From NCBI RefSeq assembly GCF_008868175.1, contig NZ_WBKT01000002.1:1-64000 (forward strand): DNA of 64,000 nt. The letters run 5' to 3'. Position numbers and translations under genes: made by a program. The stretch comes from Micromonospora sp. AMSO31t. Lineage in GTDB: Bacteria > Actinomycetota > Actinomycetes > Mycobacteriales > Micromonosporaceae. The notes under the pieces were generated by a model that did no database searches, had not been told where the DNA came from, and saw nothing but the letters and a program-made list of their open reading frames with translations. Position 1 is the first letter of the stretch; each line of letters starts with the position of its first letter. This document shows, in pieces, positions 1 through 64,000 of this stretch.

Positions 1-361
1 GACGCCGGTGGGCGGGCAACGAACGCTCCTGACCTGCTGGGATATGGCTGGCGAGACGACGCCGACCCATGACCCTGCCGTCCGCCCTGCGCGACCGCCA
101 ACGCTCCGACCGCGGAGGTGACCGGGATCACCACCAGGCAGGCACGCGGCGGCCGAAGCAGCCATCAAACCGACATGTCGGACGAGTGCACCGATGCGGT
201 GGAGGCCATCGCGCTGCCGCGGCTCGCCGAGCCAGCAGTACGTCATCCGGTAACACCACGCCGTCGAGTGCGGCATCAACCAGCTCAAACGCGGTCAGAG
301 CCTCCCCGGCGATCCTTTCCGAGGAGGCTCTGACCACTGCTGGCGGACCGGTGCGGCTATC
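1..361. other. Non-coding stretch at left edge
   Basis: No convincing gene. Short open frames on both strands are arginine-rich with no family signature. The only clear structure is the inverted repeat at 293-335 behind the protease gene. Confidence 0.4.
293..335 (-). terminator. Putative intrinsic terminator of the subtilase gene
   Basis: A perfect 13-bp inverted repeat (GGTCAGAGCCTCC and its complement) with a 17-base loop starts 26 bases past the protease stop codon. There is no long U tract, which is usual for actinomycete terminators. It would work for the minus-strand transcript. Confidence 0.6.
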
Positions 362-3300
362 TCAGAGGCGCGGGTCCTCCTGGATCTTCAGGGCGTTGAG
401 GATCGGGTCGCTCTCGCCCTTCTCGCGGCGAAGCTCGATCGTCAGATCGCCACCGGCATGCTCGACGGTGACCGTGTTCATGTCCGCGGTCAGCGCACCC
501 ACCTTCGCCTGCACGTCGTGGTCGTAGAGCACGATCTTGCCGTCGGCCAGAACGTCGAAGGCACGCTTGCCGGCCTTGACCTTCTCGATCTCCGCGAAGT
601 CGAGGCCGATCCGGTACGTCCCGGCGGGGGCGTTCTTGAACACGTAGCTGAACGTCTCGCCGGTCCGCTGGGTGCGGAACAGCGCGTCGTCCTCGGTGCC
701 GGCGATGTCGGCCTTGGTGGTACGGGCCTTGCCGCCGACGTAGCCCCACGGCGACGAGCCGAGTTGCTGGTCGGGCGACCAGACGAAGCCGTCGGTGCCG
801 GCGTACCCGGATCCGCCCACGTCGACGCCCTTCCAGTAGGCCGAGGTCGCCAGGCGGACCGGCTTGAGCTGGGCCTCGCCCTTGCCGGCGTTCGACGCCA
901 CGAGCACGTCCCCGACGAGCACACCGGGCTCGACGCCGGCGTTGTCGGCCGTCGCCGTGACCGTGGTGGACTCGCCGGCCGCGAGCGTGACCGTGCCGGT
1001 TGCGGCCGCGCCCGTGAGGGTCAGCCATGGAAGGTCGGCGGCCTCGTGCCCGCCGTCGCTGGTGCGTTTCTGCTCGCTGAGCCGCACCTCGAGTGGGGCG
1101 GAGCCGGTGTTGGTAACGGTCACGCCGGCCGTCGCCTTCTGGCCCTTGTCGAGGAGCCAGTCGAGGTCACCTCCGGTGACGGTGGCGATGCCCGTGGTCA
1201 ACGCCGTGTCGACCATCTCGGCCTGATCCTTCTTGGCGATGGTCACCGGGTGGCTGGCGGTGACGTAGTTCGGCGCCTCGACCTGCACGGTGTTCTCGCC
1301 GACCAGCGCCTGAGCCTTCCACCGGCCCTTCGCGTCGGCCGTGATGACCCGCTCACCGTTCGGCCCCTTGAGCGTGACGATCGCGCCCTCGATCGGCTTG
1401 CCGTCGTTCTTGTCGGTGACGGTGCCCTCGATCGTGCCCGCGGCCGGGAGGGTGTACTCCAGCCCCAGGCCGGCCTTCAGGATGGGCTGGTTGAAGGAGT
1501 ACTGGCCCGCGGGGTTGTGCGTCAGGCTCTCCACACCGACCGTGGCCGACGACCCCCGGGTGAGGGGGTTGTCGCCGCCGACGCCGTCGCCGTACCCGAT
1601 CTGGATCCGGCCGTCGGCGATCAGGGTGACCGAGAAGCTCACGCGAGCCGACTGGTCGCTGTAGAAGGTGGCGTTGCGCCACTCGATCACCTCAGCGGCC
1701 AGGCCGTCCACCTGGATGGTGCCGAAGTAGATGCCCGCCTCGTCGTCGACGACCAGGTCGTCCCACAGCGGATAGATCGCGTCGAACGCGTATGGCGACG
1801 GCAGCTCCGTGTTGTTTCCCACGGCGCTGGCCTGGTCGAAGATCAGCTGGCCGTTCGTCGTCACGCACACGCCGTCCCAGGCCGTGTCGTAGAACGGGAA
1901 CAGGAAGCTGGAGTCGAACCACAGCACGCCACAGACGTCATCGCCGTGCCACCCGGACTCCTGCGCGCCCTGGCGGTACAGCCCGTCGGTCACCTTCATC
2001 GAGTAGGAGCGACCGGCGGGGGCCACCGGCACGGGGCCCGGCTCCGGCTGCTCGGGCTGGGGCTCCGGCTCCGCCGTGTCTGCGCGCGGGTCGAGCGTCA
2101 CCCGCAGCGCGGCAATGGTCGGGGCCTTCAGGCCCTTCGAGCCCCGCAGCTCCACGGTCAGCGGACCGCCCTCGTGCTCAACAACGGCGGTGCGCCAGTC
2201 GGCGGCGTTCGGCCCCACGGCCGCGGCCGCGTCGTACGCGTAGTCCGTCAGCGTTCCGTCCACGAGGACGTCGAACACCCGCTTGCCCCTGGCCACCTTC
2301 TCGATCTCGGCGAACCCGAGATCGATCGCGTAGGTGCCCTTGGGCGCGTCGGGGAAGCGGTAGAACAACTGCTTGTCCGCCGTGGTGCGCTGCGACTGGA
2401 ACAGGGCGTCGTCCGTCGTACGTTCGATCCCGGACGTCGTGGAGGCGACCTTCGTCTTCCCCTCGTAGCCCCACGCCCCCTTGCCGGCGGCCTGGTCCCC
2501 GGACCAGGTGTAGCCGGAGCCGTCGGTGAACTTCGAGCCGCCGGCGTTGACGCCGACCTGGTACTTCGTGGTCGTGAGCGTCACCGGGACGTAGGTCTTG
2601 GACTGGCGTCCGGAGTCGGACCTCACCACGATGTTCGCGCCGAGGACTCCGGGCTCGGCGTCCTTCGAGGAGATCGAGACCTTGACGGTCGTCGACTGAC
2701 CCGGGGCGAGGGTGCCGCCGGTCGAGGAGAGCGACAGCCACGGCAGGTCGGTGAGCAGGTCGTCCTCGACGTCGACCAGCACGACGTCATCGGCGACCTG
2801 GTCGGCCGCCCACAGCGCGCCGGTCGAGTCGGTCTCGAGGCCGCCGCCCTGGCCCGCCTTCTGGCCCGGGAACCACCACGCGTTCACCAGCGAGCAGTCG
2901 TCGGGGTCGACCTGCAGCAGGCGGGTGGGCCTGTTCGAGGTGAGGTCGGTGTACCAGATGGTGTCGGACGCCTGGTTGTAGGCCAGGCCCATCACCTCGG
3001 GCAGCGGCGGGGCGCAGAAGGACAGCAGCGCCCCCGCGTTGTCGTGCGACGTCCCGGCGACGGTGCCGATCATGCCGTTCGCCCGGCCGCCGACGTAGAA
3101 CACGTCCTCCGCCGGGTTGTAGGCGAGGCCGGTCAGCTGCAGCGTGGACCAGTCACCCTTGATCTGCCGGGTCTCCTTCCCGGTCTTCCGGTCGAAGCAG
3201 TGGATGTAGCTGGCCGGGCTGTCCTCCATCTGGCACATGTCACCGGTCTTGGTGTCGAGCGCCATGTCGAACGCCCGGTACGCGGGGTTCCACGACGCGT

Positions 3301-6300
3301 CGAAGACCTTTCCGGTCGGCTTGCCCGTCACCGTGTAGGCGGTGTTGGTCCGCTTGTTGTAGTCGTGGACCCAGACGTCGCCGTCGTACCCGACGCCGGA
3401 GGGCTCCTTCTCCTGGATGGTGCCCGGGATGGCGATCCGGGTGATGACCTCACCGCCGGAGGTCACGCCGACCTTGCCGGCCGCCTGTGCTTCCGCGGCC
3501 TTCGCCGTCGCCGCCTTGCCGTCGACGTTCGACGGCTTCATGCCGCTCGCACCGGCCTTCCACGCGGTGAGGTCGATCGTGCTGGCCGCACCCGTCCCGG
3601 TGCGCGCGGTGGCGCCGGTGGCGTCAAGCTCGGGGTGGCGCGCGGCCTCGCCCAGGTCGTACGTGAGCGGGGCGGAACCGGTGTTGGTCAGCGTCAGCGA
3701 GCCGACGCCGTTCTGGTCGGTGCCCAGCAGCGCGTCGAGGCCGTCGGCCTTCAGGCCGGCGACACCCGTGGTCAGGCGCGCGTCGATCTTGGCGTTCGCG
3801 TAGAGCTTGTCGAGGGAGAAGGGGTACGCCGCGGTCGTGTAGTTCGGCGCGTCGACCGTCATGGTGTAGTCGCCGACCGGAAGCTGGCGGTGCACGATGC
3901 CCGTCCCGTTGGTCGTGACCGCCTCGACGAGCCCGCTCTTGTTCGTGAAGGAGACCTTGGCCCCGGCCACCGGCAGCCCGTCGTTCTGGTCGACGACTGT
4001 CGCATCGAGGTACCCGAAGTCAGGCATGTCGTAGGTGACGATCATCCCGTCGCGCAGCACCGGGGCGCTGTCGGAGAACCGGATGCCGTCGACGCCGGCC
4101 CAGCCCTGGATGCCGGTGATGCCGTGGGCGCCGGCGGTCACCGGGTCGTCGGTCCCGATGCCGTCGCCGTACCCGAAGATCACGGTGCCGGAGCGGGTGA
4201 GCGTGGCCGAATAGCTGACCGGCTCCGTGTACTCCGACCGGGTCGGGTAGGCCCAGAGCTTGGCGTTGCGGAACTCGACGACGAACGCGTCCTCGCCGTT
4301 GACCTTGGTGGCTGCCGTGAAGACGCCCCCGCCGGGGGCGAACTCGACGGGGGTCTGGACGTAGAACGGGAAGACGCCCGCACCGCCGCTGCCGGGTCCG
4401 GTGCCCTCGTCCGGGGTGATCACGCCGCGCAGGCTGACGCCGAGGGTGTCGTGGCTGCCGTTGTAGAGCGCGATCGGGAACGGCAGCTTCACCGTCGCCC
4501 ACACGCCGCCGGTGAACGCGACCGGGTCGGTGCCGCGCAGGTACTCGCCGTCGGAGACGGCGCAGCTGTAGCCGCCCTTGTCGACGACGAGCCCGACCGG
4601 GATCTCGCGCGACTCGTTCTGCGCGCCGACGGTCAGCGGGACCGTCGTGGGGGAGAAGCAGGCGTTGGGCTTGACGGTCAGCGTGTACCCGCCCTCGGGG
4701 ACGGCGCTGATCGTGAACGCGCCGTTGGCATCCGTGCGTACCGGCTTCAGCGGCGTGTCCTTGACGGAGACGTCGGCGTTCGGGACGGGCCGTTTCTTGT
4801 CGTCGACGACCCTGCCGCTGATGTCGTGCTTCGCGGCGGCCGTGAGCGGCAGCTTGACGGAGGTGTCCTGGCCGAGGGAGATCGTGACGTTGGCGGTCGC
4901 GGTCAGGTAGCCGAAGACCCTGGTGCTGAGCTGGTAGTCGCCGACCGGGAGGTTCGTCGTGAACCGGCCGTCCTTGTCGGTTCCGATCGACCGGCTGAAC
5001 GGCCCGCTGATCGTCACGTCGGCCGCGGGGACCGGAGCGCCGTCGGCGGTGACGACACCGGTCAGGGTGCCGCCCTGCCGGGGCGCGAGCTCGATCAGGC
5101 GGACGAGGTCGAGCCGGCCTTCGCCGTACTTGTTGTTGACGTCGGCGGTGCCGCCGCACTCGGTGTCGTCGACGTCGACGGCCGAGTCGGCGAGCAGGCG
5201 GCGGGTCTCATCGACCTGCCCGATGAGGGTCGGGTCGTAGCTCCACAGCGCCGCGACGGCCCCGGCGACGTGGGGTGCCGCCATCGACGTGCCGGACATC
5301 TCGGTGTAGCTGTTGTTCGGGTAGGACGAGCGGACGGCGGCGCCCGGAGCGGAGATCTCGGGCTTGATCCGGCCGCCTTCACCCTCGCCCTTGCGGGAGA
5401 ACGACGCGAGCGTGCCGTCCGACGAGTAGGCGCCGACGGAGTAGGCACTCTCGGCGGAGCCGGGCGAGGAGACGGTGTCACAGGCCGCGTACGGCGTGGT
5501 GTTGCCCGAGGACCAGACGCTGAAGATGCCCGCGGCGCTCCAGGCCTCGTCGATGGCCTGGAAGAAGTCGTCGAAGTTGTGTTCGAGGGTCTGACCCCAC
5601 GAGTTGTTGATGACGTGAGGGCGCTTGGACGGGTCCGGGCTGTTCCCGTTGACGTCGGTCGGGGCGAGCAGCCACCAGCCGGACTTGAGCAGCGACTCGA
5701 CGCCGCTGCTGTCGCAGCAGCCGTTAGTCGCGATCCACTGCGCGTCCGGGGCGACGCCGACGTGCTCGGTGCCGTCGTCGCCGACCATGGTGCCCATCGT
5801 GTGCGTGCCGTGTCCGTTGTCGTCGCACGGCGCGCCCGTGCACGTGCCCCGGGTGGCCATCCAGTTGTAGTTGTGGTCGACGGTGCCGTCCGGCTTCGTG
5901 CCGCGGTACTGGTGCATCAGGGCGGGGTGGTCGAACTGGACGCCCGAGTCGAGGTTGGACACGGTGATGCCCGCACCGGTGGCGCCCATGGCCCAGGCCT
6001 GCGGGGCGTGGATGGCGTCCAGACCCCACGTGGTGGTGCCCGCCTCGGCGGCGGCCTTCGGGGCGGCGGGGCGGGCAGCCTGGTCAGCCGGCGTCTTCTC
6101 GTCCACGGGCTCGACCAGCGCGACCTGCGGCGCCGCGTGGATCTCGGCGACCTGCCCGACCGAGGCGACGTCGAGCGCGAGCTTCTGCGTGCCGCCCTTG
6201 ACGAGCACGGCGTTGACGAGCGGGTAGGACGTGTACTTCACGCCCGCCGCGTCGAGCTCGGCGGCGACGGACGCCGCGGAACTCTTCGCTGCCGCTTTCA

Positions 6301-6550
6301 GCGCGTCGTAGACGAACTGACCGCGGGCGGTCCAGTTCGCGATCTTCTTGGCGGGGGCGAGATCGGCCGTGGTGTCGAACGTGATCCAGAAGTCGGAAGC
6401 CGGCTGCGTGCGGAAGCGATCCTTCAGGTTCGACGCGATCTTGTTGGCGGCCGCGCCGGGATCTGGCTCAGCGGCGGACGCCGGTGGTGGCTGGATCATG
6501 CTCAGGCCGACCGCTGCGGCCAGCGAAGCCGCGAGGGCTTTGAGTCTCAT
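362..6550 (-). CDS. Secreted multidomain S8 (subtilisin-like) serine peptidase
   Basis: A 2062-residue exported protease. The start is fixed by GAAGGA seven bases before ATG and by a Sec signal peptide ending near PPASAAEP. The S8 domain spans about residues 160-490 with the triad D201 (NLDSG), H247 (GHGTH) and S422 (GTSMAAP), and oxyanion-side Asn in SSGN. After it come carboxypeptidase-regulatory-like beta modules near residues 490, 575, 845 and 1703, and two malectin-like carbohydrate-binding modules near 1330-1485 and 1900-2060. The two malectin-like copies share the stretch DFAEIEK/GFAEIEK, so they are internal duplicates. A Pro/Glu linker sits near 1495. Family knowledge suggests extracellular protein degradation; the malectin-like modules suggest attachment to glycans or the cell wall. 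It is monocistronic, with a hairpin behind it. Substrate is unknown. Confidence 0.93.
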   Translation of the reverse strand: MRLKALAASLAAAVGLSMIQPPPASAAEPDPGAAANKIASNLKDRFRTQPASDFWITFDTTADLAPAKKIANWTARGQFVYDALKAAAKSSAASVAAELDAAGVKYTSYPLVNAVLVKGGTQKLALDVASVGQVAEIHAAPQVALVEPVDEKTPADQAARPAAPKAAAEAGTTTWGLDAIHAPQAWAMGATGAGITVSNLDSGVQFDHPALMHQYRGTKPDGTVDHNYNWMATRGTCTGAPCDDNGHGTHTMGTMVGDDGTEHVGVAPDAQWIATNGCCDSSGVESLLKSGWWLLAPTDVNGNSPDPSKRPHVINNSWGQTLEHNFDDFFQAIDEAWSAAGIFSVWSSGNTTPYAACDTVSSPGSAESAYSVGAYSSDGTLASFSRKGEGEGGRIKPEISAPGAAVRSSYPNNSYTEMSGTSMAAPHVAGAVAALWSYDPTLIGQVDETRRLLADSAVDVDDTECGGTADVNNKYGEGRLDLVRLIELAPRQGGTLTGVVTADGAPVPAADVTISGPFSRSIGTDKDGRFTTNLPVGDYQLSTRVFGYLTATANVTISLGQDTSVKLPLTAAAKHDISGRVVDDKKRPVPNADVSVKDTPLKPVRTDANGAFTISAVPEGGYTLTVKPNACFSPTTVPLTVGAQNESREIPVGLVVDKGGYSCAVSDGEYLRGTDPVAFTGGVWATVKLPFPIALYNGSHDTLGVSLRGVITPDEGTGPGSGGAGVFPFYVQTPVEFAPGGGVFTAATKVNGEDAFVVEFRNAKLWAYPTRSEYTEPVSYSATLTRSGTVIFGYGDGIGTDDPVTAGAHGITGIQGWAGVDGIRFSDSAPVLRDGMIVTYDMPDFGYLDATVVDQNDGLPVAGAKVSFTNKSGLVEAVTTNGTGIVHRQLPVGDYTMTVDAPNYTTAAYPFSLDKLYANAKIDARLTTGVAGLKADGLDALLGTDQNGVGSLTLTNTGSAPLTYDLGEAARHPELDATGATARTGTGAASTIDLTAWKAGASGMKPSNVDGKAATAKAAEAQAAGKVGVTSGGEVITRIAIPGTIQEKEPSGVGYDGDVWVHDYNKRTNTAYTVTGKPTGKVFDASWNPAYRAFDMALDTKTGDMCQMEDSPASYIHCFDRKTGKETRQIKGDWSTLQLTGLAYNPAEDVFYVGGRANGMIGTVAGTSHDNAGALLSFCAPPLPEVMGLAYNQASDTIWYTDLTSNRPTRLLQVDPDDCSLVNAWWFPGQKAGQGGGLETDSTGALWAADQVADDVVLVDVEDDLLTDLPWLSLSSTGGTLAPGQSTTVKVSISSKDAEPGVLGANIVVRSDSGRQSKTYVPVTLTTTKYQVGVNAGGSKFTDGSGYTWSGDQAAGKGAWGYEGKTKVASTTSGIERTTDDALFQSQRTTADKQLFYRFPDAPKGTYAIDLGFAEIEKVARGKRVFDVLVDGTLTDYAYDAAAAVGPNAADWRTAVVEHEGGPLTVELRGSKGLKAPTIAALRVTLDPRADTAEPEPQPEQPEPGPVPVAPAGRSYSMKVTDGLYRQGAQESGWHGDDVCGVLWFDSSFLFPFYDTAWDGVCVTTNGQLIFDQASAVGNNTELPSPYAFDAIYPLWDDLVVDDEAGIYFGTIQVDGLAAEVIEWRNATFYSDQSARVSFSVTLIADGRIQIGYGDGVGGDNPLTRGSSATVGVESLTHNPAGQYSFNQPILKAGLGLEYTLPAAGTIEGTVTDKNDGKPIEGAIVTLKGPNGERVITADAKGRWKAQALVGENTVQVEAPNYVTASHPVTIAKKDQAEMVDTALTTGIATVTGGDLDWLLDKGQKATAGVTVTNTGSAPLEVRLSEQKRTSDGGHEAADLPWLTLTGAAATGTVTLAAGESTTVTATADNAGVEPGVLVGDVLVASNAGKGEAQLKPVRLATSAYWKGVDVGGSGYAGTDGFVWSPDQQLGSSPWGYVGGKARTTKADIAGTEDDALFRTQRTGETFSYVFKNAPAGTYRIGLDFAEIEKVKAGKRAFDVLADGKIVLYDHDVQAKVGALTADMNTVTVEHAGGDLTIELRREKGESDPILNALKIQEDPRL

Positions 6551-6797
6551 GCGGGGTCCTTCGCCTACAGGGGTTGGTAGGGGTCGTGGCTCTCGTGCTC
6601 GTCGGCGTCGTGGGCGTCGCGGACGTCGGAGGCGCTGACGCGCGGCTCGCGCGACAGCTCGAGAGGTGGCTGGTGCTCGCTGGCGGAGTCGTCACCCGCG
6701 ACGGGTCGCTCAGCCATGCATTGGCCTACGGCTATGGATCATGCAGTCATGCTCGGCGGACGAGTGACCGCTCGCTATCCAGCGGATACGTCAATTT

Positions 6798-9700
6798 TCA
6801 CGACGCGTCGCCGAGGGAGTCCTCTTCCGCGAACACTCCGGCCTCCACTGCCTTGACCGCGAGCGCGGTCCGGGAGGTCACCTTCAGCTTGCGCATCGCC
6901 GCACGTAGCTGTTGATCGACCGTGGCCGGCGACTTGGCCAGGATCCGGCTGATCTCCCGGTTCGTCTTGCCGGCGACAACCAGTTGGACCACGTCGAGCT
7001 CGCGAGGTGACAGCTGGTCTCCGTACCCTCGTCGTCCGCCACGCCACAGTCGCGGGACCTCGGCGCCGTGTTCGCGAAGCCGCTGTGCGACACGGTCCGC
7101 ATCGCCGCGGGCTCCGAGCCTGAACAGTTGCTCGTACTGCGCGGCCAGCAGCTCTCGGCCCTGTTCGGTCTGGCCGTGCGCGATGAGCGCCTCGGCTTGA
7201 CGCCCGCGGGCGAGCATGGCGTCGTACGGGCGCGGCAACGCGCCCCAGGCGCGCGCCGCCCGACCGTATGCCGCCGCCGCGCGGGCGTGGTCTCCGGCTG
7301 CGGCGAGCAGCAGGGCGCGGCATACGGTGAGCGCGGCGCGAGGCGCGGGCGCCGTCCGGCCACGCAGTCCTCTGGCGAACTGGTCGCCCAGGCGGGTCGC
7401 GGCCTTCACGTCGCCCGCGGCGAGGTGCGCCTCGACCCGGGCGGGGACGAGGTCCGTCGCCCAGACCCAGATGCCCTTCCTCCGGACGGTGTCCATCGGC
7501 TCGTTCGTGACCTGCAGCGCCCGGGCGCTGTTTCCGTCCGTCAGCCACAGTCTGGCCAGCGCAGCGGCGGCCTCCATCGTGTCGTCGGCCGCGCCGAGAC
7601 GGGCAGACTCCTCGAGGACGAGCCGGAACTGCTCCTCCGCGGCGCGCCGCCGTCCGGCCGCGGCTGCCAGCCGGGCCGCGAGGCGAATGCTGCCGAGGTA
7701 GTGCGCCGGCCGGTCCCGGTCGGCATCGGCGAGTGCCGCGCTCCGCTCCGCGAGACCCTCCCACCGGCCGGTCAGCCAGGCCAGGTTGGCCTGTTCGAGT
7801 CGGACGTTGTGCTGCAACCGGGACGCCTGCTCGGCCTCGGCAAGGCGCATGGCCACGGCGAGGTGCTTCTCCGCGTCGGCGTACCGACCCCAGATCAGTG
7901 CACCGGTTCCGACATTCGCGTGGATGCGGGCCACGTCGAGACGCTCCGCCGAGGTCGCGCCGTCGGTGGGCAGGTCGGCGACGACGTCCCACGCCTCCTC
8001 TTCGCCGAGCATGAGCAACGCCGCGGCGCGGTTGCCGGCCAGGTTCAGCCGCTCCGCGGGAGAATCGAATGCGGCGGCGAGCTCGGCGGCGCGATCCAGC
8101 CAACGCCGGTGGGTCGACGCCGGCCACGGCCCCGCATAGGCCCATCCCAGATAGGTCATCGCCCGAGCCGCCTCGACCGGGTCATGGTCGAGGTTGGCCA
8201 CCGCCTGCTCCAGTTCGCCGAGTGCGGCCTGCGCCTCACCCCCGGTGATCAGGAGCCGACCCAGGGGGTTGCGGATCTCGGCCTGCTGGCGGGCGGAGAG
8301 TCCAGGGGTCTCCAGCACCGAGCGCAAGGTACGGATCACGCGGTGGTACACCTCGTCGACCGGTTCACGACGGCCCAGTGCGGCTACTCCGGCGATGCGC
8401 GCGACCCGTGCCCGATCCGCCGGCGGCAACACAGCCCACGACAACAGATCGACCAGCACGTCGACGGCCTTGGTGTGGTCACCCGAGGCCATGGCCAGCT
8501 CGGCAACCTGCTCGGCGTACCGCGCCCAGGACCGCGTCTCGCCCGCCTCACGGAAGTGGTGGGCAAGGCGTGCGACAGGCGGCGGATGGATGTCCTCCAA
8601 GGCGCGGCCGGCCAGCAGGTGGAAGTGTCTGCGGTCGGTCAACGGGATCGCTTCGTAGACAGCCGTGGCGGCCAGCACATGCCGGAACCGCCACTGGCCG
8701 CGGTCGTTTCCGTCGAGGATGCCGGCGTTGGCCGCCTCCGCGACGGCGCCTCGACACGCATCCGGTGGCAGCGCGGCGGTCATCGCGATCGTGGCCACCG
8801 ACGACCGCTCAGCCAACGTCGCCGCGGCTCGCAGCACCTGCTGCGCCGTCGGTGACAGCCTGCCCACCCGCTCCCGGGTGGAGTCGCGCACCGTCGGCGG
8901 CACCTGTAGCTCGCGCAGCTTCAGCCGGACCCACTGCCCGTCGCGGAAGACGAGGTCGGCACGGTCGCACATGAGGCGAACCGACTCCTCCAGCGCCAGC
9001 GGAACGCCACCGGTCCGCTCGTGCATGAACGTCGTGAACTCCTGCGATATCGGGTTGCCGTCCAGCATCGAGGACACCAGCGCTGCCGTGTCGTCGGGTC
9101 GCATGGGCGCCAGGGCGATCCTCAGCTGGGTCACGCCAGCGGGCAGCCGGGACGTCAGCCGCAGCAACAGCGACCCGGCGTCCACTTCCTCCGGTCGATA
9201 GGAGATCACGAGGCTCGGCCCGTCCGACTGCTGTCGGGAGGTGACGAACAGCAGGAACTCCAAGGTCACCTCGTCGGCCCAGTGAGCGTCCTCGAGCACG
9301 AGAACGTCGACCCGCAGGGCCCGCAGCAGCTCGTCCAGGGCGCGGAACAGGCGATGCCGGGCCGCCTTCGCATCGTCCAAGGGCGGCAATGCGGGCGGCA
9401 GGTCCGACGACCATTCAGGGAACAGGGGTCGTAACGCACCCGCAAGCTCGGTGAGCCGCAATCGGGACACCGGGCGGTCGATCCCGTGGAACGCGTCGAC
9501 GATCGGCCCCAACGTCAGCGACTCGCGAAGCGGTGGGCACACCGAGACCACGGCGGTGTGCTGGTCCGGCGCGGCCAACCACTCCCGCAGCAGTCGGCTC
9601 TTCCCGATCCCCGCCTCGCCCTCCACCAGCACGATCGCCGGTGGCCGGGCCAGGGCGCCCCGAAGGGCCGTCATCTCCCGATCACGACCCACGAAATGCG

Positions 9701-9875
9701 GCGTGGAAACCGTCGGTGAAGGCCGTTCGTCCTCGGGCGAGGGGTCGAGCATGCGTGATGATCTCGCTTTTTGCTGCTCGGGCGCAAGTAGCACCGCGGC
9801 GACTCCCGTTGCGGCGATCCTTTGCCGGAGTACCGAGGCGGCCGGGTTGCCCTCTCCCACTCCACCGGCGAGCAT
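6798..9875 (-). CDS. LAL-type LuxR family ATP-binding transcriptional regulator
   Basis: A large regulator of 1025 residues from ATG 9875, or 984 from ATG 9752; the second start (MLDPSPEDER) sits where homologues normally begin, but neither start has a strong ribosome binding site. A Walker A motif GEAGIGKS is at residues 86-93 of the long form, a Walker B-like LVLEDAHWAD follows, then a long helical middle part typical of the MalT/LAL class. A LuxR helix-turn-helix occupies about residues 955-1015 (LSPRELDVVQLV, TNREIS). It is divergent from the amino-acid transporter operon across about 100-220 bases, so it is the obvious candidate activator of that operon; this is inference. The effector is unknown. 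Confidence 0.9.
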   Translation of the reverse strand: MLAGGVGEGNPAASVLRQRIAATGVAAVLLAPEQQKARSSRMLDPSPEDERPSPTVSTPHFVGRDREMTALRGALARPPAIVLVEGEAGIGKSRLLREWLAAPDQHTAVVSVCPPLRESLTLGPIVDAFHGIDRPVSRLRLTELAGALRPLFPEWSSDLPPALPPLDDAKAARHRLFRALDELLRALRVDVLVLEDAHWADEVTLEFLLFVTSRQQSDGPSLVISYRPEEVDAGSLLLRLTSRLPAGVTQLRIALAPMRPDDTAALVSSMLDGNPISQEFTTFMHERTGGVPLALEESVRLMCDRADLVFRDGQWVRLKLRELQVPPTVRDSTRERVGRLSPTAQQVLRAAATLAERSSVATIAMTAALPPDACRGAVAEAANAGILDGNDRGQWRFRHVLAATAVYEAIPLTDRRHFHLLAGRALEDIHPPPVARLAHHFREAGETRSWARYAEQVAELAMASGDHTKAVDVLVDLLSWAVLPPADRARVARIAGVAALGRREPVDEVYHRVIRTLRSVLETPGLSARQQAEIRNPLGRLLITGGEAQAALGELEQAVANLDHDPVEAARAMTYLGWAYAGPWPASTHRRWLDRAAELAAAFDSPAERLNLAGNRAAALLMLGEEEAWDVVADLPTDGATSAERLDVARIHANVGTGALIWGRYADAEKHLAVAMRLAEAEQASRLQHNVRLEQANLAWLTGRWEGLAERSAALADADRDRPAHYLGSIRLAARLAAAAGRRRAAEEQFRLVLEESARLGAADDTMEAAAALARLWLTDGNSARALQVTNEPMDTVRRKGIWVWATDLVPARVEAHLAAGDVKAATRLGDQFARGLRGRTAPAPRAALTVCRALLLAAAGDHARAAAAYGRAARAWGALPRPYDAMLARGRQAEALIAHGQTEQGRELLAAQYEQLFRLGARGDADRVAQRLREHGAEVPRLWRGGRRGYGDQLSPRELDVVQLVVAGKTNREISRILAKSPATVDQQLRAAMRKLKVTSRTALAVKAVEAGVFAEEDSLGDAS

Positions 9876-9972
9876 CGACTATTTGGATGCTCACCCCGCA
9901 AAGCATTCGGGCTGTTCATGCTGCCTGATCCCGGATAGATTCCCCGCCATCGTCTCAGGCAGGAGGTTTCCG

Positions 9973-10860
9973 GTGGTCAGGAAGCGTGCGCTACGCATTG
10001 TCGTCGGTCTCGCCGCACTCTCGCTCGCCGTTGCTGGCTGTGGCCGCTCGACCAGCGGTCAGACGCCGCAGCCCGGCGCCTCCGCCTCGGTCGCCGCCGA
10101 CGCCAAGGCGGCCGACCTGGTCCCGGCCGCCCTCAAGGAGAAGGGCGTCCTGCGGGTCGCCACCGCCGAGGGCTACCCGCCGATGGAGATGTACAAGGAA
10201 GGGACCCAGGACCTGATCGGTGTCGACCCGGAGCTGGCGGCGGCGATCGCCGGGCGGCTCGGCCTGAAGCTGGAGATGACCAACGCCAGCTTTCCCGGCC
10301 TGATCCCAGGTCTGCAGGCCGACCGGTGGGACCTGGCCATGTCCTCGATGAGCGACACCGAGGAACGCCGCAAGGCCGTCGACTTCGTCGACTACTTCCA
10401 GGCCGGCGGCGCCATCATGGTGGCCAAGGGCAACCCGGCCGGGGTGAAGGACCTGGCGGACCTGTGCGGCCGCGCCGTGGTGCTCGCCAAGGGCAGCTCG
10501 AACCTCGCCATCGGCGAGAAGCAGAACACCTCGTGCGCCAAGAAGATGACCATCTCGCAGAGCGAGGACGCCCCGACCGGCCTGCTGCAGATCGACGCCG
10601 GGCGCGCGGTGGCCACCATCGTCGACTACCCGGTGGCCAAGATGCTGGCCACGCAGAGCGGCAAGTACGAGGTGCTGGAGGCCCAGTACGAGGCCGGCCC
10701 GTGGGGCATCGCGATCGACAAGAAGGACAGCCAGCTGCGTGACGCCGTCCAGCGGGCCCTGCAGGAGCTGATCGACTCGGGCGAGTACACGAGGCTCCTG
10801 GAGAAGTGGGGCGTGCAGGGCAGCGGTGTGCAGGCCGCGACGGTCAACGACCAGAAGTGA
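9973..10860 (+). CDS. Polar amino acid ABC transporter, substrate-binding lipoprotein
   Basis: The start is GTG 9973, set by a perfect AGGAGG at 9961-9966 with six bases between; longer reading is only an open frame extending upstream. The 295-residue product has a lipoprotein signal with lipobox LAVAGC, then a family 3 solute-binding fold ([16 protein letters not shown] near the mature N-terminus, [25 protein letters not shown]). It should sit on the outer face of the membrane and deliver an amino acid or small derivative to the permease encoded next. It is the first gene of a five-gene operon that also carries two hydrolases, so N-acyl-D-amino acids or D-amino-acid-containing compounds are plausible ligands (inference). 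Confidence 0.92.
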
Positions 10861-11807
10861 GCACCCCGGTGGGCGCGACCGCCACGGGCCCGGCCTCGGC
10901 CGGGCCCGCCGGCCCGGAGGCGAACCGGATCAGCCACCCGCTGCGCCCGGGGCGCTGGCTGGCCGCCGGGGTGACCGCCCTGATCCTGGCCTGGCTGGGC
11001 TGGACCATCGCGATCAACCCGAACCTGCACTGGGACATCGTCGTCAGGTACCAGTTCGACCGGGTCATCCTGGAAGGGCTGTGGGTCACCGTCCAGCTCA
11101 CGGTCGCGTCCATGGTGATCGGTGTGGTGCTCGGCGTCGTCGTGGCGCTCATGCAGGTCTCCGACAGCCGCGTCCTGCGCGCCGGCGCCATGGCCTACGT
11201 CTGGTTCTTCCGCGGCACGCCGCTGCTGGTGCAGCTGATCTTCTGGTTCAACATCGCGCTGATCTTCCCCGAGGTCGGGCTGGGTGTGCCGTTCGGCGGC
11301 CCGAAGCTGGTGACCTGGGAGACGAACACACTGGTCACCGGATTCGTCGCGGCGTTGCTCGGGCTCAGCATCAACGAGGGCGCCTACATGAGCGAGATCG
11401 TCCGGGCCGGCCTGCGCGCGGTCGACCCCGGTCAGCAGGAGGCCGCGGCGGCCCTCGGCATGTCCCGCCTGAAGATCATGAGGCGGGTCGTGCTGCCCCA
11501 GGCGATGCGGATCATCGTCCCGCCGACCGGCAACCAGTTCATCTCCATGCTCAAGACCACCTCGCTCGTCTCGGTGATCGCCGGCGCCGACCTGCTCACC
11601 GTCGCCCAGCGGCTCTACCTGACCAACTTCGAGGTGATCGCCCTGCTGATCGTCGCATCCGTGTGGTACCTGGTCCTCACCACCGTCGCCAGCATCGGCC
11701 AGTACTACCTGGAGCGCCGGTTCAGCCGCGGCTTCGGCGCCACCGTGCCAGGCGCCCTGCGCGGGCGGATCGCTCGCAACCTGCGCTTCACCGGGAGCGC
11801 GCGATGA
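10857..11807 (+). CDS. Amino acid ABC transporter permease
   Basis: A 316-residue inner-membrane permease of the His/Glu/Gln class. GTG 10857 overlaps the upstream stop codon (GTGA), indicating translational coupling. After a hydrophilic Gly/Pro-rich leader come several hydrophobic segments and the EAA loop ([22 protein letters not shown]) that contacts the ATPase. It is encoded as a single permease and would work as a homodimer with the ATPase made from the next gene. Confidence 0.92.
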
Positions 11808-12568
11808 CCCCGCCCATGGTGCAGTGCCGGTCCCTGCGCAAGAGCTTCGGCCGGCTGGAGGTGCTGCGCGGCATCGACCTGACCATCGAACGCGGCCGGG
11901 TGGTCTGCGTGGTCGGCCCGTCCGGCTCCGGCAAGTCCACCCTGCTGCGCTGCCTCAACCACCTCGAGGAGCCGCAGGCCGGCCGCGTCTACGTCGACGG
12001 TGAGCTGATCGGATACGAAGAGCGCGGCGGCCGGCTGCGGCCCCTGCCGGACGCGCGGCTGCGCCGCCAGCGCGAGTCGATCGGCATGGTCTTCCAGCGC
12101 TTCCACCTGTTCCCGCACCGCACCGCCCTGGAGAACGTGATGGAGGGCCTGGTCGCCGTGAAGGGCGTCCCGACCGCCGACGCGCGGCGGCGCGCCGCCG
12201 ACCTGCTCGACCGGGTCGGACTGGCCGACCGCGCCCACCACTACCCGGCCCAGCTCTCCGGCGGCCAGCAGCAGCGGGTGGCCATCGCCCGCTCGCTGGC
12301 CATGTCGCCGAAGCTCATCCTGTTCGACGAGCCGACCTCGGCGCTCGACCCGGAACTGGTCGGCGAGGTGCTGGAGGTGATGAAGGACCTCGCGGCGAGC
12401 GGGATGACCATGATCGTGGTGACCCACGAGATGGGCTTCGCCCGGGAGGTCGGGGACCACCTCGTCTTCATGGACGAGGGCCTCATCGTCGAGGAGGGTT
12501 CACCCCGGGAGGTGCTCGCCGCGCCGCGGCACGACCGCACCCGCGCCTTCCTGTCCAAGGTGCTCTGA
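11804..12568 (+). CDS. Amino acid ABC transporter ATP-binding protein (GlnQ type)
   Basis: A 254-residue ATPase whose ATG overlaps the permease stop (ATGA). All catalytic motifs are present: Walker [10 protein letters not shown], signature LSGGQQQRV, Walker [13 protein letters not shown] and the H-loop VTHEMGFA. Length and the [10 protein letters not shown] stretch are typical of the GlnQ/HisP family. It powers import with the permease and lipoprotein encoded just upstream. Confidence 0.95.
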
Positions 12569-14190
12569 TGGCCCGGCTGGACCTGCTGGTCACCGGCGGG
12601 GACGTGATCGACGGCAGCGGCTCGCCGTCCCGCCCCGCCGACGTCGGCGTGCGCGACGGGCGGCTCCTGCTGCTGCCACCGGGCAGCCGCACCCCGGCCG
12701 CCCAGGTCATCGACGCGACCGGGCTGGTCGTCACGCCGGGCTTCGTCGACGTGCACACCCACTCCGACCTGCTCGCCGGGGACGACGAGCAGAGGGAGGT
12801 GCTGCGCCGCGCGCCGCTGCTCCAGGGCGTCACCACGGAGGTCTGCGGCAACTGCGGCATCAGCCCCTTCCCGGTCCCACCCCAACGCGCCGAACCGGTA
12901 CGGGAACTGCTCGCCGCGACGTTCGGGCCACCCGCGTCGGCGTACGGGTCGTTCGCCGAGTTCGCCGACGCCCAGGGCGTGGCCCGGCGCAACCACCTCG
13001 CCGCCCTCGTGGGCCACGGCACGCTGCGCGCCGCCGTGGTCGGCTTCGCCCAGCGGCGGGCCACCCCCACGGAGATCCAGGCGATGTGCCACCTGCTCGA
13101 CGAGGCGCTGGCCGCGGGCGCGGCCGGCCTGTCGACCGGCCTGATCTACTCCCCGGGCGTCAACGCCGGCACCGACGAGGTCATCGCCCTGGCCCGGGTC
13201 GCGGCCGCACACGGCAAGCCGTACGTGACGCACCTGCGTGACGAGATGTCCCAGGTCGAAGCCGCACTCGACGAGGCCGTCGAGATCGCCACCGCGGCCG
13301 GGTCGGCGCTGCAGGTCTCCCACCACAAGACCGCGGGCCGGCGCGCCTGGGGAGCCACCGTCCGCACCCTCGCCCGACTGGAACGGGCGCGCGCCGACGG
13401 GCTGGACGTCACCTGCGACGTCTACCCGTACACCGCGGGCAGCACGGCCCTGCACGCGATGTTGCCGCCGTGGCTGATCGCCGACGGGGTACCGGCGATG
13501 CTCAGCGCCGCCGCCGAACCGGCGCTCCGCGACCGGATCCGCCACGACCTGGTCGCCGGCGTACCGGGCTGGGAGAACACCGTCGGCAACGGCGGCTGGG
13601 ACCTGATCCGCGTCGCGTCCGCCCCGAACAATCCCGACGCCCAGGGGCACACCATCGTCGACCTGGCCGCCGCCCGCGGCGTCGACCCCGTCGACTACGC
13701 CTGCGACCTGCTCGCCGCCGAGCACGGCGACGTCACCATCCTCAGCCACTCCATGCACGAGGACGACGTACGCCGGGTGCTGGCCAGCCCGCTGACCATG
13801 CTGTGCTCGGACGGCGTACCCAAGGGGGGTCGTCCCCACCCGCGGTGGGCAGGCAGCTTCGCCCGGGTGCTCGGCCACTATGTTCGCGAGGTGGGACTGC
13901 TGGAGCTGGTGGAGGCGGTGCACAAGATGACGGCGATGCCCGCCCACCGCTTCGGCCTGCGAGACCGCGGGCTGCTCGCCGACGGGTACGCCGCCGACCT
14001 GGTGGTTCTCGACCCGCGGCGGGTCGCCGACGGCGCCACGTACGACGATCCGCTGGCGCCGCCACAGGGGGTGCGGTGCGTGGTGGTCGGCGGCCGGATC
14101 GTCGTGGGCGACGGTGCGGTCACCGACGCGCGGCCCGGTCGGGTGCTGGCCGTACCGGATCGGCAGCGCGCCGTGCCGGGGCCGCGATGA
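12568..14190 (+). CDS. D-aminoacylase / N-acyl-D-amino-acid deacylase family amidohydrolase
   Basis: A 540-residue amidohydrolase whose ATG shares a base with the upstream stop (TGATG). Metal ligands expected for D-aminoacylases are visible: HxH at H63/H65 (DVHTHSD), a Cys ligand candidate in VCGNCG (C93/C96), H222 (THLRDEM), H252/H253 (SHHKTAG) and the catalytic Asp D415 (LCSDGVP). There is no signal peptide, so it acts in the cytosol. The family removes the acyl group from N-acyl-D-amino acids, or acts on related dihydropyrimidine- or creatinine-like amides. Sitting directly behind an amino acid importer, it probably processes the imported compound. The exact substrate cannot be read from sequence. 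Confidence 0.88.
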   Translation: MARLDLLVTGGDVIDGSGSPSRPADVGVRDGRLLLLPPGSRTPAAQVIDATGLVVTPGFVDVHTHSDLLAGDDEQREVLRRAPLLQGVTTEVCGNCGISPFPVPPQRAEPVRELLAATFGPPASAYGSFAEFADAQGVARRNHLAALVGHGTLRAAVVGFAQRRATPTEIQAMCHLLDEALAAGAAGLSTGLIYSPGVNAGTDEVIALARVAAAHGKPYVTHLRDEMSQVEAALDEAVEIATAAGSALQVSHHKTAGRRAWGATVRTLARLERARADGLDVTCDVYPYTAGSTALHAMLPPWLIADGVPAMLSAAAEPALRDRIRHDLVAGVPGWENTVGNGGWDLIRVASAPNNPDAQGHTIVDLAAARGVDPVDYACDLLAAEHGDVTILSHSMHEDDVRRVLASPLTMLCSDGVPKGGRPHPRWAGSFARVLGHYVREVGLLELVEAVHKMTAMPAHRFGLRDRGLLADGYAADLVVLDPRRVADGATYDDPLAPPQGVRCVVVGGRIVVGDGAVTDARPGRVLAVPDRQRAVPGPR

Positions 14191-14969
14191 GCCCGGCGGT
14201 GCGGATCGGGGCGATGGTGCGGCGGCTGGACGACGGCCGCACCCTGTCGGCCGACCCGGACCTGGTCCTGCCGCTGGCCAGCGTCGGCAAGGTGCTGCTC
14301 CTCGGCGAGGTCGCCCGGCGGCTCGCCGACGGGACGCTCGCCGCGGGCCAGCCGGTCGAGCTGCTCGACGCCGACCGGGAGGTCGGCGGCACCGGCCTGC
14401 TCGGCCAGCTGTCGCCCCGGCGGTGGACGGTCGCCGACCTGGCCACGGCCGTCGCCACGGTCAGCGACAACGCCGCCACCAACGCCCTGCTGCGGCTGGT
14501 GACCCTGGACGCCGTGCGGGACCTGGCCCGCGACGCCGGGCTGCGGGACACCACCGTGCACGACCGGATCCGCGCCGAGCGCGGCCCCGGCGTACCGGAG
14601 ACCTTCGCCACGGGCACCGCTGGAGAACTCTGCGCCTTCCTCGCCGCGGTGGCGCAGGGGACCTGGCAGAGCCCGCAGGCGTGCGGGCTGCTGCGCGGCT
14701 GGCTCGCCGGGAACACCGACCGCACGATGGTCGCCGACTCGATCGGCCACGACCCGTGGTCGGGCGACGGCGTCCGGGTGGCGAACAAGACCGGCACCGA
14801 CACCGGGGTACGCGCCGACACCGGGATCGTGTCCGGCCGGCACACCGTGGTCTATGCCGTGATCGCCGCGTTCGCGCCGGGGGAGGAGCGGGCCGCCGTG
14901 GCCGAGCTGCGCCGCTGGGGTGCGGCGGTCGGCCGGCTCGCCGGAGCCCACCGGTCCGACAACTCCTGA
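14187..14969 (+). CDS. Leaderless class A beta-lactamase-fold serine hydrolase
   Basis: A 260-residue protein, ATG overlapping the D-aminoacylase stop (ATGA). The three penicillin-recognising motifs are intact: SVGK at 32-35, SDN at 93-95 and KTG at 201-203. The canonical omega-loop Glu/Asn pair (ExxLN) is not obvious; the region reads DRIRAERGPGVPE. There is no signal peptide or lipobox, so unlike resistance beta-lactamases it should stay in the cytosol. Its position as last gene of an importer plus D-aminoacylase operon argues for a catabolic amidase, esterase or peptidase acting on imported D-configured or beta-lactam-like compounds (inference). Its last 118 bases overlap the convergent LysR gene. 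Confidence 0.82.
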   Translation: MSPAVRIGAMVRRLDDGRTLSADPDLVLPLASVGKVLLLGEVARRLADGTLAAGQPVELLDADREVGGTGLLGQLSPRRWTVADLATAVATVSDNAATNALLRLVTLDAVRDLARDAGLRDTTVHDRIRAERGPGVPETFATGTAGELCAFLAAVAQGTWQSPQACGLLRGWLAGNTDRTMVADSIGHDPWSGDGVRVANKTGTDTGVRADTGIVSGRHTVVYAVIAAFAPGEERAAVAELRRWGAAVGRLAGAHRSDNS

Positions 14970-15865
14970 CTCAGCGTCGACGCGGCGTCGCGCAGCCGCT
15001 CGAAGAACCTGCCGACCACCGGGTTGGGGTTGCCGGGACGCAGCGCCACGCCGATCTCCCGGTACAGCTTGGCGTGGGCGAGCGGCCGCACCGCCACCGC
15101 GCCGGGGTTGCGCAGGCCGAGCGACGGCACCAGCGCCACCCCCACACCGGCCCGAACCAGGCCCAGCACGACCTCGTAATGGTCACTGCGGCAGCGGATC
15201 CGCGGCGCGAAGCCCTCCGCGCGCGCCGCCAGCTCCAGCACCGACACCTCGCCCTGCACGCCGAGGGTGGTGATCCACGGCTCGGCAGCGAGGTCGGCGA
15301 GCCGGAGCCGCCGCCGGCGGGCGAGCGGATGATCCGGAGGAAGCACCACCAGCTGGGGGTCCCGCATCAGGGGCTCGACCTTCGCGTACGGCGATTCCTG
15401 CGCCGGGCTGAGCGGATGGTCGAAGACCACCACCAGGTCCAGCTCACCCTGGTGCAGGCGGGGGAGCAGTTCGTGCGGCTGCCCGAGGATCAGCGCCAGC
15501 TCGACCTGCGGATGGTCCCGGGTGAAGCTCGACAGCGCGCGCGGCAGCAGTTCGGTGCCCGCCGTGGCGAAGAACCCGATCCGCAGCAGTCCCTGGCGGC
15601 CCTCGCCGTGTGCGGCCAGCTCGTCGCGGGCCGACGACATCAGATCGACGATCTGCTGCGCGTAGTCCGCCAGGCGCTGGCCCGCGACCGTGAGCCGCAG
15701 GCTGCGCGGCCCCCGGTCCACCAGCGCCACCCCGGCCTCCTGCTCCAATGCGGCGAGCTGGTGGGAGACCGCGGACGGGCTCAGCTGAAGGCGCTCCGCG
15801 GCGGCGACGATGGTGCCGTGGCGGGCGATCTCCAGGATGACCTGCAGGCGTGCGGTGGTGAACAT
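14852..15865 (-). CDS. LysR family transcriptional regulator
   Basis: A 337-residue regulator. ATG 15865 has GGGAGG nine bases upstream. The N-terminal winged helix-turn-helix is clear (ARHGTIVAAAERLQLSPSAVSHQLAALE), followed by the type 2 periplasmic-binding-like effector domain. LysR proteins are usually near 300 residues; here the tail beyond about residue 300 is Pro/Arg/Ser-rich and lies antisense to the end of the beta-lactamase-fold gene, so it looks like a read-through extension. Tail-to-tail placement makes it a candidate regulator of the operon, though its own promoter faces the other way. Confidence 0.9.
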   Translation of the reverse strand: MFTTARLQVILEIARHGTIVAAAERLQLSPSAVSHQLAALEQEAGVALVDRGPRSLRLTVAGQRLADYAQQIVDLMSSARDELAAHGEGRQGLLRIGFFATAGTELLPRALSSFTRDHPQVELALILGQPHELLPRLHQGELDLVVVFDHPLSPAQESPYAKVEPLMRDPQLVVLPPDHPLARRRRLRLADLAAEPWITTLGVQGEVSVLELAARAEGFAPRIRCRSDHYEVVLGLVRAGVGVALVPSLGLRNPGAVAVRPLAHAKLYREIGVALRPGNPNPVVGRFFERLRDAASTLSQELSDRWAPASRPTAAPQRRSSATAARSSPGANAAITA

Positions 15866-16055
15866 CGGCGGGTTGCCTCCCTACTCTGAGGCGGTGCGGC
15901 CAGCTGCCGACCTCCACCGGCCCACACTCTCGCATGCCGGCAGTTTCTGCCTCGCGCCGACCACGACGGCCCTGCGCCCCGCCGTCGCCACAGGCCCAGG
16001 CCAGGGGGCCGGCTGAGCTTCAGCCGTGCAATTCCGAGTGCCTGTCGCCCGGGGG

Positions 16056-16500
16056 TCAGGACTGGGCGCCGTGGGACGTCCATCCCTGCCGGTAGAGGTT
16101 GTCAGATCCGTCCAGCAGGAGGTCGAGGGCGAGCTCGAACTGGTCGTCGCAGCCTCGGCCGACGACCGACCCCGTCGTGAGCGGCGGACATCGTTGTCTC
16201 CGCGATGTGGGGATGCCTGGGAGCCATCGCGAAACATGGCTAGCTGCATCCCCAGGTCATCCGGCAGCGGTGAGCCGGGGAACAGTTCCTCCCCACACCC
16301 CGGCTGCCGAGAGTGGGGATTCGATGACGCGCGACGCCCAGGGGTGGCGCAGTAGGGCACGTCGGGCCGAGAAGGATGCGCTGCCGGATTGCCGACTTCC
16401 AGTCGGTGTCGTCGGCCTGAAGGGCGGAGAACTGGCCCGCATCTAGGTAGCAGAGAACGCGAGCGATCGGTGTCTGCAGGTGTCGCGTACGGATCACGGT
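16056..16500 (-). pseudogene. TetR family regulator remnant (ligand-binding domain)
   Basis: No single frame is intact, but three minus-strand frames in order give pieces of a TetR C-terminal domain: ADDTDWKSAIRQ near 16410, then ARRALLRHPWASRVIES near 16340, then DQFELALDLLLDGSDNL near 16110 before a stop at 16056-16058. These match the order expected in TetR_C proteins (DW..., ALLRHPW, FE.GLD.LLDG). At least two frameshifts separate them. I cannot see a convincing helix-turn-helix N-terminus upstream, so the gene is also truncated. Confidence 0.6.
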
Positions 16501-16873
16501 CGCGATGTCGTCGGAATGCCTCTAATTCATGGTCGACGACGCCCGTCGGGCCGATTGCGGTGGCGAGGGCACCGAGCGGATCGGCGTGCCGGCGCCCGGC
16601 CAGGTCCTCATGGACTGCGAGCAGGTCCGACTCGAAGCCGTCCGCGGTCGCACGCGGGCCCGGCCTCCGAGAGCGGCAGCGCCCACGCGCTCGCACGACG
16701 GCTACTACATCCACTCAACGACGCGTACAACTGTGGTGTGACCTGTGCGAAGAGCAGCTTCCCGTGCCGATTTCGACGGCGGCGGGCGGACATCCGTGAA
16801 CCTCAGCAGCGGTGCGTCGATGACCACCGCGAGCGATCTTTAAATACACGATCCGGGCGCCGCTTGGGACGGG
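16501..16873. other. Non-coding stretch
   Basis: It may contain the eroded N-terminal part of the TetR gene but no recognisable helix-turn-helix. A small AT-rich patch (TTTAAATAC near 16840) is unusual for this sequence. Nothing else is supported. Confidence 0.3.
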
Positions 16874-17371
16874 TCACGAGGCGCGCGGCAGCGCCAGCCA
16901 GTCCTGCCAGGTGATGTCGCGGCCCAGGTAACGGGGGCGCCGGAAGGGCCAGTCGGCGGCGATCCACCGCGGCACCAGCGCGTCGAGCGCGCGCTCGGCC
17001 TCGCTGCCGACAAGGTCGTCCACCACCCACCAGGACACCTCGCCGTCGGAGCGGGAGCGCTCGGGCGGGTCGATGTAGACGCAGCCGAGGATCGCCGTCT
17101 CCTCCTCGTCCAGCAGCGCGTAGTTGAACGACTGGTGCGCGGCTATCTCCTTCTCGTGCCGCAGCAGGTCGATGCGGTCCTCTTCGTAGGTCATCGTCGC
17201 CTGGGGCCAGGCCCAGGCCGGGCCGAAGATCTCCCACAGGCGCTCTCGGGAGCCCATCACGGCGGGGTAGTCGAGCGCGGTGTCCGCCTCCCGGATCGGC
17301 CGCAGGTGAAGCGCGGTGCCGGGCACGGGCACGTGGACGGGGTGGACGAAGTCGTCAGGCAGCCAGCTCAT
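16874..17371 (-). CDS. GNAT-like acetyltransferase / hypothetical protein
   Basis: A 165-residue protein starting at ATG 17371 (MSWLPDDFVHPVHV); a longer frame upstream is arginine-rich and unlikely to be translated. It shows the layout of GNAT-like proteins: LHLRPIREADTALDY at the start, then NYALLDEEETAILGCVYIDP (core strands) and EVSWWVVDDLVGS. A clear acetyl-CoA P-loop (RxxGxG/A) is not seen in standard form, so activity is unproven. Substrate is unknown. Confidence 0.65.
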   Translation of the reverse strand: MSWLPDDFVHPVHVPVPGTALHLRPIREADTALDYPAVMGSRERLWEIFGPAWAWPQATMTYEEDRIDLLRHEKEIAAHQSFNYALLDEEETAILGCVYIDPPERSRSDGEVSWWVVDDLVGSEAERALDALVPRWIAADWPFRRPRYLGRDITWQDWLALPRAS

Positions 17372-17474
17372 AGGGGCCGAGGCTACAACCGGTGGGTGCG
17401 GGATGACCCAGCAGGCGCGGCGCCGGCGGCGGCCCTGCCGGCCACAGACATCCCGACCTCTCCGGCCAGGACAC

Positions 17475-19310
17475 CTAGTGGCCGGCGTAGAGGGCTTCGA
17501 TCTCGGCGGCACGGTGCCGCTGCACCACCTCGCGCTTGATCTTCAACGTGGGGGTCAGTTCACCGCTGGCCTCGGTGAAGTCGTCGGGCAGGATGCGGAA
17601 GGTCTTGATGGCCTCCGCCTGGGAGACAGAGCTGTTCGCCCGGTCGATCGCCGCCTGAATCTCCCCGCGCAGGGCGGGGTCGTCGCGCAGTTCCGCCACC
17701 GATGCGCGCGGGTGACCGTGCGCGGTCCGCCACCGCAGCCATGCCTGCGGGTCGAGGGTGACCAGAGCCGCGGCGTACGGCTTCGCGTCGCCGACCAGCA
17801 TGCAGTTGCTGACCAGCGGGTCCGCGCGTACCCGATCCTCCATCTGCGCGGGCACGATGTGCTTGCCGGCCGCGGTCACGAGGATCTCCTTGGTGCGTCC
17901 CGTGATCCGCAGATAGCCGTCGTCGTCGAGACTGCCGAGGTCGCCGGTGCGGAACCAGCCGTCGGCCGTGAACGCCGCGCGGGTGGCGGACGGATTGTTC
18001 CAGTACCCGTGGAAGACGACGTCGCCGCGGACGAGGACCTCCCCGTCGTCGGCGATCGCCAACTCCACGCCCGGTAGCGGCCGGCCGACCGTGCCGATCC
18101 GCATCGCCGACGGCCGGTTCGCCGCCAGCGCGGGGGAGGTCTCGGTCAACCCGTACCCCTCCAGCGGCGTCAGGCCGGCGCCGCGGAAGAAGTGCCCGAG
18201 CCGCTCACCGAGGGGGGCGCCGCCGACGATCGCGACGCGGCACCGTCCGCCGAGCGCCGCCCGCAGCTTCCGATAGACCAGCAGGTCGAAGACCCGCCGC
18301 GCCAGCCGGAGCGCCGGGCCAGGACCGGACGGGCGGTCCAGGGCCCGGCTGTACCGCACGGCCACCCGGTCCGCGACGGCGAAGAGGCGACCCTGGTGGC
18401 TCTCGATGGCCTTCTGTCGCGCCCGGTTGTACATCCTCTCGAACACTCGCGGCACCGCGAGGACGAACGTGGGCCGGTAACGGCGTAGCTGATCCATCAC
18501 GCCGCTCATGCTGGCGCTGTGCACCATCGTCGCCCGGGTCTGCACCATCCCCACCTGGATCATCCGGGCGAACGCGTGCGCCAACGGCAGGAAGAGCACC
18601 GTCGACGCCCGCTCATGGAACAACTCCGGCAGCACCGCGACCGCGTTGCCGACGTCGAGGCCGATGTTGCGGTGCGTCAGCACGCAGCCCTTCGGCCGGC
18701 CCGTCGTCCCGCTGGTGTACACGATAGTCGCCACGTCCCCGCCCGACACCGCAACGCGGCGGGCCGCCACCTGCTCGTCGTCGACGGACCGGCCCCGAGC
18801 CGCCGCCTGGATCAGGTCACCGGCGTCGATCTGCCACACCTGCCCCAGCCCCGGCAGCCTCTCCCGTACGCCGGTCAGCATCGCGGCGTGCTGGGGTGTC
18901 TCCACCACGCACGCCACCGCGCCGGAGTCGGCCAGGATCCAGGCCAGCTGATCGGCACTCGAGGTGTCGTACACCGGAACGGTCACCGCGCCGACCGTCC
19001 ACACCGCATAGTCGACCAGGGTCCACTCGTAGCGGGTGCGGCTCATCAACGCCACCCGGTCCCCGGGCGCGACCCCTGCGGCGATGAGTCCTCGCGCCAA
19101 CGCCAGCACGTCGTCGCGGAACTGCCGGCAGGTCACCGCACCCGCGTCGCCGACACCGGCCTGCTGCGCGGGCCACGACCGGGCGTCCGGGTCCGGGCGC
19201 AGAAACTGCACCTTGTCCGGTTTCTGCCGCGCGTTCTCCCACACCACGTCGGCCAGCCCCACCGACTCACGGCCGGTCACCTCCGGCTTCACCACGACGC
19301 TGCCCCGCAT
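17475..19310 (-). CDS. Long-chain acyl-CoA synthetase (AMP-forming)
   Basis: A 611-residue ANL-superfamily ligase from ATG 19310; an in-frame ATG at 19352 gives 14 extra residues, but AGGGGG lies before 19310. The AMP-binding P-loop is TIVYTSGTTGRPKG, followed by the long-chain group motifs FLPLAHAFAR, EGYGLTETSP and WFRTGDLG. The A10 lysine region is LTPTLKIKREVV. The family activates fatty acids to acyl-CoA through an acyl-adenylate. It resembles the actinobacterial FadD15 group in size and order of motifs. The neighbours do not define a pathway. Confidence 0.92.
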   Translation of the reverse strand: MRGSVVVKPEVTGRESVGLADVVWENARQKPDKVQFLRPDPDARSWPAQQAGVGDAGAVTCRQFRDDVLALARGLIAAGVAPGDRVALMSRTRYEWTLVDYAVWTVGAVTVPVYDTSSADQLAWILADSGAVACVVETPQHAAMLTGVRERLPGLGQVWQIDAGDLIQAAARGRSVDDEQVAARRVAVSGGDVATIVYTSGTTGRPKGCVLTHRNIGLDVGNAVAVLPELFHERASTVLFLPLAHAFARMIQVGMVQTRATMVHSASMSGVMDQLRRYRPTFVLAVPRVFERMYNRARQKAIESHQGRLFAVADRVAVRYSRALDRPSGPGPALRLARRVFDLLVYRKLRAALGGRCRVAIVGGAPLGERLGHFFRGAGLTPLEGYGLTETSPALAANRPSAMRIGTVGRPLPGVELAIADDGEVLVRGDVVFHGYWNNPSATRAAFTADGWFRTGDLGSLDDDGYLRITGRTKEILVTAAGKHIVPAQMEDRVRADPLVSNCMLVGDAKPYAAALVTLDPQAWLRWRTAHGHPRASVAELRDDPALRGEIQAAIDRANSSVSQAEAIKTFRILPDDFTEASGELTPTLKIKREVVQRHRAAEIEALYAGH

Positions 19311-19355
19311 GCCCCGTACGCCCCCTGGCTGTAGACCGATGCGTCCCTGCACGCC

Positions 19356-19592
19356 CTATCGGCTGCTCTTCAGCTTCTTGTAGAGCTGGTCGGGCTCATG
19401 CGGGAAGTCCCTCGCTTTGTCCCGCGCCCGGTAGAAGTCTTCGATCATGTGCTGAACCTCGCCGGTGAACCGCCGTTCCCACTCGATCACGTCGTCGACG
19501 TTCTTCCGGTCCCGTTTGCCCATCAAGCGCTCGATGTCGGTGACGTCGTAGTCCTTCTGCATCGCCTGACCGGCCGGGTCGTGGATCTTCAT
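19356..19592 (-). CDS. Small charged hypothetical protein
   Basis: A 78-residue protein (MKIHDPAGQAMQKDYDV...) starting at ATG 19592 behind GGGGGA. It is highly charged and predicted helical (DVIEWERRFTGEVQHMIEDFYRARDKARDF), with no signal peptide or membrane segment. Its stop lies 46 bases before the acyl-CoA synthetase ATG at 19310, same strand, so the two may form an operon. Family not recognised. Confidence 0.6.
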   Translation of the reverse strand: MKIHDPAGQAMQKDYDVTDIERLMGKRDRKNVDDVIEWERRFTGEVQHMIEDFYRARDKARDFPHEPDQLYKKLKSSR

Positions 19593-19849
19593 TACCTGAT
19601 CCCCCGTTGCCGGTGCTCCGCCGCGCGATTGCCCGAGGCGTACTTGGCCAAACGCTCCGCTCCGCCCTGGGGCGCTCGTTCGTGGCCGGTGCCGGCGGGA
19701 AACCGCGCCGGGCGGCCATCCAGGCCTCGAGTGAGTGGAAACGGCTGATGTCGAGAGCGGGTCTTCTGGCACGACAGGACGGCGGCGGGCAGCCGGGCGC
19801 CTGGGCTGATCCACACCCGACCCGCATCCCGGTGGGCCAGACTGCACAG

Positions 19850-21076
19850 GTGAAGATCGCGGCGCCGACAATCAGGTGGACGCCGTGGCGGTTCGTGACC
19901 GCGTTCGGTGTTGTCAGTCTGTTGTCGGACGTGGTGTACGAGGGCGCCCGGTCAGTCATCGGACCCTACCTGGCCACCCTCGGGGCATCCGCGACCCTCG
20001 TCGGCCTGGTCACCGGCGTCGGGGAGGCGTTCGCCCTGGCCGGACGGCTGGGCACCGGACCCCTCGCCGACCGGACCCGGGCCTACTGGCCGCTGGTCCT
20101 GGTCGGCTACGTCCTGACCATGGTCGCTGTGCCCGCTCTCGGGCTGACCAGCGCGTTGTGGCTGGCTTCGGTGCTGTTTGTCGCGGAACGTGCCGGTAAA
20201 GCGATCCGGGGCCCGGCGCGCGATGTCATGATCTCCCACGCCGCCTCGGCGGTCGGCCGTGGCAAGGGCTTTGCCGTGCACGAGGCGCTCGACCAGGCCG
20301 GGGCGGTTGCGGGGCCCTTGCTGGTCGCCGCCGTTCTGGCCGCCACCGCCTACCACTACCGGCCCGCGTTCCTCGCCTTGGCCGTACCGGCTGTGGCGGC
20401 GCTGCTCCTGCTGCTGTGGCTGCGCGCTGGCGTGCCCGATCCGCGCCGCTTCGAACCGGGCCCTCAACCCGGTGCGTCGCCCGCCCCGCCGGGCGTCCGG
20501 CTGCCCCGCGTGTTCTGGACCTATCTGGCCTTCACGGTGCTGACCACGGCCGGCTACGCCACCTTCGGTGTGCTCAGCTTCCACCTCGCCACCCGGCAGG
20601 TCGTACCGGTGGCGGTGGTTCCGGTCGTGTACGCCGCCGCGATGGGCGTCGACGCGATCGCCGCGCTAGCCTCCGGGTGGCTGTATGACCGGGCCGGCCT
20701 CCGGGTACTGGCCGCCGTCCCCGTGCTGACCGCTCTGATCCCGCTGGCTGCCTTCACCACCACCCCGGCGACCGCGGTCGCCGGGGTCCTGGCCTGGGGC
20801 GCCGTGCTCGGCATCCAGGAATCCGCCATGCGTGCGGCCATCGCCGACATCGTCCCCACTGGCAGGCGGGGCACCGCCTACGGAATCTTCGCCGCCGGGT
20901 TGGGCGCGGCGACCCTGGTCGGTGGGGTGCTCATCGGTGCCCTCTACGACTACTCGATCACCGCCATGATCATCACCGTGGCCGGAATTCAGGCCGTCGC
21001 CCTCGCCCTGTTCGTCGCTACCGATCGCCCGGCCACCCGGCCCGTTCGCCCTTCACCGCGGGGGAGTCGTGGATGA
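19850..21076 (+). CDS. Major facilitator superfamily transporter
   Basis: About 408 residues from GTG 19850 (VKIAAPTIRWTPWRFV), the point where MFS homology should begin. In-frame ATG 19748 would add a Gly/Pro-rich leader, so the start is uncertain. About 12 hydrophobic segments are visible, with conserved motif A-like GRLGTGPLADRTR after TM2 and a matching DRAGLR in the second half. This layout fits a drug or metabolite exporter. It faces away from the small charged protein gene, sharing its upstream region. Confidence 0.85.
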   Translation: MKIAAPTIRWTPWRFVTAFGVVSLLSDVVYEGARSVIGPYLATLGASATLVGLVTGVGEAFALAGRLGTGPLADRTRAYWPLVLVGYVLTMVAVPALGLTSALWLASVLFVAERAGKAIRGPARDVMISHAASAVGRGKGFAVHEALDQAGAVAGPLLVAAVLAATAYHYRPAFLALAVPAVAALLLLLWLRAGVPDPRRFEPGPQPGASPAPPGVRLPRVFWTYLAFTVLTTAGYATFGVLSFHLATRQVVPVAVVPVVYAAAMGVDAIAALASGWLYDRAGLRVLAAVPVLTALIPLAAFTTTPATAVAGVLAWGAVLGIQESAMRAAIADIVPTGRRGTAYGIFAAGLGAATLVGGVLIGALYDYSITAMIITVAGIQAVALALFVATDRPATRPVRPSPRGSRG

Positions 21077-21309
21077 CGAACGAGCCGGCGATCGCAAGCC
21101 GCGGTGCGCCCGGCGGCGAGTGGAACGGCGCCCGTGGTTCCGCGGATCTTGGACCAACGTGGGAACGGCCGCCCTGCCCCGCGCTGACCGATCGATCGTG
21201 GCGCGTGGTGGTCGACGCCAGATGCAGGCCGCGGTCGGAACCGGCGGAGTTCTTCACCATTCCACCCGCACCCCGGCCCAAGCCGTACGGGGTGGTCGTT
21301 CTGGGTTAG
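21073..21309 (+). CDS. Small hypothetical protein coupled to the MFS gene
   Basis: A 78-residue frame whose ATG overlaps the MFS stop (ATGA) with GGGGAG upstream. The overlap is the main evidence. The sequence (MTNEPAIASRGAPG...) has a central strand WRVVVDARCRP and a Pro-rich tail, with no recognised domain. It may be a short accessory protein or a chance frame. Confidence 0.4.
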   Translation: MTNEPAIASRGAPGGEWNGARGSADLGPTWERPPCPALTDRSWRVVVDARCRPRSEPAEFFTIPPAPRPKPYGVVVLG

Positions 21310-21683
21310 GGTTTGGAGGGCGGAGCGAAACGGATCCGACGCCGCCCCGGCGAGCGGCCGGATCCACCCCGCTCATCCACCGCACCCGGCTTGCAGATGC
21401 GAGCGGGTGAGTCGCGCGCTGGCGCGCAACACTTTGGAGCAGCTGTTGACCGATCTAGCCGTGCAAGATTCAAGTCCGTTCCGTGCAGCACCGGGAGCAG
21501 AAGCGCCCTTCGATCACACACCTGCCGTCGACGTGAGTGCGGCTGCGATGACCCGACTGCGCACCCCGTTCGGGGCCGAGGGCAACGCCGACCGGAAGCC
21601 GGCGGCGGCACCCGTCGCTGCTCGCTAGACCAGCACGACGCCGAGGTCAGCATCGTCAACCAGATGGCAGAGATGCCGCGGCC
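21310..21683. other. Intergenic stretch without a supported gene
   Basis: Several short frames, one starting GTG at 21407 (SRALARNTLEQLLTDLAVQD), but none has a clear ribosome binding site or family match. No terminator is obvious. Confidence 0.3.
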
Positions 21684-22700
21684 TTAGCGTGCGGCGCCGC
21701 CCGGTCGACCCGGATCGGTCCCGGAGGGCCGGTGACCGACGCGTGGAGCCCGTATCACCGGGGAATTGCCAGACGCCGGGCGGAAACCCCGCGCCGCGCC
21801 GGCCACCGTATCGTCGGGATCGCGCTCGAGGGCCCGCCGGATGTGCGGCGGGACAACCTCGGATTGTGCCATCGCCAGTCGGACCTGCACCGAACGGTCG
21901 TCAACCAGGCGTTCCAGATCCGCCTCGTTCAGCTGAACCGCGCGGACCAGCGCGGCACGGACGTCGACCACGGAGTCCTGGGCAAGCGCGGTGCGCTGCT
22001 CGGCGGTGGTCCGCGGGTTGCGGGCGACCCCCTTGCGTACGCGTGCGGTGCGATCGGCCATCAGAGCGGTGATCACGTCGGGGTCGTGGGTGTGGGTGGC
22101 GAGTCGTTCCCGTACCTCGGGTGAGACGTCGTCGATCAGCCTGGCGGCCAGATCGGGCTCCAACTCCCGCATCTCCGCGAGGAGGCCACGAAGCTCCTTG
22201 TCGGGTGCCTCTGACATCACCCGGCGAACCGACTCGTCGCAAGCCGGGTTGCCGGCGACCGCCCAGCGGACCCACCGGTCGGCGTCCTTGACGAGACGCA
22301 AGAGATTGGCGATGGAGGTCGAAGGGTTTCTTGCCACGGCCTCCCGGACCTGACGATCATGGTCCCGGGTCAGCGGTCGCAGTGCCTGCGCGGGTGCGTC
22401 GGTCCGAGCCGCGACCGCCTTACGGACCACAGCCGACGGGTCGGACGCCAAGTCGATGAGGGTCATCTGTGGCGTTGTGGGGTCCTGCGCGACGGCGAGC
22501 CGCGCGTCGACGCTCCCACCCATCGGATGGTGGGCGGTGGTATCTGACCCGCTGTGGCGATCAGGCCCGCCGACGTCCTGCTGCTTCCCCATGGGCGCAA
22601 TCATGTCACGGACTGACTGGGGCAGTGCGAGCCTGACCAGCGCGTTGACGATGGTCGAAGCGTCACCTCGCGGCGGCGCCCTTCGGTACGTCAGCTGCAC
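21684..22700 (-). CDS. Leucine-rich-variant / HEAT-like repeat protein
   Basis: Up to 338 residues. GTG 22700 has GAGAGG just upstream, overlapping the end of the ABC exporter gene; ATG 22604 or 22592 are alternatives. The core is a run of about 24-residue helical repeats with a recurring pattern VRxAVARNPxTxxxxLxxLxxDxD (RQVREAVARNPSTS, RVRKGVARNPRTT, VQVRLAMAQSEVV). This is typical of LRV/HEAT-like solenoids that bind proteins. It is likely cotranscribed with the exporter pair; its partner is unknown. Confidence 0.75.
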   Translation of the reverse strand: MQLTYRRAPPRGDASTIVNALVRLALPQSVRDMIAPMGKQQDVGGPDRHSGSDTTAHHPMGGSVDARLAVAQDPTTPQMTLIDLASDPSAVVRKAVAARTDAPAQALRPLTRDHDRQVREAVARNPSTSIANLLRLVKDADRWVRWAVAGNPACDESVRRVMSEAPDKELRGLLAEMRELEPDLAARLIDDVSPEVRERLATHTHDPDVITALMADRTARVRKGVARNPRTTAEQRTALAQDSVVDVRAALVRAVQLNEADLERLVDDRSVQVRLAMAQSEVVPPHIRRALERDPDDTVAGAARGFRPASGNSPVIRAPRVGHRPSGTDPGRPGGAAR

Positions 22701-22707
22701 GGACCTC

Positions 22708-24438
22708 TCAGCTGTGCCAGGAGCGCCAGAGGGAGGCGTAGGCCCCGTCGGCGCGGACGAGCTCGTCGTGGCTGCCGAGTTCGGTGATCCGGCCGTCTTC
22801 CATCACGGCGACCCGGTCGGCGTCGTGCGCGGTGTTGAGCCGGTGCGCGATCGCGATGACGGTCCGGCCGGTGAGCACGGCCGCCAGCGCGCGCTCGGTA
22901 CGCCGGGCGGTGGTCGGATCGAGCGCGGCTGTCGCCTCGTCGAGGATCAGCGTGTGCGGGTCGGCGAGCACCAGCCGGGCCAGCGCGAGCTGCTGCGCAT
23001 CGGCCGCCCCGAGTTGCCTGGCCCCGTCGCCGAGTTCCGTGTCGAGGCCGTCGGGCAGCTCGGCGTACCAGTCGGCGCCGACGGCGACCAGCGCGGCTCG
23101 CATCTGTTCGTCGGACGCGTCCGGCGCGGCGAAGGCGAGGTTGTCGCGCACAGAGCCGATGAAGACGTGGTGTTCCTGGGTGACCAGGGCGATCCGGCGC
23201 CGGCGCTCGGCGGGATCCAGGTCGGTGATCGGGCAGCCGCCGATGCTGACCACGCCGTGTCGCGGGGCGTCGATCCCGGCCAGCAGCCGGGCCAGGGTGG
23301 ACTTCCCGGCGCCCGACGGGCCGACGACGGCCAGCCGCTCGCCGGGCCGTACCTCCAGGTCGATGCCGTGCAGGACGTCGTGGCCGTCGGTGTACGAGAA
23401 TCGGGCGCCGCGCACGACGAGCCGTTCCCCTGGTGGCGCGGAGGCCTTGCCGGGCGGCTCCGGTGGCACCTGGCCGACGCCGAGCACGCGGGCGAATGAC
23501 GCGAAGCCGCGCTGCGCCTGTTCGGTCCACTGCAGGATTCGGTCCAACGGCTCGATCGCCTGCTGGAGATAGAGCGCGGCGGCGACCACTTCACCGAGCG
23601 AGACCATCCCCCTGGACAGGAAGAATCCGCCGACCAGCAGCACCGCGGCGATCGGCAACGGATAGCTGGCCTCCACCACCGTGTAGAACACGGTCCGCAG
23701 CGCGAGCGTCGCCCGTCGGGTAGCCCACACCCGGGCGATGCGCTCGGTGCCATGGACGATCCGGTCGTCGGTGAGGCGCAGCGCCTCCACCGTGCGCGCG
23801 CCCTCGGCGGTGGTGGTCAGCGTCTCGGTCAGCTCCGCCGTGGCGGCGCCCTCGGCGAGGTAGGCGGAGCTGGCCCGCCGCAGGTACCAGCGGCTCGCCG
23901 CCCAGATCGGCGGCAGCCCGGCGAGCGCCACCAGGCCGAGCATCGGGTGCAGCAGGAAGATCGCCCCGAACAGCAGCGTCAGCTGCGCCGATGCGATGAC
24001 GATGGTGGGCACGACGTCGCGGACGGTCGTCCCGACGGTTGACACGTCGACGGAGCTGCGGGTGGCGAGGTCCCCGGAGCCGGCCCGCTCCACGACGGAG
24101 ACGGGCAGGCCGAGCGTCTTGCGGATGAACTCCTCGCGCAGCCGGGCAACCGCCCGCTCCCCGAACCGGTGACCGGCGTACTGGGCGTACCGGGAGAGCA
24201 GCGCCTGCACCAGAACGCATCCGCCGATCGCCATCGCCAAGCGGTCCACAGTGGCGACCCGCGCGCCGGCGGCAACCTGGTCGACGATTGTGCCGAGCAG
24301 CCACGGCGCCGCGAGTCCGGCGATCGCGGCGGCACCGTGCAACACCAGCACGACCAGGACCGCGCGCCGGTCCCGGCCGACGAGGTCCAGCATCTCCCGT
24401 CGGACGGCGGCACGGTCCGCTACTGGCAGCCGGCTCAC
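22708..24438 (-). CDS. ABC exporter half, catalytically competent nucleotide site donor
   Basis: A 576-residue membrane-ATPase fusion starting at GTG 24438, which overlaps the preceding stop (GTGA). The N-terminal half is a six-helix exporter domain. In the ATPase, Walker A (GPSGAGKST), Walker B with catalytic Glu (LILDEATAALD) and the H-loop (AIAHRLN) are intact, but the signature that should read LSGGQ is LGAADAQQ. It therefore lends Walker A/B to one good site but a poor signature to the other. Its partner is the upstream gene. Confidence 0.92.
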   Translation of the reverse strand: MSRLPVADRAAVRREMLDLVGRDRRAVLVVLVLHGAAAIAGLAAPWLLGTIVDQVAAGARVATVDRLAMAIGGCVLVQALLSRYAQYAGHRFGERAVARLREEFIRKTLGLPVSVVERAGSGDLATRSSVDVSTVGTTVRDVVPTIVIASAQLTLLFGAIFLLHPMLGLVALAGLPPIWAASRWYLRRASSAYLAEGAATAELTETLTTTAEGARTVEALRLTDDRIVHGTERIARVWATRRATLALRTVFYTVVEASYPLPIAAVLLVGGFFLSRGMVSLGEVVAAALYLQQAIEPLDRILQWTEQAQRGFASFARVLGVGQVPPEPPGKASAPPGERLVVRGARFSYTDGHDVLHGIDLEVRPGERLAVVGPSGAGKSTLARLLAGIDAPRHGVVSIGGCPITDLDPAERRRRIALVTQEHHVFIGSVRDNLAFAAPDASDEQMRAALVAVGADWYAELPDGLDTELGDGARQLGAADAQQLALARLVLADPHTLILDEATAALDPTTARRTERALAAVLTGRTVIAIAHRLNTAHDADRVAVMEDGRITELGSHDELVRADGAYASLWRSWHS

Positions 24439-26258
24439 CGCAACGCGCCCTCGGGCCCGGTGAAGTCTCCGAAGTCGAGGGCGTCGCTGCCCCGGGCCAC
24501 CAATTGCCGGTAGCCCCGGTCCTGATCGAGCAGTTCGGCGTGGGTGCCGGTGGCGACGATCCGCCCCTCGCTCAGATGCGCGACCGTGTCGGCGTGCCCG
24601 AGCAGCAACGGTGACGTAGCGAGCACGATGGTGGTCCGCCCGGCCCGCGCGACGCGCAGCCGCTCGGCGATCCGCGCCTCCGTGTGCGCGTCCACCGCCG
24701 ACGTCGGGTCGATGAGGATCAGCACCTCAGGTTCGGCGAGCAGCGCCCGGGCCAGCCGCACCCGTTGGCGCTGGCCGCCGGAGAGGGTGCGGGCCCGGGT
24801 GTCGATCGGGGTGCCGAGCCCGTCCGGCAACGCGTCGGCGATGTCCTCTGCCGACGCGGTACGCAGGGCCGCCGTGATCCGGTGATCAGCGTTTCCCTTC
24901 TGGGCGAGGGTGTCGCCGTTCCCTGCTCGGGTGCGGCCGTCGCCGTTCCCTGCCCGGCCGTCGGCGCTCGACTCCCGGCCACGCAGGATGTCCCGCAGGG
25001 TCCCGGCGAAGAGATAGGAGTCGTGGTCGGCGACCAGGATCCGGGCGCGTACCTGGTCGAGTGCGATCCCGGTCAGCGGCACGCCGCCCCAGGTCACGTC
25101 GCTGACGACGTAGCGTCCGAGCCGGTCGGCCAGGGCGATGGCCTCCGCCGGGTCGTCGGCGGCGACGCCGACCAACCGACCGTCGCGCACGGTCAGTCCG
25201 CAAGCGGGGTCGTACAGGTCTGCGGGCCGTAGCGGCGCGGACCCGGCTAGCGGCCGGCGGGCACCGGGTACGTTTCCCGGCCCGCCCACGTCCTGCGGGG
25301 TCGGGCCGCCGACGTGGTCCGGGGTCAGGTTGAGCAGGGCGATGATGCGGCGGGCGGCGACGCGGCCCCGGATCACCCCGTAGCTTCCCTCAAGCAGGAA
25401 CCAGACCGGCACGATGAGCGTCGCCACGTACCCGTAGACGGCGACCATTTGCCCGACCGTGATGTCGCCAGCGACCGCCATGCGGGCCGCGAGCCACACC
25501 ACGGCCGCGAGGAACAGCCTCGGTATGGCGACCGTCAACGCGTCGATCCAGCTGTAGACGGCACCGACCCGATAACCCTCGGCGAGCAGGTCCTGGGAGC
25601 GGGCAGCGTACCGGCGGGCGAACAGGCCGCGGCCGCCGACCCCGGCCAGCACCCGCAGCCCGGCCACGATGTCGCCGGCCCGGGTGGTGAGGACGCCCTG
25701 CTGCTGTCGGTAGACGGACTCCGCCCGTTCGAGGCGGCGCAGCATCGGTCCGATGATCAGCGCGATCGCCGGCACGCCCAGCAGCACACACAGCGCCAGC
25801 AACGGAGAGACCGACCACAGCACGACGGCGATGACCGCGTACGCGATGACGGCGCCAACGCCCGGGCCGGTCATGGTGAGCACCTGCGACGTATAGCCGA
25901 TGTCGGAGCCGCCGACCGTGGCGACCTCCCCCGCGGCGAGCCGGCGCGGCAGCACCGCGCCGATCCGAGACAACTGGCGCAGCAGGGCCGCCGCGGAGCG
26001 GGCTGAAGCGTCCTCCCGGACGAAGGTCATCGTGCGGTGCCGCATGATGCCCAGGTACGACAGCCCCGCCCCGGCGACGACGATTGCCGCGACCCACAGC
26101 AGCAGGGCTCGGGTGTCGTGCGCGCGCAGTCCGTCGTCGACGGCGCGTGAGACGAGGTACGGCCGGACCGACAGCCCGATCATCCACGCCGTGCCGACCA
26201 CGGTGCCACGCAGCACCCGCCAGGGTTGACAGCGAACCAGCCACCAGACGTACCGCAT
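24435..26258 (-). CDS. ABC exporter half with degenerate Walker motifs
   Basis: About 607 residues from ATG 26258, supported by AGGGGG upstream; GTG 26312 is an alternative. It has an exporter-type membrane domain and an ATPase in which the usual Walker A is replaced by GVAADDPAEAIALADRLG, the Glu after Walker B by Pro (LILIDPTSAVD), and the H-loop His by Ser (VLATSPLL). The signature LSGGQRQRV is perfect. It thus complements the downstream half, forming a heterodimer with one working site. About 30 residues of Gly/Asn/Asp-rich repeat interrupt the ATPase. The substrate is unknown. Confidence 0.9.
   Translation of the reverse strand: MRYVWWLVRCQPWRVLRGTVVGTAWMIGLSVRPYLVSRAVDDGLRAHDTRALLLWVAAIVVAGAGLSYLGIMRHRTMTFVREDASARSAAALLRQLSRIGAVLPRRLAAGEVATVGGSDIGYTSQVLTMTGPGVGAVIAYAVIAVVLWSVSPLLALCVLLGVPAIALIIGPMLRRLERAESVYRQQQGVLTTRAGDIVAGLRVLAGVGGRGLFARRYAARSQDLLAEGYRVGAVYSWIDALTVAIPRLFLAAVVWLAARMAVAGDITVGQMVAVYGYVATLIVPVWFLLEGSYGVIRGRVAARRIIALLNLTPDHVGGPTPQDVGGPGNVPGARRPLAGSAPLRPADLYDPACGLTVRDGRLVGVAADDPAEAIALADRLGRYVVSDVTWGGVPLTGIALDQVRARILVADHDSYLFAGTLRDILRGRESSADGRAGNGDGRTRAGNGDTLAQKGNADHRITAALRTASAEDIADALPDGLGTPIDTRARTLSGGQRQRVRLARALLAEPEVLILIDPTSAVDAHTEARIAERLRVARAGRTTIVLATSPLLLGHADTVAHLSEGRIVATGTHAELLDQDRGYRQLVARGSDALDFGDFTGPEGALR
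24912..24953. repeat. 27-bp tandem repeat inside the ABC exporter gene
   Basis: GTCGCCGTTCCCTGC occurs at 24912-24926 and again at 24939-24953, a 27-base period, with a third degenerate unit to the left. It encodes repeated AGNGD units in the ATPase domain. A multiple of three keeps the frame open. Confidence 0.7.
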
Positions 26259-26565
26259 CGGCCCCCTCGTGTCCGGCACACCGGGCTCGGGATGCGGAAT
26301 CTGTGGGGGCACCCGCCAAAACTACCGAGCGGGCTGGTGACGTACCCACCCAATATCCCCGGGTTCGGTCGTGCATCATCCCGCGCCGGCCGCACTGCTG
26401 CTGAGGCGGCGGTTGGCCAGGAACCGCAGGCGCTCCAAGCCACCGTCGATCAAGGTGTTGGCGATGCAACAAGTTCCGGTGCTTGGCGGTCACCCAGGAC
26501 GCCATCTACGTGTTAAACAGCAGCAAGTGCTCCCAACCGAGGCGGGAAGGACGACGCTCAGCACG

Positions 26566-27499
26566 TCACGGCACGACCTGGAAGCCCTGGCGCCAGGTCC
26601 GGTGCGTCGGGTGCCAGCCCAGTTCGCGCTTGGCCTTGGCGTTGGATGCGCCGCGCAGTTCGGTCATGAGCACGACGCCGGCCTGTCCGGCGGCCAGCCG
26701 TCCGACGAACCGCGGTACGCGCATCGGCTTCTTGGCGCCCAGCATCGCTGCCAGTTCCGGTAGCCATTCGGCGACCGGGGCGGGGTCGTCATCGACGATG
26801 TTGTAGACACCGCGGCCGCCGTTCTCCACCGCTGCGACCGTCGCCTCGGCGGCGTCGGCGATGTGGACGAACGACCACACCCCGCCGCCGTCGCCGACGA
26901 CCGGGAACCTGCGTTTGCGGATCATCTCGAGCTGCTCGGAGCCTGGCCCCATGGAGGTTCCGGGTCCGTAGAACGCGCCGTAGCGCAGCACGATCCCTTC
27001 GGTCCAGGCGGCGCTCAGCACGGCCTTCTCCAAGTGTTCGATCGCGGCGATCATCGGGGCCATCTGGCTGACCGGTGCGCGATCCAGGGGGTCTTGTTCG
27101 TTCTTGACCGGCCCGCCGGTCCGCGTGTAGGTGAACGCCGTTGCTCTGGGCGACGAACCGTCGTGCTCCGGCGGCGCGTGCGGCCGCGAGGAGGTTGTCG
27201 GTCCCCTCGATCCGCAGCCGGTTGGTGGCGGCGAAGCTGCGGTCGAAGTGGCGGGTGTCGACGTGCCCGATGGCGGTCAGCTGGTTGACGATCACCTCCG
27301 GGGCCGCCTGGCGCACGGCCGCCTCGACCTGGGCGCGATCCAGCGCATCGGCGATGACCGGTACCGCGCCCAGCTGTGCCGCCCTGGCCTTGTTGGATTC
27401 GCTGCGGATCATGGCGAACACCTCGTGTCCGGAATCGACCAGACGCGGCACCAGTTCCTTGCCCATCGCTCCGGTCGCTCCTGCCACCAGCACCCTCAT
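26566..27499 (-). pseudogene. NAD(P)-dependent epimerase/dehydratase family gene, frameshifted
   Basis: The N-terminal part (MRVLVAGATGAMGKEL, Rossmann GxxGxxG) begins at ATG 27499 and runs in frame to RRFVAQSNG near 27136. The protein then continues one base out of frame as FTYTRTGGPVKNEQDPLD and on to the end (GIVLRYGAFYGPGTSMG, YNIVDDDPAPV, ELGWHPTHRTW). Together they make a complete oxidoreductase of about 310 residues of the extended or atypical SDR type. The extra base lies in GCAACGGCGTTCACC, not in a homopolymer. It lies directly behind the ECF41 sigma gene, a usual neighbour for this type of oxidoreductase. Either a recent pseudogene or an assembly error. Confidence 0.8.
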
Positions 27500-27585
27500 C
27501 GTCGGCTCCCTTGCTCTCCGGTTCGGATTCGTCACTTGAACCGGATGGCCCGCCGATCCCTGACAGGGTCACGGGGTGATGCGGG

Positions 27586-28527
27586 TCACATCATGAGCAG
27601 GGGCTCCCCATGGCTGACCGCCGCCCATTGCCGGGTCGCGCGTTCGAGCTTGTCGGGGTTTGCCTGGGTACGGCAGGCAGTGATGCCCTCGGCCGTGACC
27701 TCCAGGCACATGATGGCGACGACCCGGCCTTCCACGACCGCCACAACGGCGGGTTCGCCATTGGCGGTCCAGGGGTAGATCTCGGGCGAGCCGCCGACGA
27801 CGGCGCGCTTGGCCTCGGCGGGCTTGAACAGGCCCCGCAGGAACTTCGCGACCGCGACGGCTCCCTCGAACGCCCTGGTGCGTGCCGGAACCTTCCCTCC
27901 GCCGTCGCCGATGGAGATGGCGTCCTTGGTGAGCAGGCGTACGAGCTCATCGGTCCGGCCACTGGTGGCGGCCGCGAGGAACTCCGCGGCGATCCGCTGG
28001 GCGGCGGCCCGGTCGATGTCGGTGCGGGCTTTGCCGTACGCCACATGCTTCTTGGCGCGGTGAAAGATCTGCTGGCTGGCGGCCTCGGTGATGTCGAGGA
28101 TCTCGGCGATCTCCCGGTGCGGGTAGTCGAAGGCCTCTCGCAGCACGTACACGGCCCGCTCGTTGGGGGACAGGCGCTCCATGAGGGTGAGGACCGCGTA
28201 CGAGACCGATTCGCGCCGCTCAGCGGTGTCGGCCGGGCCGAGCATCGGGTCCCCCGCCAGCAGCGGCTCGGGGAGCCATCGACCCACGTAGGTCTCGCGG
28301 CGTGCCCGCGCGGACGTGAGCTGATTGAGGCACAGGTTGGTGAGTACCTTCGTCAGCCAGGCCTCGGGGACCTCGACGCGGTCGACGTCGGCGGCCTGCC
28401 AGCGCAGGAATGTCTCCTGCACGAGGTCCTCCGCCTCGTCCGCGGAGCCGAGGAGACGGTAGGCGATGGCCTCCAGGCGGGGCCTCGACAGCTCGAATCG
28501 GTCGACGTCATCCACCGTCAACGGCAT
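27586..28527 (-). CDS. ECF41-type RNA polymerase sigma factor (SigJ-like)
   Basis: A 313-residue sigma factor from ATG 28527 (MPLTVDDVDRF); upstream in-frame residues look untranslated. Region 2 is RPRLEAIAYRLLGSADEAEDLVQETFLRWQ and region 4 is LSPNERAVYVLREAFDYPHREIAEIL. A SnoaL-like C-terminal extension follows, with the two hallmark motifs of ECF41 factors: DGGGK at 208-212 and NPDKL at 290-294. In this group the extension, not an anti-sigma factor, modulates activity. The known habit of regulating a neighbouring oxidoreductase fits the frameshifted gene downstream. Confidence 0.93.
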   Translation of the reverse strand: MPLTVDDVDRFELSRPRLEAIAYRLLGSADEAEDLVQETFLRWQAADVDRVEVPEAWLTKVLTNLCLNQLTSARARRETYVGRWLPEPLLAGDPMLGPADTAERRESVSYAVLTLMERLSPNERAVYVLREAFDYPHREIAEILDITEAASQQIFHRAKKHVAYGKARTDIDRAAAQRIAAEFLAAATSGRTDELVRLLTKDAISIGDGGGKVPARTRAFEGAVAVAKFLRGLFKPAEAKRAVVGGSPEIYPWTANGEPAVVAVVEGRVVAIMCLEVTAEGITACRTQANPDKLERATRQWAAVSHGEPLLMM

Positions 28528-28627
28528 GACCTGATCATATTTCCCGCCACGCCTCCAGCCGATCACGGCCCACTCGTATGGCTTACCGGGGGAGGCTGCG
28601 GCAAGAGCGCAGCGATAGCCTGCCGTC

Positions 28628-29233
28628 ATGGGGAGCGCCGAACTGGACGAGTTGATCGTCGCGGACGCCGACGCGCTGCGGGTGTGGTTGTCGGCCAACC
28701 ACGCCACGTCGCCCGGTGTCTGGCTCGCCCTGACCAAAAAGGGCGGCACAGTCACGACGCTGACCTGGCAGCAGGCCGTCGACGAGGCCCTGTGTTTCGG
28801 CTGGATCGACGGGCAGGCCCGTAAACGGGATGAGGAAACCTCCTGGATCCGGTTCACCCCGCGCAGGCCCCGCAGTTCCTGGTCGCAGCGCAATGTCGCG
28901 CACGTGGCCCGGCTGGAGGCGCAGGGGCGAATGCTGCCCCCAGGTCGCGCCGCGGTAGAGGCCGCGAAGGTGGACGGGCGCTGGGCGGCCGCCTACGCCC
29001 CGCCGTCGGAAGCCGAGGTGCCGGCCGACCTGCTCGCCGCCATCGCCGCCGACCCCGCCGCCCAGGCCATGTTCGACGTGCTCACCAAGACCAACCGCTT
29101 CGCTCTCATCTACCGCGTCAATGCCGTCAAACGGGCGCAGACCCGCGAGCGGAAGATCGGCGAGTTCGTTGCCATGCTGGCCCGTCACGAGACGATCTAC
29201 CCGCAGAAGGCCAAGCCTCCGAACTCACCGTGA
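28628..29233 (+). CDS. YdeI/OmpD-associated family protein
   Basis: A 201-residue cytosolic protein from ATG 28628. It carries the family pattern: an acidic N-terminus, VWLALTKKGG, LTWQQAVDEALCFGWIDGQ, RFTPRRPRSSWSQRN and a C-terminal RERKIGEFVAMLARHE. The family is linked to stress or antimicrobial-peptide tolerance in some bacteria, but its biochemical role is not established. Divergent from the sigma gene; the shared 100 bases could hold an ECF41 promoter, which I could not identify with confidence. Confidence 0.85.
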   Translation: MGSAELDELIVADADALRVWLSANHATSPGVWLALTKKGGTVTTLTWQQAVDEALCFGWIDGQARKRDEETSWIRFTPRRPRSSWSQRNVAHVARLEAQGRMLPPGRAAVEAAKVDGRWAAAYAPPSEAEVPADLLAAIAADPAAQAMFDVLTKTNRFALIYRVNAVKRAQTRERKIGEFVAMLARHETIYPQKAKPPNSP

Positions 29234-29357
29234 TCGAGCAACGTCATGAATGGCACGGCGGGGCCACCAGCGGGACTCAGCTTTCTGCGTACCATCGCAC
29301 CGTGAGTCGCGACTACGCCGCCCGGCTTGCACCGGGCGTTCCGATCGGGACGGACCG

Positions 29358-29539
29358 ATGAACAACGTCCGGGCGCTCATCGTCTGCGGTGTGGTCGCCG
29401 CCGTGCTGGCCACCGCTCTCATCGTGATCGGGCTGCAGGGGCAGACCGGGCTGCGGCCGGGTTTTGCATCCTCGGTGGGCTCCTCCTTCCGGTCGCGGCC
29501 GCATTCCTGGCCGAGGCGATGAAGCGGGGTGGGCCGTGA
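29358..29539 (+). pseudogene. Small two-helix membrane protein, frameshifted
   Basis: ATG 29358 starts MNNVRALIVCGVVAAVLATAL, one membrane helix. Near 29452-29462 the second helix, FCILGGLLLPVAAAFLAEAMKRGGP followed by a stop, continues in the neighbouring frame. Joined, they would form a protein of about 60 residues with two membrane segments. The minus strand also has an open frame here (from GTG 29705: DVIDEEPFPTWVRFLAAAGLAVPAV) with one hydrophobic segment, so which strand is coding is unsettled. Confidence 0.35.
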
Positions 29540-29788
29540 GCAGCCACACCGCGCCGAGTTCGCTCGCTGGCCCCGCGGCAAGCGCCAGCACGGCGGGCAC
29601 CGCCAGCCCGGCGGCGGCGAGGAAGCGGACCCACGTCGGGAAAGGCTCTTCATCGATGACGTCCTTCAGCGCACCGGGACCTTCGCGCCCGGTGTCGTCA
29701 TCCACGACATTGATGACCGACGACGCCGTTAGGTAGCCTCTTACACGCTCTGACAACGTCTGACGCCGGCGTCTGACATGGGGGATGC

Positions 29789-30829
29789 ATGGAGAACCAG
29801 CGTGCTGCGGGTGAGTTAGGTCCGGACCGCGTGGCCGCCGAGACATTCGCCGAACAGCTGCGGACACTGCGGACCGACGTGGGCAACCCGTCGTTCCGAA
29901 AGATGGCCGGGCGGTCGGGCCGGATCTCGCACACCACGCTGCACGAGGCTGCCGCTGGGACCAGGTTTCCCTCCTGGGAGACCACGCGCGAGTTCGTCCG
30001 GGCCTGCGAGGCCGACGAGGCCCAGTGGCGGTGCCGCTGGGAGGATGCCCAGCACCCAAGAACAGCCCACGCCGGTCCAGACGACGCCCAGACACCGGTC
30101 ACCACCGATGCCCAGACCGGGGCCGGCATGTCCGACGCTGTGACGACCCGCGTCGTGGCCGCCGAGACGTCCCGCGCCGCGACCGCTGCGGCGGCCGGTG
30201 GGCCCGTCGTGTCCGGAGTCACCACGTCCGCCGACCTCGTGCCGGCGGGCCCACGCGCGCTGCGGGTCGCGGAGCACCTGCCGGCGGTGCAGGACGAGGT
30301 CACGGGTGCGCGACGGCACCCCTTGCCGTGGCTCGCCGCCGCGGCGACCGTGGTGGTGGTGGCGTTGGTCGCCGCCCTGGGCTTCGCCGTCCGCGGCCGG
30401 TCGTCCCCGGGCGGCTCGGGCGCCGCAGCCGCGTCGCGGTCCCCGTCGCCGTCGGCGTTCTCGGACGCGTTGATTCCCGGGGACTCGAGCAAGTTCGTCG
30501 CCGACGTCACCATCCCCGACGGTACGCGGGTGAAGGTGAACGCCCGATTCGAAAAGGTGTGGGCGCTCAAGAACGTGGGATCGGTCGACTGGCACAACCG
30601 CTTCCTCGCGCGGACGAACCCCACCGTTGACGATGACGACTGCCAGACACCGGACCGGGTGGCGATCGGCGACACGCCGCCTGGCGAGCAGGTGATGATC
30701 AGTGTTCTGGTCACCGCGCCGATCCGCCCCGGGAAGTGCTGGGTCAGCTGGAAGATGGTCGACGAGCACGGGCAGGAGTACTTCCCCAGCCGCCGGCCGG
30801 TGTACTTCATGGTCACCGTCATCGCCTGA
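29789..30829 (+). CDS. Membrane-anchored HTH protein with NBR1-like (four-tryptophan) domain
   Basis: A 346-residue protein from ATG 29789, with GGGGGA just upstream. Residues 18-85 form an HTH-like region of the actinobacterial XRE-related type (FAEQLRTLRTD, ISHTTLHEAAAGTRFPSW). A Thr/Ala-rich linker leads to one membrane segment at 181-201 (WLAAAATVVVVALVAALGFAV), then a low-complexity Ser/Pro stretch, then an outside domain at about 233-345. That domain matches the NBR1 Ig-like FW domain: W258 (KVWALKN), W268 (VDWHN), W318 and W321 (CWVSWKMVDEHG). The HTH faces the cytosol and the FW domain the outside, a layout suited to a one-component transmembrane sensor. It precedes three secreted cell-wall genes. 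Confidence 0.85.
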   Translation: MENQRAAGELGPDRVAAETFAEQLRTLRTDVGNPSFRKMAGRSGRISHTTLHEAAAGTRFPSWETTREFVRACEADEAQWRCRWEDAQHPRTAHAGPDDAQTPVTTDAQTGAGMSDAVTTRVVAAETSRAATAAAAGGPVVSGVTTSADLVPAGPRALRVAEHLPAVQDEVTGARRHPLPWLAAAATVVVVALVAALGFAVRGRSSPGGSGAAAASRSPSPSAFSDALIPGDSSKFVADVTIPDGTRVKVNARFEKVWALKNVGSVDWHNRFLARTNPTVDDDDCQTPDRVAIGDTPPGEQVMISVLVTAPIRPGKCWVSWKMVDEHGQEYFPSRRPVYFMVTVIA

Positions 30830-30837
30830 GCGCGCCT

Positions 30838-30870
30838 GGCGGCGGCCGCGGTCAAGCCCGCAGCGCCGCC
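30838..30870 (+). terminator. Possible terminator after the NBR1-domain gene
   Basis: GGCGGCG at 30838-30844 can pair with CGCCGCC at 30864-30870, with a smaller inner GCGG/CCGC stem. It starts nine bases after the stop. The stem is interrupted, so confidence is low. Confidence 0.35.
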
Positions 30871-31093
30871 GCCCCGGTCGGTCTGCCGGATCCGGGGTCG
30901 CCCCGATCGGTGTCAGCGTGCGACCGCTCGATGTCAGCCGCGGGTGCCGCCCAACCTGACAACACCGCATCCATCGAGGTCGGTGACGGCCTGACGGATC
31001 TGACAGGGCAGCGGGGGTACCGAACAGCACGTCTCTTCTCGCAGGGTGAGGTCCGTTCCGAACGAGACTCACCAGCTACGAGGAGGACCGAAC

Positions 31094-31957
31094 TTGCGCC
31101 GTCCCTGGTTACCCGTCGGGCTCGCCGCGCTCTGCGTGGCCGTCGGCGTCCCGGCCCATGCGTGGGCCGCGACATCCGGCGCCACAGCGCAGCGGACCGT
31201 CGCCACGGCCGCGCGGCCTGTCGTGGACATGGAGGCCACCGTCCTGGCCGCCCAGATCGACCCCCGCCGTGCCGACAACACACTGACCCCGGGCGCGAAG
31301 AGTTCGGTGCTCGCCGTGGAGCAGGCGCTCCAGGCTTCGAACCTGCTGAACGCGCAGTGGGTCGACGGCTACTTCGGCACCCAGACCGTCTCGGCGTACG
31401 CGGCCTACCAGCGCTCGCTCGGCTACACCGGCCTGGCCGCGAACGGGCTGCCCGGCACGACGTCACTGACGAAGCTCGGGCTCAACCGGTACACCGTCAG
31501 CAAGACGATCGGCCCGGGCGCGAAGGTCCAGCGTGACGGGTACGTCGTCAACGCCCGCACCCAGGCGATGCTGGCCGAGGCCCAGCGTCTGCTCGGCTAC
31601 ACCCTGGTGCTCGAGCAGGGCTCGTACAACCCCGGGGGCGACCCGACCTCGGCCGGTACGCACGACGGCGGGGGTGTCGTGGACATCGCGGTCACCGGCA
31701 TGACCGCGGCCAAGCGCACCGCCGTCGCCCGGGCTCTGCGCCGGGTCGGCTTCGCCGCCTGGGTCCGTGACCCCAGTCAGGGTGACTGGCCGTGGCACAT
31801 CCACGCCGCGGCGATCAACGACACCGACCTGTCCAGCCAGGCGCAGCACCAGGTCGGCGACTACTACCTCGGCATGAACGGCCTGGCCAACCGTGGCCCG
31901 GACGACGGTCCCCAGGTTCCGATCATGACCTGGGAGCAGTACCAGCGCGGGCAGTGA
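31094..31957 (+). CDS. Secreted peptidoglycan-binding, M15-like zinc peptidase
   Basis: The start is TTG 31094, fixed by AGGAGG at 31081-31086 with seven bases spacing. The 287-residue product has a signal peptide (cleavage after AHAWA), a peptidoglycan-binding helical module at about 70-135 (VLAVEQALQASNLL, GYFGTQTVSAYAAYQRS) and a C-terminal domain with a zinc motif of the M15 type: H190 x6 D197 (GTHDGGGVVD) and H235-I-H237 (PWHIHAA). Family knowledge suggests a D,D-carboxypeptidase or related cell-wall peptidase; an additional catalytic Glu is not certain. It lies between the NBR1-domain regulator and two other secreted enzymes in one direction. Confidence 0.8.
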   Translation: MRRPWLPVGLAALCVAVGVPAHAWAATSGATAQRTVATAARPVVDMEATVLAAQIDPRRADNTLTPGAKSSVLAVEQALQASNLLNAQWVDGYFGTQTVSAYAAYQRSLGYTGLAANGLPGTTSLTKLGLNRYTVSKTIGPGAKVQRDGYVVNARTQAMLAEAQRLLGYTLVLEQGSYNPGGDPTSAGTHDGGGVVDIAVTGMTAAKRTAVARALRRVGFAAWVRDPSQGDWPWHIHAAAINDTDLSSQAQHQVGDYYLGMNGLANRGPDDGPQVPIMTWEQYQRGQ

Positions 31958-32009
31958 CCCGCAGCCGACCCGATCCACCACCATCGCTCACTGTCCACGA
32001 GAGGACACC

Positions 32010-32789
32010 ATGAACATCCGCAAGAACCTCGCCGTCGTCGGCGCAGCGCTCGCCGTGACCACCTCCATCCTGACCGTCGCCTCGCCGGCGCAGGCGGCGT
32101 CCCGCGACGGAGTCTGCGACAGCGGCGAATTCTGCTACTTCTACAACAGCAACTACGCCGGCTCCATCTCGGACTTCACCGGGTCGATTGAGGACTACGG
32201 CACGACGCAGCCGTCCTGCTACGAGTTCAAGGGCGCGGGCGCAGGCCAGGGCCTGTGCGTGAAGAACAACGCCGCGTCGGTGTGGAACCGCACCAGCAAG
32301 ACCGTGGTGGTCTACTTCAACAGCAACTTCGCCGGTGCGAGCCAGTCGTTCGCGGCCGGGGCGAAGGCCAACCTCAACGCGACGTTGAAGAACAACAACG
32401 CCTCGCACAACATCGGCGGCACCAGCGGCACCTACCCGGCCGACCCGCGCGCCGCCGAGGCCGTCGCGTTCGCGAAGGCACGCCTCGGGCACACCGACTG
32501 GAACAACCAGTGCGAGCTGTTCGTCGAGCGGGCGTTCGGCACCAGCGGGCGGTTCGCCACGGCCCGCACGCACTACCAGTGGCAGAAGGACAACGGGCGC
32601 ATTCACACCGGCTCGGTGCCGCCCGCCGGAACGGCGGTGTTCTTCACGTCCACCACGTCGGCCGGGCACGTCATGCTCTCCATCGGCGGCAACAGCGCCA
32701 TCAGCACCGGGCCGACCGTCTACCAGACCAACACGTTCCGGGACCGGTCCGACTACCTGGGCTGGGCCTACGTCCCCAGCGGCTGGTGA
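32010..32789 (+). CDS. Secreted I36-domain protein with NlpC/P60- or CHAP-like cysteine peptidase domain
   Basis: A 259-residue exported protein; ATG 32010 follows GAGAGGA, and the signal peptide ends at SPAQAAS. Residues about 31-135 are a peptidase-inhibitor-I36-like beta module (CDSGEFCYFYNSN, VWNRTSKTVVVYFNSNFAG) with four Cys. The rest is a papain-fold amidase: C168 in NNQCELFVERAFG and H220 in SAGHVMLSIGG are the likely Cys/His pair. Probably a cell-wall hydrolase tethered by the I36 module. Six bases separate it from a paralogous gene that has the same I36 module. Confidence 0.85.
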   Translation: MNIRKNLAVVGAALAVTTSILTVASPAQAASRDGVCDSGEFCYFYNSNYAGSISDFTGSIEDYGTTQPSCYEFKGAGAGQGLCVKNNAASVWNRTSKTVVVYFNSNFAGASQSFAAGAKANLNATLKNNNASHNIGGTSGTYPADPRAAEAVAFAKARLGHTDWNNQCELFVERAFGTSGRFATARTHYQWQKDNGRIHTGSVPPAGTAVFFTSTTSAGHVMLSIGGNSAISTGPTVYQTNTFRDRSDYLGWAYVPSGW

Positions 32790-32795
32790 CCCGGC

Positions 32796-33728
32796 ATGCG
32801 GATGACCTTCCTGAAGAAGTTTTCGGCCACTCTGGCCGTCCTGATGGTGGCGCTCGTCGGCGTTACGGTGGCGCCGGGCGCGGCGTCCGCCGCCGCCCGC
32901 GACGGGGGCTGCGACAGCGGCGAGTTCTGCTACTACTACAACAGCAACCAGGCCGGCTCGGTCTCCGACTTCACCGACTCCCTGGACGACTACGGCACGA
33001 CCCAGCCGACCTGCTACGACTTCAAGGGCGCGGGCGCCGGCCAGGGCGTGTGCGTGAAGAACAACGCCGCGTCGGTGTGGAACCGCACCGGCAAGACCGT
33101 GCGGGTCTACTTCAACAGCAACTTCGCCGGTGCGAGCCAGGACTTCGCCGCCGGGGCGAAGGGCAACCTCAACGCCACGCTGAAGAACAACAACGCCTCG
33201 CACGAACTGCTGAGCGGGCCGACGGGCTGCAGCACGGACGGCACCAACAGCAAGCTGCCGAGCACCATCCTGGTCTACCGGGTCAGTCTCGGGCGGGTCG
33301 ACCGGGTCGACTTCAAGACGTACGTCAAGAACGTCCTCCCGAACGAGTGGGTCCCGAGCTGGCCGAGCGCCTCGCTGGAGTCCGGCGCCGTAGCCGTCAA
33401 GAGCTACGGCTGGTACTGGGCGCTGCACTCGACCCGCAAGACCCCCGGCGGTCAGTGCTACGACGTCCGTGACGACACCGGCGACCAGGTCTACCGGCCG
33501 TCGTCGACGCAGGCGTCGACGTCCGCCGCGGTGGACCGCACCTGGTCCACCCGGATGACCCGCAGCGGCAACATCCTGCAGGCGCACTACTGCGCGACCA
33601 CGACCGCGTGCGGTGGCTGGGTGACCGGGGACTGGCTGTCGCAGTACGGCTCGCGTGATCTCGCGAACTCGGGCAAGAGCTACCAGGCGATCTTGCGCTA
33701 CTACTACAGCGACGTGGTCATCTCCTGA
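32796..33728 (+). CDS. Secreted I36-domain protein with SpoIID/LytB domain
   Basis: A 310-residue exported protein, start ATG 32796 or 32802. After the signal peptide (ends APGAASAAA) comes an I36 module more than 80% identical by eye to that in the previous gene. The C-terminal domain is SpoIID/LytB: ILVYRVSLGRVDRVDFKTYVKNVLPNEW with catalytic Glu candidate E184, then SLESGAVAVKSYGWYWAL. SpoIID enzymes cleave the glycan of peptidoglycan lacking peptide stems (lytic transglycosylase). So the two tandem proteins share a targeting module and together could attack stem peptides and glycan. Followed by a strong hairpin. Confidence 0.9.
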   Translation: MRMTFLKKFSATLAVLMVALVGVTVAPGAASAAARDGGCDSGEFCYYYNSNQAGSVSDFTDSLDDYGTTQPTCYDFKGAGAGQGVCVKNNAASVWNRTGKTVRVYFNSNFAGASQDFAAGAKGNLNATLKNNNASHELLSGPTGCSTDGTNSKLPSTILVYRVSLGRVDRVDFKTYVKNVLPNEWVPSWPSASLESGAVAVKSYGWYWALHSTRKTPGGQCYDVRDDTGDQVYRPSSTQASTSAAVDRTWSTRMTRSGNILQAHYCATTTACGGWVTGDWLSQYGSRDLANSGKSYQAILRYYYSDVVIS

Positions 33729-33742
33729 CCTCCCGCGCGAAC

Positions 33743-33778
33743 CGTGCCGTCCGCCGCAGATCCGCGGCGGACGGCACG
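33743..33778 (+). terminator. Strong intrinsic terminator of the cell-wall gene cluster
   Basis: A perfect 15-bp stem (CGTGCCGTCCGCCGC and complement) with loop AGATCC, 14 bases after the stop of the SpoIID-domain gene. It separates this cluster from the opposing alpha/beta hydrolase gene and could serve both strands. Confidence 0.85.
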
Positions 33779-33887
33779 CTCGTGGCTGCGGCACGTCTCG
33801 GCCCCACCCGTCGCCGCGCGGCGACGCGGCTACCGTCTCGGCGTACGCGGCACCCTGGCCACTGAGTGGGCCTGCCGGAGGACGTTC

Positions 33888-33929
33888 GTCGACCAGCTGC
33901 CTGTCACCAACCAACGTGCTGGCCGGCTA
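33888..33929 (+). repeat. Imperfect repeat, left copy (related to 35080-35115)
   Basis: GACCAGCTGCCTGTCACC ... ACGTGCTGGCCGGCTAC resembles GACCAGCCGCCTCTCACC ... ACGTCATGGCCGGATAC at 35083-35115. Ignoring a 4-base insertion, both encode on the plus strand RRT-[FS]-[VA]-DQ-[LP]-P-[VL]-TNV-[LM]-AGY. They look like two 3' ends of a related coding element. Confidence 0.5.
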
Positions 33930-34772
33930 CGCCTGGAGCGCGAGCATCGCCGCCGCGACCTCACCGGCGGCCGCATCGGGGATCGCCGTCGCGGCCCGTT
34001 CGAGCACGAGCAGCCGCGCACCAGGGATCTCGCGCGCGAGCGCCTCGCCGTTGCCGACAGGGAAGAACGGGTCGCGCCGACCGTGCACCACCAGCGTCGG
34101 GATCGCGAGCTCGGACAGGCGCTCGCGCCAGCGCGGCGTGCAGTCGAGCTTGGCGAACACCATGCCCAGGTGGTTGGCCATCTGCACCGTGGGCTCCGTG
34201 CCCGGCGTGCGGTCCCATCTGCGCTCGGCGGTCACGCGCGCGGCGGCCGGGTCGTCACCGAGGATCTCCGCGCCTTCGGCGGCGAACTCGGCCACCGCGG
34301 CCCGGTCGGACCAGTCCGGCATCGATCGCGAGAACAACCGCTTCATCGTCTCGACGTCATGGTCCGGCAGGTCGTCGTCGACCGGGCCCGGAGCGACCGG
34401 CCGCGTGCCGACGAGGGTGAGCGCCGAGAACGCGTCCGGGTGGTCGAGCACGGCGACCTGGGCGACCATCCCGCCGACGCCGATGCCCGCCAGGTGCGCC
34501 GGCCGATCGTCGAGTTCGTGGGCGAGCGCCGCGGCGTCGGCCGCGAGATCGCGCAGCGTGTACGCCGGCGCGTCCGGGTCGACGGTGGTCGACGCCCCGG
34601 AATCGCGCAGGTCGTACCGCACAACGTGGCGCCCGCCGCGCGCGAGCGCCTCGCAGAGCGCGTCGGGCCAGGAGAGCATGGTTGTGCCGCCCGCGAGCAG
34701 AACGAGCGGCGCCGCCGTGTCACCGAAGTGCTCGACCCCGAGCGTGACGCCGTCCGCCTCGACCGTCGTCAT
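33927..34772 (-). CDS. Alpha/beta hydrolase fold protein lacking catalytic Ser and His
   Basis: A 281-residue protein from ATG 34772 (MTTVEADGVTLGVEHFG). Overall it follows the alpha/beta hydrolase pattern of the SWPD...RYDLRDSGAST class, with the acid residue region HGRRDPFFPV. However the nucleophile elbow, normally GxSxGG, reads GIGVGGMVAQ, so Ser is Gly, and the catalytic His near the C-terminus (usually GHxxP) reads AATAIPDA. The protein should therefore be inactive as a hydrolase and may bind a ligand or be decaying. It is not frameshifted. Confidence 0.8.
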   Translation of the reverse strand: MTTVEADGVTLGVEHFGDTAAPLVLLAGGTTMLSWPDALCEALARGGRHVVRYDLRDSGASTTVDPDAPAYTLRDLAADAAALAHELDDRPAHLAGIGVGGMVAQVAVLDHPDAFSALTLVGTRPVAPGPVDDDLPDHDVETMKRLFSRSMPDWSDRAAVAEFAAEGAEILGDDPAAARVTAERRWDRTPGTEPTVQMANHLGMVFAKLDCTPRWRERLSELAIPTLVVHGRRDPFFPVGNGEALAREIPGARLLVLERAATAIPDAAAGEVAAAMLALQA

Positions 34773-34794
34773 CACGCCTCCGCCGTCGCGATGC

Positions 34795-35120
34795 CGCCGC
34801 CGAACGTGGGGAACGAGTGGACCGTCGGATACATCAGGGACCTCCAGGGCGGCGTCGTGGACCGGTGGCGCGGGGACGGCGGCACAAGCTACGCGTCCCC
34901 ATCGGTCGTCTGCGTCGCGTCGTACGACGAGACTGGGGTTGGCGCTCAGAGATGGACCGCTGGCGGGGCGGAAACTCATCGGGCCCCGTCCGCAAGGGAA
35001 CGATGACCGCGCAGCCGCCGTTGCCCAGCCTCGAGCAGTGCAACGGGCCACGACGTCACACCGCACTCGCCGGACTTCTGCCGACCAGCCGCCTCTCACC
35101 AACGTCATGGCCGGATACAA
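34795..35120. other. Intergenic stretch with right repeat copy
   Basis: No gene supported. Its right end (35080-35115) is the partner of the repeat at 33888-33929; both copies directly follow the stop codons of minus-strand genes. An open plus-strand frame across the region is explained by high GC. Confidence 0.4.
35080..35115 (+). repeat. Imperfect repeat, right copy
   Basis: Partner of 33888-33929, same orientation, 1.2 kb away. In the plus frame it ends ADQPPLTNVMAGYN and a stop, resembling the end of a lost coding sequence. Confidence 0.5.
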
Positions 35121-35735
35121 CTAACTCCCTGCGGGCACCTGGTCCGTGACGTCGGCGTAGCCGACCTTGCCCGGGGCCGCCCTGGGCGCGTAGATCACGC
35201 GGATCACTCCCGTCGGGAAGGCCTCCGTCGCCGTCACCCTGAAGTGGTACGGCATGTCGCCGTCGTCGAACAGCTTGCGGCCCTTGCGCGCCGCCACCGG
35301 ATGCACGAGCAGGCGCAGTTCGTCGACCAGGCCGGCGGAGAGCAGTTGCTGGACCACGGAGATCGACCCGGGGACGAGGATGCCTTTGCTGCCGGCATCG
35401 GCCTTGAGCGCGGCGACCGCGTCGAGCAGATCGCCCTTGATCAGCTCGGAGTTGCGCCAGGAGAACTCCAGCGGCTGGCGCGAGACGACCACCTTGCGCA
35501 TGTCCCCGAGTTGCTTGGCGAAGACGGCGTCGTCGCCACCCGCGGCCTCGCGCTCGGGCCACGCCCCGGCGAAGCTGTCGTAGGTCTCGCGGCCGATGAG
35601 CAGCACGTCGGCGCTGTCGTAGTCCTCGCCGACGGCGCGGCCCATGTTCTCGTCGAAGTACGGGAAGTGCCAGTCCGGGTCGATCTCGGCCACACCGTCG
35701 GCCGAGATGAACAGTGTGGAGATGACCTTTGCCAT
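35121..35735 (-). CDS. Dihydrofolate reductase family protein (RibD C-terminal-like)
   Basis: A 204-residue cytosolic reductase-fold protein; ATG 35735 follows GGAAGGGA. It has the common layout: FISADGVAEIDPDW at the start, GEDYDSADVLLIGRETYDSFAGAWP (NADP-binding side), KVVVSRQPLEFSW, and ILVPGSISVVQQLLSAGLVDELRLLVHPV. Actinomycetes carry many such paralogues of unknown substrate. It does not replace folate-pathway DHFR by sequence alone. Confidence 0.88.
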   Translation of the reverse strand: MAKVISTLFISADGVAEIDPDWHFPYFDENMGRAVGEDYDSADVLLIGRETYDSFAGAWPEREAAGGDDAVFAKQLGDMRKVVVSRQPLEFSWRNSELIKGDLLDAVAALKADAGSKGILVPGSISVVQQLLSAGLVDELRLLVHPVAARKGRKLFDDGDMPYHFRVTATEAFPTGVIRVIYAPRAAPGKVGYADVTDQVPAGS

Positions 35736-36047
35736 CGGGCGGTCCCTTCCAGTCAGTGGTGTCGACAGGTAGACCGCCGCAGCATCTCAGAATCATCGGC
35801 CGGCCAGTGACCAACCCGCCGACCGACCGCGGGGCGCGGACGACGCCGCGCACGCAGCGGAACCGGAATCGTGTTCGGGTTATCCCGACCGCGCCGCGCG
35901 GCGCCGAGGGCGGCAGCCATCGCTCACCGGGCGGTCACGACCGAAAGATCGCCGTGAGCGGGTATGACGCGATGGCGAGCCCGTGCCGGGCAGGTGCCCG
36001 TAGCCTGTCATGAGGCGAGGACGGTGCGGGGGGTCCGGAGGACGTCG
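35736..36047. other. Intergenic region upstream of ltrA
   Basis: Divergent promoter region between the DHFR-like gene and the first ltrA gene. Apart from the ribosome binding site GGAGGA near 36037 I see no recognisable signal. Confidence 0.3.
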
Positions 36048-37233
36048 ATGGTGACCGAAGGCGACGCCAACGCGGCGACTCCGACGCCACGGGACCCCGG
36101 CCGCCCGGCGTTCCTGGAACTCTTCTTCGATCTGGCGTACGTCTTTGCGCTGATCTCCCTGGTCAGGACGCTCGCCGCCGACGTGAGCTGGACCGGCGTC
36201 GGCGAGACGCTGGTCCTGCTGCTCGCGTTCACCCTGGTCTGGGCGGTGACCACGTGGGCTGCCGACACCCTGGACCTGATGCGGCCCGCGGTCCAGGTGC
36301 AGTTCATCGGGGTGGCGGCCGGCAGCCTGCTGCTGGCGGCCGCGGCACCCGCCGCCTACGACGGGCGCGGCCTGCTCTTCGCGCTCAGCTACTTGGCGAT
36401 CCACCTCGGTTCGAGCATCTACTACCTCCTGCTCCGGCCGAGCGCGAACGAGCCGGTCCGCAGCGGCCGGATCTTGTTCTGGTACACGATCGCCGCCGTC
36501 GGCTGGATCGGCGGCGCGCTGGCCACCGGCCCCACCCGCCTCCTGCTCTGGGCCGCGACCGTCGCCATGGAGTACGTCGCCGCCTCGCTCGGCTGGCCGC
36601 TGCCCAAGCACGGGCGGTCGCAGCCGCAGGAGTGGCGGCTGGTCGGCGAGCGGGTGGCCGAACGGTACCGGCAGTTCGTCATCATCGCGCTCGGCGCGTC
36701 CATCTTCGTCATCGGGACGACCTTCAGCTTGAGCGACTACACCGCGGACCGGGCGTGGGCGCTGCTGGTGGTGTTCGCGATCGTGGTGCTGGCCTGGCGG
36801 ATCTACATCTACCGGGCCGGCGAGCTGCTGACCGAGGCCATCGCGCGATCGGCGAACCCGTCACTGCTCACGCAGTCCGCCGCGGTCACTCACCTGATCA
36901 TGGTGGCGGGCATCGGCGGCATCGGTCACGAGTCACCTCGTCGTGATGCGTCCCTTCGGGGAGACGCCGCCCTCGTGGGCTGCGGTCATCCTCGGCGGGC
37001 CGGTGCTGTTCCTGGTCGGTCGCGGAGTGCTGGACTACACGGTGTTCGGTCGGATATCCCGGTCCCGGCTGGCCGGGCTGGTCCTCCTGGCCGGCGCGGC
37101 GCCGGCCGCGGGCCTGCTGCCGCCGGTCGTGGTCGCGCTGCTCGCCATGAGCGTCCTGGCCCTGGTCGCGGCGGCGAACCTGGTCAGCACCCACCGGCAC
37201 GCCCGCGCGCCGATGCCACCGGCGCTCGGGTGA
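36048..37233 (+). pseudogene. ltrA family (low temperature requirement protein A) membrane protein, frameshifted
   Basis: ATG 36048 follows GGAGGA with six bases spacing. The first part has the LtrA opening FLELFFDLAYVFAL and many hydrophobic helices, up to HLIMVAGIGGIGH near 36929. The rest (SHLVVMRPFGETPPSWAAVILGGPVLFLVGR ... HARAPMPPALG) continues one base out of frame to 37233. Joined, the protein would be about 394 residues with about ten membrane helices, a normal LtrA size. The extra or missing base lies in GGTCACGAGTC, not in a homopolymer. Function of the family is poorly known. Confidence 0.8.
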
Positions 37234-37236
37234 CCG

Positions 37237-38419
37237 TCAGGTCGGCACGGTGACCCGGACCGGCCGCGCGTGTGCGGGCAGCGTCTCCCAGGCCAGGATG
37301 AGCACCAGCACCAGATTCGCCACGACCAGGATGGCCAGCGGCGGAAGCAGCACCATCACGGGGCCGATGACGCACAGCACCACGATCCCCAACGCCCGGG
37401 ACCAGAGGATCCGTCCGGTGACCACGGCGTCGAACAGGCAACTCCCGAGCAGGAACAGCGCCGGCCCGCCCAGGCTGGCGGCGACCCAGGCGGCCGGTGC
37501 CGCACCGGACGGCTGGTCGATGACCAGCGAGACGCTGGTCGACACCACCAGCACCCCGGCCACCATCACCAGGTGGCTGTAGGAGGTGGGGGTGCCGGGC
37601 CGGACCCGCTCCACCACCATGACGGCCGGCGGTGCCAGCAGCTGCCGTACCCGGAGGAAGTAGAGCTGGAAGAGCACGACAGCGCCGGCGAACCCGACGA
37701 AACTCGTGGCCACCCGACCGGCCTGGAAGCCGCTGCCGGCCAACCCGATGCCGCCGCTCAGGATCAGCTCGCCGAGGGAGATGATGAAAATTTCCCGATG
37801 CCGCTCGGACAGGTGCGTGCCGGTGAAGATCTGACTGGCCAGTTCGGTGCGACCAAGTTTCGGCGTCGGCCAGCCCAACCGGGCCGACCCGAGGTCGACT
37901 GCCACCGCGACCGACCAGAGCAGCAGCCGGGCCGTTTCCGTGCACGAACGCCCCGGCCACCCACGGCAGTGCCGTGACGCCGAACCAGAAGAACACCCGG
38001 ATGCTCCGGGCCTGGATCGGGCGGTTCACCCGGGTACCGGGGATGAGGACGGCGTCCCGGACGAGATGGATGCCGAAGTACGCCGCGACGAGCAGCCAGC
38101 CGTAGTCGTCGAAGGCGTACGGCACCGCGATCGCCATCAACAGGGTGCCGAACATGACCGCCAGGACGGTGGCCTGGATGACCGGCAGCCGCGGGTTGAA
38201 CAGATCGGTGAGCCACGCGGTCAGTACCCAGACCCACCAGGCGGCCATCAACAGGACGGCGGTCTGGGCGGCGCCCCGGACGGTGAGGTCCCCGGCCAGC
38301 CCCGCCGAGAGCCTGGAGAGCATGAAGATGTAGACCAGGTCGAAGAAGAGCTCCAGGAACGTCGGATAGTCAGGCTCGCCGCGCCGACGAAGGATCCGGG
38401 GGAGCGGGTCGGGCCTCAC
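37237..38419 (-). pseudogene. Second ltrA family gene, opposing and frameshifted
   Basis: GTG 38419 has an excellent GAAGGAGG seven bases upstream. The N-terminal part (FLELFFDLVYIFMLSRL) runs to VAGAFVHGNG near 37938; the remainder (ARLLLWSVAVAVDLGSARLGWPTPKLGRTE and on to VRVTVPT) is one base out of frame and ends at 37237. This gene and the plus-strand ltrA meet tail-to-tail with three bases between stops. They are clearly related proteins (GWPLPKHGRSQ versus GWPTPKLGRTE), so an inverted duplication is likely. Confidence 0.8.
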
Positions 38420-38961
38420 GCGTCTGCCTCCTTCGGCACGCCCCGCGGGGGCGGAGGCACGCTTCTTCCGCCAACCTACAAAAGCGGAGGTTGCCGGAGA
38501 GCGGAAACCGAGGAGCAGGACGGAGCCATACGCCGGTCATCGGCCCGGCCGGTGACACCGGACGGTGCGCAGCCCGCCGAGTAACGCCGCCAGGTCGTCG
38601 ACGAGGAGCCAAGGCAGTGCATCTCGGCGGACATCTCCGTACCTTTGGCGCATTCGTTGGGCAGTGCCGGGCGAGGTTGACCAAGCTTGCCCCGCTGCTC
38701 CCCGTATGGGGCACACACGGGGCACAAGACAGCGTGAAACGTCGGCAAGCAGCCATCAACGACGCGAACCCCGGAACTAGCTTGACCAGCGTGCCTGCCA
38801 GGTCGCCGCAGGCCACCGGATAGGCCGTCGAAGTTCCGCTTCAACGTCTGAGTCGTCCCGGCGCTGCAGCCACAGAGGTGAGGCGGGGGCTGCAGCCGGT
38901 GCGACTTCAAGCACGGTTCACCACGGGGCCGGAATCGCGGCTTGTGACTCGGCAATGCCGT
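38420..38961. other. 540-base stretch without a supported gene
   Basis: No frame shows a family match. It contains a short direct repeat GGGGCACA ... GGGGCACA near 38707-38725 and a HindIII-like AAGCTT patch. It could be the eroded end of a mobile element, but I cannot show that. Confidence 0.3.
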
Positions 38962-39354
38962 CTACCAGCTTGCCGTCCAGTGGTACCAGGGGCCCTCGAT
39001 CTGTTCGAACTGTGGCCCCTCCCACTCACCGTTTCCAAGGTCACCGTCCGGCCGGCTTGGGAAGTAACCCCATCCAGAATCGTCGAGGCCAGGGCTGTCG
39101 ACAGCGTAGAAGATGTAGCCGCCCTTCACCCCGTATGACGACCCAATGTCACACGAGCCGATCTTGTCAGGTGCATCGACCGAATCGAACGCGTCTAGGG
39201 CCGGCGGCGGCGGTAGCTTCGTCACCGCCTTGTCGAAGGCGGCACGATCAAAGCAGTCCGGGCGGGGGTAATACCCCATGGCGAGCGCCGTTGTCACTGG
39301 TAGCGCCACAAGCGTGGCGGCGACGGCCGAAACCGCGATGGCCCAAGTTCGCAT
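38962..39354 (-). CDS. Secreted or membrane-anchored hypothetical protein
   Basis: A 130-residue protein from ATG 39354 (MRTWAIAVSAVAATLVALPVTTALA), with an evident signal peptide or N-terminal anchor. The mature part has two Cys (PDCFDRAAFDKAV and GSCDIGSSYG), a Pro-rich hinge PPPPALDAFD and an aromatic acidic end (YFPSRPDGDLGNGEW, YHWTASW). Family not recognised. It is divergent from the small gene at 39391. Confidence 0.6.
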   Translation of the reverse strand: MRTWAIAVSAVAATLVALPVTTALAMGYYPRPDCFDRAAFDKAVTKLPPPPALDAFDSVDAPDKIGSCDIGSSYGVKGGYIFYAVDSPGLDDSGWGYFPSRPDGDLGNGEWEGPQFEQIEGPWYHWTASW

Positions 39355-39390
39355 ATCGCGGAGTCTGCCAGACCTTCCTGGCTGGACCCG

Positions 39391-39564
39391 ATGAGCATCC
39401 TGCGACCCGGCGACGAGAAGTTCCACTACAGCGACAGCTCCCACAGGTGGGTCCCGCCGGACCCCGACTACGACCAGGAGGTCTGGGACGCGCATGTACG
39501 CCAGCACAAGCAAGGCCACCTCAAGAACGAGCGCCCGAAGGTCCGCATTCAGCGCCTCGTGTGA
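39391..39564 (+). CDS. 57-residue hypothetical protein
   Basis: A short frame starting MSILRPGDEKFHYSDSSHRW and ending NERPKVRIQRLV. Composition is balanced, with His, Asp, Lys and aromatic residues rather than the Arg/Pro/Ala excess of chance frames in this DNA, which is the main argument for coding. No strong ribosome binding site is seen. Family unknown. Confidence 0.45.
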   Translation: MSILRPGDEKFHYSDSSHRWVPPDPDYDQEVWDAHVRQHKQGHLKNERPKVRIQRLV

Positions 39565-39906
39565 TGCCCCGAGTACAGCAGCGAAGTACAGCAACCGTGC
39601 CAGCCGAACCGAGCCGAGAAGCGCGCCAGCAGGCCCTCTGACCTCGCATCAAGCCCGATCCGACCCGCTCGCCGAGAGTTCACACCGAAGGGGTCCGCGT
39701 CCTTGGCTCGCGTCAGACAGCCGTGCGTGTCCTGATCCAGCCGAGATCAGCTCGCCTCGCAGGTTCGATACGGGGACATGGTTCAGCCATGTCCGAGCGC
39801 GTGCCATCCGGGCCACCGCCAACTGTCGACCCGCCATTGCCTCGTCAGCGAGGGGCGGGCCCTCACTGACGAGGCAATGATCACGAGATGGCGCCGTGGG
39901 GCCCGA
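39565..39906. other. Intergenic stretch holding a terminator hairpin
   Basis: No gene supported. The hairpin at 39835-39879 closes the minus-strand carboxypeptidase transcript. Confidence 0.4.
39835..39879 (-). terminator. Strong terminator hairpin of the M14 carboxypeptidase gene
   Basis: Two 20-base arms (CATTGCCTCGTCAGCGAGGG and its complement with one mismatch) flank a five-base loop, 27 bases beyond the gene's stop. Very stable. Confidence 0.85.
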
Positions 39907-42387
39907 CTACTGCTGGGCGATCGTGATCGTCGCCGTGCGGTAGTTGTTGCGCCTGTCGTTCTTCGACGGGTCGTAGTTCTGCTCGATATTGCCGGCGCTG
40001 TCGACCGAGAACCAGTGGAACATGGTCGTCTCGGTCACGTGGAACACCTGACCCGGCTCACGGAACTCGGTCGCCGCGTAGCGCGGCGAATCGAGCGTGG
40101 GCCGGCTGCCGTCCGTCGTGTAGTAGATGGTGGCCGGCTCGCTCGTCTCGAAGCGCACGTCGACGGGCCCGGGGTACTTCCCGCCGCCGGGAACGAGCTG
40201 GGACGTCGGCTTCTGGTGGTCCTTGCCCCAGTCCGCCGCGATCCGGAACATCTCCATGATGCCGTTGGCGTACTCCATCGTCTCGGAGTGGCCGCTGACG
40301 AGGTCCGGGTTGCCCACCCACGCCGGCTGGAACGAACCGCCCTGCCAGTTGCCGGTGGCCGGGTTGTAGACCGAGCCGCCGACCTCCCAGCCGAAGGCGT
40401 AGATCCCGTAGGTGTAGTAGAGATCCTCGCGCACGTTGCCCGCGGAGGAGTAGAGGACGTCCGAGGAGCCGCCGACGTTCTCCGGCGTGACGACGGTCTG
40501 CCGGTGCGCCTTGACCTGCGACAGGATCCGGGCGGCCGACTGCCAGTAGAACGCCTCGTCACCCAGCGGCGGACGCGGCGTGGTGATCCGCCCGTCCGCG
40601 ATGTAGGCGCCCGGCTGCCAGAACAGCTGGCCGCCGTTGGAGTGCACGGACATCATGAACTTGATGTTCCGGTACTTCTCGACCAGCCAGATGATGTTCT
40701 TCGACTCCGGCTCGGACAGCTTCTCCGGGCCTTGGTAGGTGTCGCTGACGCAGCTGAACGACCCGCCCGAGTAGCCGTCCTGAGCCGACCCGACCCGGTA
40801 GTTCCGGTTCAGGTCGACGCCCCAGGAGTTGCGCCGGGCCGGATCCGCGTTGTCGTCCGGGCAGTGGTTCGTCATGTTCCGGCGCTGCGAGGCGAAGTTG
40901 TAGAAGCTGTAGTTCGCCCCGTCCGGGTTGTTGGACAGGATGAAGAAGATGTCCGTGTTGTCGACGATCTTCTTGGTCTCCCGGTCGGACCTGTAGTTGT
41001 GCACCAGGCGCTCGGCCGACTCCAGGCTGGTCGTCGCGGGCACCCATTCGCGGGCGTGGTCCTGCGCCTGGATGAGCACCCCCGGGTTCCTGCCGTCGCG
41101 GTGCTTGCCGATCCGCAGGACGGGGATCGTGGCCGGGCCGCGCGGCACCTCGCCCTCCGGGGCGCCGACGCGCTTCTGGTCGAGGAAGTCGGTCAGCGCG
41201 ACCGGGCCTGCGGTCGCCGCGACGATGCCGGTGCCCGCGTTGGTCCGGTACGGGTGCGCCCGGTCGACGAGGCCCTGGGACTGGCTCTCCAGGGCCGCCG
41301 CCACCTGTGCGGCCGTGCTCGCCGGCCCGCCGGAGGCGTCCTTCGCGAGGAGGACGCGGATGGCCTTGCCCGCAACCTCGACGGCGAGCGGGAGGTTCGC
41401 CCCCGGCCGGTCCACGAACTCGACGGTGATGTCGTTGCCGCCCTCGTGGCCCCAGGCGGCGGAGCTGACGACGACCGCGCTCTGCCCGGTGCCGCCGATC
41501 GTGGCCTGCGCCTTTCGCTGATAGCCGTTCGTCTTGTTCGGCAGGTAGACGATCTCGGCGATGTCCGGGTACTGGCGGGCGATCTCCTCGGCGCGGCTGA
41601 AGAGCTGCTGCGGGTGCCGGTAGCCGTCGACGAAGTCCCACTTGTAGGCGGGGTTCGCCGTCAGCGGCGGCGCGCCGTCCTCGAGCCAGTTGGAGACGTT
41701 GCCGGTCGCGACGCCCCCCGTCGAGCTCGTGACCCGGATCTGGCTCGGGCGGGCGTCGAGCTTGAACAGGTTCCGGTGGAACATGTACTGCCCGGAATCG
41801 ACGAACCGGCTCATGGTCCGCGCGGAGCCGAACGTGGTGCCCGCGCCCGAGTCGTTCTCGAGCTGCATCCCGACGATCGGGCTCGTCTGCGCCCCTTCGG
41901 TGGTCCGCGCCTCGACGTACAGGAAGCCCTGGCCCTTCGTGGTGAACCAGTCGGCACGGGCGATCCGTACCGTCTCCTCGTCGGTGAGCGGCTGGACGGC
42001 CTTCGTGCGGAGGGCCTGGAGGCCGCCGTCGGCCTCCTCGGTCCAGGCGAAGCCCTCGCCGTCGCCGAGGATCTCGACGCCCAGCGCCTCGAGTTCGGCG
42101 ACCTGCTCGGTGGTCGCCACCGCCTCGCCTTCATTGCCGGTCGGCACGCGCCGGAGACCATGCTCCAGGTCGAAGCCGGCGGCGACCACCTTGTCCAGCA
42201 TGTCGGCGCCGGTCAGCTTGATGCGTACGAGGCGTGCGGCCTCCGGAACCTCGAGTCGGGATCGTTCCGAGCCTGCCGTGGCTGCCGACCCGGCGGGGTC
42301 CGCACCCGCGGGCCCGGTCGCCATGAGGACGCTTCCCACCAGGGCGGGTAGCGCGAGAAGCGCGATGCGTCGCTGTACGGGTCCCAT
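39907..42387 (-). CDS. Secreted M14 family zinc carboxypeptidase
   Basis: An 826-residue exported peptidase; ATG 42387 follows GAAGGAGG and a signal peptide ends near GPAGADP. The M14 zinc site is H444/E447 (QDHAREW) plus H582 (SVHSNGG), with the substrate Arg in VDLNRNYR and the catalytic Glu E668 (GWEVGG). Between the first core strand (VVVSSAAWGHEGGND) and the HxxE motif lies an inserted module of about 100 residues (ITVEFVDRPGANLPLAVEV, TAAQVAAALESQ). The C-terminus has a chitobiase/hexosaminidase C-like domain (IYYTTDGSRPT). It would release C-terminal amino acids outside the cell, next to a peptide importer operon. Confidence 0.93.
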   Translation of the reverse strand: MGPVQRRIALLALPALVGSVLMATGPAGADPAGSAATAGSERSRLEVPEAARLVRIKLTGADMLDKVVAAGFDLEHGLRRVPTGNEGEAVATTEQVAELEALGVEILGDGEGFAWTEEADGGLQALRTKAVQPLTDEETVRIARADWFTTKGQGFLYVEARTTEGAQTSPIVGMQLENDSGAGTTFGSARTMSRFVDSGQYMFHRNLFKLDARPSQIRVTSSTGGVATGNVSNWLEDGAPPLTANPAYKWDFVDGYRHPQQLFSRAEEIARQYPDIAEIVYLPNKTNGYQRKAQATIGGTGQSAVVVSSAAWGHEGGNDITVEFVDRPGANLPLAVEVAGKAIRVLLAKDASGGPASTAAQVAAALESQSQGLVDRAHPYRTNAGTGIVAATAGPVALTDFLDQKRVGAPEGEVPRGPATIPVLRIGKHRDGRNPGVLIQAQDHAREWVPATTSLESAERLVHNYRSDRETKKIVDNTDIFFILSNNPDGANYSFYNFASQRRNMTNHCPDDNADPARRNSWGVDLNRNYRVGSAQDGYSGGSFSCVSDTYQGPEKLSEPESKNIIWLVEKYRNIKFMMSVHSNGGQLFWQPGAYIADGRITTPRPPLGDEAFYWQSAARILSQVKAHRQTVVTPENVGGSSDVLYSSAGNVREDLYYTYGIYAFGWEVGGSVYNPATGNWQGGSFQPAWVGNPDLVSGHSETMEYANGIMEMFRIAADWGKDHQKPTSQLVPGGGKYPGPVDVRFETSEPATIYYTTDGSRPTLDSPRYAATEFREPGQVFHVTETTMFHWFSVDSAGNIEQNYDPSKNDRRNNYRTATITIAQQ

Positions 42388-42794
42388 TCTCCCCTCCTTC
42401 TGCTTGCGACGTGCGGTTGACGCGGTGAACCGGCCTGCTGCGGGTAGCCCGATCCATCCGCGACGGTCACGCCGAGCTCGCGCAGGTCAACCCGTGTACG
42501 ACGGCGGTCGCCACCATGACGGGTCGGGGAGGACCATGTGAGAGCCGGGCGCGTTGAGCGTATGCAGGTCCGTCGCATCGAAGGATCGGCGGAACTGGAT
42601 TTGAGCATTACTTGAGGCGTTGCGGGGTGATCGGTGGTCAGGTCGACCGGGTCGCGGCGAACCTGCCCGCCGCCCCAGCGCCTGGCCCGGCTGGTCGGCC
42701 GGCTGGCTGCTCGTTCTGCCGCAGACCGGAGGTCTTGCGGAGCAGTTCGTATACAACATACGCTCCCCGAATCGCCCACTCGAGGAGCTCCCCA
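42388..42794. promoter_or_regulatory. Divergent promoter region between carboxypeptidase and peptide-uptake operon
   Basis: This 407-base region has no supported gene. It holds GAAGGAGG for the minus-strand gene, GAGGAG at 42782-42787 for the plus-strand gene, and the candidate GntR operator at 42746-42756. The patch around 42745-42762 is locally AT-rich, suggesting promoter elements. Confidence 0.5.
42746..42756. promoter_or_regulatory. Candidate GntR (FCD) operator before the peptide operon
   Basis: TTCGTATACAA contains the palindromic GTATAC core typical of FCD-type GntR sites (TnGTATACnA fits at 42747-42756). It ends 38 bases before the substrate-binding gene's ATG. The 9-mer TTCGTATAC recurs on the other strand at 50869-50877, upstream of the GntR gene. 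Confidence 0.5.
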
Positions 42795-44465
42795 ATGACG
42801 AACCTCAGTGAACCGAGCCTGCGAAGGCTTCATCCATTCCGGGCAGCTGTGGCGGCGGTCGCCGTCGCCTGCACCGTCGTAGCGTGCTCGCCGGTGTCCA
42901 AGGACGAGGGCGGCGCCAGTTCCGGCGACAACCAGGCGGCAGGACAGGACAACTTCGGTACGCCGGCGGACCCGGCCGCGATGAAGAAGGGCGGCAAGCT
43001 GGTCATCGCCCTCTCCGCGGAGCCCGACGCGCTGGACCCGACGTTGTCGCGCAGCCTCTACTCGCGCTACGTCTTCCAGGCGATCTGCCAGAAGCTCTAC
43101 GACGTGAACGAGCAGGCGCAGGTCGTGCCGCAGCTGGCCAACGCACTACCGACCTTCAGTGGTGACGGTAAGACGGTCACCATCCCGCTGCGCCAGGGCG
43201 CGCGCTTCGCGGACGGAACGCCGTTCGATTCCGCCGCGGTCAAGGCCACCCTGCAACGGCACCTGACCAACGCCCGGTCCGCGCGAAAGAGCGAGCTCGG
43301 TCCGATCGACACCGTCGACACGCCCGATGCCAACAGCGTCGTGATCCACCTGAAGCAGCCGTTCGCACCCCTGGTCGGGGCGTTGGCGGACCGGGCCGGC
43401 ATGATCATGAGCCCGAAGGCGCTGCAGAGCCTGGGCGACAACTTCGCCAGCGCGCCGGTCTGCGTCGGGCCCTTCAAGTTCGCCAAGCGGGTGCCGCAGA
43501 ACTCCATCGACGTGGTGCGAGACCCGAACTTCTACGACGCCACCAAGGTCAACCTCGACGCCATCTCGTGGCACATCCTCAGCGACGCGAGCATTCGGGC
43601 CGCCAACCTGCGTTCCGGCGACGCTCAGGTCGCCGACAGCATTTCCACACAGGACTACGGCGCGCTGCGCGGGGACTCCTCGCTCAGCGTCCTGCAGTCC
43701 CAGTCGCTCGGGTACCAGGGGCTCACCTTCAACATCGGCAATGTCGACGGCGTCGGCACCACGCCGAAGCCGATCAACCGCCCGATCGCGCAGAACGCCA
43801 AGGTCCGGCAGGCCTTCGAGTACGCCCTCGACCGGAAGGCACTGGTCCAGGCCGTCTTCAACGGACTCAACGCCCCGGCCTGCTCGCCGATCTCGCCCGC
43901 GAGCCCGTTCTCGTCCGAGGAAGCGCAGGCGTGCCCCCAGCACGATCCCGCCAAGGCCAAGCAGTTGCTGTCCGAGGCCGGCGTGCAGACGCCCTACCCG
44001 GTGGCGATGCTCATCTCGAACACGCCCGACTCGCTGCGCCTCGCGCAGGCGCTGCAGGCCATGGTCAAGGACGGCGGATTCGACCTCAAGGTCAACCCGG
44101 TGGAGTACTCCTCTCTCCTCGACGAGCAGGACCGCGGCAACTTCGAGCTGCTGCAGCTGGGCTGGAGCGGGCGGATCGACCCGGATGCCAACATCACCAA
44201 CTTCGTCGGCACCGGCGGCAGCCAGAACGTCTCCGGCTACAGCAACCCGGAGCTCGACGCCGCGCTGACCCAGGCTCGGCAGTCGAACGACCTCGAAGAG
44301 CGCAAGAAGCTGTACGGGCAGGCGGTGACGATCCTCCAGCAGGACGACGCGCTCATCTACCTCTACCGGCAGCGGAACCTGACCGCCGTCTCCAACAAGA
44401 TCCAGGGCCTGCAGGTCTTCCCCGACGGCGTGATCCGCGCAGCCTTCGCCGGATTCACCAAGTAG
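42795..44465 (+). CDS. Peptide ABC transporter, substrate-binding lipoprotein (family 5)
   Basis: A 556-residue protein from ATG 42795, GAGGAG seven bases upstream. It has a lipoprotein signal (lipobox VVAC), an Asp/Gly-rich linker, then an extracellular solute-binding family 5 fold (KLVIALSAEPDALDPTLSRSLYSRYVFQ, VRQAFEYALDRKALVQAVFNG, LQLGWSGRIDPDANITNFVG). It captures oligopeptides, glutathione or similar compounds for the DppBC-type channel. It is the first gene of a six-gene operon ending with a gamma-glutamyltransferase. Confidence 0.93.
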   Translation: MTNLSEPSLRRLHPFRAAVAAVAVACTVVACSPVSKDEGGASSGDNQAAGQDNFGTPADPAAMKKGGKLVIALSAEPDALDPTLSRSLYSRYVFQAICQKLYDVNEQAQVVPQLANALPTFSGDGKTVTIPLRQGARFADGTPFDSAAVKATLQRHLTNARSARKSELGPIDTVDTPDANSVVIHLKQPFAPLVGALADRAGMIMSPKALQSLGDNFASAPVCVGPFKFAKRVPQNSIDVVRDPNFYDATKVNLDAISWHILSDASIRAANLRSGDAQVADSISTQDYGALRGDSSLSVLQSQSLGYQGLTFNIGNVDGVGTTPKPINRPIAQNAKVRQAFEYALDRKALVQAVFNGLNAPACSPISPASPFSSEEAQACPQHDPAKAKQLLSEAGVQTPYPVAMLISNTPDSLRLAQALQAMVKDGGFDLKVNPVEYSSLLDEQDRGNFELLQLGWSGRIDPDANITNFVGTGGSQNVSGYSNPELDAALTQARQSNDLEERKKLYGQAVTILQQDDALIYLYRQRNLTAVSNKIQGLQVFPDGVIRAAFAGFTK

Positions 44466-44473
44466 GTCGCGCC

Positions 44474-45430
44474 GTGGCTCGGTATCTACTCACACGCGCC
44501 TGGCACTCAGCGTTGACGCTGCTGTTGTCGACGGTCGTGGTGTTCCTCGGGGTGCGGGCACTGCCCGGGGACCCGGCCCTCGCCCTCGCGGGCGAGGACC
44601 GGTCCCCGGAGGCACTGGAGGCCATCCGGCACCACTACGGGCTCGACCAGCCGCTGCCCATCCAGTTCGCCCAGTACGTGGGGCGCGTCGCGCAGGGCGA
44701 CTTCGGGGTGTCGATCCGAACCGGGATACCGGTCTCGTCGATGCTCACGACCGCCCTGCCCGTCACGGTCGAGCTGTCCCTCCTGGCGATCCTCCTCGCC
44801 GCCGCGCTGGGTGTCGGGGCCGGCGTGCTCGCGGCTGTCCGCCGCGGGCGTCCCGCCGAGTGGCTGGCCAACGGACTGGCCCTGGTGGGACTGTCGGTGC
44901 CGCACTTCTGGCTCGGCCTGCTGGCGATCCTCTACCTCTCCGTGGCGGCGGGGCTCTTCCCGGCCTCCGGATTCGTGCCCCTGCTGCAGGACCCGGCGGG
45001 CAACCTGCACCACATCGTCCTGCCGGCCGTCATTCTCGGCACCGGCCTCGCCGCCATCATCATGCGGCAGACGCGTTCGGCGATGCTGGAGGCGCTCTCC
45101 TCGGACCACGTCCGTACAGCGAAGGCTAAGGGTCTCCGGCCACGGGCCGTCATCACCCGGCATGCCCTCCGGAACAGCCTCATCGTGGTGGTGACCATCG
45201 TGGGCCTGCAGCTCGGCGGCCTGATCTCCGGAGCGGTCGTCACCGAGCAGATCTTCGGGCTGCCCGGCTTCGGCAAGATGACCATCGACGCGGTGTTCCA
45301 GCGGGACTATCCGGTGATCCAGGCCGTGGTCCTGCTCACCGCGACGGCGTACATCGTGATCAATTTCCTGGTGGACCTGCTCTACTCGGTCATCGATCCA
45401 CGTATCCGGGTGACGGGGGAGCCGGCATGA
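44474..45430 (+). CDS. Peptide ABC transporter permease (DppB type)
   Basis: A 318-residue permease from GTG 44474 (ARYLLTRAWHSALTLLLS). It has the DppB/GsiC pattern: RALPGDPALALAGEDRSPE after TM1, HYGLDQPLPIQFAQYV, then the EAA loop HVRTAKAKGLRPRAVITRHALRNSL and TEQIFGLPGFGKM. Pairs with the next gene product. Confidence 0.93.
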   Translation: MARYLLTRAWHSALTLLLSTVVVFLGVRALPGDPALALAGEDRSPEALEAIRHHYGLDQPLPIQFAQYVGRVAQGDFGVSIRTGIPVSSMLTTALPVTVELSLLAILLAAALGVGAGVLAAVRRGRPAEWLANGLALVGLSVPHFWLGLLAILYLSVAAGLFPASGFVPLLQDPAGNLHHIVLPAVILGTGLAAIIMRQTRSAMLEALSSDHVRTAKAKGLRPRAVITRHALRNSLIVVVTIVGLQLGGLISGAVVTEQIFGLPGFGKMTIDAVFQRDYPVIQAVVLLTATAYIVINFLVDLLYSVIDPRIRVTGEPA

Positions 45431-46310
45431 CCGTCCTCAGCGTACCGATGGCGGAGGCCGGCCCCGCCGGCATCAGCCGGCGCACCCGGGTCCTCCGGCG
45501 ACTGCGCCGCAACCCGCTCGCCGTGGTGAGCTTCGTCGTGCTCGCGCTCGCGGCCGTCGTCGCCCTGCTCTCGCCCTGGATCGCTCCTCACGACGTCCAG
45601 CAGACCGATTTTGCCCACACGTTCTCGCCGCCGGGCACCCCCGGTCACCTCTTGGGGACCGACGACCTGGGCCGGGACGTCCTGTCCCGCATCATGCTGG
45701 GGGCGCGGGCCTCCCTGCTGGTGGCGCTCCTGGCGGTGGCCACCTCCTTGATCATCGGGGTGCCGCTCGGACTGGCCGCGGGCTATTTCCGGTCCTGGGA
45801 CGCGGTGATCTCGCGCTTCACCGACCTGCTGCTCGCTTTCCCGTTCCTGATCATGGCGGTGGGGCTGGCGGCCATCCGGGGCGCCAGCCTCACCAACGCG
45901 GCCGTGGCCATTGGGATCGCGCAGATCCCGGGCGTGATCCGGGTGGTGCGCTCGGACACTCTGCGGCTCAAGGCGCTGGACTTCGTCGCCGCCGCTGTGG
46001 TGGACGGCGCGAGTGACCTGTGGGTGCTCGCCAAGCACGTCCTGCCGAACGCGACGTCGGTGATCCTGGTGCAGGCCACCGTCGCGATCCCGGCCGCGAT
46101 CCTGGGCGAGGCGGTGCTGTCGTTCCTGGGCCTGGGCATCCAGCCCCCGGCCCCCAGCCTGGGCACCATGCTGGCCTCCGCCCAGCAGTTCGCCGCCCGC
46201 GCACCCTGGGCAGCCGTCCTGCCCGGCGTCGTCATCATGGGCCTGGCGCTGGCGTTCAACGTCTTCGGCGACGCCCTTCGGGACGCCCTCGATCCGAAGG
46301 GAGACCGGCG

Positions 46311-46314
<4 letters not shown>
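45427..46314 (+). CDS. Peptide ABC transporter permease (DppC type)
   Basis: A 295-residue permease; ATG 45427 overlaps the previous stop (ATGA). DppC features: a short N-terminal TM with RRNPLAVVSF, HLLGTDDLGRDVLSRIMLGAR, and the EAA loop FVAAAVVDGASDLWVLAKHVLPN. Forms the heterodimeric channel with the DppB-type protein. Confidence 0.93.
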
Positions 46315-47359
<1,045 letters not shown>

Positions 47360-47363
<4 letters not shown>

Positions 47364-48364
47364 CGCCGCAACCGAACGCCCTCGAACTCGAGGACCTGGT
47401 GATGCACTTCGGGCCGGTACGGGCCGTGGACGGGATCACCCTCACGATTCCCAAGGGCCGGGTCACGGCGCTGGTAGGGGAGAGCGGCTCGGGAAAGTCG
47501 ACGGTGGGCCGGTGCGTGGTGCGGCTCGAGAAGCCCACCGCGGGCGTGGTCCGGATCGCCGGGACCGATGTCACCCAGCTGACCCGGCGACAGCTACGCC
47601 AGCACCGCAATGACGTGTCGATCGTCTTCCAGGACCCCGCCGGCTCGCTGGACCCGCGCATGCTGGTCGGCGAGATCGTGGCCGAGCCGTTGCGGCTGTC
47701 CGGTAAGCGGATCACCCGACGCGATCGGGAGGCCCGCGTCGCCGAGGAACTCGGCAGGGTGGGCCTGCGGGCGGAAGTCGCGCGCCGGTATCCGCACGAG
47801 CTCTCCGGGGGTCAACGTCAGCGGGTCAGCATCGCCCGGGCGCTGATCTCCGAGCCCAAGCTGCTCATCGCCGACGAACCCACGAGCGCCCTCGACGTGT
47901 CGGTGCAGGCGTCGGTGCTCAACCTCCTCGCCGACCTGCAACGCGACATCGGGTTCGCCTGCCTCTTCATCACCCACGACCTGTCCGCGGTCGAGTACCT
48001 GGCCGACGACATCGCCGTCATGTACCTCGGTCAACTCGTGGAGCAGGGCCCGCGTGAGCGGATCTTCACGCGCCCGGCCCACCCCTACACCCAGGCGCTG
48101 CTGGCGGCCGCGCCGGTGGCCGACCCGGTCCGTCAACGGCAGCGTCAACCGGTGCTGCTCGGCGACGACCTGCCGTCCGCGCTGGATCCGCCCTCCGGCT
48201 GCCGCTTTCGCACCCGGTGCCCGCTCGCGTTCGACCGGTGCGCCGCGGAGGTACCCGCACAGGTGGCGTTCGGCGGCGGCTTGGCCGCCTGCCACCTGGT
48301 CCAGCCCGACGGCACCCGGCCCGACGTCCGGGCCGCCGCCGACTCGAGTGAGGTGTTGTCATGA
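47360..48364 (+). CDS. Peptide ABC transporter ATP-binding protein (DppF type)
   Basis: A 334-residue ATPase; ATG 47360 overlaps the previous stop (ATGA). Walker [11 protein letters not shown]-loop region [14 protein letters not shown], signature LSGGQRQRV, Walker [14 protein letters not shown]-loop FITHDLSAV. The Cys-bearing tail [16 protein letters not shown] matches the oligopeptide-type extension. Heterodimerises with the DppD-type ATPase. Confidence 0.93.
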
Positions 48365-50148
48365 CGTTCACCACCAGGCCGACCCTGCAGGGAACCTTCG
48401 GGATGGTGTCCTCGACGCACTGGCTCGCGAGCCAGTCCGCCATGGGGATCCTCGAGCGCGGTGGGAACGCCTTCGACGCCGCGGTCACCGCCGGATTCGT
48501 GCTGCACGTCGTCGAACCACACCTGAACGGGCCCGGCGGTGAGGTGCCGGCAATCGTCGCCACCGCGCACGACCCGACCCCGAGGGTGCTCTGCGGGCAG
48601 GGACCGGCGCCGGCCGGCGCCACCATCGCGCACTTCCGCTCCCTCGGGATGGACCTCATCCCCGGGTCCGGCCCGCTCGCCGCGGCGGTCCCCGGCGCCG
48701 TGGACGCCTGGCTCCTGCTGCTGCGCGACCACGGCACGCTCTCCCTCGAGGAGGTGCTGGAGCCGGCGGTCGGCTACGCCGGCGCGGGTCACCCGCTGAT
48801 CGGCCGGGTCGGCGACACCGTGGCCGCCGTGCGGTCGCTGTTCGAGGAGCACTGGCCCACCTCCGCCCAGCTCTGGCTCCGCGACGGCAGGCCACCGGCG
48901 GCGGGCGCGCTGTTCACCAACCGGGCGTACGCGCAGACCCTGCAACGACTGGTCGACGCCGGCCGGGCAGCGGGCTCGGACCGGGAGGCGCAGATCGAGG
49001 CCGCACGTCGCGCCTGGGGTCAAGGCTTCGTTGCCGAGGCGGTCGACCGGTTCAGCCGGGAACCCTTCCAGGACTCCAGCGGACGCGCGCACGCCGGTCT
49101 CGTCACCGGCGCGGACATGGCCGCCTACCGGGCCACCTGGGAGGAACCGACCACCCTCGACTGGCGCGGCTACACGGTGGCGAAGACCGGTTTCTGGGGC
49201 CAGGGGCCGGTGCTGTTGCAGACCCTGGCGGTCCTCGACGCGCTCGACGACCTCGGGGCGTACGACCCGTCGACCGCGGCCGGCATCCACGCCCAGGCCG
49301 AGGCCCTCAAACTCGGCTTCGCCGACCGTGAGGCCTGGTACGGCGACGGTCCCGTGCCCGCAAAGGCGCTGCTCTCCCGCGAGTACGCGCGGGAGCGGGC
49401 CGGCCTCATCTTTGACCGCGCGTCAGCGGAGCTGCGACCGGGCCGCCCCGAAGGCGCCGAGCCACGCCTCCCGGCTCACGTGCGACGCGGTGCCGGGCGC
49501 CGGGTCGACCTCGCGGACCCCACGACGGGCGAGCCGACGGTGCAGTCGGACGGGGTGACCCGGGGCGACACCTGCCACGTCGACGTGGTCGACCGCTGGG
49601 GCAACATGATCTCCGCCACGCCGAGCGGCGGCTGGCTGCAGAGCTCTCCCACCATTCCGGACCTCGGCTTCCCCCTCGGCAGCCGGCTGCAGATGTTCTG
49701 GCTGGAGGAAGGTCTCGCCTCGTCGCTGGCGCCGGGACGCCGGCCGCGCACCACGCTGAGCCCGACGATGGTGCACCGCGACGGGAAACCCGTCCTGGCG
49801 TTCGGCACTCCTGGTGGCGACCAACAGGACCAGTGGCAGCTGCTGTTCCTGCTGCGCCATCTCGTCGGAGGTCGGTCCCTGCAGGAAGCCATCGACGCGC
49901 CGATGTGGCACACCATCAGCCTGCCGGGCTCGTTCTACCCGCGCGACAACGAGCCCGGTGTTCTCGTGGTGGAGGACCGGCTGGACGAGGATGTCCTGGC
50001 GGCGTTGCGCGCGCAGGGGCACGAGGTGCGGCTGTCCGGCGCGTGGAGCCTGGGTCGCCTCTGTGCGGTGACCCGCGATCCGGACACCGGCGTGCTGGCG
50101 GCCGGAGCGAACCCGCGTGGCATGCAGGGCTACGCCTGCGGCCGCTGA
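48361..50148 (+). CDS. Gamma-glutamyltransferase family N-terminal-nucleophile hydrolase, leaderless
   Basis: A 595-residue protein; ATG 48361 overlaps the ATPase stop (ATGA). N-terminal GMVSSTHWLASQSAMGILERGGNAFDAAV is the GGT signature. The predicted autocleavage and nucleophile site is T404 in GDTCHVDVVDRWGN, and the glycine loop SPTMVHRDGKPVLAFGTPGGD follows. There is no signal peptide, so unlike periplasmic GGT it should work in the cytosol on compounds brought in by the cotranscribed importer, for example glutathione-like or gamma-glutamyl compounds (inference). GGT-like cephalosporin or 2-oxoadipate acylases share this fold and cannot be excluded. Confidence 0.88.
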   Translation: MTFTTRPTLQGTFGMVSSTHWLASQSAMGILERGGNAFDAAVTAGFVLHVVEPHLNGPGGEVPAIVATAHDPTPRVLCGQGPAPAGATIAHFRSLGMDLIPGSGPLAAAVPGAVDAWLLLLRDHGTLSLEEVLEPAVGYAGAGHPLIGRVGDTVAAVRSLFEEHWPTSAQLWLRDGRPPAAGALFTNRAYAQTLQRLVDAGRAAGSDREAQIEAARRAWGQGFVAEAVDRFSREPFQDSSGRAHAGLVTGADMAAYRATWEEPTTLDWRGYTVAKTGFWGQGPVLLQTLAVLDALDDLGAYDPSTAAGIHAQAEALKLGFADREAWYGDGPVPAKALLSREYARERAGLIFDRASAELRPGRPEGAEPRLPAHVRRGAGRRVDLADPTTGEPTVQSDGVTRGDTCHVDVVDRWGNMISATPSGGWLQSSPTIPDLGFPLGSRLQMFWLEEGLASSLAPGRRPRTTLSPTMVHRDGKPVLAFGTPGGDQQDQWQLLFLLRHLVGGRSLQEAIDAPMWHTISLPGSFYPRDNEPGVLVVEDRLDEDVLAALRAQGHEVRLSGAWSLGRLCAVTRDPDTGVLAAGANPRGMQGYACGR

Positions 50149-50152
50149 CGCC

Positions 50153-50833
50153 TCAGCGGGCCCCGTATCCGGCCTCGGCGTTTTCGTACGCGGCAGCGGA
50201 AGCGGCATCGAGATGGGCCAGTGCGGCCCGCTCGGCCCGGTCACCGTCACCCGACTCGATGGCGTCGACCAGTTGGATGTGCTCGGCCCACGAGTGTGGT
50301 GCCCGTTCCGCGGCGCCCAGCCGGAAGACCCACTGCACATGGAGGTAGAGCGCTTTGGCGATCGACAACAGCCACGGGTTGCCGCTGATCTCGAGGATCC
50401 GCAGGTGCAGGGCGCTGTTCAGCTCGGCGACCCGGGCGAGGTCCTGCTGCTGCGTCGCCTCGCGGCCCTGCTCCAGCAGGCCCCGCAGGGCGGCCACGTC
50501 CGCCGCCGTCGCCCGCTCGGCCGCCAGCCGGGCGGCCAGTGACTCCAGGCGTTGGCGGACGGCGAACATGTCCGCGATGGTCGCACTGCTCGGGGAGGCG
50601 ACCACCGCGCCGCGGCGGGGCAGGATCACGACGAAACCCTCCGCCTCCGCGACGCGCAGCGCCTCCCGGACCGGGTTGCGGGAGACGGCGAAGTCCTCGG
50701 CCAGCCGATCCTCGGTCAGCCGCTCGCCGGGAAGGTAGTCGCCGTCGATGATGGCGGTCCGCAGTGCGGCGAGGACCTGGTCGCGTAGCGGCAGGTGTTG
50801 AGCGCCGAGCTTGCCTCGCAGGTCATCAGCCAA
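50153..50833 (-). CDS. GntR family regulator, FadR/FCD subfamily
   Basis: A 226-residue regulator. No ATG fits; TTG 50833 has GGAGAGG eight bases upstream and begins right before the DNA-binding domain (LADDLRGKLGAQHLPLRDQVL). The winged HTH reads AALRTAIIDGDYLPGERLTEDRLAEDFAVSRNPVREALRVAEAEGFV, followed by an FCD helical ligand domain with metal-ligand His residues (ELNSALHLRI, HSWAEHIQLV, ALAHLDA). It sits tail-to-tail with the operon (four bases apart) and is divergent from the DUF1275 gene. It probably represses the peptide/GGT operon (inference from the shared 9-mer). Confidence 0.88.
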   Translation of the reverse strand: MADDLRGKLGAQHLPLRDQVLAALRTAIIDGDYLPGERLTEDRLAEDFAVSRNPVREALRVAEAEGFVVILPRRGAVVASPSSATIADMFAVRQRLESLAARLAAERATAADVAALRGLLEQGREATQQQDLARVAELNSALHLRILEISGNPWLLSIAKALYLHVQWVFRLGAAERAPHSWAEHIQLVDAIESGDGDRAERAALAHLDAASAAAYENAEAGYGAR

Positions 50834-50868
50834 CCTGACCGCCTCTCCATGAATCGTCCAGGCAAAGC

Positions 50869-50877
50869 GTATACGAA
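50869..50877. promoter_or_regulatory. Second TTCGTATAC site, GntR/DUF1275 intergenic region
   Basis: GTATACGAA, the reverse complement of the 9-mer at 42746-42754, lies 35 bases before the gntR start and 26 before the DUF1275 start. Suggests autoregulation and joint control. Confidence 0.5.
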
Positions 50878-50903
50878 GAACAATTTGGGAAGGATAGCCG
50901 ACC

Positions 50904-51620
50904 GTGCTGAAAACAGTGCCATCCGTCATGCGCTTGCGCGCTGCGGTGACGGGGAACCGGGACCTCGCGCGGCGGCGGCAGGCCCTCGTTGTCGTGCTCA
51001 CCTTCCTGACCGGTAGCGCGGACGCCATCGGCTTCCTGGCCCTCGGCGGAGCCTTCTCGAGCGTCATGACGGGCAACATGGTCCTGCTCGGGCTCTCGGC
51101 GGGCAGCGGCGCTGCCGACCTTGCCCTGACCTCCGGCTGCGCCATTCTCAGTTTCATCACCGGCGTCCTCGCCGGCGCCCGCCTCGCTGGCTCGGCGCAG
51201 CCGGACGACCCGGTCTGGCCCCGCCGGGTCACCCACACGCTCGTCCTGGAACTCCTGGTGTTCGTCGTCTTTCTCGTCGTCTGGGTGGTCAACCTGCCCA
51301 GTCGTTCGGAGCAGGTCGACCTTGGGCTCCTGATGCTGTCGGCAGCGGCGCTGGGCGTCCAGAGCAGTGCCATTCAGCGCTTCGGCGTACCGGGCCTCTC
51401 CTCCACGTACCTGACCGGCACGCTCACGAGCCTGATCGCGGGGGTCGCTGCCCGAAGCCCATGGCACAGCCTGCGGCCCAAGGCCCACGTCCTGCTGGCC
51501 CTGATCACCGGTGCCGTGGTCGGTGCGCTGATGGCCAGGCACGTGCCCGCATGGTCGCCGGTGCTGTTGATCGCGCCACTCGTGCTCGTCATCGCCGCGT
51601 CGGCGCGCATGGCGGAATAG
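50904..51620 (+). CDS. DUF1275 (YoaK-like) membrane protein
   Basis: A 238-residue membrane protein from GTG 50904, GGAAGGA upstream. About six hydrophobic helices, with the family signature LTGSADAIGFLALGGAFSSVMTGNMVLLGL and GLSSTYLTGTLTSL. The role of the family is unknown. The regulator's divergent position suggests shared control with the peptide operon. Confidence 0.88.
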   Translation: MLKTVPSVMRLRAAVTGNRDLARRRQALVVVLTFLTGSADAIGFLALGGAFSSVMTGNMVLLGLSAGSGAADLALTSGCAILSFITGVLAGARLAGSAQPDDPVWPRRVTHTLVLELLVFVVFLVVWVVNLPSRSEQVDLGLLMLSAAALGVQSSAIQRFGVPGLSSTYLTGTLTSLIAGVAARSPWHSLRPKAHVLLALITGAVVGALMARHVPAWSPVLLIAPLVLVIAASARMAE

Positions 51621-51926
51621 CTTCCGCGGTTCCGCCGGTGGCGGGCAGCGCCCCCGGTTCGCAGTACGCACAGTCGAGGCAGGAGCGGGCGTGCCCGCGT
51701 CGCGCGCGGGTACGCCGCGGCCCCGGGGACTGGCTGGGCGTGGAGGTCAGCTTCCAGGTCGACCTCGATTTTCACCGCCACGTCGTCCCGAACCTTGAGC
51801 GCGCGAGCCGGTGACGATGGCGGACGACCCGGTGAGCTCAACCACGAGGCGTCCGGACGCTGCCAGGACGGTCACCGCGAAGCCACCCGGACTGCCCCGG
51901 CACTGGCTGCGCTCCGCGGCCCACCC
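51621..51926. other. Intergenic stretch without a supported gene
   Basis: Between the DUF1275 gene and the convergent glycosidase fragment. Arg/Pro-rich open frames only; no clear hairpin. Confidence 0.3.
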
Positions 51927-53690
51927 TCAGGCCACGGTGATCCGCACCGGGTCGTCGTCGGGCCCGCCGGAAAGCCGCACGGTCACCCGCCCCTGCGTGC
52001 CGTGCACGCTGCCGCGGCTCGCGGTGATCGGCCGGTCGGTGGCCAGCACCACCTCGTCGTCGCCCTGGGTGGGGCGCAGCAGCACCGTGTTCCCGTCGCG
52101 GGATACCAGTTCACAGGTCGTCTCCACCAGCGTGGCGTCGCCGACCCGGATCCCGTACGGCAGGATCAGGCCGGTGCGGGCGGGCACCCGCAGCCGCCGG
52201 CCGGCCAGCACCGGGACGCCCTGCCAGGCGAGCGCGAGGGTCACCGCGGACGGTGCCACGTTGACCAGGTGCAGCAGCCGCTGCCCAACCGGGTCCACGG
52301 TGGAGGTGAGCACGAGACCGGGCCCGTCGGCGTCCGCGGCGAGCCGTTGGCGTACTCCGAGCCGCGCCACCGCCGCGCGCCAGAAGTCCAGGTCGCAGGG
52401 TACGTCGGCGGCGATCACCAGCGCTCGTCCGGCGCCGACGGCGACCTCCACCGCGCACGGCTCGCCGGAGCCGACCTCGACGAGCACGGGCTCGGCGGTG
52501 GCGCCGGCCAACCGCTGCGCGTAGCCGACCCGGACCTCGGCCCGGCCTGCCGCCCAGCGCTGCCCGACCACCGACGGGAAGGACTGCGGCCCGTCGTCGA
52601 CGCGGCCGGTGACGGTCAGCCCGAGCGCGTCGGCGAGCAGCGTGCACCGGGTGCCATCGTGGTCCCGCTCCGGCAGCACGCCGTGCAGCAGTAGCCGACC
52701 GCCGCCGCGCAGGTGCTCGACCAGCCGCTGCTGCACCTTCGGCCCGAGCGTGGCGGCGCTGGCCAGCGCGATCACCGGCGGCGTGTCCGCCGGCAGCGGC
52801 GACTGCAGGTCGACGGCCGGGAACGAGTAGCCGGCGAGCAGCAGCGCCCGGGCGAGCACGTCGCGCGGACCCATGCCGCGGAATCGTTCCAGGTCGGCGA
52901 CCTGCGCCGCCCGCGACGCCGAGGCGGGGTGGTGGTATTCGGTCAGGTAGTGGTCGGGCACGAAACCGAGCGCCAGGCCGTCGTCCTCCTCGTCGGAATC
53001 GGCGAGCAGGTCGGCGACCCCACGTACGGCGTGCAGGGCACGTCGGGCCGCGGCGTAGGTCGGGTTGAGTCGCCCCTCCGGGTCGACGGGCGCGGCGAAC
53101 CCGTGCCGCTCACCGGTGAACGCGATCCGGTCGTTGCCGTCGCCCACCGGCTCGGCCAGCGGCGGGTTGTATCCGCCGGCGAAGAGGTAGAGGTTGAGCA
53201 GCCGGTTGCCCTGCGCCACGCAGAGCCGGGTCTTCAGCTCGATCGCCTCCGGCGGGTAGAGCGTGGACAGGTCCTGGCCGTAGTCGCCGTTGCCGGCCTC
53301 GAACTCCAGCGACATCGGCGGTTGGTGGGCGTCGTGCACGGCGGCGAGGAAGGCGTTGCTGACGTACAGGTCGGTGACGTTCGTGACGGTGAGATCGCCG
53401 AGGTAGTAGTCCGAGCCGGAGGTGAGCTGCGGCTGACCCCGGTACGCCTCGAAGAGCTGGCTGATGCCGATCGGGAAGGTCCGGCCCCGCCCGCCCCCGG
53501 TGCCGTGCACGTTGATCAGGAACGGCACCCCGGTCACCCCGTGCCGTTCGGCGGACTCGCGCAGCGCGAGCACGTACCGCCGGTACCGGTCGCGCATGTA
53601 GCGGCCCAGATCGCCGACTGGGTCGACGATCTCGATGCGTCGGCGTGGGGTCGGCTCGGGTTCACCGGCCGGGTACCGGTGCTGGGGACA
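51927..53690 (-). pseudogene. Beta-galactosidase-like glycosidase, N-terminally truncated
   Basis: A long minus-strand frame ending at 51927. The first ATG is at 53597 but the homologous-looking protein already runs in frame through HRYPAGEPEP and RRRIEIVDPVGDLGRYM from about 53690. It shows the second half of a TIM-barrel glycosidase (SLEFEAGNGDYG with a probable nucleophile Glu, NLYLFAGGYNPP), then a glutamine-amidotransferase-like or trimerisation-type domain (QQRLVEHLRGGGRLLLHG) and beta domains. The first barrel half with the acid/base Glu is missing, and the frame runs into an MFS remnant, so a deletion has fused two genes. Clan GH-A (GH35/GH42-like) is my best guess. Confidence 0.6.
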
Positions 53691-54515
53691 GCAGGAATCC
53701 GGCGCGGAGCAGCCAGCTGACGACGGTGAGGCCGTTGCCGTGCGGAAGCCCGGGGAGTTCGTCGGCAGTCTGCGTGGCCGCGGGAACGAGGGTGGCGACG
53801 CCGAGGCCGGCGAGGGCGAAGCCGGCCAGCGTGCTGGCCACGGTGGGCACGGCGAGGGCGGCGCCCATGCCGACGGCCGTGAGTGCTCCTTCGGCGCGTA
53901 CGACGTCGGCGAAGCGGTCGATGGCGCCTTCGTCGGTGAGGCGGCCGAGGGTCATGGCGGTCTGGAGTGCGACGACGGCCAGGCCGGCGGTGGCGGCGTT
54001 GCTGTGGAGGTCGCCGTTGAGGCAAATGGCCCCCAGGGCTCGGCGGCGTCCTCGACGAGTGCGCCGCAGGCGGCGAGCACGCCGAGTGCGGCAAGCAGCC
54101 GCACAGTGGAAGTGGTGAAGGAGGGCCAACTTCTGTGGTGGGTCGGCGGGGCGGCGAAATCGTCCTGAACAGCGGTGAGGTCCTGCGCTTCGGCGGTCGT
54201 TCGGCGCCTTCGGGGCCGGGGAGCAGAAGCCGGTAGGCGACGACGGCGACGGTGCTGAACAGCGCCGCGGAGATGCTTAGGTCGATCGCGAGGGGGAGAG
54301 GCGCGGGCCGGCGGCGGTCGAGCCCATCAGGCCGCCCAGGACAGCACCGATGCTCCGCGCGCCGTGCATGGAGTTGACGATGGACCGTCGGTATAGACGT
54401 TGGACCCGCAGGCCGCGTGCGTTCTGGGCGACATCGACGACGGAGTCGAGGGTTCCGACGACGAACAGCGCGATGCCGAGGGCGTCACCGAAAGACACTT
54501 CTATGGGCGCGACAT
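53690..54515 (-). pseudogene. MFS transporter remnant, truncated at both ends
   Basis: Minus-strand pieces of one MFS protein are in order but in shifting frames: GDALGIALFVVGTLDSVVDVAQNARGL and SIGAVLGGLMGS near 54330-54500, ISAALFSTVAVVAYRLLLPG near 54250, RLLAALGVLAACGALVEDAAEPWG near 54060, then NAATAGLAVVALQTAMTLGRLTDE through LLRAGFLLSP ending near 53690. One shift lies in a run of five G. The first helices are lost at the IS110 junction and the last at the glycosidase junction. Confidence 0.7.
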
Positions 54516-55265
54516 CACAAACGAGGCGAATGCGGAGGCGGACCGGAACCGGCTGACGGCACCGGACCGGGCCAAGATTTTCGCGGCGAGGACGTCGCCG
54601 ATGCCGTGCAGATCGGTCAGGGTGGTGCTCGAAGCCGCCACCGCAGCGGACAGTGTTTGCGGTCGCCTCGGGGATGCCCCGGTCGAGGCGACGGACCTCG
54701 ACGAGCAGCTCCACGGGCCAGCTGACGCAGGGGTGCGCGCCAACACGGCCCGTGGGCGGATGCTGCGCAGTGCTGCGGCCGCAGTGTCGGCGGTCTACCG
54801 GCGAGGCAGGCCGGCGGGAATGAGCTGCGCGAGCAGCGCGTGCAGGCGGTTGACCGTTTGAGTGCGGGTGCGGACCAGGTCGTCGCGGTGTTCGGTGAGG
54901 GCATGTAGCGCGGCGATAGCTTCGTCGATGACCGCGGCGTTGAGTCGGGTCGCGGTGTGCGCGGCGATGCCGACCGACAGAGCGTCCGCCTCATCGGTCT
55001 TGCGACCGTGCCCCGTCGACAGCATCCGGACCCGCCGGGCCAGCTTCGCCGGCACGTTGACGACGTCGACGGCGTCCGTGGCGAGCCGTGCGGTCAGGGG
55101 AGCGCCGAGGCCGGCCGCGCCTTGCACCGCCCAGCTCGCGTGTGGCCAGCGGCCGGCGAAGCGCCGCAGCTGCCGGTAGCCGTCGCGGTTGACCTCGGCG
55201 CGGACCGCGGCGAGTGGCTGGAGCCGATGGTCGACCGGACACCGGTAGTAGGCGCGGCCGACGAT
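54515..55265 (-). mobile_element. IS110 family transposase remnant
   Basis: The N-terminal DEDD part reads in one frame from about 55250 (VNRDGYRQLRRFAGRWPHASWAVQGAAGLG, VDVVNVPAKLARRVRMLSTGHGRKTDEADALSVG) to a stop after LIPAGLPRR at 54795. Further pieces follow in other frames, including LVEVRRLDRGI and the IS116/IS110/IS902 motif TLTDLHGIGDVLAAKILARSGAVSRFRSASAFASF near 54540-54660. The last third is missing where MFS sequence begins. At least two frameshifts. Not functional. Confidence 0.85.
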
Positions 55266-55274
55266 TCTGCGCGA

Positions 55275-56285
55275 TCAGCGGTGACGCCAGGCGAGCACGC
55301 CGACCGTCGTACCGGCCAGCCCGGCAGCGGTGACCAGGCGGTGGCGGGACAGCCACGCCTGAGGGCTGCGACTGTGCGACCGTCGGGAGAAGTCACCGCG
55401 GGCGCCGTAGTCGTGCCCGCCCGGCCCGTCCAGCGGATGCCACAGGTTGTTCGGCCGGTCGTGGTCCGCGGGCCGTCCGGTCTGCTGCGACTGGTATCCA
55501 GTCCGGGCCAGGTACCGGTCGAGCAGCCCCGGCGCGATGCGATTGGCCAGAATGGTCAGCACCGTGGGCATGCCGACCCAGTACTCCCGGCGGTGGGGCC
55601 GGTCGGCCGCGGCGACGATCGCCCTCGCGGCGACTTCCGGCTCGTAGATCGGCGGGACCGGTTCTGCGTGGCGCGGCAGCCGCGACAGCAACCAGTCAAA
55701 CTGCGGAGTGTTGACGGCCGGCAGATGCACCATCGTCACCTGGACCTTGCTGCGCTCATGCATCAGCTCGCAGCGCAGCGACTCGGTGAACCCGACGATC
55801 GCGTGCTTCGCCCCGCAGTACGCCGCCTGCAACGGGATGCCCCGATACGCCAGCGCCGAGCCCACCTGGACAATCGTGCCCCGGTTCCGCTTGGTCATGG
55901 AGGACAGGGCCACCCGGGTGCCGTGCACGTACCCCAGGTAGGTGACCTCCATGGCTCGCCGGAACTCCTCCGGCCGGGTCTCCTGGAACGGGGCGAAGAC
56001 GGAAGTGAACGCGTCGTTGATCCACAGGTCGATGGGGCCTAGTTCTTCCTCGATGCGCCGCCCGGCGGCGACCACGTGCTCGTAGTCGGCCATGTCGACC
56101 TCGATCGGCAGCGGTCGTCCACCGGCGGCGCGCACCTCGTCGGCGGCGGCGTCCAATCCGACCTTTCCCCGAGCGAGCAGCGCGACAGCGATCCCCCGCT
56201 GGGCGAGCAGCCGCACCGTCGCCCGCCCGACTCCCGCACTCGCTCCGGTCACCACCGCCACCTGCACGTCGTGTCGCCGGCCCAT
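55275..56285 (-). CDS. Short-chain dehydrogenase/reductase with C-terminal membrane anchor
   Basis: A 336-residue SDR from ATG 56285 with GGGAGG upstream. Nucleotide motif TGASAGVG near residue 14; the usual NNAG is INDAF; the catalytic Ser (QVGSALAYRG) and Y156xxxK160 (AAYCGAKHA) are in place. After the Rossmann domain there is a long polar tail and a final hydrophobic segment (LVTAAGLAGTTVGVLAW) that may anchor it. Substrate unknown. Its stop lies close to the IS110 remnant. Confidence 0.9.
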   Translation of the reverse strand: MGRRHDVQVAVVTGASAGVGRATVRLLAQRGIAVALLARGKVGLDAAADEVRAAGGRPLPIEVDMADYEHVVAAGRRIEEELGPIDLWINDAFTSVFAPFQETRPEEFRRAMEVTYLGYVHGTRVALSSMTKRNRGTIVQVGSALAYRGIPLQAAYCGAKHAIVGFTESLRCELMHERSKVQVTMVHLPAVNTPQFDWLLSRLPRHAEPVPPIYEPEVAARAIVAAADRPHRREYWVGMPTVLTILANRIAPGLLDRYLARTGYQSQQTGRPADHDRPNNLWHPLDGPGGHDYGARGDFSRRSHSRSPQAWLSRHRLVTAAGLAGTTVGVLAWRHR

Positions 56286-56514
56286 GTTCCCTCCCTGACC
56301 TGGTGTCTTCTCATGCCGCTCTACCCGGCGTTGGCTTCCGCAGTCACCCGGCAGGGCCCGATCACCGCCACCGGCGTGTCAGCGGGTTCTGGCCGGGTAC
56401 CCCCGGTGGGACATCGGCGACGCATAGGAGGTCGGGGGTGGCAGCAGTGCCGGAGCGGTACCTCTGGGCCGAAGGCATCGCGGAGTACCGCTCACAGCCA
56501 TACCACCATCCGCG

Positions 56515-58293
56515 ATGACACGGATGTCGGGTGAAGACGGCGGTTCGCGTACCGGCACGACACCGGCCGTGCTGCGCGACTACGCGCTGCTCGCCGACGG
56601 GCATCGAGGCGCGCTGGTCGGGCCCCGCGGAGATGTCGCGTGGCTTTGCGCACCGGGCTGGTCCGATCCGGCGGTGTTCAGCACCCTGCTCGGCGGGACG
56701 GGCCGCTTCCTGGTGGCCCCGGCGTCGGCCCGCTTCGTGTGGGGCGGCCACTACGAGCCGGGCTCGTTGATCTGGCGCAGTAGGTGGGTGACCGAGGACG
56801 GCATCATCGAGTCCCGCGAGGCCCTCGCCTACCCGGGTGAGGCGGACAGGCTGGTGCTGCTGCGCCAGGTCCGCGCCCTGGACCGCCCGGCCCGGGTGCG
56901 CATCGTAGTGGACCCGCGGGCCGACTATGGCCGGGCACCGGTACGAGATGCCCACCGCGACGCCGAGTGCTGGTGGGCCCGCACCGCGGGGCTGTACCTG
57001 CGGCTGCACGGCGGCGCCGATCTGCGTCGCGATCAGCAGGCGTTCCTCGCCGGCGAGGTGACCATCCTGGCGGGCGGCCACCATGATCTGGTGCTGGAAC
57101 TCTCGGCTGCTCCCCTCGAACAGCCGTGCTCCCCGCCCGGGGAGCTGTGGCGGACAACCGAGCAGCAATGGGCGTCGACCGTCCCGTCGCTGGCCGGACC
57201 AGCACGGCGCGACGCCGCCCTCGCCTATGCGGTGCTGCGGGGCATGACCCGGCCTGGTGGCGGAATGGTGGCCGCCGCCACCACCGCCCTGCCCGAGCGG
57301 GCGATGGCCGGGCGCGACTACGACTACCGGTACGCGTGGATCCGCGACCAGTCCTTCGCCGGCCAGGCCGCCGCGCTGGCCGGCGAGTACGACCTGCTCG
57401 ACGATGCCGTCGCGTTCCTCACCGACCGGGTGCTGGCCGACGGGGACCGCCTCGCCCCGGCGTACACCGTCGGCGGCGATCCGGTGCCGCACGAGCAGAA
57501 GCTGGCTTGGCTACCCGGATACCCGGGCGCGGACGGGCGCACCGGCAACTGGGTGCGCGACCAGTTCCAGCTCGACGCCTACGGCGAGGTGCTGATGCTG
57601 CTGGCCGCCGCGCAACGGCACGACAGGTTGGACAGCGACGCGCACCGCGCCATGGAGCTGACGGCCGCCGCGATCGGCCGGCGCTGGTCACAGCCGGACT
57701 CGGGCATCTGGGAGCTGCCGCCCCGGCAGTGGACCCACTCGAAACTGACCTGCGTGGCCGGTTTACGGGCCGCGGCCCGGAGCGCCGCGCCGAGGCTGGC
57801 GGCCAGCTGGTCGGCGCTGGCCGACCGGATCCTCGCCGACGCCGCCGCGCACGGTCTCGCACGGGACGGGCACTGGCGGCGCGCCTACGACGACGAACGG
57901 GTCGACGCTGCTCTGCTGCTGCCCGGCATCCGCGGCGCTCTTCCCCCGGAGGATCCGCGCACTGACCGCACCCATCGGGCGGTCCTCATGGACCTGGCCG
58001 AGGACGGCTACCTGTACCGGTTCCGGCCTGACCGGCGGCCGCTCGGCGACGCCGAGGGGGCGTTCCTGCTCTGCGGATTCGCCGCAGCCCTGGCGGCCTG
58101 GCAGGCCGGTGACACGGTCGGGGCCAACCGGTGGTTCGAACGCAACCGAGCCGCATGCGGCCCACCGGGGCTCTACACCGAGGAGTACGACGTCCGTCAG
58201 CGCCAACTGCGCGGCAACCTGCCGCAAGGGTTCGTGCACGCGCTGATGTTGGAGACCGCCGTGACGCTCGGCCAGGTTGATCCCTGCCACTGA
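56515..58293 (+). CDS. Glycoside hydrolase family 15 (glucoamylase/trehalase-like)
   Basis: A 592-residue cytosolic protein; ATG 56515 or 56524 both possible. An N-terminal beta domain (LADGHRGALVGPRGDVAWLCAPGWSDPAVF) precedes an (alpha/alpha)6 barrel with GRDYDYRYAWIRDQSF. Catalytic Glu candidates are E400 (GIWELPPRQWTHSKL) and E556/E557 (LYTEEYDVRQRQLRGNLPQGFVHAL). The barrel order fits bacterial GH15 glucoamylases and trehalases. No signal peptide, so it would act on intracellular maltodextrin or trehalose. Divergent from the SDR. Confidence 0.9.
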   Translation: MTRMSGEDGGSRTGTTPAVLRDYALLADGHRGALVGPRGDVAWLCAPGWSDPAVFSTLLGGTGRFLVAPASARFVWGGHYEPGSLIWRSRWVTEDGIIESREALAYPGEADRLVLLRQVRALDRPARVRIVVDPRADYGRAPVRDAHRDAECWWARTAGLYLRLHGGADLRRDQQAFLAGEVTILAGGHHDLVLELSAAPLEQPCSPPGELWRTTEQQWASTVPSLAGPARRDAALAYAVLRGMTRPGGGMVAAATTALPERAMAGRDYDYRYAWIRDQSFAGQAAALAGEYDLLDDAVAFLTDRVLADGDRLAPAYTVGGDPVPHEQKLAWLPGYPGADGRTGNWVRDQFQLDAYGEVLMLLAAAQRHDRLDSDAHRAMELTAAAIGRRWSQPDSGIWELPPRQWTHSKLTCVAGLRAAARSAAPRLAASWSALADRILADAAAHGLARDGHWRRAYDDERVDAALLLPGIRGALPPEDPRTDRTHRAVLMDLAEDGYLYRFRPDRRPLGDAEGAFLLCGFAAALAAWQAGDTVGANRWFERNRAACGPPGLYTEEYDVRQRQLRGNLPQGFVHALMLETAVTLGQVDPCH

Positions 58294-58304
58294 TCGGGGG
58301 CCGG

Positions 58305-58763
58305 CTATCGGCCAGGGCCGGCCATGAGGGTCAGCCCGCTCTCCGGATCGACCCGCTTGGGCAGCCCTGGCGCGACTTCCGTGACGATCACCTTGAGCGT
58401 CGGCCACAACCGGGCGGACAGCAGGTGTCCGCCCATTGTGCTGCCGTCGGTGCGCCCGAGCACCGCGTGCACGTGCGGCACCGGCTCGCGCCGCGGCGGC
58501 CACGTCACCCATCAGGGACAGCACCGCCGTACGGGGATGCGCCGGTAATCGCGCCGCTTCCGGTCCAACTAGCCGAGGTCAGCCTCCTGGAAGCCGCTTA
58601 CGGCGGTCACCCGGCCGGCGCGCAGGTTGTGCCGGCGCAGCGCAGCGCCGACGGCGGTGACCGACTCCTCGCCCTTGTCGCAGACGACGACCAGGACACG
58701 GTCGGTCGGTCGGTGCACGTTCCCGCTCTTATGGTTCTCCTCGGCGTCGAACGACGACGGCAC
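58305..58763 (-). pseudogene. PPC/DUF296-domain protein, inactivated
   Basis: The gene can be followed through three breaks. It starts near 58763 and reads DRVLVVVCDKGEESVTAVGAALRRHNLRAGRVTAVSGFQEADLG, then a stop TAG at 58571-58569. In the same frame it goes on LDRKRRDYRRIPV, exactly the next expected PPC segment, so the TAG probably replaces a Trp codon. After one frameshift comes AVLSLMGDVA, and after a second, PRREPVPHVHAVLGRTDGSTMGGHLLSARLWPTLKVIV to a stop at 58305. Such proteins bind DNA in plants; in bacteria the role is unclear. Confidence 0.85.
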
Positions 58764-59097
58764 CTAGCACCGCCCAGGCGGCGGCGACCGCGGCGTCGGT
58801 CATCGCGGCATGCCGCTGCCGACGGTCGGCGGCGGCGAGGGCGACCGCCGTGATCGAATGGAGGCCGTCGGCCACCGTGCCGACGGCGAACACGCCCGGC
58901 GTGGGCCGCCGGACGGTCATGACGGCCTGGACGACGTGCCGGGCCCCGAGCACCCGCAATGTCACGACCGCGCCGGTGGTGGTCGGGCCCACCGGTCGGA
59001 GCATCCGGCCGGGCGCCAGCAGCAGAACAGCACCCCAGGTCAGCCGCGCCGCAACCGGCACACCCCACAGTGGTCGCTCGTCGACCCGGAGATGCAT
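58729..59097 (-). CDS. Small integral membrane protein
   Basis: A 122-residue protein whose ATG 59097 follows the enolase-superfamily stop after a single base. Four hydrophobic segments are visible (RLTWGAVLLLAPGRML, VVTLRVLGARHVVQAVM, VADGLHSITAVALAA, DAAVAAAWAVLGAVVV). Length and layout are like small DUF-type membrane proteins. It is likely translationally coupled to the operon. Its end overlaps the start of the PPC pseudogene. Confidence 0.65.
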   Translation of the reverse strand: MHLRVDERPLWGVPVAARLTWGAVLLLAPGRMLRPVGPTTTGAVVTLRVLGARHVVQAVMTVRRPTPGVFAVGTVADGLHSITAVALAAADRRQRHAAMTDAAVAAAWAVLGAVVVRRRGEP

Positions 59098-59098
59098 C

Positions 59099-60187
59099 TC
59101 AGGCCACCCGGTACTGCTGCGCGCGATCGGGCCGGAACTCCACGCCGTTGCCGGGGCGGTCCAGCGGCACGCGGGCGGCACCGCCGGTGGCCGGCATCGT
59201 GCCGTCGAAGAGCATCGACTCGATGCGGACGTGGTCGTGGAACCACTCGAGGTGCCGCAGGTTGGGGATGGCGGCGGCGACGGGCAGGTGCTGGTGCGGC
59301 GCGCAGTGCCCGGACACCTCCAGCCCTGCGGCGTCGGCGACCGCGGCCGCCCGCAGGAACTCGCTGATCCCACCGCAGCGGGTGACGTCGATCTGCAGGC
59401 AGTCCACGTACGGCGCCATCCGGTGGAAGTAGACCAGGTCGTAGCCGTACTCGCCCGCCGCCACGTCGGGCGTGACATGGTCGCGGACCAGGCCGAGGCC
59501 GGGCAGGTCGTCTGAGCTGACCGGTTCCTCGTACCAGCGCACGTCCAGGTCCGCCGCGGCATGCGCGACCCGGATCGCCTGCTTGCGCTGGTAGGCGCCG
59601 TTGGCGTCGACGTACAGCTCGGCGTCGTCGCCGATGGTCCGCCGTGCCGCCGCCATCCGGGCCAGGTCCCGCGCCACTTCCGTGCCGCACGACTCCCCGA
59701 CCTTGATCTTCACCCGCGGAATGCCCTGCTCGTGCACCCAGCCGGCGAGCTGCCGGTGCTGCCGCTCGTCGTCGTAGGTGGTGAAACCGCCGCTGCCGTA
59801 GACGGGCACCTGCCGGCGGGCGGCGCCGAGCAGGCGGGCGAGTGGCAGGTCGTGCCGGCGGGCCTTGAGGTCCCACAGGGCGCAGTCGGCGGCGGACAGG
59901 GCGAGCCCGGCGACCCCGGGCCGGCCGGCGTTGCGCAGCCGCCGCTGCATGCTTGTCCAGGCCGCCGGCACGTCATCTGGGTCCAGGTCGGCGACGACCG
60001 GCGCGAGCAGGTCCGTGACGACCGGGCAGACGGCCTGCGGCCCGTACGTCCAACCGATCCCGGTGTGCCCGTCGGCGTGGGCCCGGACCAGCACCAGGGT
60101 GGTGCTCGTCCAGGCCAGGGTGCCGTCGCCCTCCGGAGCGTCGGTGGGAACTCGGTACGCCTCGGCGGCGAGCCGGATTCCGGTCAT
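59099..60187 (-). CDS. Enolase superfamily enzyme (mandelate racemase/muconate lactonizing type)
   Basis: A 362-residue enzyme; ATG 60187 overlaps the upstream stop (ATGA). The KxK acid/base pair is K160/K162 (RVKIKVG). Metal ligands are D194 (YVDANGAY), then Glu in WYEEPVS and Glu in AAGEYGYD. A His in GHCAPHQH (294-300) fits the opposite-face base of the mandelate racemase subgroup. These enzymes abstract the alpha-proton of a carboxylate, typically dehydrating sugar acids or racemising. Next to a flavin 2-hydroxyacid-type oxidase, a sugar-acid pathway is plausible; substrate unknown. Confidence 0.9.
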   Translation of the reverse strand: MTGIRLAAEAYRVPTDAPEGDGTLAWTSTTLVLVRAHADGHTGIGWTYGPQAVCPVVTDLLAPVVADLDPDDVPAAWTSMQRRLRNAGRPGVAGLALSAADCALWDLKARRHDLPLARLLGAARRQVPVYGSGGFTTYDDERQHRQLAGWVHEQGIPRVKIKVGESCGTEVARDLARMAAARRTIGDDAELYVDANGAYQRKQAIRVAHAAADLDVRWYEEPVSSDDLPGLGLVRDHVTPDVAAGEYGYDLVYFHRMAPYVDCLQIDVTRCGGISEFLRAAAVADAAGLEVSGHCAPHQHLPVAAAIPNLRHLEWFHDHVRIESMLFDGTMPATGGAARVPLDRPGNGVEFRPDRAQQYRVA

Positions 60188-63100
60188 CGGATCCTCCGGC
60201 GGAGCAGCGCGGCCAGCGGGGCGAGCGCGGTCGCCCCGACCAGCCCGGCCGCCGCCCATCGCGAGATCACCGACGGCCGGCGCGGACGGTCGCCCCAGCT
60301 TTCCTCCGGCCGGTCGGGCACGGTGTCGTGGTGCAGGCCGGCGCGCAGCAGCTCGGCCAGGTGGATCGCGGACCGCCCGCCGGAGGCGCTCTGCTCTACC
60401 TGGGTGCGGCAGCTGAACCCGTCGGCGAGGATCACATCCGTCTCGGCGGCGTCCCGGACGGCGGGCAGCAGCACCCGCTCGGCACAGGCCTCGGACACCT
60501 CGTAGTGTCCCTGCTCGAAACCAAAGTTCCCGGCCAGCCCACAGCAGCCCGAGTCGAGGAACTCCGCGTCCACTCCGGCCTCGGCCAGAACGGCCTGATC
60601 GGCGGCGGTGCCGAGGATCGCGTGTTGGTGGCAGTGGGTCTGGATCAGGGCGTGCGCCGGGATACGGGGTGGCTGCCAGCCGGGGCTGTGGTCGTGCAGC
60701 AGTTCGGCCAGAGTGACGGTCTGTTCCCGCAGTCGGGTGACGTCGTCGTCGGCCGGGAACAGCTCGTGCGCGTCGCTGCGGAACACCGCCGTGCAGCTCG
60801 GTTCCAGGCCGACCACCGGGGTGCCGGCCCGCAGGTACGGACGCAGCACGTCCACGGTGCGGCGCAGCACCCGCTTGGCGACGCCGAGCTGTCCGGTGGA
60901 GATCCAGGTCAGTCCGCAGCACAGCGGCTGGTCCGGCACGCACACCCGCCAACCCGCCGCCTCCAGCACCTCGACCGCCGCCCGCGCCACCCCGGGGTGG
61001 AAGTGGTTGGTGAAGGTGTCCGGCCAAAGCACGACGTCACCCCGTGACCCGTTGCCGGTCGAGGTGCGTCGGGCAAACCAGTGCTGGAACGATTCCCGCG
61101 CGAAGACGGGGATGTCCCGGCGCTGGTCGATTCCGCCCACGGCTTTGGCCAAGCGGTTGAGCCCGGGTGCGTGGACCAGCGCGTTCACCGTGCGCGGCAG
61201 GCGCGCGGCCACGGTGGCGGCCACGGGCAGCCAGCCCATTGAGTAGTGCGCGCGGGGACGCAGCCGGCCGGCGTAGTGGTGGGACAGGAACTCGGCCTTG
61301 TAGGTGGCCATGTCCACGTTCACGGGGCAGTCGGCCTTGCAGCCCTTGCAGGCCAGGCACAGGTCGAGCGCGTCGCGCACCGCCTCGGAGCGCCAGCCGT
61401 CGCCGATCGTGCCGCCGCGCGCGGTGCCGTCGAGCATCTCGAACAGCAGCCGGGAGCGGCCTCGGGTCGAGTGTTCTTCCTCCCGTGTGACCATGTAGGA
61501 GGGGCACATCACGCCCCCCTGGTGGCGGCGGCACTTGCCGACGCCCACGCAGCGCAGCACCGCGTCGCCGAAGCTGCCGCCGTCGTCCGGGTAGGCGAAG
61601 ACGGTTTCGACGCCGCCGTGGTCGTAGTCGACGCCCAGCCGCAGCCGGCTGTCGAGGGGGTAGGGCGGCACCACCTTGCCCGGGTTCATCCGGTCGTCCG
61701 GGTCGAAAATCGCCTTGAACTGGCCGAAGGCCCGGATCAGCCGGTCGCCGTACATCTTCGGCAGCAGCTCGCCGCGGGCCTGCCCGTCACCGTGCTCGCC
61801 GGAGAACGAGCCGCCGTAGGAGACGACCAGGTCGGCGGCGCGTTGGATGAAGGAGCGGAAGTCGCGGACGCCGTCGGCGGTGCGCAGCCGGAACGGGATG
61901 CGGGTGTGCACGCAGCCCTGCCCAAAATGCCCGTACAGAGAGGCCTGCTCGTAGCCGTACTCGCGGTAGAGCCGCTGCAGATCGCGCAGGTAGGCGCCGA
62001 GCCGGTCCGGGGCGACCGCGGAGTCCTCCCAACCGGGCCAGGTGTTCTCCGAGTCCGGTACGTGTGCGGTGGCACCCAGGGCGGAGTCGCGGACCGCCCA
62101 CATCCGCTTCTCGTCCGCGGGGTCGGCGAACTCGTGCACCGTCGGTCCGCCGTCACGGCGAACCGCGGCGATCAGCCGGTCGGCCGCCGCACGGACCTGC
62201 TCCGGCGTGTCCCCGCCGAGCTGAACCATCAGCCAGGCGCCACCCCTGGGCAGTTCATGCAGGGCGTGCGGGTGCAGGCTCTTGCGCCGCTCGAAACTGA
62301 CCAACTTGTCGTCGATGCCCTCCAACGCGATCGGCTGGTGCTCCAGCACCCGGGGCACGTCGTCGGCGGCGGCGGCGATGTCCGGGTAGCTGAGAAACAC
62401 CATGGCGTCGGCCTTGATGATCGGCACCAGCTTCAGCCGGGCACGCAGGATGGTGACCAGGGTGCCCTCGGACCCGACCAGGGCCTGCGCGACGTGGAAG
62501 GTCTTCTCTGGCAGCAGGCTGTCCAGGTTGTAGCCGGAGACCCGGCGCGGGATGTGCGGATAGCGGGTGCGGATGTCGGCCAGGTACTCGTCGCGCAGGG
62601 CCCGCAACTGCCGGTAGATCACCGCCTTGCGGCCGCCGTCGCGCTGGATGCGGGCGTACTGTTCGTCGGTGGTCTCCCCCACCCACATGCGGGTGCCGTC
62701 GTAGAGCAGCACCTCCAGTTCGACGATGTTGTCGACCGTCTTGCCGGTGCGCTGGGCGGTGGCGCCGCAGGAGTTGTTGCCGAGCATCCCGCCCAGCGTG
62801 CAGTGGTTGTGGGTGGCCGGGCGAGGGCCGTACTCCAGTCCGGTCGGCTTGAGCCGCGCATTGAGTTCGTCGAGCACGATGCCGGGTTCCACCAGGCAGG
62901 TCCGGTTGTCGGCGTCGACATCCAGCAATCGGTGGCAGTACTTGGACCAGTCGAGGATCACGGCGGTGTTGGTGCACTCGCCGGCCAGGCTGGTCCCGCC
63001 GCCGCGCGAGGTCAGCGGCGCGCCGTGGCGACGGCAGACGGCCACGGCGGTCATCGCCGCCTCCACGGTGCGGGGCACCACGACGCCGAGCGGCACCTGC

Positions 63101-63261
63101 CGGTAGTTGGAGGCGTCGGTGGAGTACGCGGCGCGGGAGCCGGCATCGAACCGGACCTCACCGTCGACCTCCGCGCGCAGGTCCGCGGTGAGGGCGGACA
63201 GGTCGACGTCGCGGGCCGGCTCGGGTGGGCGCAAGACCGGGTCGGGCAGCACCTCGGTCAT
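60184..63261 (-). CDS. FAD-linked oxidase with Fe-S and CCG domains (D-lactate/2-hydroxyacid dehydrogenase type)
   Basis: A 1025-residue fusion; ATG 63261 overlaps the preceding stop (ATGA). The N-terminal half has the VAO-type FAD domain (PLTSRGGGTSLAGE, TLGGMLGNNSCGATA) and the FAD-oxidase C domain (GHFGQGCVHTRI, SGEHGDGQARG). Then a ferredoxin-like part with CLACKGCKADCP from C635, and two CCG cysteine domains (CCGLTWIS, SGCCGLAGNFG). A hydrophobic C-terminus (AAAGLVGATALAPLAALL) may tether it to the membrane. It fuses the roles of GlcD and GlcF-type subunits. Probably oxidises a 2-hydroxyacid and passes electrons to quinone. Confidence 0.92.
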   Translation of the reverse strand: MTEVLPDPVLRPPEPARDVDLSALTADLRAEVDGEVRFDAGSRAAYSTDASNYRQVPLGVVVPRTVEAAMTAVAVCRRHGAPLTSRGGGTSLAGECTNTAVILDWSKYCHRLLDVDADNRTCLVEPGIVLDELNARLKPTGLEYGPRPATHNHCTLGGMLGNNSCGATAQRTGKTVDNIVELEVLLYDGTRMWVGETTDEQYARIQRDGGRKAVIYRQLRALRDEYLADIRTRYPHIPRRVSGYNLDSLLPEKTFHVAQALVGSEGTLVTILRARLKLVPIIKADAMVFLSYPDIAAAADDVPRVLEHQPIALEGIDDKLVSFERRKSLHPHALHELPRGGAWLMVQLGGDTPEQVRAAADRLIAAVRRDGGPTVHEFADPADEKRMWAVRDSALGATAHVPDSENTWPGWEDSAVAPDRLGAYLRDLQRLYREYGYEQASLYGHFGQGCVHTRIPFRLRTADGVRDFRSFIQRAADLVVSYGGSFSGEHGDGQARGELLPKMYGDRLIRAFGQFKAIFDPDDRMNPGKVVPPYPLDSRLRLGVDYDHGGVETVFAYPDDGGSFGDAVLRCVGVGKCRRHQGGVMCPSYMVTREEEHSTRGRSRLLFEMLDGTARGGTIGDGWRSEAVRDALDLCLACKGCKADCPVNVDMATYKAEFLSHHYAGRLRPRAHYSMGWLPVAATVAARLPRTVNALVHAPGLNRLAKAVGGIDQRRDIPVFARESFQHWFARRTSTGNGSRGDVVLWPDTFTNHFHPGVARAAVEVLEAAGWRVCVPDQPLCCGLTWISTGQLGVAKRVLRRTVDVLRPYLRAGTPVVGLEPSCTAVFRSDAHELFPADDDVTRLREQTVTLAELLHDHSPGWQPPRIPAHALIQTHCHQHAILGTAADQAVLAEAGVDAEFLDSGCCGLAGNFGFEQGHYEVSEACAERVLLPAVRDAAETDVILADGFSCRTQVEQSASGGRSAIHLAELLRAGLHHDTVPDRPEESWGDRPRRPSVISRWAAAGLVGATALAPLAALLRRRIR

Positions 63262-64000
63262 GACCGCAGCTCGTTGATCTTGTCGCGGGCGACCGTGGCG
63301 AGGGTGGCGACCTTGTGCGGCTGGCCGCGCAGGAACGCCTCGGTGAAGTGCTTCGCCTGATCGTACTTGACCTTGCCGGGCATCGGCGGCTCGTTCGGGT
63401 TGACGTCGCAGTCGATCAGTGCCGGGCCGGGGTGCGCGAGGGCCTCCCGGACGGCGCCGGGCACGGCCTTGGCGTCGGTCACCTTGACTCCGAACGCACC
63501 GCAGCCGCGCGCCCAGGCGGAGAAGTCCGCCTCCGGCTGGCGGTGCCGCACCGCGTACTCGGGGTAGCCGAGGATGATCTGCTCCCACAGGATCTGCCCG
63601 TAGGAGTTGTTGTTGTTGATCACGACTTTGATCGGCAGCTCGTGCCGGACCGCGGTGAGGAACTCGGCCATCAGCATGGCGAAGCCACCGTCGCCGACGA
63701 ACGCGATCACCTGGCGGCCGGGGTAGGCGTGCTGCATGGCGATGGCGTACGGCAGGCCGGGCGCCATGGTGGCCAGGTTTCCCGACAGGTAGAACTCGCG
63801 GTCGCCGCGGATCGTCCAGTGCCGCGCCGACCAGGTGGCGATGGTCCCGGAGTCACAGGTGAGGATGGCGTCGTCGGCGGCGGCCTCGTCGATGCAGCCC
63901 ATCAGGTACTGCGGCGCGATTGGCGACCGCTCGGGGTTCACGAGGCTCGTCATGTCCGAGCGCCAGGCGGTCATCTTGCGCTGGTACTTCTCCAGGAACG
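63258..64000 (-). CDS. Thiamine diphosphate-dependent enzyme (pyruvate oxidase/acetolactate synthase-like), partial
   Basis: The C-terminal portion of a ThDP enzyme; its 5' end lies beyond the window edge (the frame is open to base 64000, reading FLEKYQRKM...). The ThDP-binding motif VGDGGFAMLMAEFLTA...VVINNNNSYG is intact, preceded by GLPYAIAMQHAYPGRQ, which fits pyruvate oxidase-type enzymes. Its stop overlaps the FAD/Fe-S gene start. The first gene seen of the operon here. Confidence 0.9.
   Translation of the reverse strand, partial: FLEKYQRKMTAWRSDMTSLVNPERSPIAPQYLMGCIDEAAADDAILTCDSGTIATWSARHWTIRGDREFYLSGNLATMAPGLPYAIAMQHAYPGRQVIAFVGDGGFAMLMAEFLTAVRHELPIKVVINNNNSYGQILWEQIILGYPEYAVRHRQPEADFSAWARGCGAFGVKVTDAKAVPGAVREALAHPGPALIDCDVNPNEPPMPGKVKYDQAKHFTEAFLRGQPHKVATLATVARDKINELRS

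Follow-up and report, generated by a model that had tools for sequence, protein, structure and literature searches.

The window analysed here, a 64,000-nucleotide stretch of DNA from the soil bacterium Micromonospora sp. AMSO31t, contains at 29789-33778 a set of four genes, designated A, B, C and D, all on the + strand and with a hairpin at the end. The preliminary description of the locus had claimed four genes, their export signals, their order and their common strand, and all of these are present in the sequence. The closest named relative of gene A is in Micromonospora sp. MA102 (91% identity). Loci for comparison were collected by a search with gene A only, which yielded 19 Micromonosporaceae loci from Micromonospora, Actinoplanes and Asanoa, or 20 with the window; gene calls within the compared loci were made with a script produced for this analysis. 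The features of the locus are as follows.

29710-29739, + strand: predicted promoter of A, TTGATG-N18-TAGCCT, conserved in 20 loci of three genera
29740-29778, + strand: operator-like direct repeats at A (CTTACA, CTGACA, CTGACG and CTGACA, with spacings of 10, 10 and 13 bp)
29789-30829, + strand: gene A, 346 aa, with HTH_31, variable linker, one TM helix and extracytoplasmic FW domain; candidate membrane-tethered regulator
30911-31005, + strand: operator-like boxes upstream of B, core conserved in 20 loci
30911 (TGTCAG), 30932 (TGTCAG), 30991 (CTGACG) and 31000 (CTGACA), + strand: individual operator-like boxes upstream of B
30956-30981, + strand: operator-like composite box of B, CTGACAACACC-N-AGGTC
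31031-31088, + strand: predicted 5' leader hairpin of B, pairing the Shine-Dalgarno sequence GAGGAGG (31080-31086)
31094-31957, + strand: gene B, with signal peptide, peptidoglycan-binding domain and M15-like (clan MD) metallopeptidase domain
32010-32789, + strand: gene C, with signal peptide, I36 domain and CHAP/NlpC-type cysteine hydrolase domain
32796-33728, + strand: gene D, with signal peptide, I36 domain and SpoIID-type glycan-cleaving domain
33743-33778, + strand: terminal hairpin closing the operon, with a 15-bp stem and 6-nt loop, without a T tract

The HTH_31 match of A (6.9e-6, 26.7 bits) falls just under the Pfam cut-off of 27. AlphaFold confidently predicted this region as a compact domain of five helices at residues 12-88, with pLDDT mostly above 90. 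The single membrane helix claimed earlier was located as the only hydrophobic helix of the protein, at residues 183-201 (184-199 in the AlphaFold model), and is joined to the HTH by a long linker that varies in both length and sequence among homologues. A is thereby predicted to carry a DNA-binding domain and a TM helix in one chain, a combination characteristic of transmembrane transcription regulators. Residues 241-333 match N_BRCA1_IG (3.5e-16, 60.2 bits against a cut-off of 28, Pfam), and the outer domain is modelled by AlphaFold as a beta sandwich at residues 234-345. The predicted fold is of the NBR1 type, with NBR1 (4ole, 7e-9) and ILRUN (6vhi, TM 0.85 by target length) as the top PDB matches in Foldseek, and a sequence search also aligns the FW domain with NBR1/ILRUN. 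The preliminary description had placed four Trp at NBR1-like positions; three of them, W258, W268 and W321, do align with Trp of NBR1/ILRUN, but W318 lacks conservation, and A has no equivalent of the C-terminal Trp of NBR1.

Bacterial XRE-FW proteins are already known, for example in Rhodococcus fascians (PMC9582228 Fig. 2; PMC9233695). Like A, the R. fascians protein joins an HTH to an FW domain; unlike A, the HTH-FW protein of the R. fascians D188 plasmid lacks a TM helix and a Cys pair, and its gene does not adjoin wall hydrolases. In A the pair is formed by C285 and C317, which are invariant across 33 homologues and recur in every further membrane version of A examined. The presence of the pair in membrane versions and its absence from the soluble R. 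fascians protein fit an extracytoplasmic disulfide.

The direct repeats at A start just downstream of the -10 and are conserved in the 20-locus alignment, a position that suggests autorepression of A. Upstream of A there are 3 CTGACR in 100 bp against 0.27 expected (p 0.001), while the A-B intergenic region holds five against 0.42 expected, a number reached in 0 of 2000 shuffles. The regulon was searched on the genome by exact sequence pattern: the three-box pattern of A gave one exact match and no second, and the B composite CTGACAAC-N-AGGTC likewise gave a single exact match. Beyond this genome, CTGACAAC is again found upstream of B in L211, L212, L213 and L215, and in Prauserella three TGAC boxes with 10-bp spacing lie between the divergent A and PGB-M15 genes in all five loci. 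A clear -10/-35 was not identified for B, and a strict sigma-70/terminator consensus scan detected neither a promoter nor a terminator of the set. The spaced boxes common to the A and B promoters give added support to regulation. At the other end of the operon, the strong terminator claimed earlier corresponds to a hairpin that folds at about -42 kcal/mol (-41.7 kcal/mol over 33736-33790) but has no T tract; a comparable hairpin follows the 3' end of D in 20 of 20 loci.

The boxes bear directly on whether A is a transcription factor at all. RodZ, a protein of wall growth, combines an XRE-like HTH with a single TM helix and a beta domain outside the membrane. A shares this layout, including an outside beta-sandwich and a relation to the wall, and might be a RodZ-like membrane scaffold. 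Its cytosolic helical domain would then bind a protein, and its FW domain would anchor the hydrolases at a site of growth or division, or bring them there. Such a role would also suit the eukaryotic FW domains, whose ligands are proteins and include a Gly-Gly tail at an N-terminus (PMC9233695). We nevertheless think it quite unlikely: conserved, evenly spaced boxes stand at both the A and B promoters, the HTH-TM linker differs in length and sequence between homologues, and RodZ_C was not matched in A by Pfam. A is thus unlike RodZ both in lacking RodZ_C and in having conserved promoter boxes that suggest DNA binding.

Gene B likely starts at TTG 31094, behind GAGGAGG (31080-31086), rather than at GTG 31046. 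Its peptidoglycan-binding domain is a weak match to PG_binding_1 (0.00095, Pfam), and this module has 46-48% identity to those of Streptomyces phage endolysins. Unlike these endolysins, B carries a signal peptide and belongs to a chromosomal, apparently regulated operon. The Pfam M15 profile did not match B; the M15-type pattern HxxxxxxD...HxH is invariant in 16 homologues. The structure model of B is weak, with weak Foldseek matches that include VanY and Hedgehog-N, whose folds we take to be those of clan MD, and a search of the B profile against PDB sequences found nothing. The leader hairpin of B, which pairs the Shine-Dalgarno sequence, is a candidate translational control element: 94% of pair cells are retained in 19 sequences, with a both-sided change in only one pair, and the z-score is -2.0. 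The leader had no match in Rfam.

Genes C and D have an N-terminal I36 domain in common, which had been overlooked in the preliminary description. The Inhibitor_I36 matches are clear in both C (2.5e-13, 50.2 bits) and D (3.5e-12, 46.5 bits), against a Pfam cut-off of 21.1. The second domain of C scores below threshold for both NLPC_P60 (21.1 bits against 23) and CHAP (19.3 against 26), and the motifs NQCELF and GHVML are retained among CHAP-type orthologues. In G002, G023, G029 and G033 the I36 domain of C is kept and a C-terminal M23 peptidase is found instead, a form that is present in most other Micromonospora with the set; M. arborensis has the I36-M23 and I36-CHAP forms in tandem. By its sequences, the enzyme domain of C is exchangeable, being either CHAP or M23.

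Gene D begins 6 nt past the stop of C. The SpoIID-type enzyme claimed for it is borne out by a Pfam match above the cut-off (1.9e-11, 44.9 bits against 23), and TIGR02669 scores slightly under its cut-off (74.7 bits against 83.3, NCBIfam). Between C and D the I36 domain is 83% identical in protein and 88% in DNA, and in L091, L092 and L103 the DNA of each copy has the other copy of the same genome as its nearest relative, which fits gene conversion. Since the domain is common to two enzymes, we infer that it serves in targeting.

The SpoIID of Waddlia digests denuded glycan, acting after an amidase (PMC6635528). The pairing of the D SpoIID with the putative stem-peptide enzyme C resembles the SpoIID-amidase pairs of sporulation and the SpoIID-AmiA pair of Chlamydiales. 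With the shared I36 domain, the Waddlia precedent makes it plausible that C and D act in sequence. Unlike the known pairs, C and D are secreted, share I36 and use a CHAP or M23 partner; unlike the SpoIID-SpoIIM-SpoIIP engulfment machine, the operon contains neither SpoIIP nor SpoIIM, as searched with Pfam.

The preliminary description proposed a search for co-occurrence of the four genes. They are conserved together, with A, B, C and D all found in 20 of 20 Micromonosporaceae loci and rearranged versions elsewhere; in one of the 19 collected loci (L105) the set is interrupted by 4.3 kb. M. lupini Lupac 08 is among the strains with the set. Among 37 genomes of the same genus, seven have all four genes full-length and together. 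Orthologues of A, C and D are missing from the remaining 30, a few of which contain B paralogues that are only 63% identical; B paralogues thus also occur where A is absent. The whole set in 7 of 37 genomes, with A, C and D orthologues missing in the other 30, argues for a grouping beyond chance. OmdA, upstream of the set, is near-universal in the genus, and its other neighbours vary in an empty-site comparison. A mobile element was considered and rejected: near-full-length relatives of D and A in plasmid records came only from an 11.8-Mb, chromosome-like Nonomuraea record.

The FW family was also sampled class-wide and was present in 17 of 297 genomes. Gene A is relocated in the sets of Streptosporangiaceae (Nonomuraea) and one further family. 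In L211, from this further family, the order is B-C-D then A, co-directional and with A last, an order also found without C in L212 of the same family. The loci L213, L215 and L218, of Nonomuraea and family f31, have A convergent with B-C-D, and partial versions of this arrangement occur in L209, L214 and L216. The same convergent order is found in Nonomuraea gerenzanensis, which suggests that f31 corresponds to the Streptosporangiaceae. The Prauserella loci have A in divergent orientation to a PGB-M15 gene, behind which lies an M23 gene. The linkage of A to hydrolase genes survives four different gene orders and extends over several actinobacterial families. It is not universal, since none of about 12 Amycolatopsis loci with relatives of A has wall hydrolases beside it; several class-level genomes also have A homologues without hydrolases alongside.

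These exceptions, and flanking genes that are unlike between most Micromonosporaceae clades, would suit four genes that merely co-travel as an accessory block while A regulates other genes. We consider this improbable, given that one box family is present at both the A and B promoters, that neither box pattern has a second exact match in the genome, and that the linkage persists through the changes of gene order. Instead, as read from sequence, A is probably a one-component regulator that is anchored in the membrane and controls both its own gene and B-C-D. The one-component sensor proposed in the preliminary description gains support from the conserved neighbourhood, the predicted HTH domain and the boxes at both promoters; neither of the two refuting outcomes named there was observed.

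In the proposed mechanism, the cytosolic HTH_31 of A would bind the tandem CTGAC boxes at the A and B-C-D promoters, and its extracytoplasmic FW domain would sense a cue at the wall or on the surface of the cell. Once triggered, A would alter the expression of the three secreted enzymes, which jointly could dismantle both the stem peptides and the glycan of peptidoglycan. B would be a wall-binding M15-like peptidase, C an I36 protein with a CHAP amidase/endopeptidase or an M23 endopeptidase, and D an I36 protein with SpoIID glycan cleavage. The common I36 domain probably directs C and D to one surface, where C would strip or loosen stem peptides and D would then cut the glycan. In function, this pairing would parallel amidase-SpoIID cooperation, with both partners secreted. 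DNA binding by A, control of B-D, the enzyme activities and the cooperation of C and D are all inferred.

Which walls would be attacked can be considered separately from the role of A. In L079-L081 another HTH_31-TM regulator, with DUF2690 as its outside domain, has the same 10-bp TGAC repeat; its gene and an SH3-CHAP gene are divergently oriented, and in L080 a lysozyme-like SLT_3 gene comes next. The similarity of protein E to DUF2690 was not significant. The operon may serve the producer's own wall, in autolysis, spore separation or germination, or envelope-stress repair, which would be compatible with A as regulator. The DUF2690-type HTH-TM genes, which likewise adjoin lytic enzymes, fit this role, as does a regulator reading the outside of its own membrane, which suits envelope monitoring. 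SpoIID-type enzymes, moreover, take part in engulfment and act on the septum during division (PMC6635528). We regard such a role as a serious possibility, if not the expected one: the distribution is accessory (the whole set in 7 of 37 same-genus genomes), and domain swaps and extra copies suggest diversifying targets. As the set is accessory, modular and missing in most relatives, foreign walls, of neighbours or dead cells, are slightly favoured over self-remodelling.

More speculatively, and with rather more doubt than confidence, the FW and DUF2690 proteins may form a new class of actinobacterial HTH_31-TM surface-sensing regulators with interchangeable outer domains. They would share an operator of TGAC repeats at 10-bp spacing, and each would control a secreted pair of an amidase/endopeptidase and a glycan-cutting enzyme. 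The FW domain would in this case read a protein end or a wall fragment at the surface.

Transmembrane transcription regulators of the ToxR/CadC type are a known class (PMC10269533). A resembles them in joining DNA-binding and sensor domains in one membrane-held protein, and differs in its FW sensor and in having an XRE-type HTH_31 in place of the winged helix; the main text of PMC10269533 uses none of the terms XRE, NBR1, cell wall and peptidoglycan. In the freely accessible literature searched, this gene set was not found described, in agreement with the earlier claim that no system with this combination had been described. NBR1 uses its FW domain for cargo recognition, and the literature searched likewise yielded no function assigned to this domain in bacterial proteins.

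With an FW domain outside a predicted membrane regulator, a defined and widely kept gene set and candidate operators, both the ligand and the regulon are open to direct experiment. Gene C, in which either CHAP or M23 is joined to the one I36 domain, offers a natural series for studies of the targeting of wall-lytic enzymes. If true, the HTH_31-TM class would give a defined bacterial function to the FW domain of the autophagy receptor NBR1.

Directly upstream of A, which encodes the candidate membrane-tethered HTH_31-TM-FW regulator, at least 11 loci carry a divergently oriented gene, E, for a secreted, Cys-rich protein of 138 aa. Its protein identity between Micromonospora and Asanoa is 86–97%, and a Pfam search of the product gave no family above cut-off. 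Full copies occur in L106 and L093, with equivalents in further loci; in the window only the start region persists, as a frameshifted remnant.

L106:7457-7873, minus strand, full gene E
L093:7446-7862, minus strand, full gene E
Window ~29560-29653, minus strand, frameshifted piece of the start of gene E
Window 31031-31088, predicted leader hairpin of B, pairing its Shine-Dalgarno sequence

The predicted hairpin that pairs the Shine-Dalgarno of B (secreted peptidoglycan-binding, M15-like protein) is conserved in 19 loci, and translational control of B by this leader is possible. In Actinoplanes regularis, a B and I36-M23 gene pair (L105:15288-16957) lies 4.3 kb downstream of an A-C-D block, C being the I36-CHAP (or M23) gene and D the I36-SpoIID gene.

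Other genes in the window include the following.

27586-28893, minus strand, ECF-type sigma factor (Pfam), with a weak C-terminal SnoaL_2 match (Pfam)
35964-37253, plus strand, LtrA-like
37205-38377, minus strand, second LtrA-like copy

The LtrA-like genes are mutually inverted; matches of the minus-strand copy are split over separate pieces and frames, and this copy looks broken.

In L079, L080 and L081, an HTH_31-TM-DUF2690 regulator gene is divergent from a secreted SH3-CHAP gene, with 10-bp TGAC repeats between them, as at A-type loci; L080 also contains an SLT_3 lysozyme-like gene. A Rhodococcus fascians plasmid (L220:2046-3417) offers another pairing of FW with DUF2690: two divergent genes, one for a soluble HTH-FW protein and the other for a small secreted DUF2690 protein.
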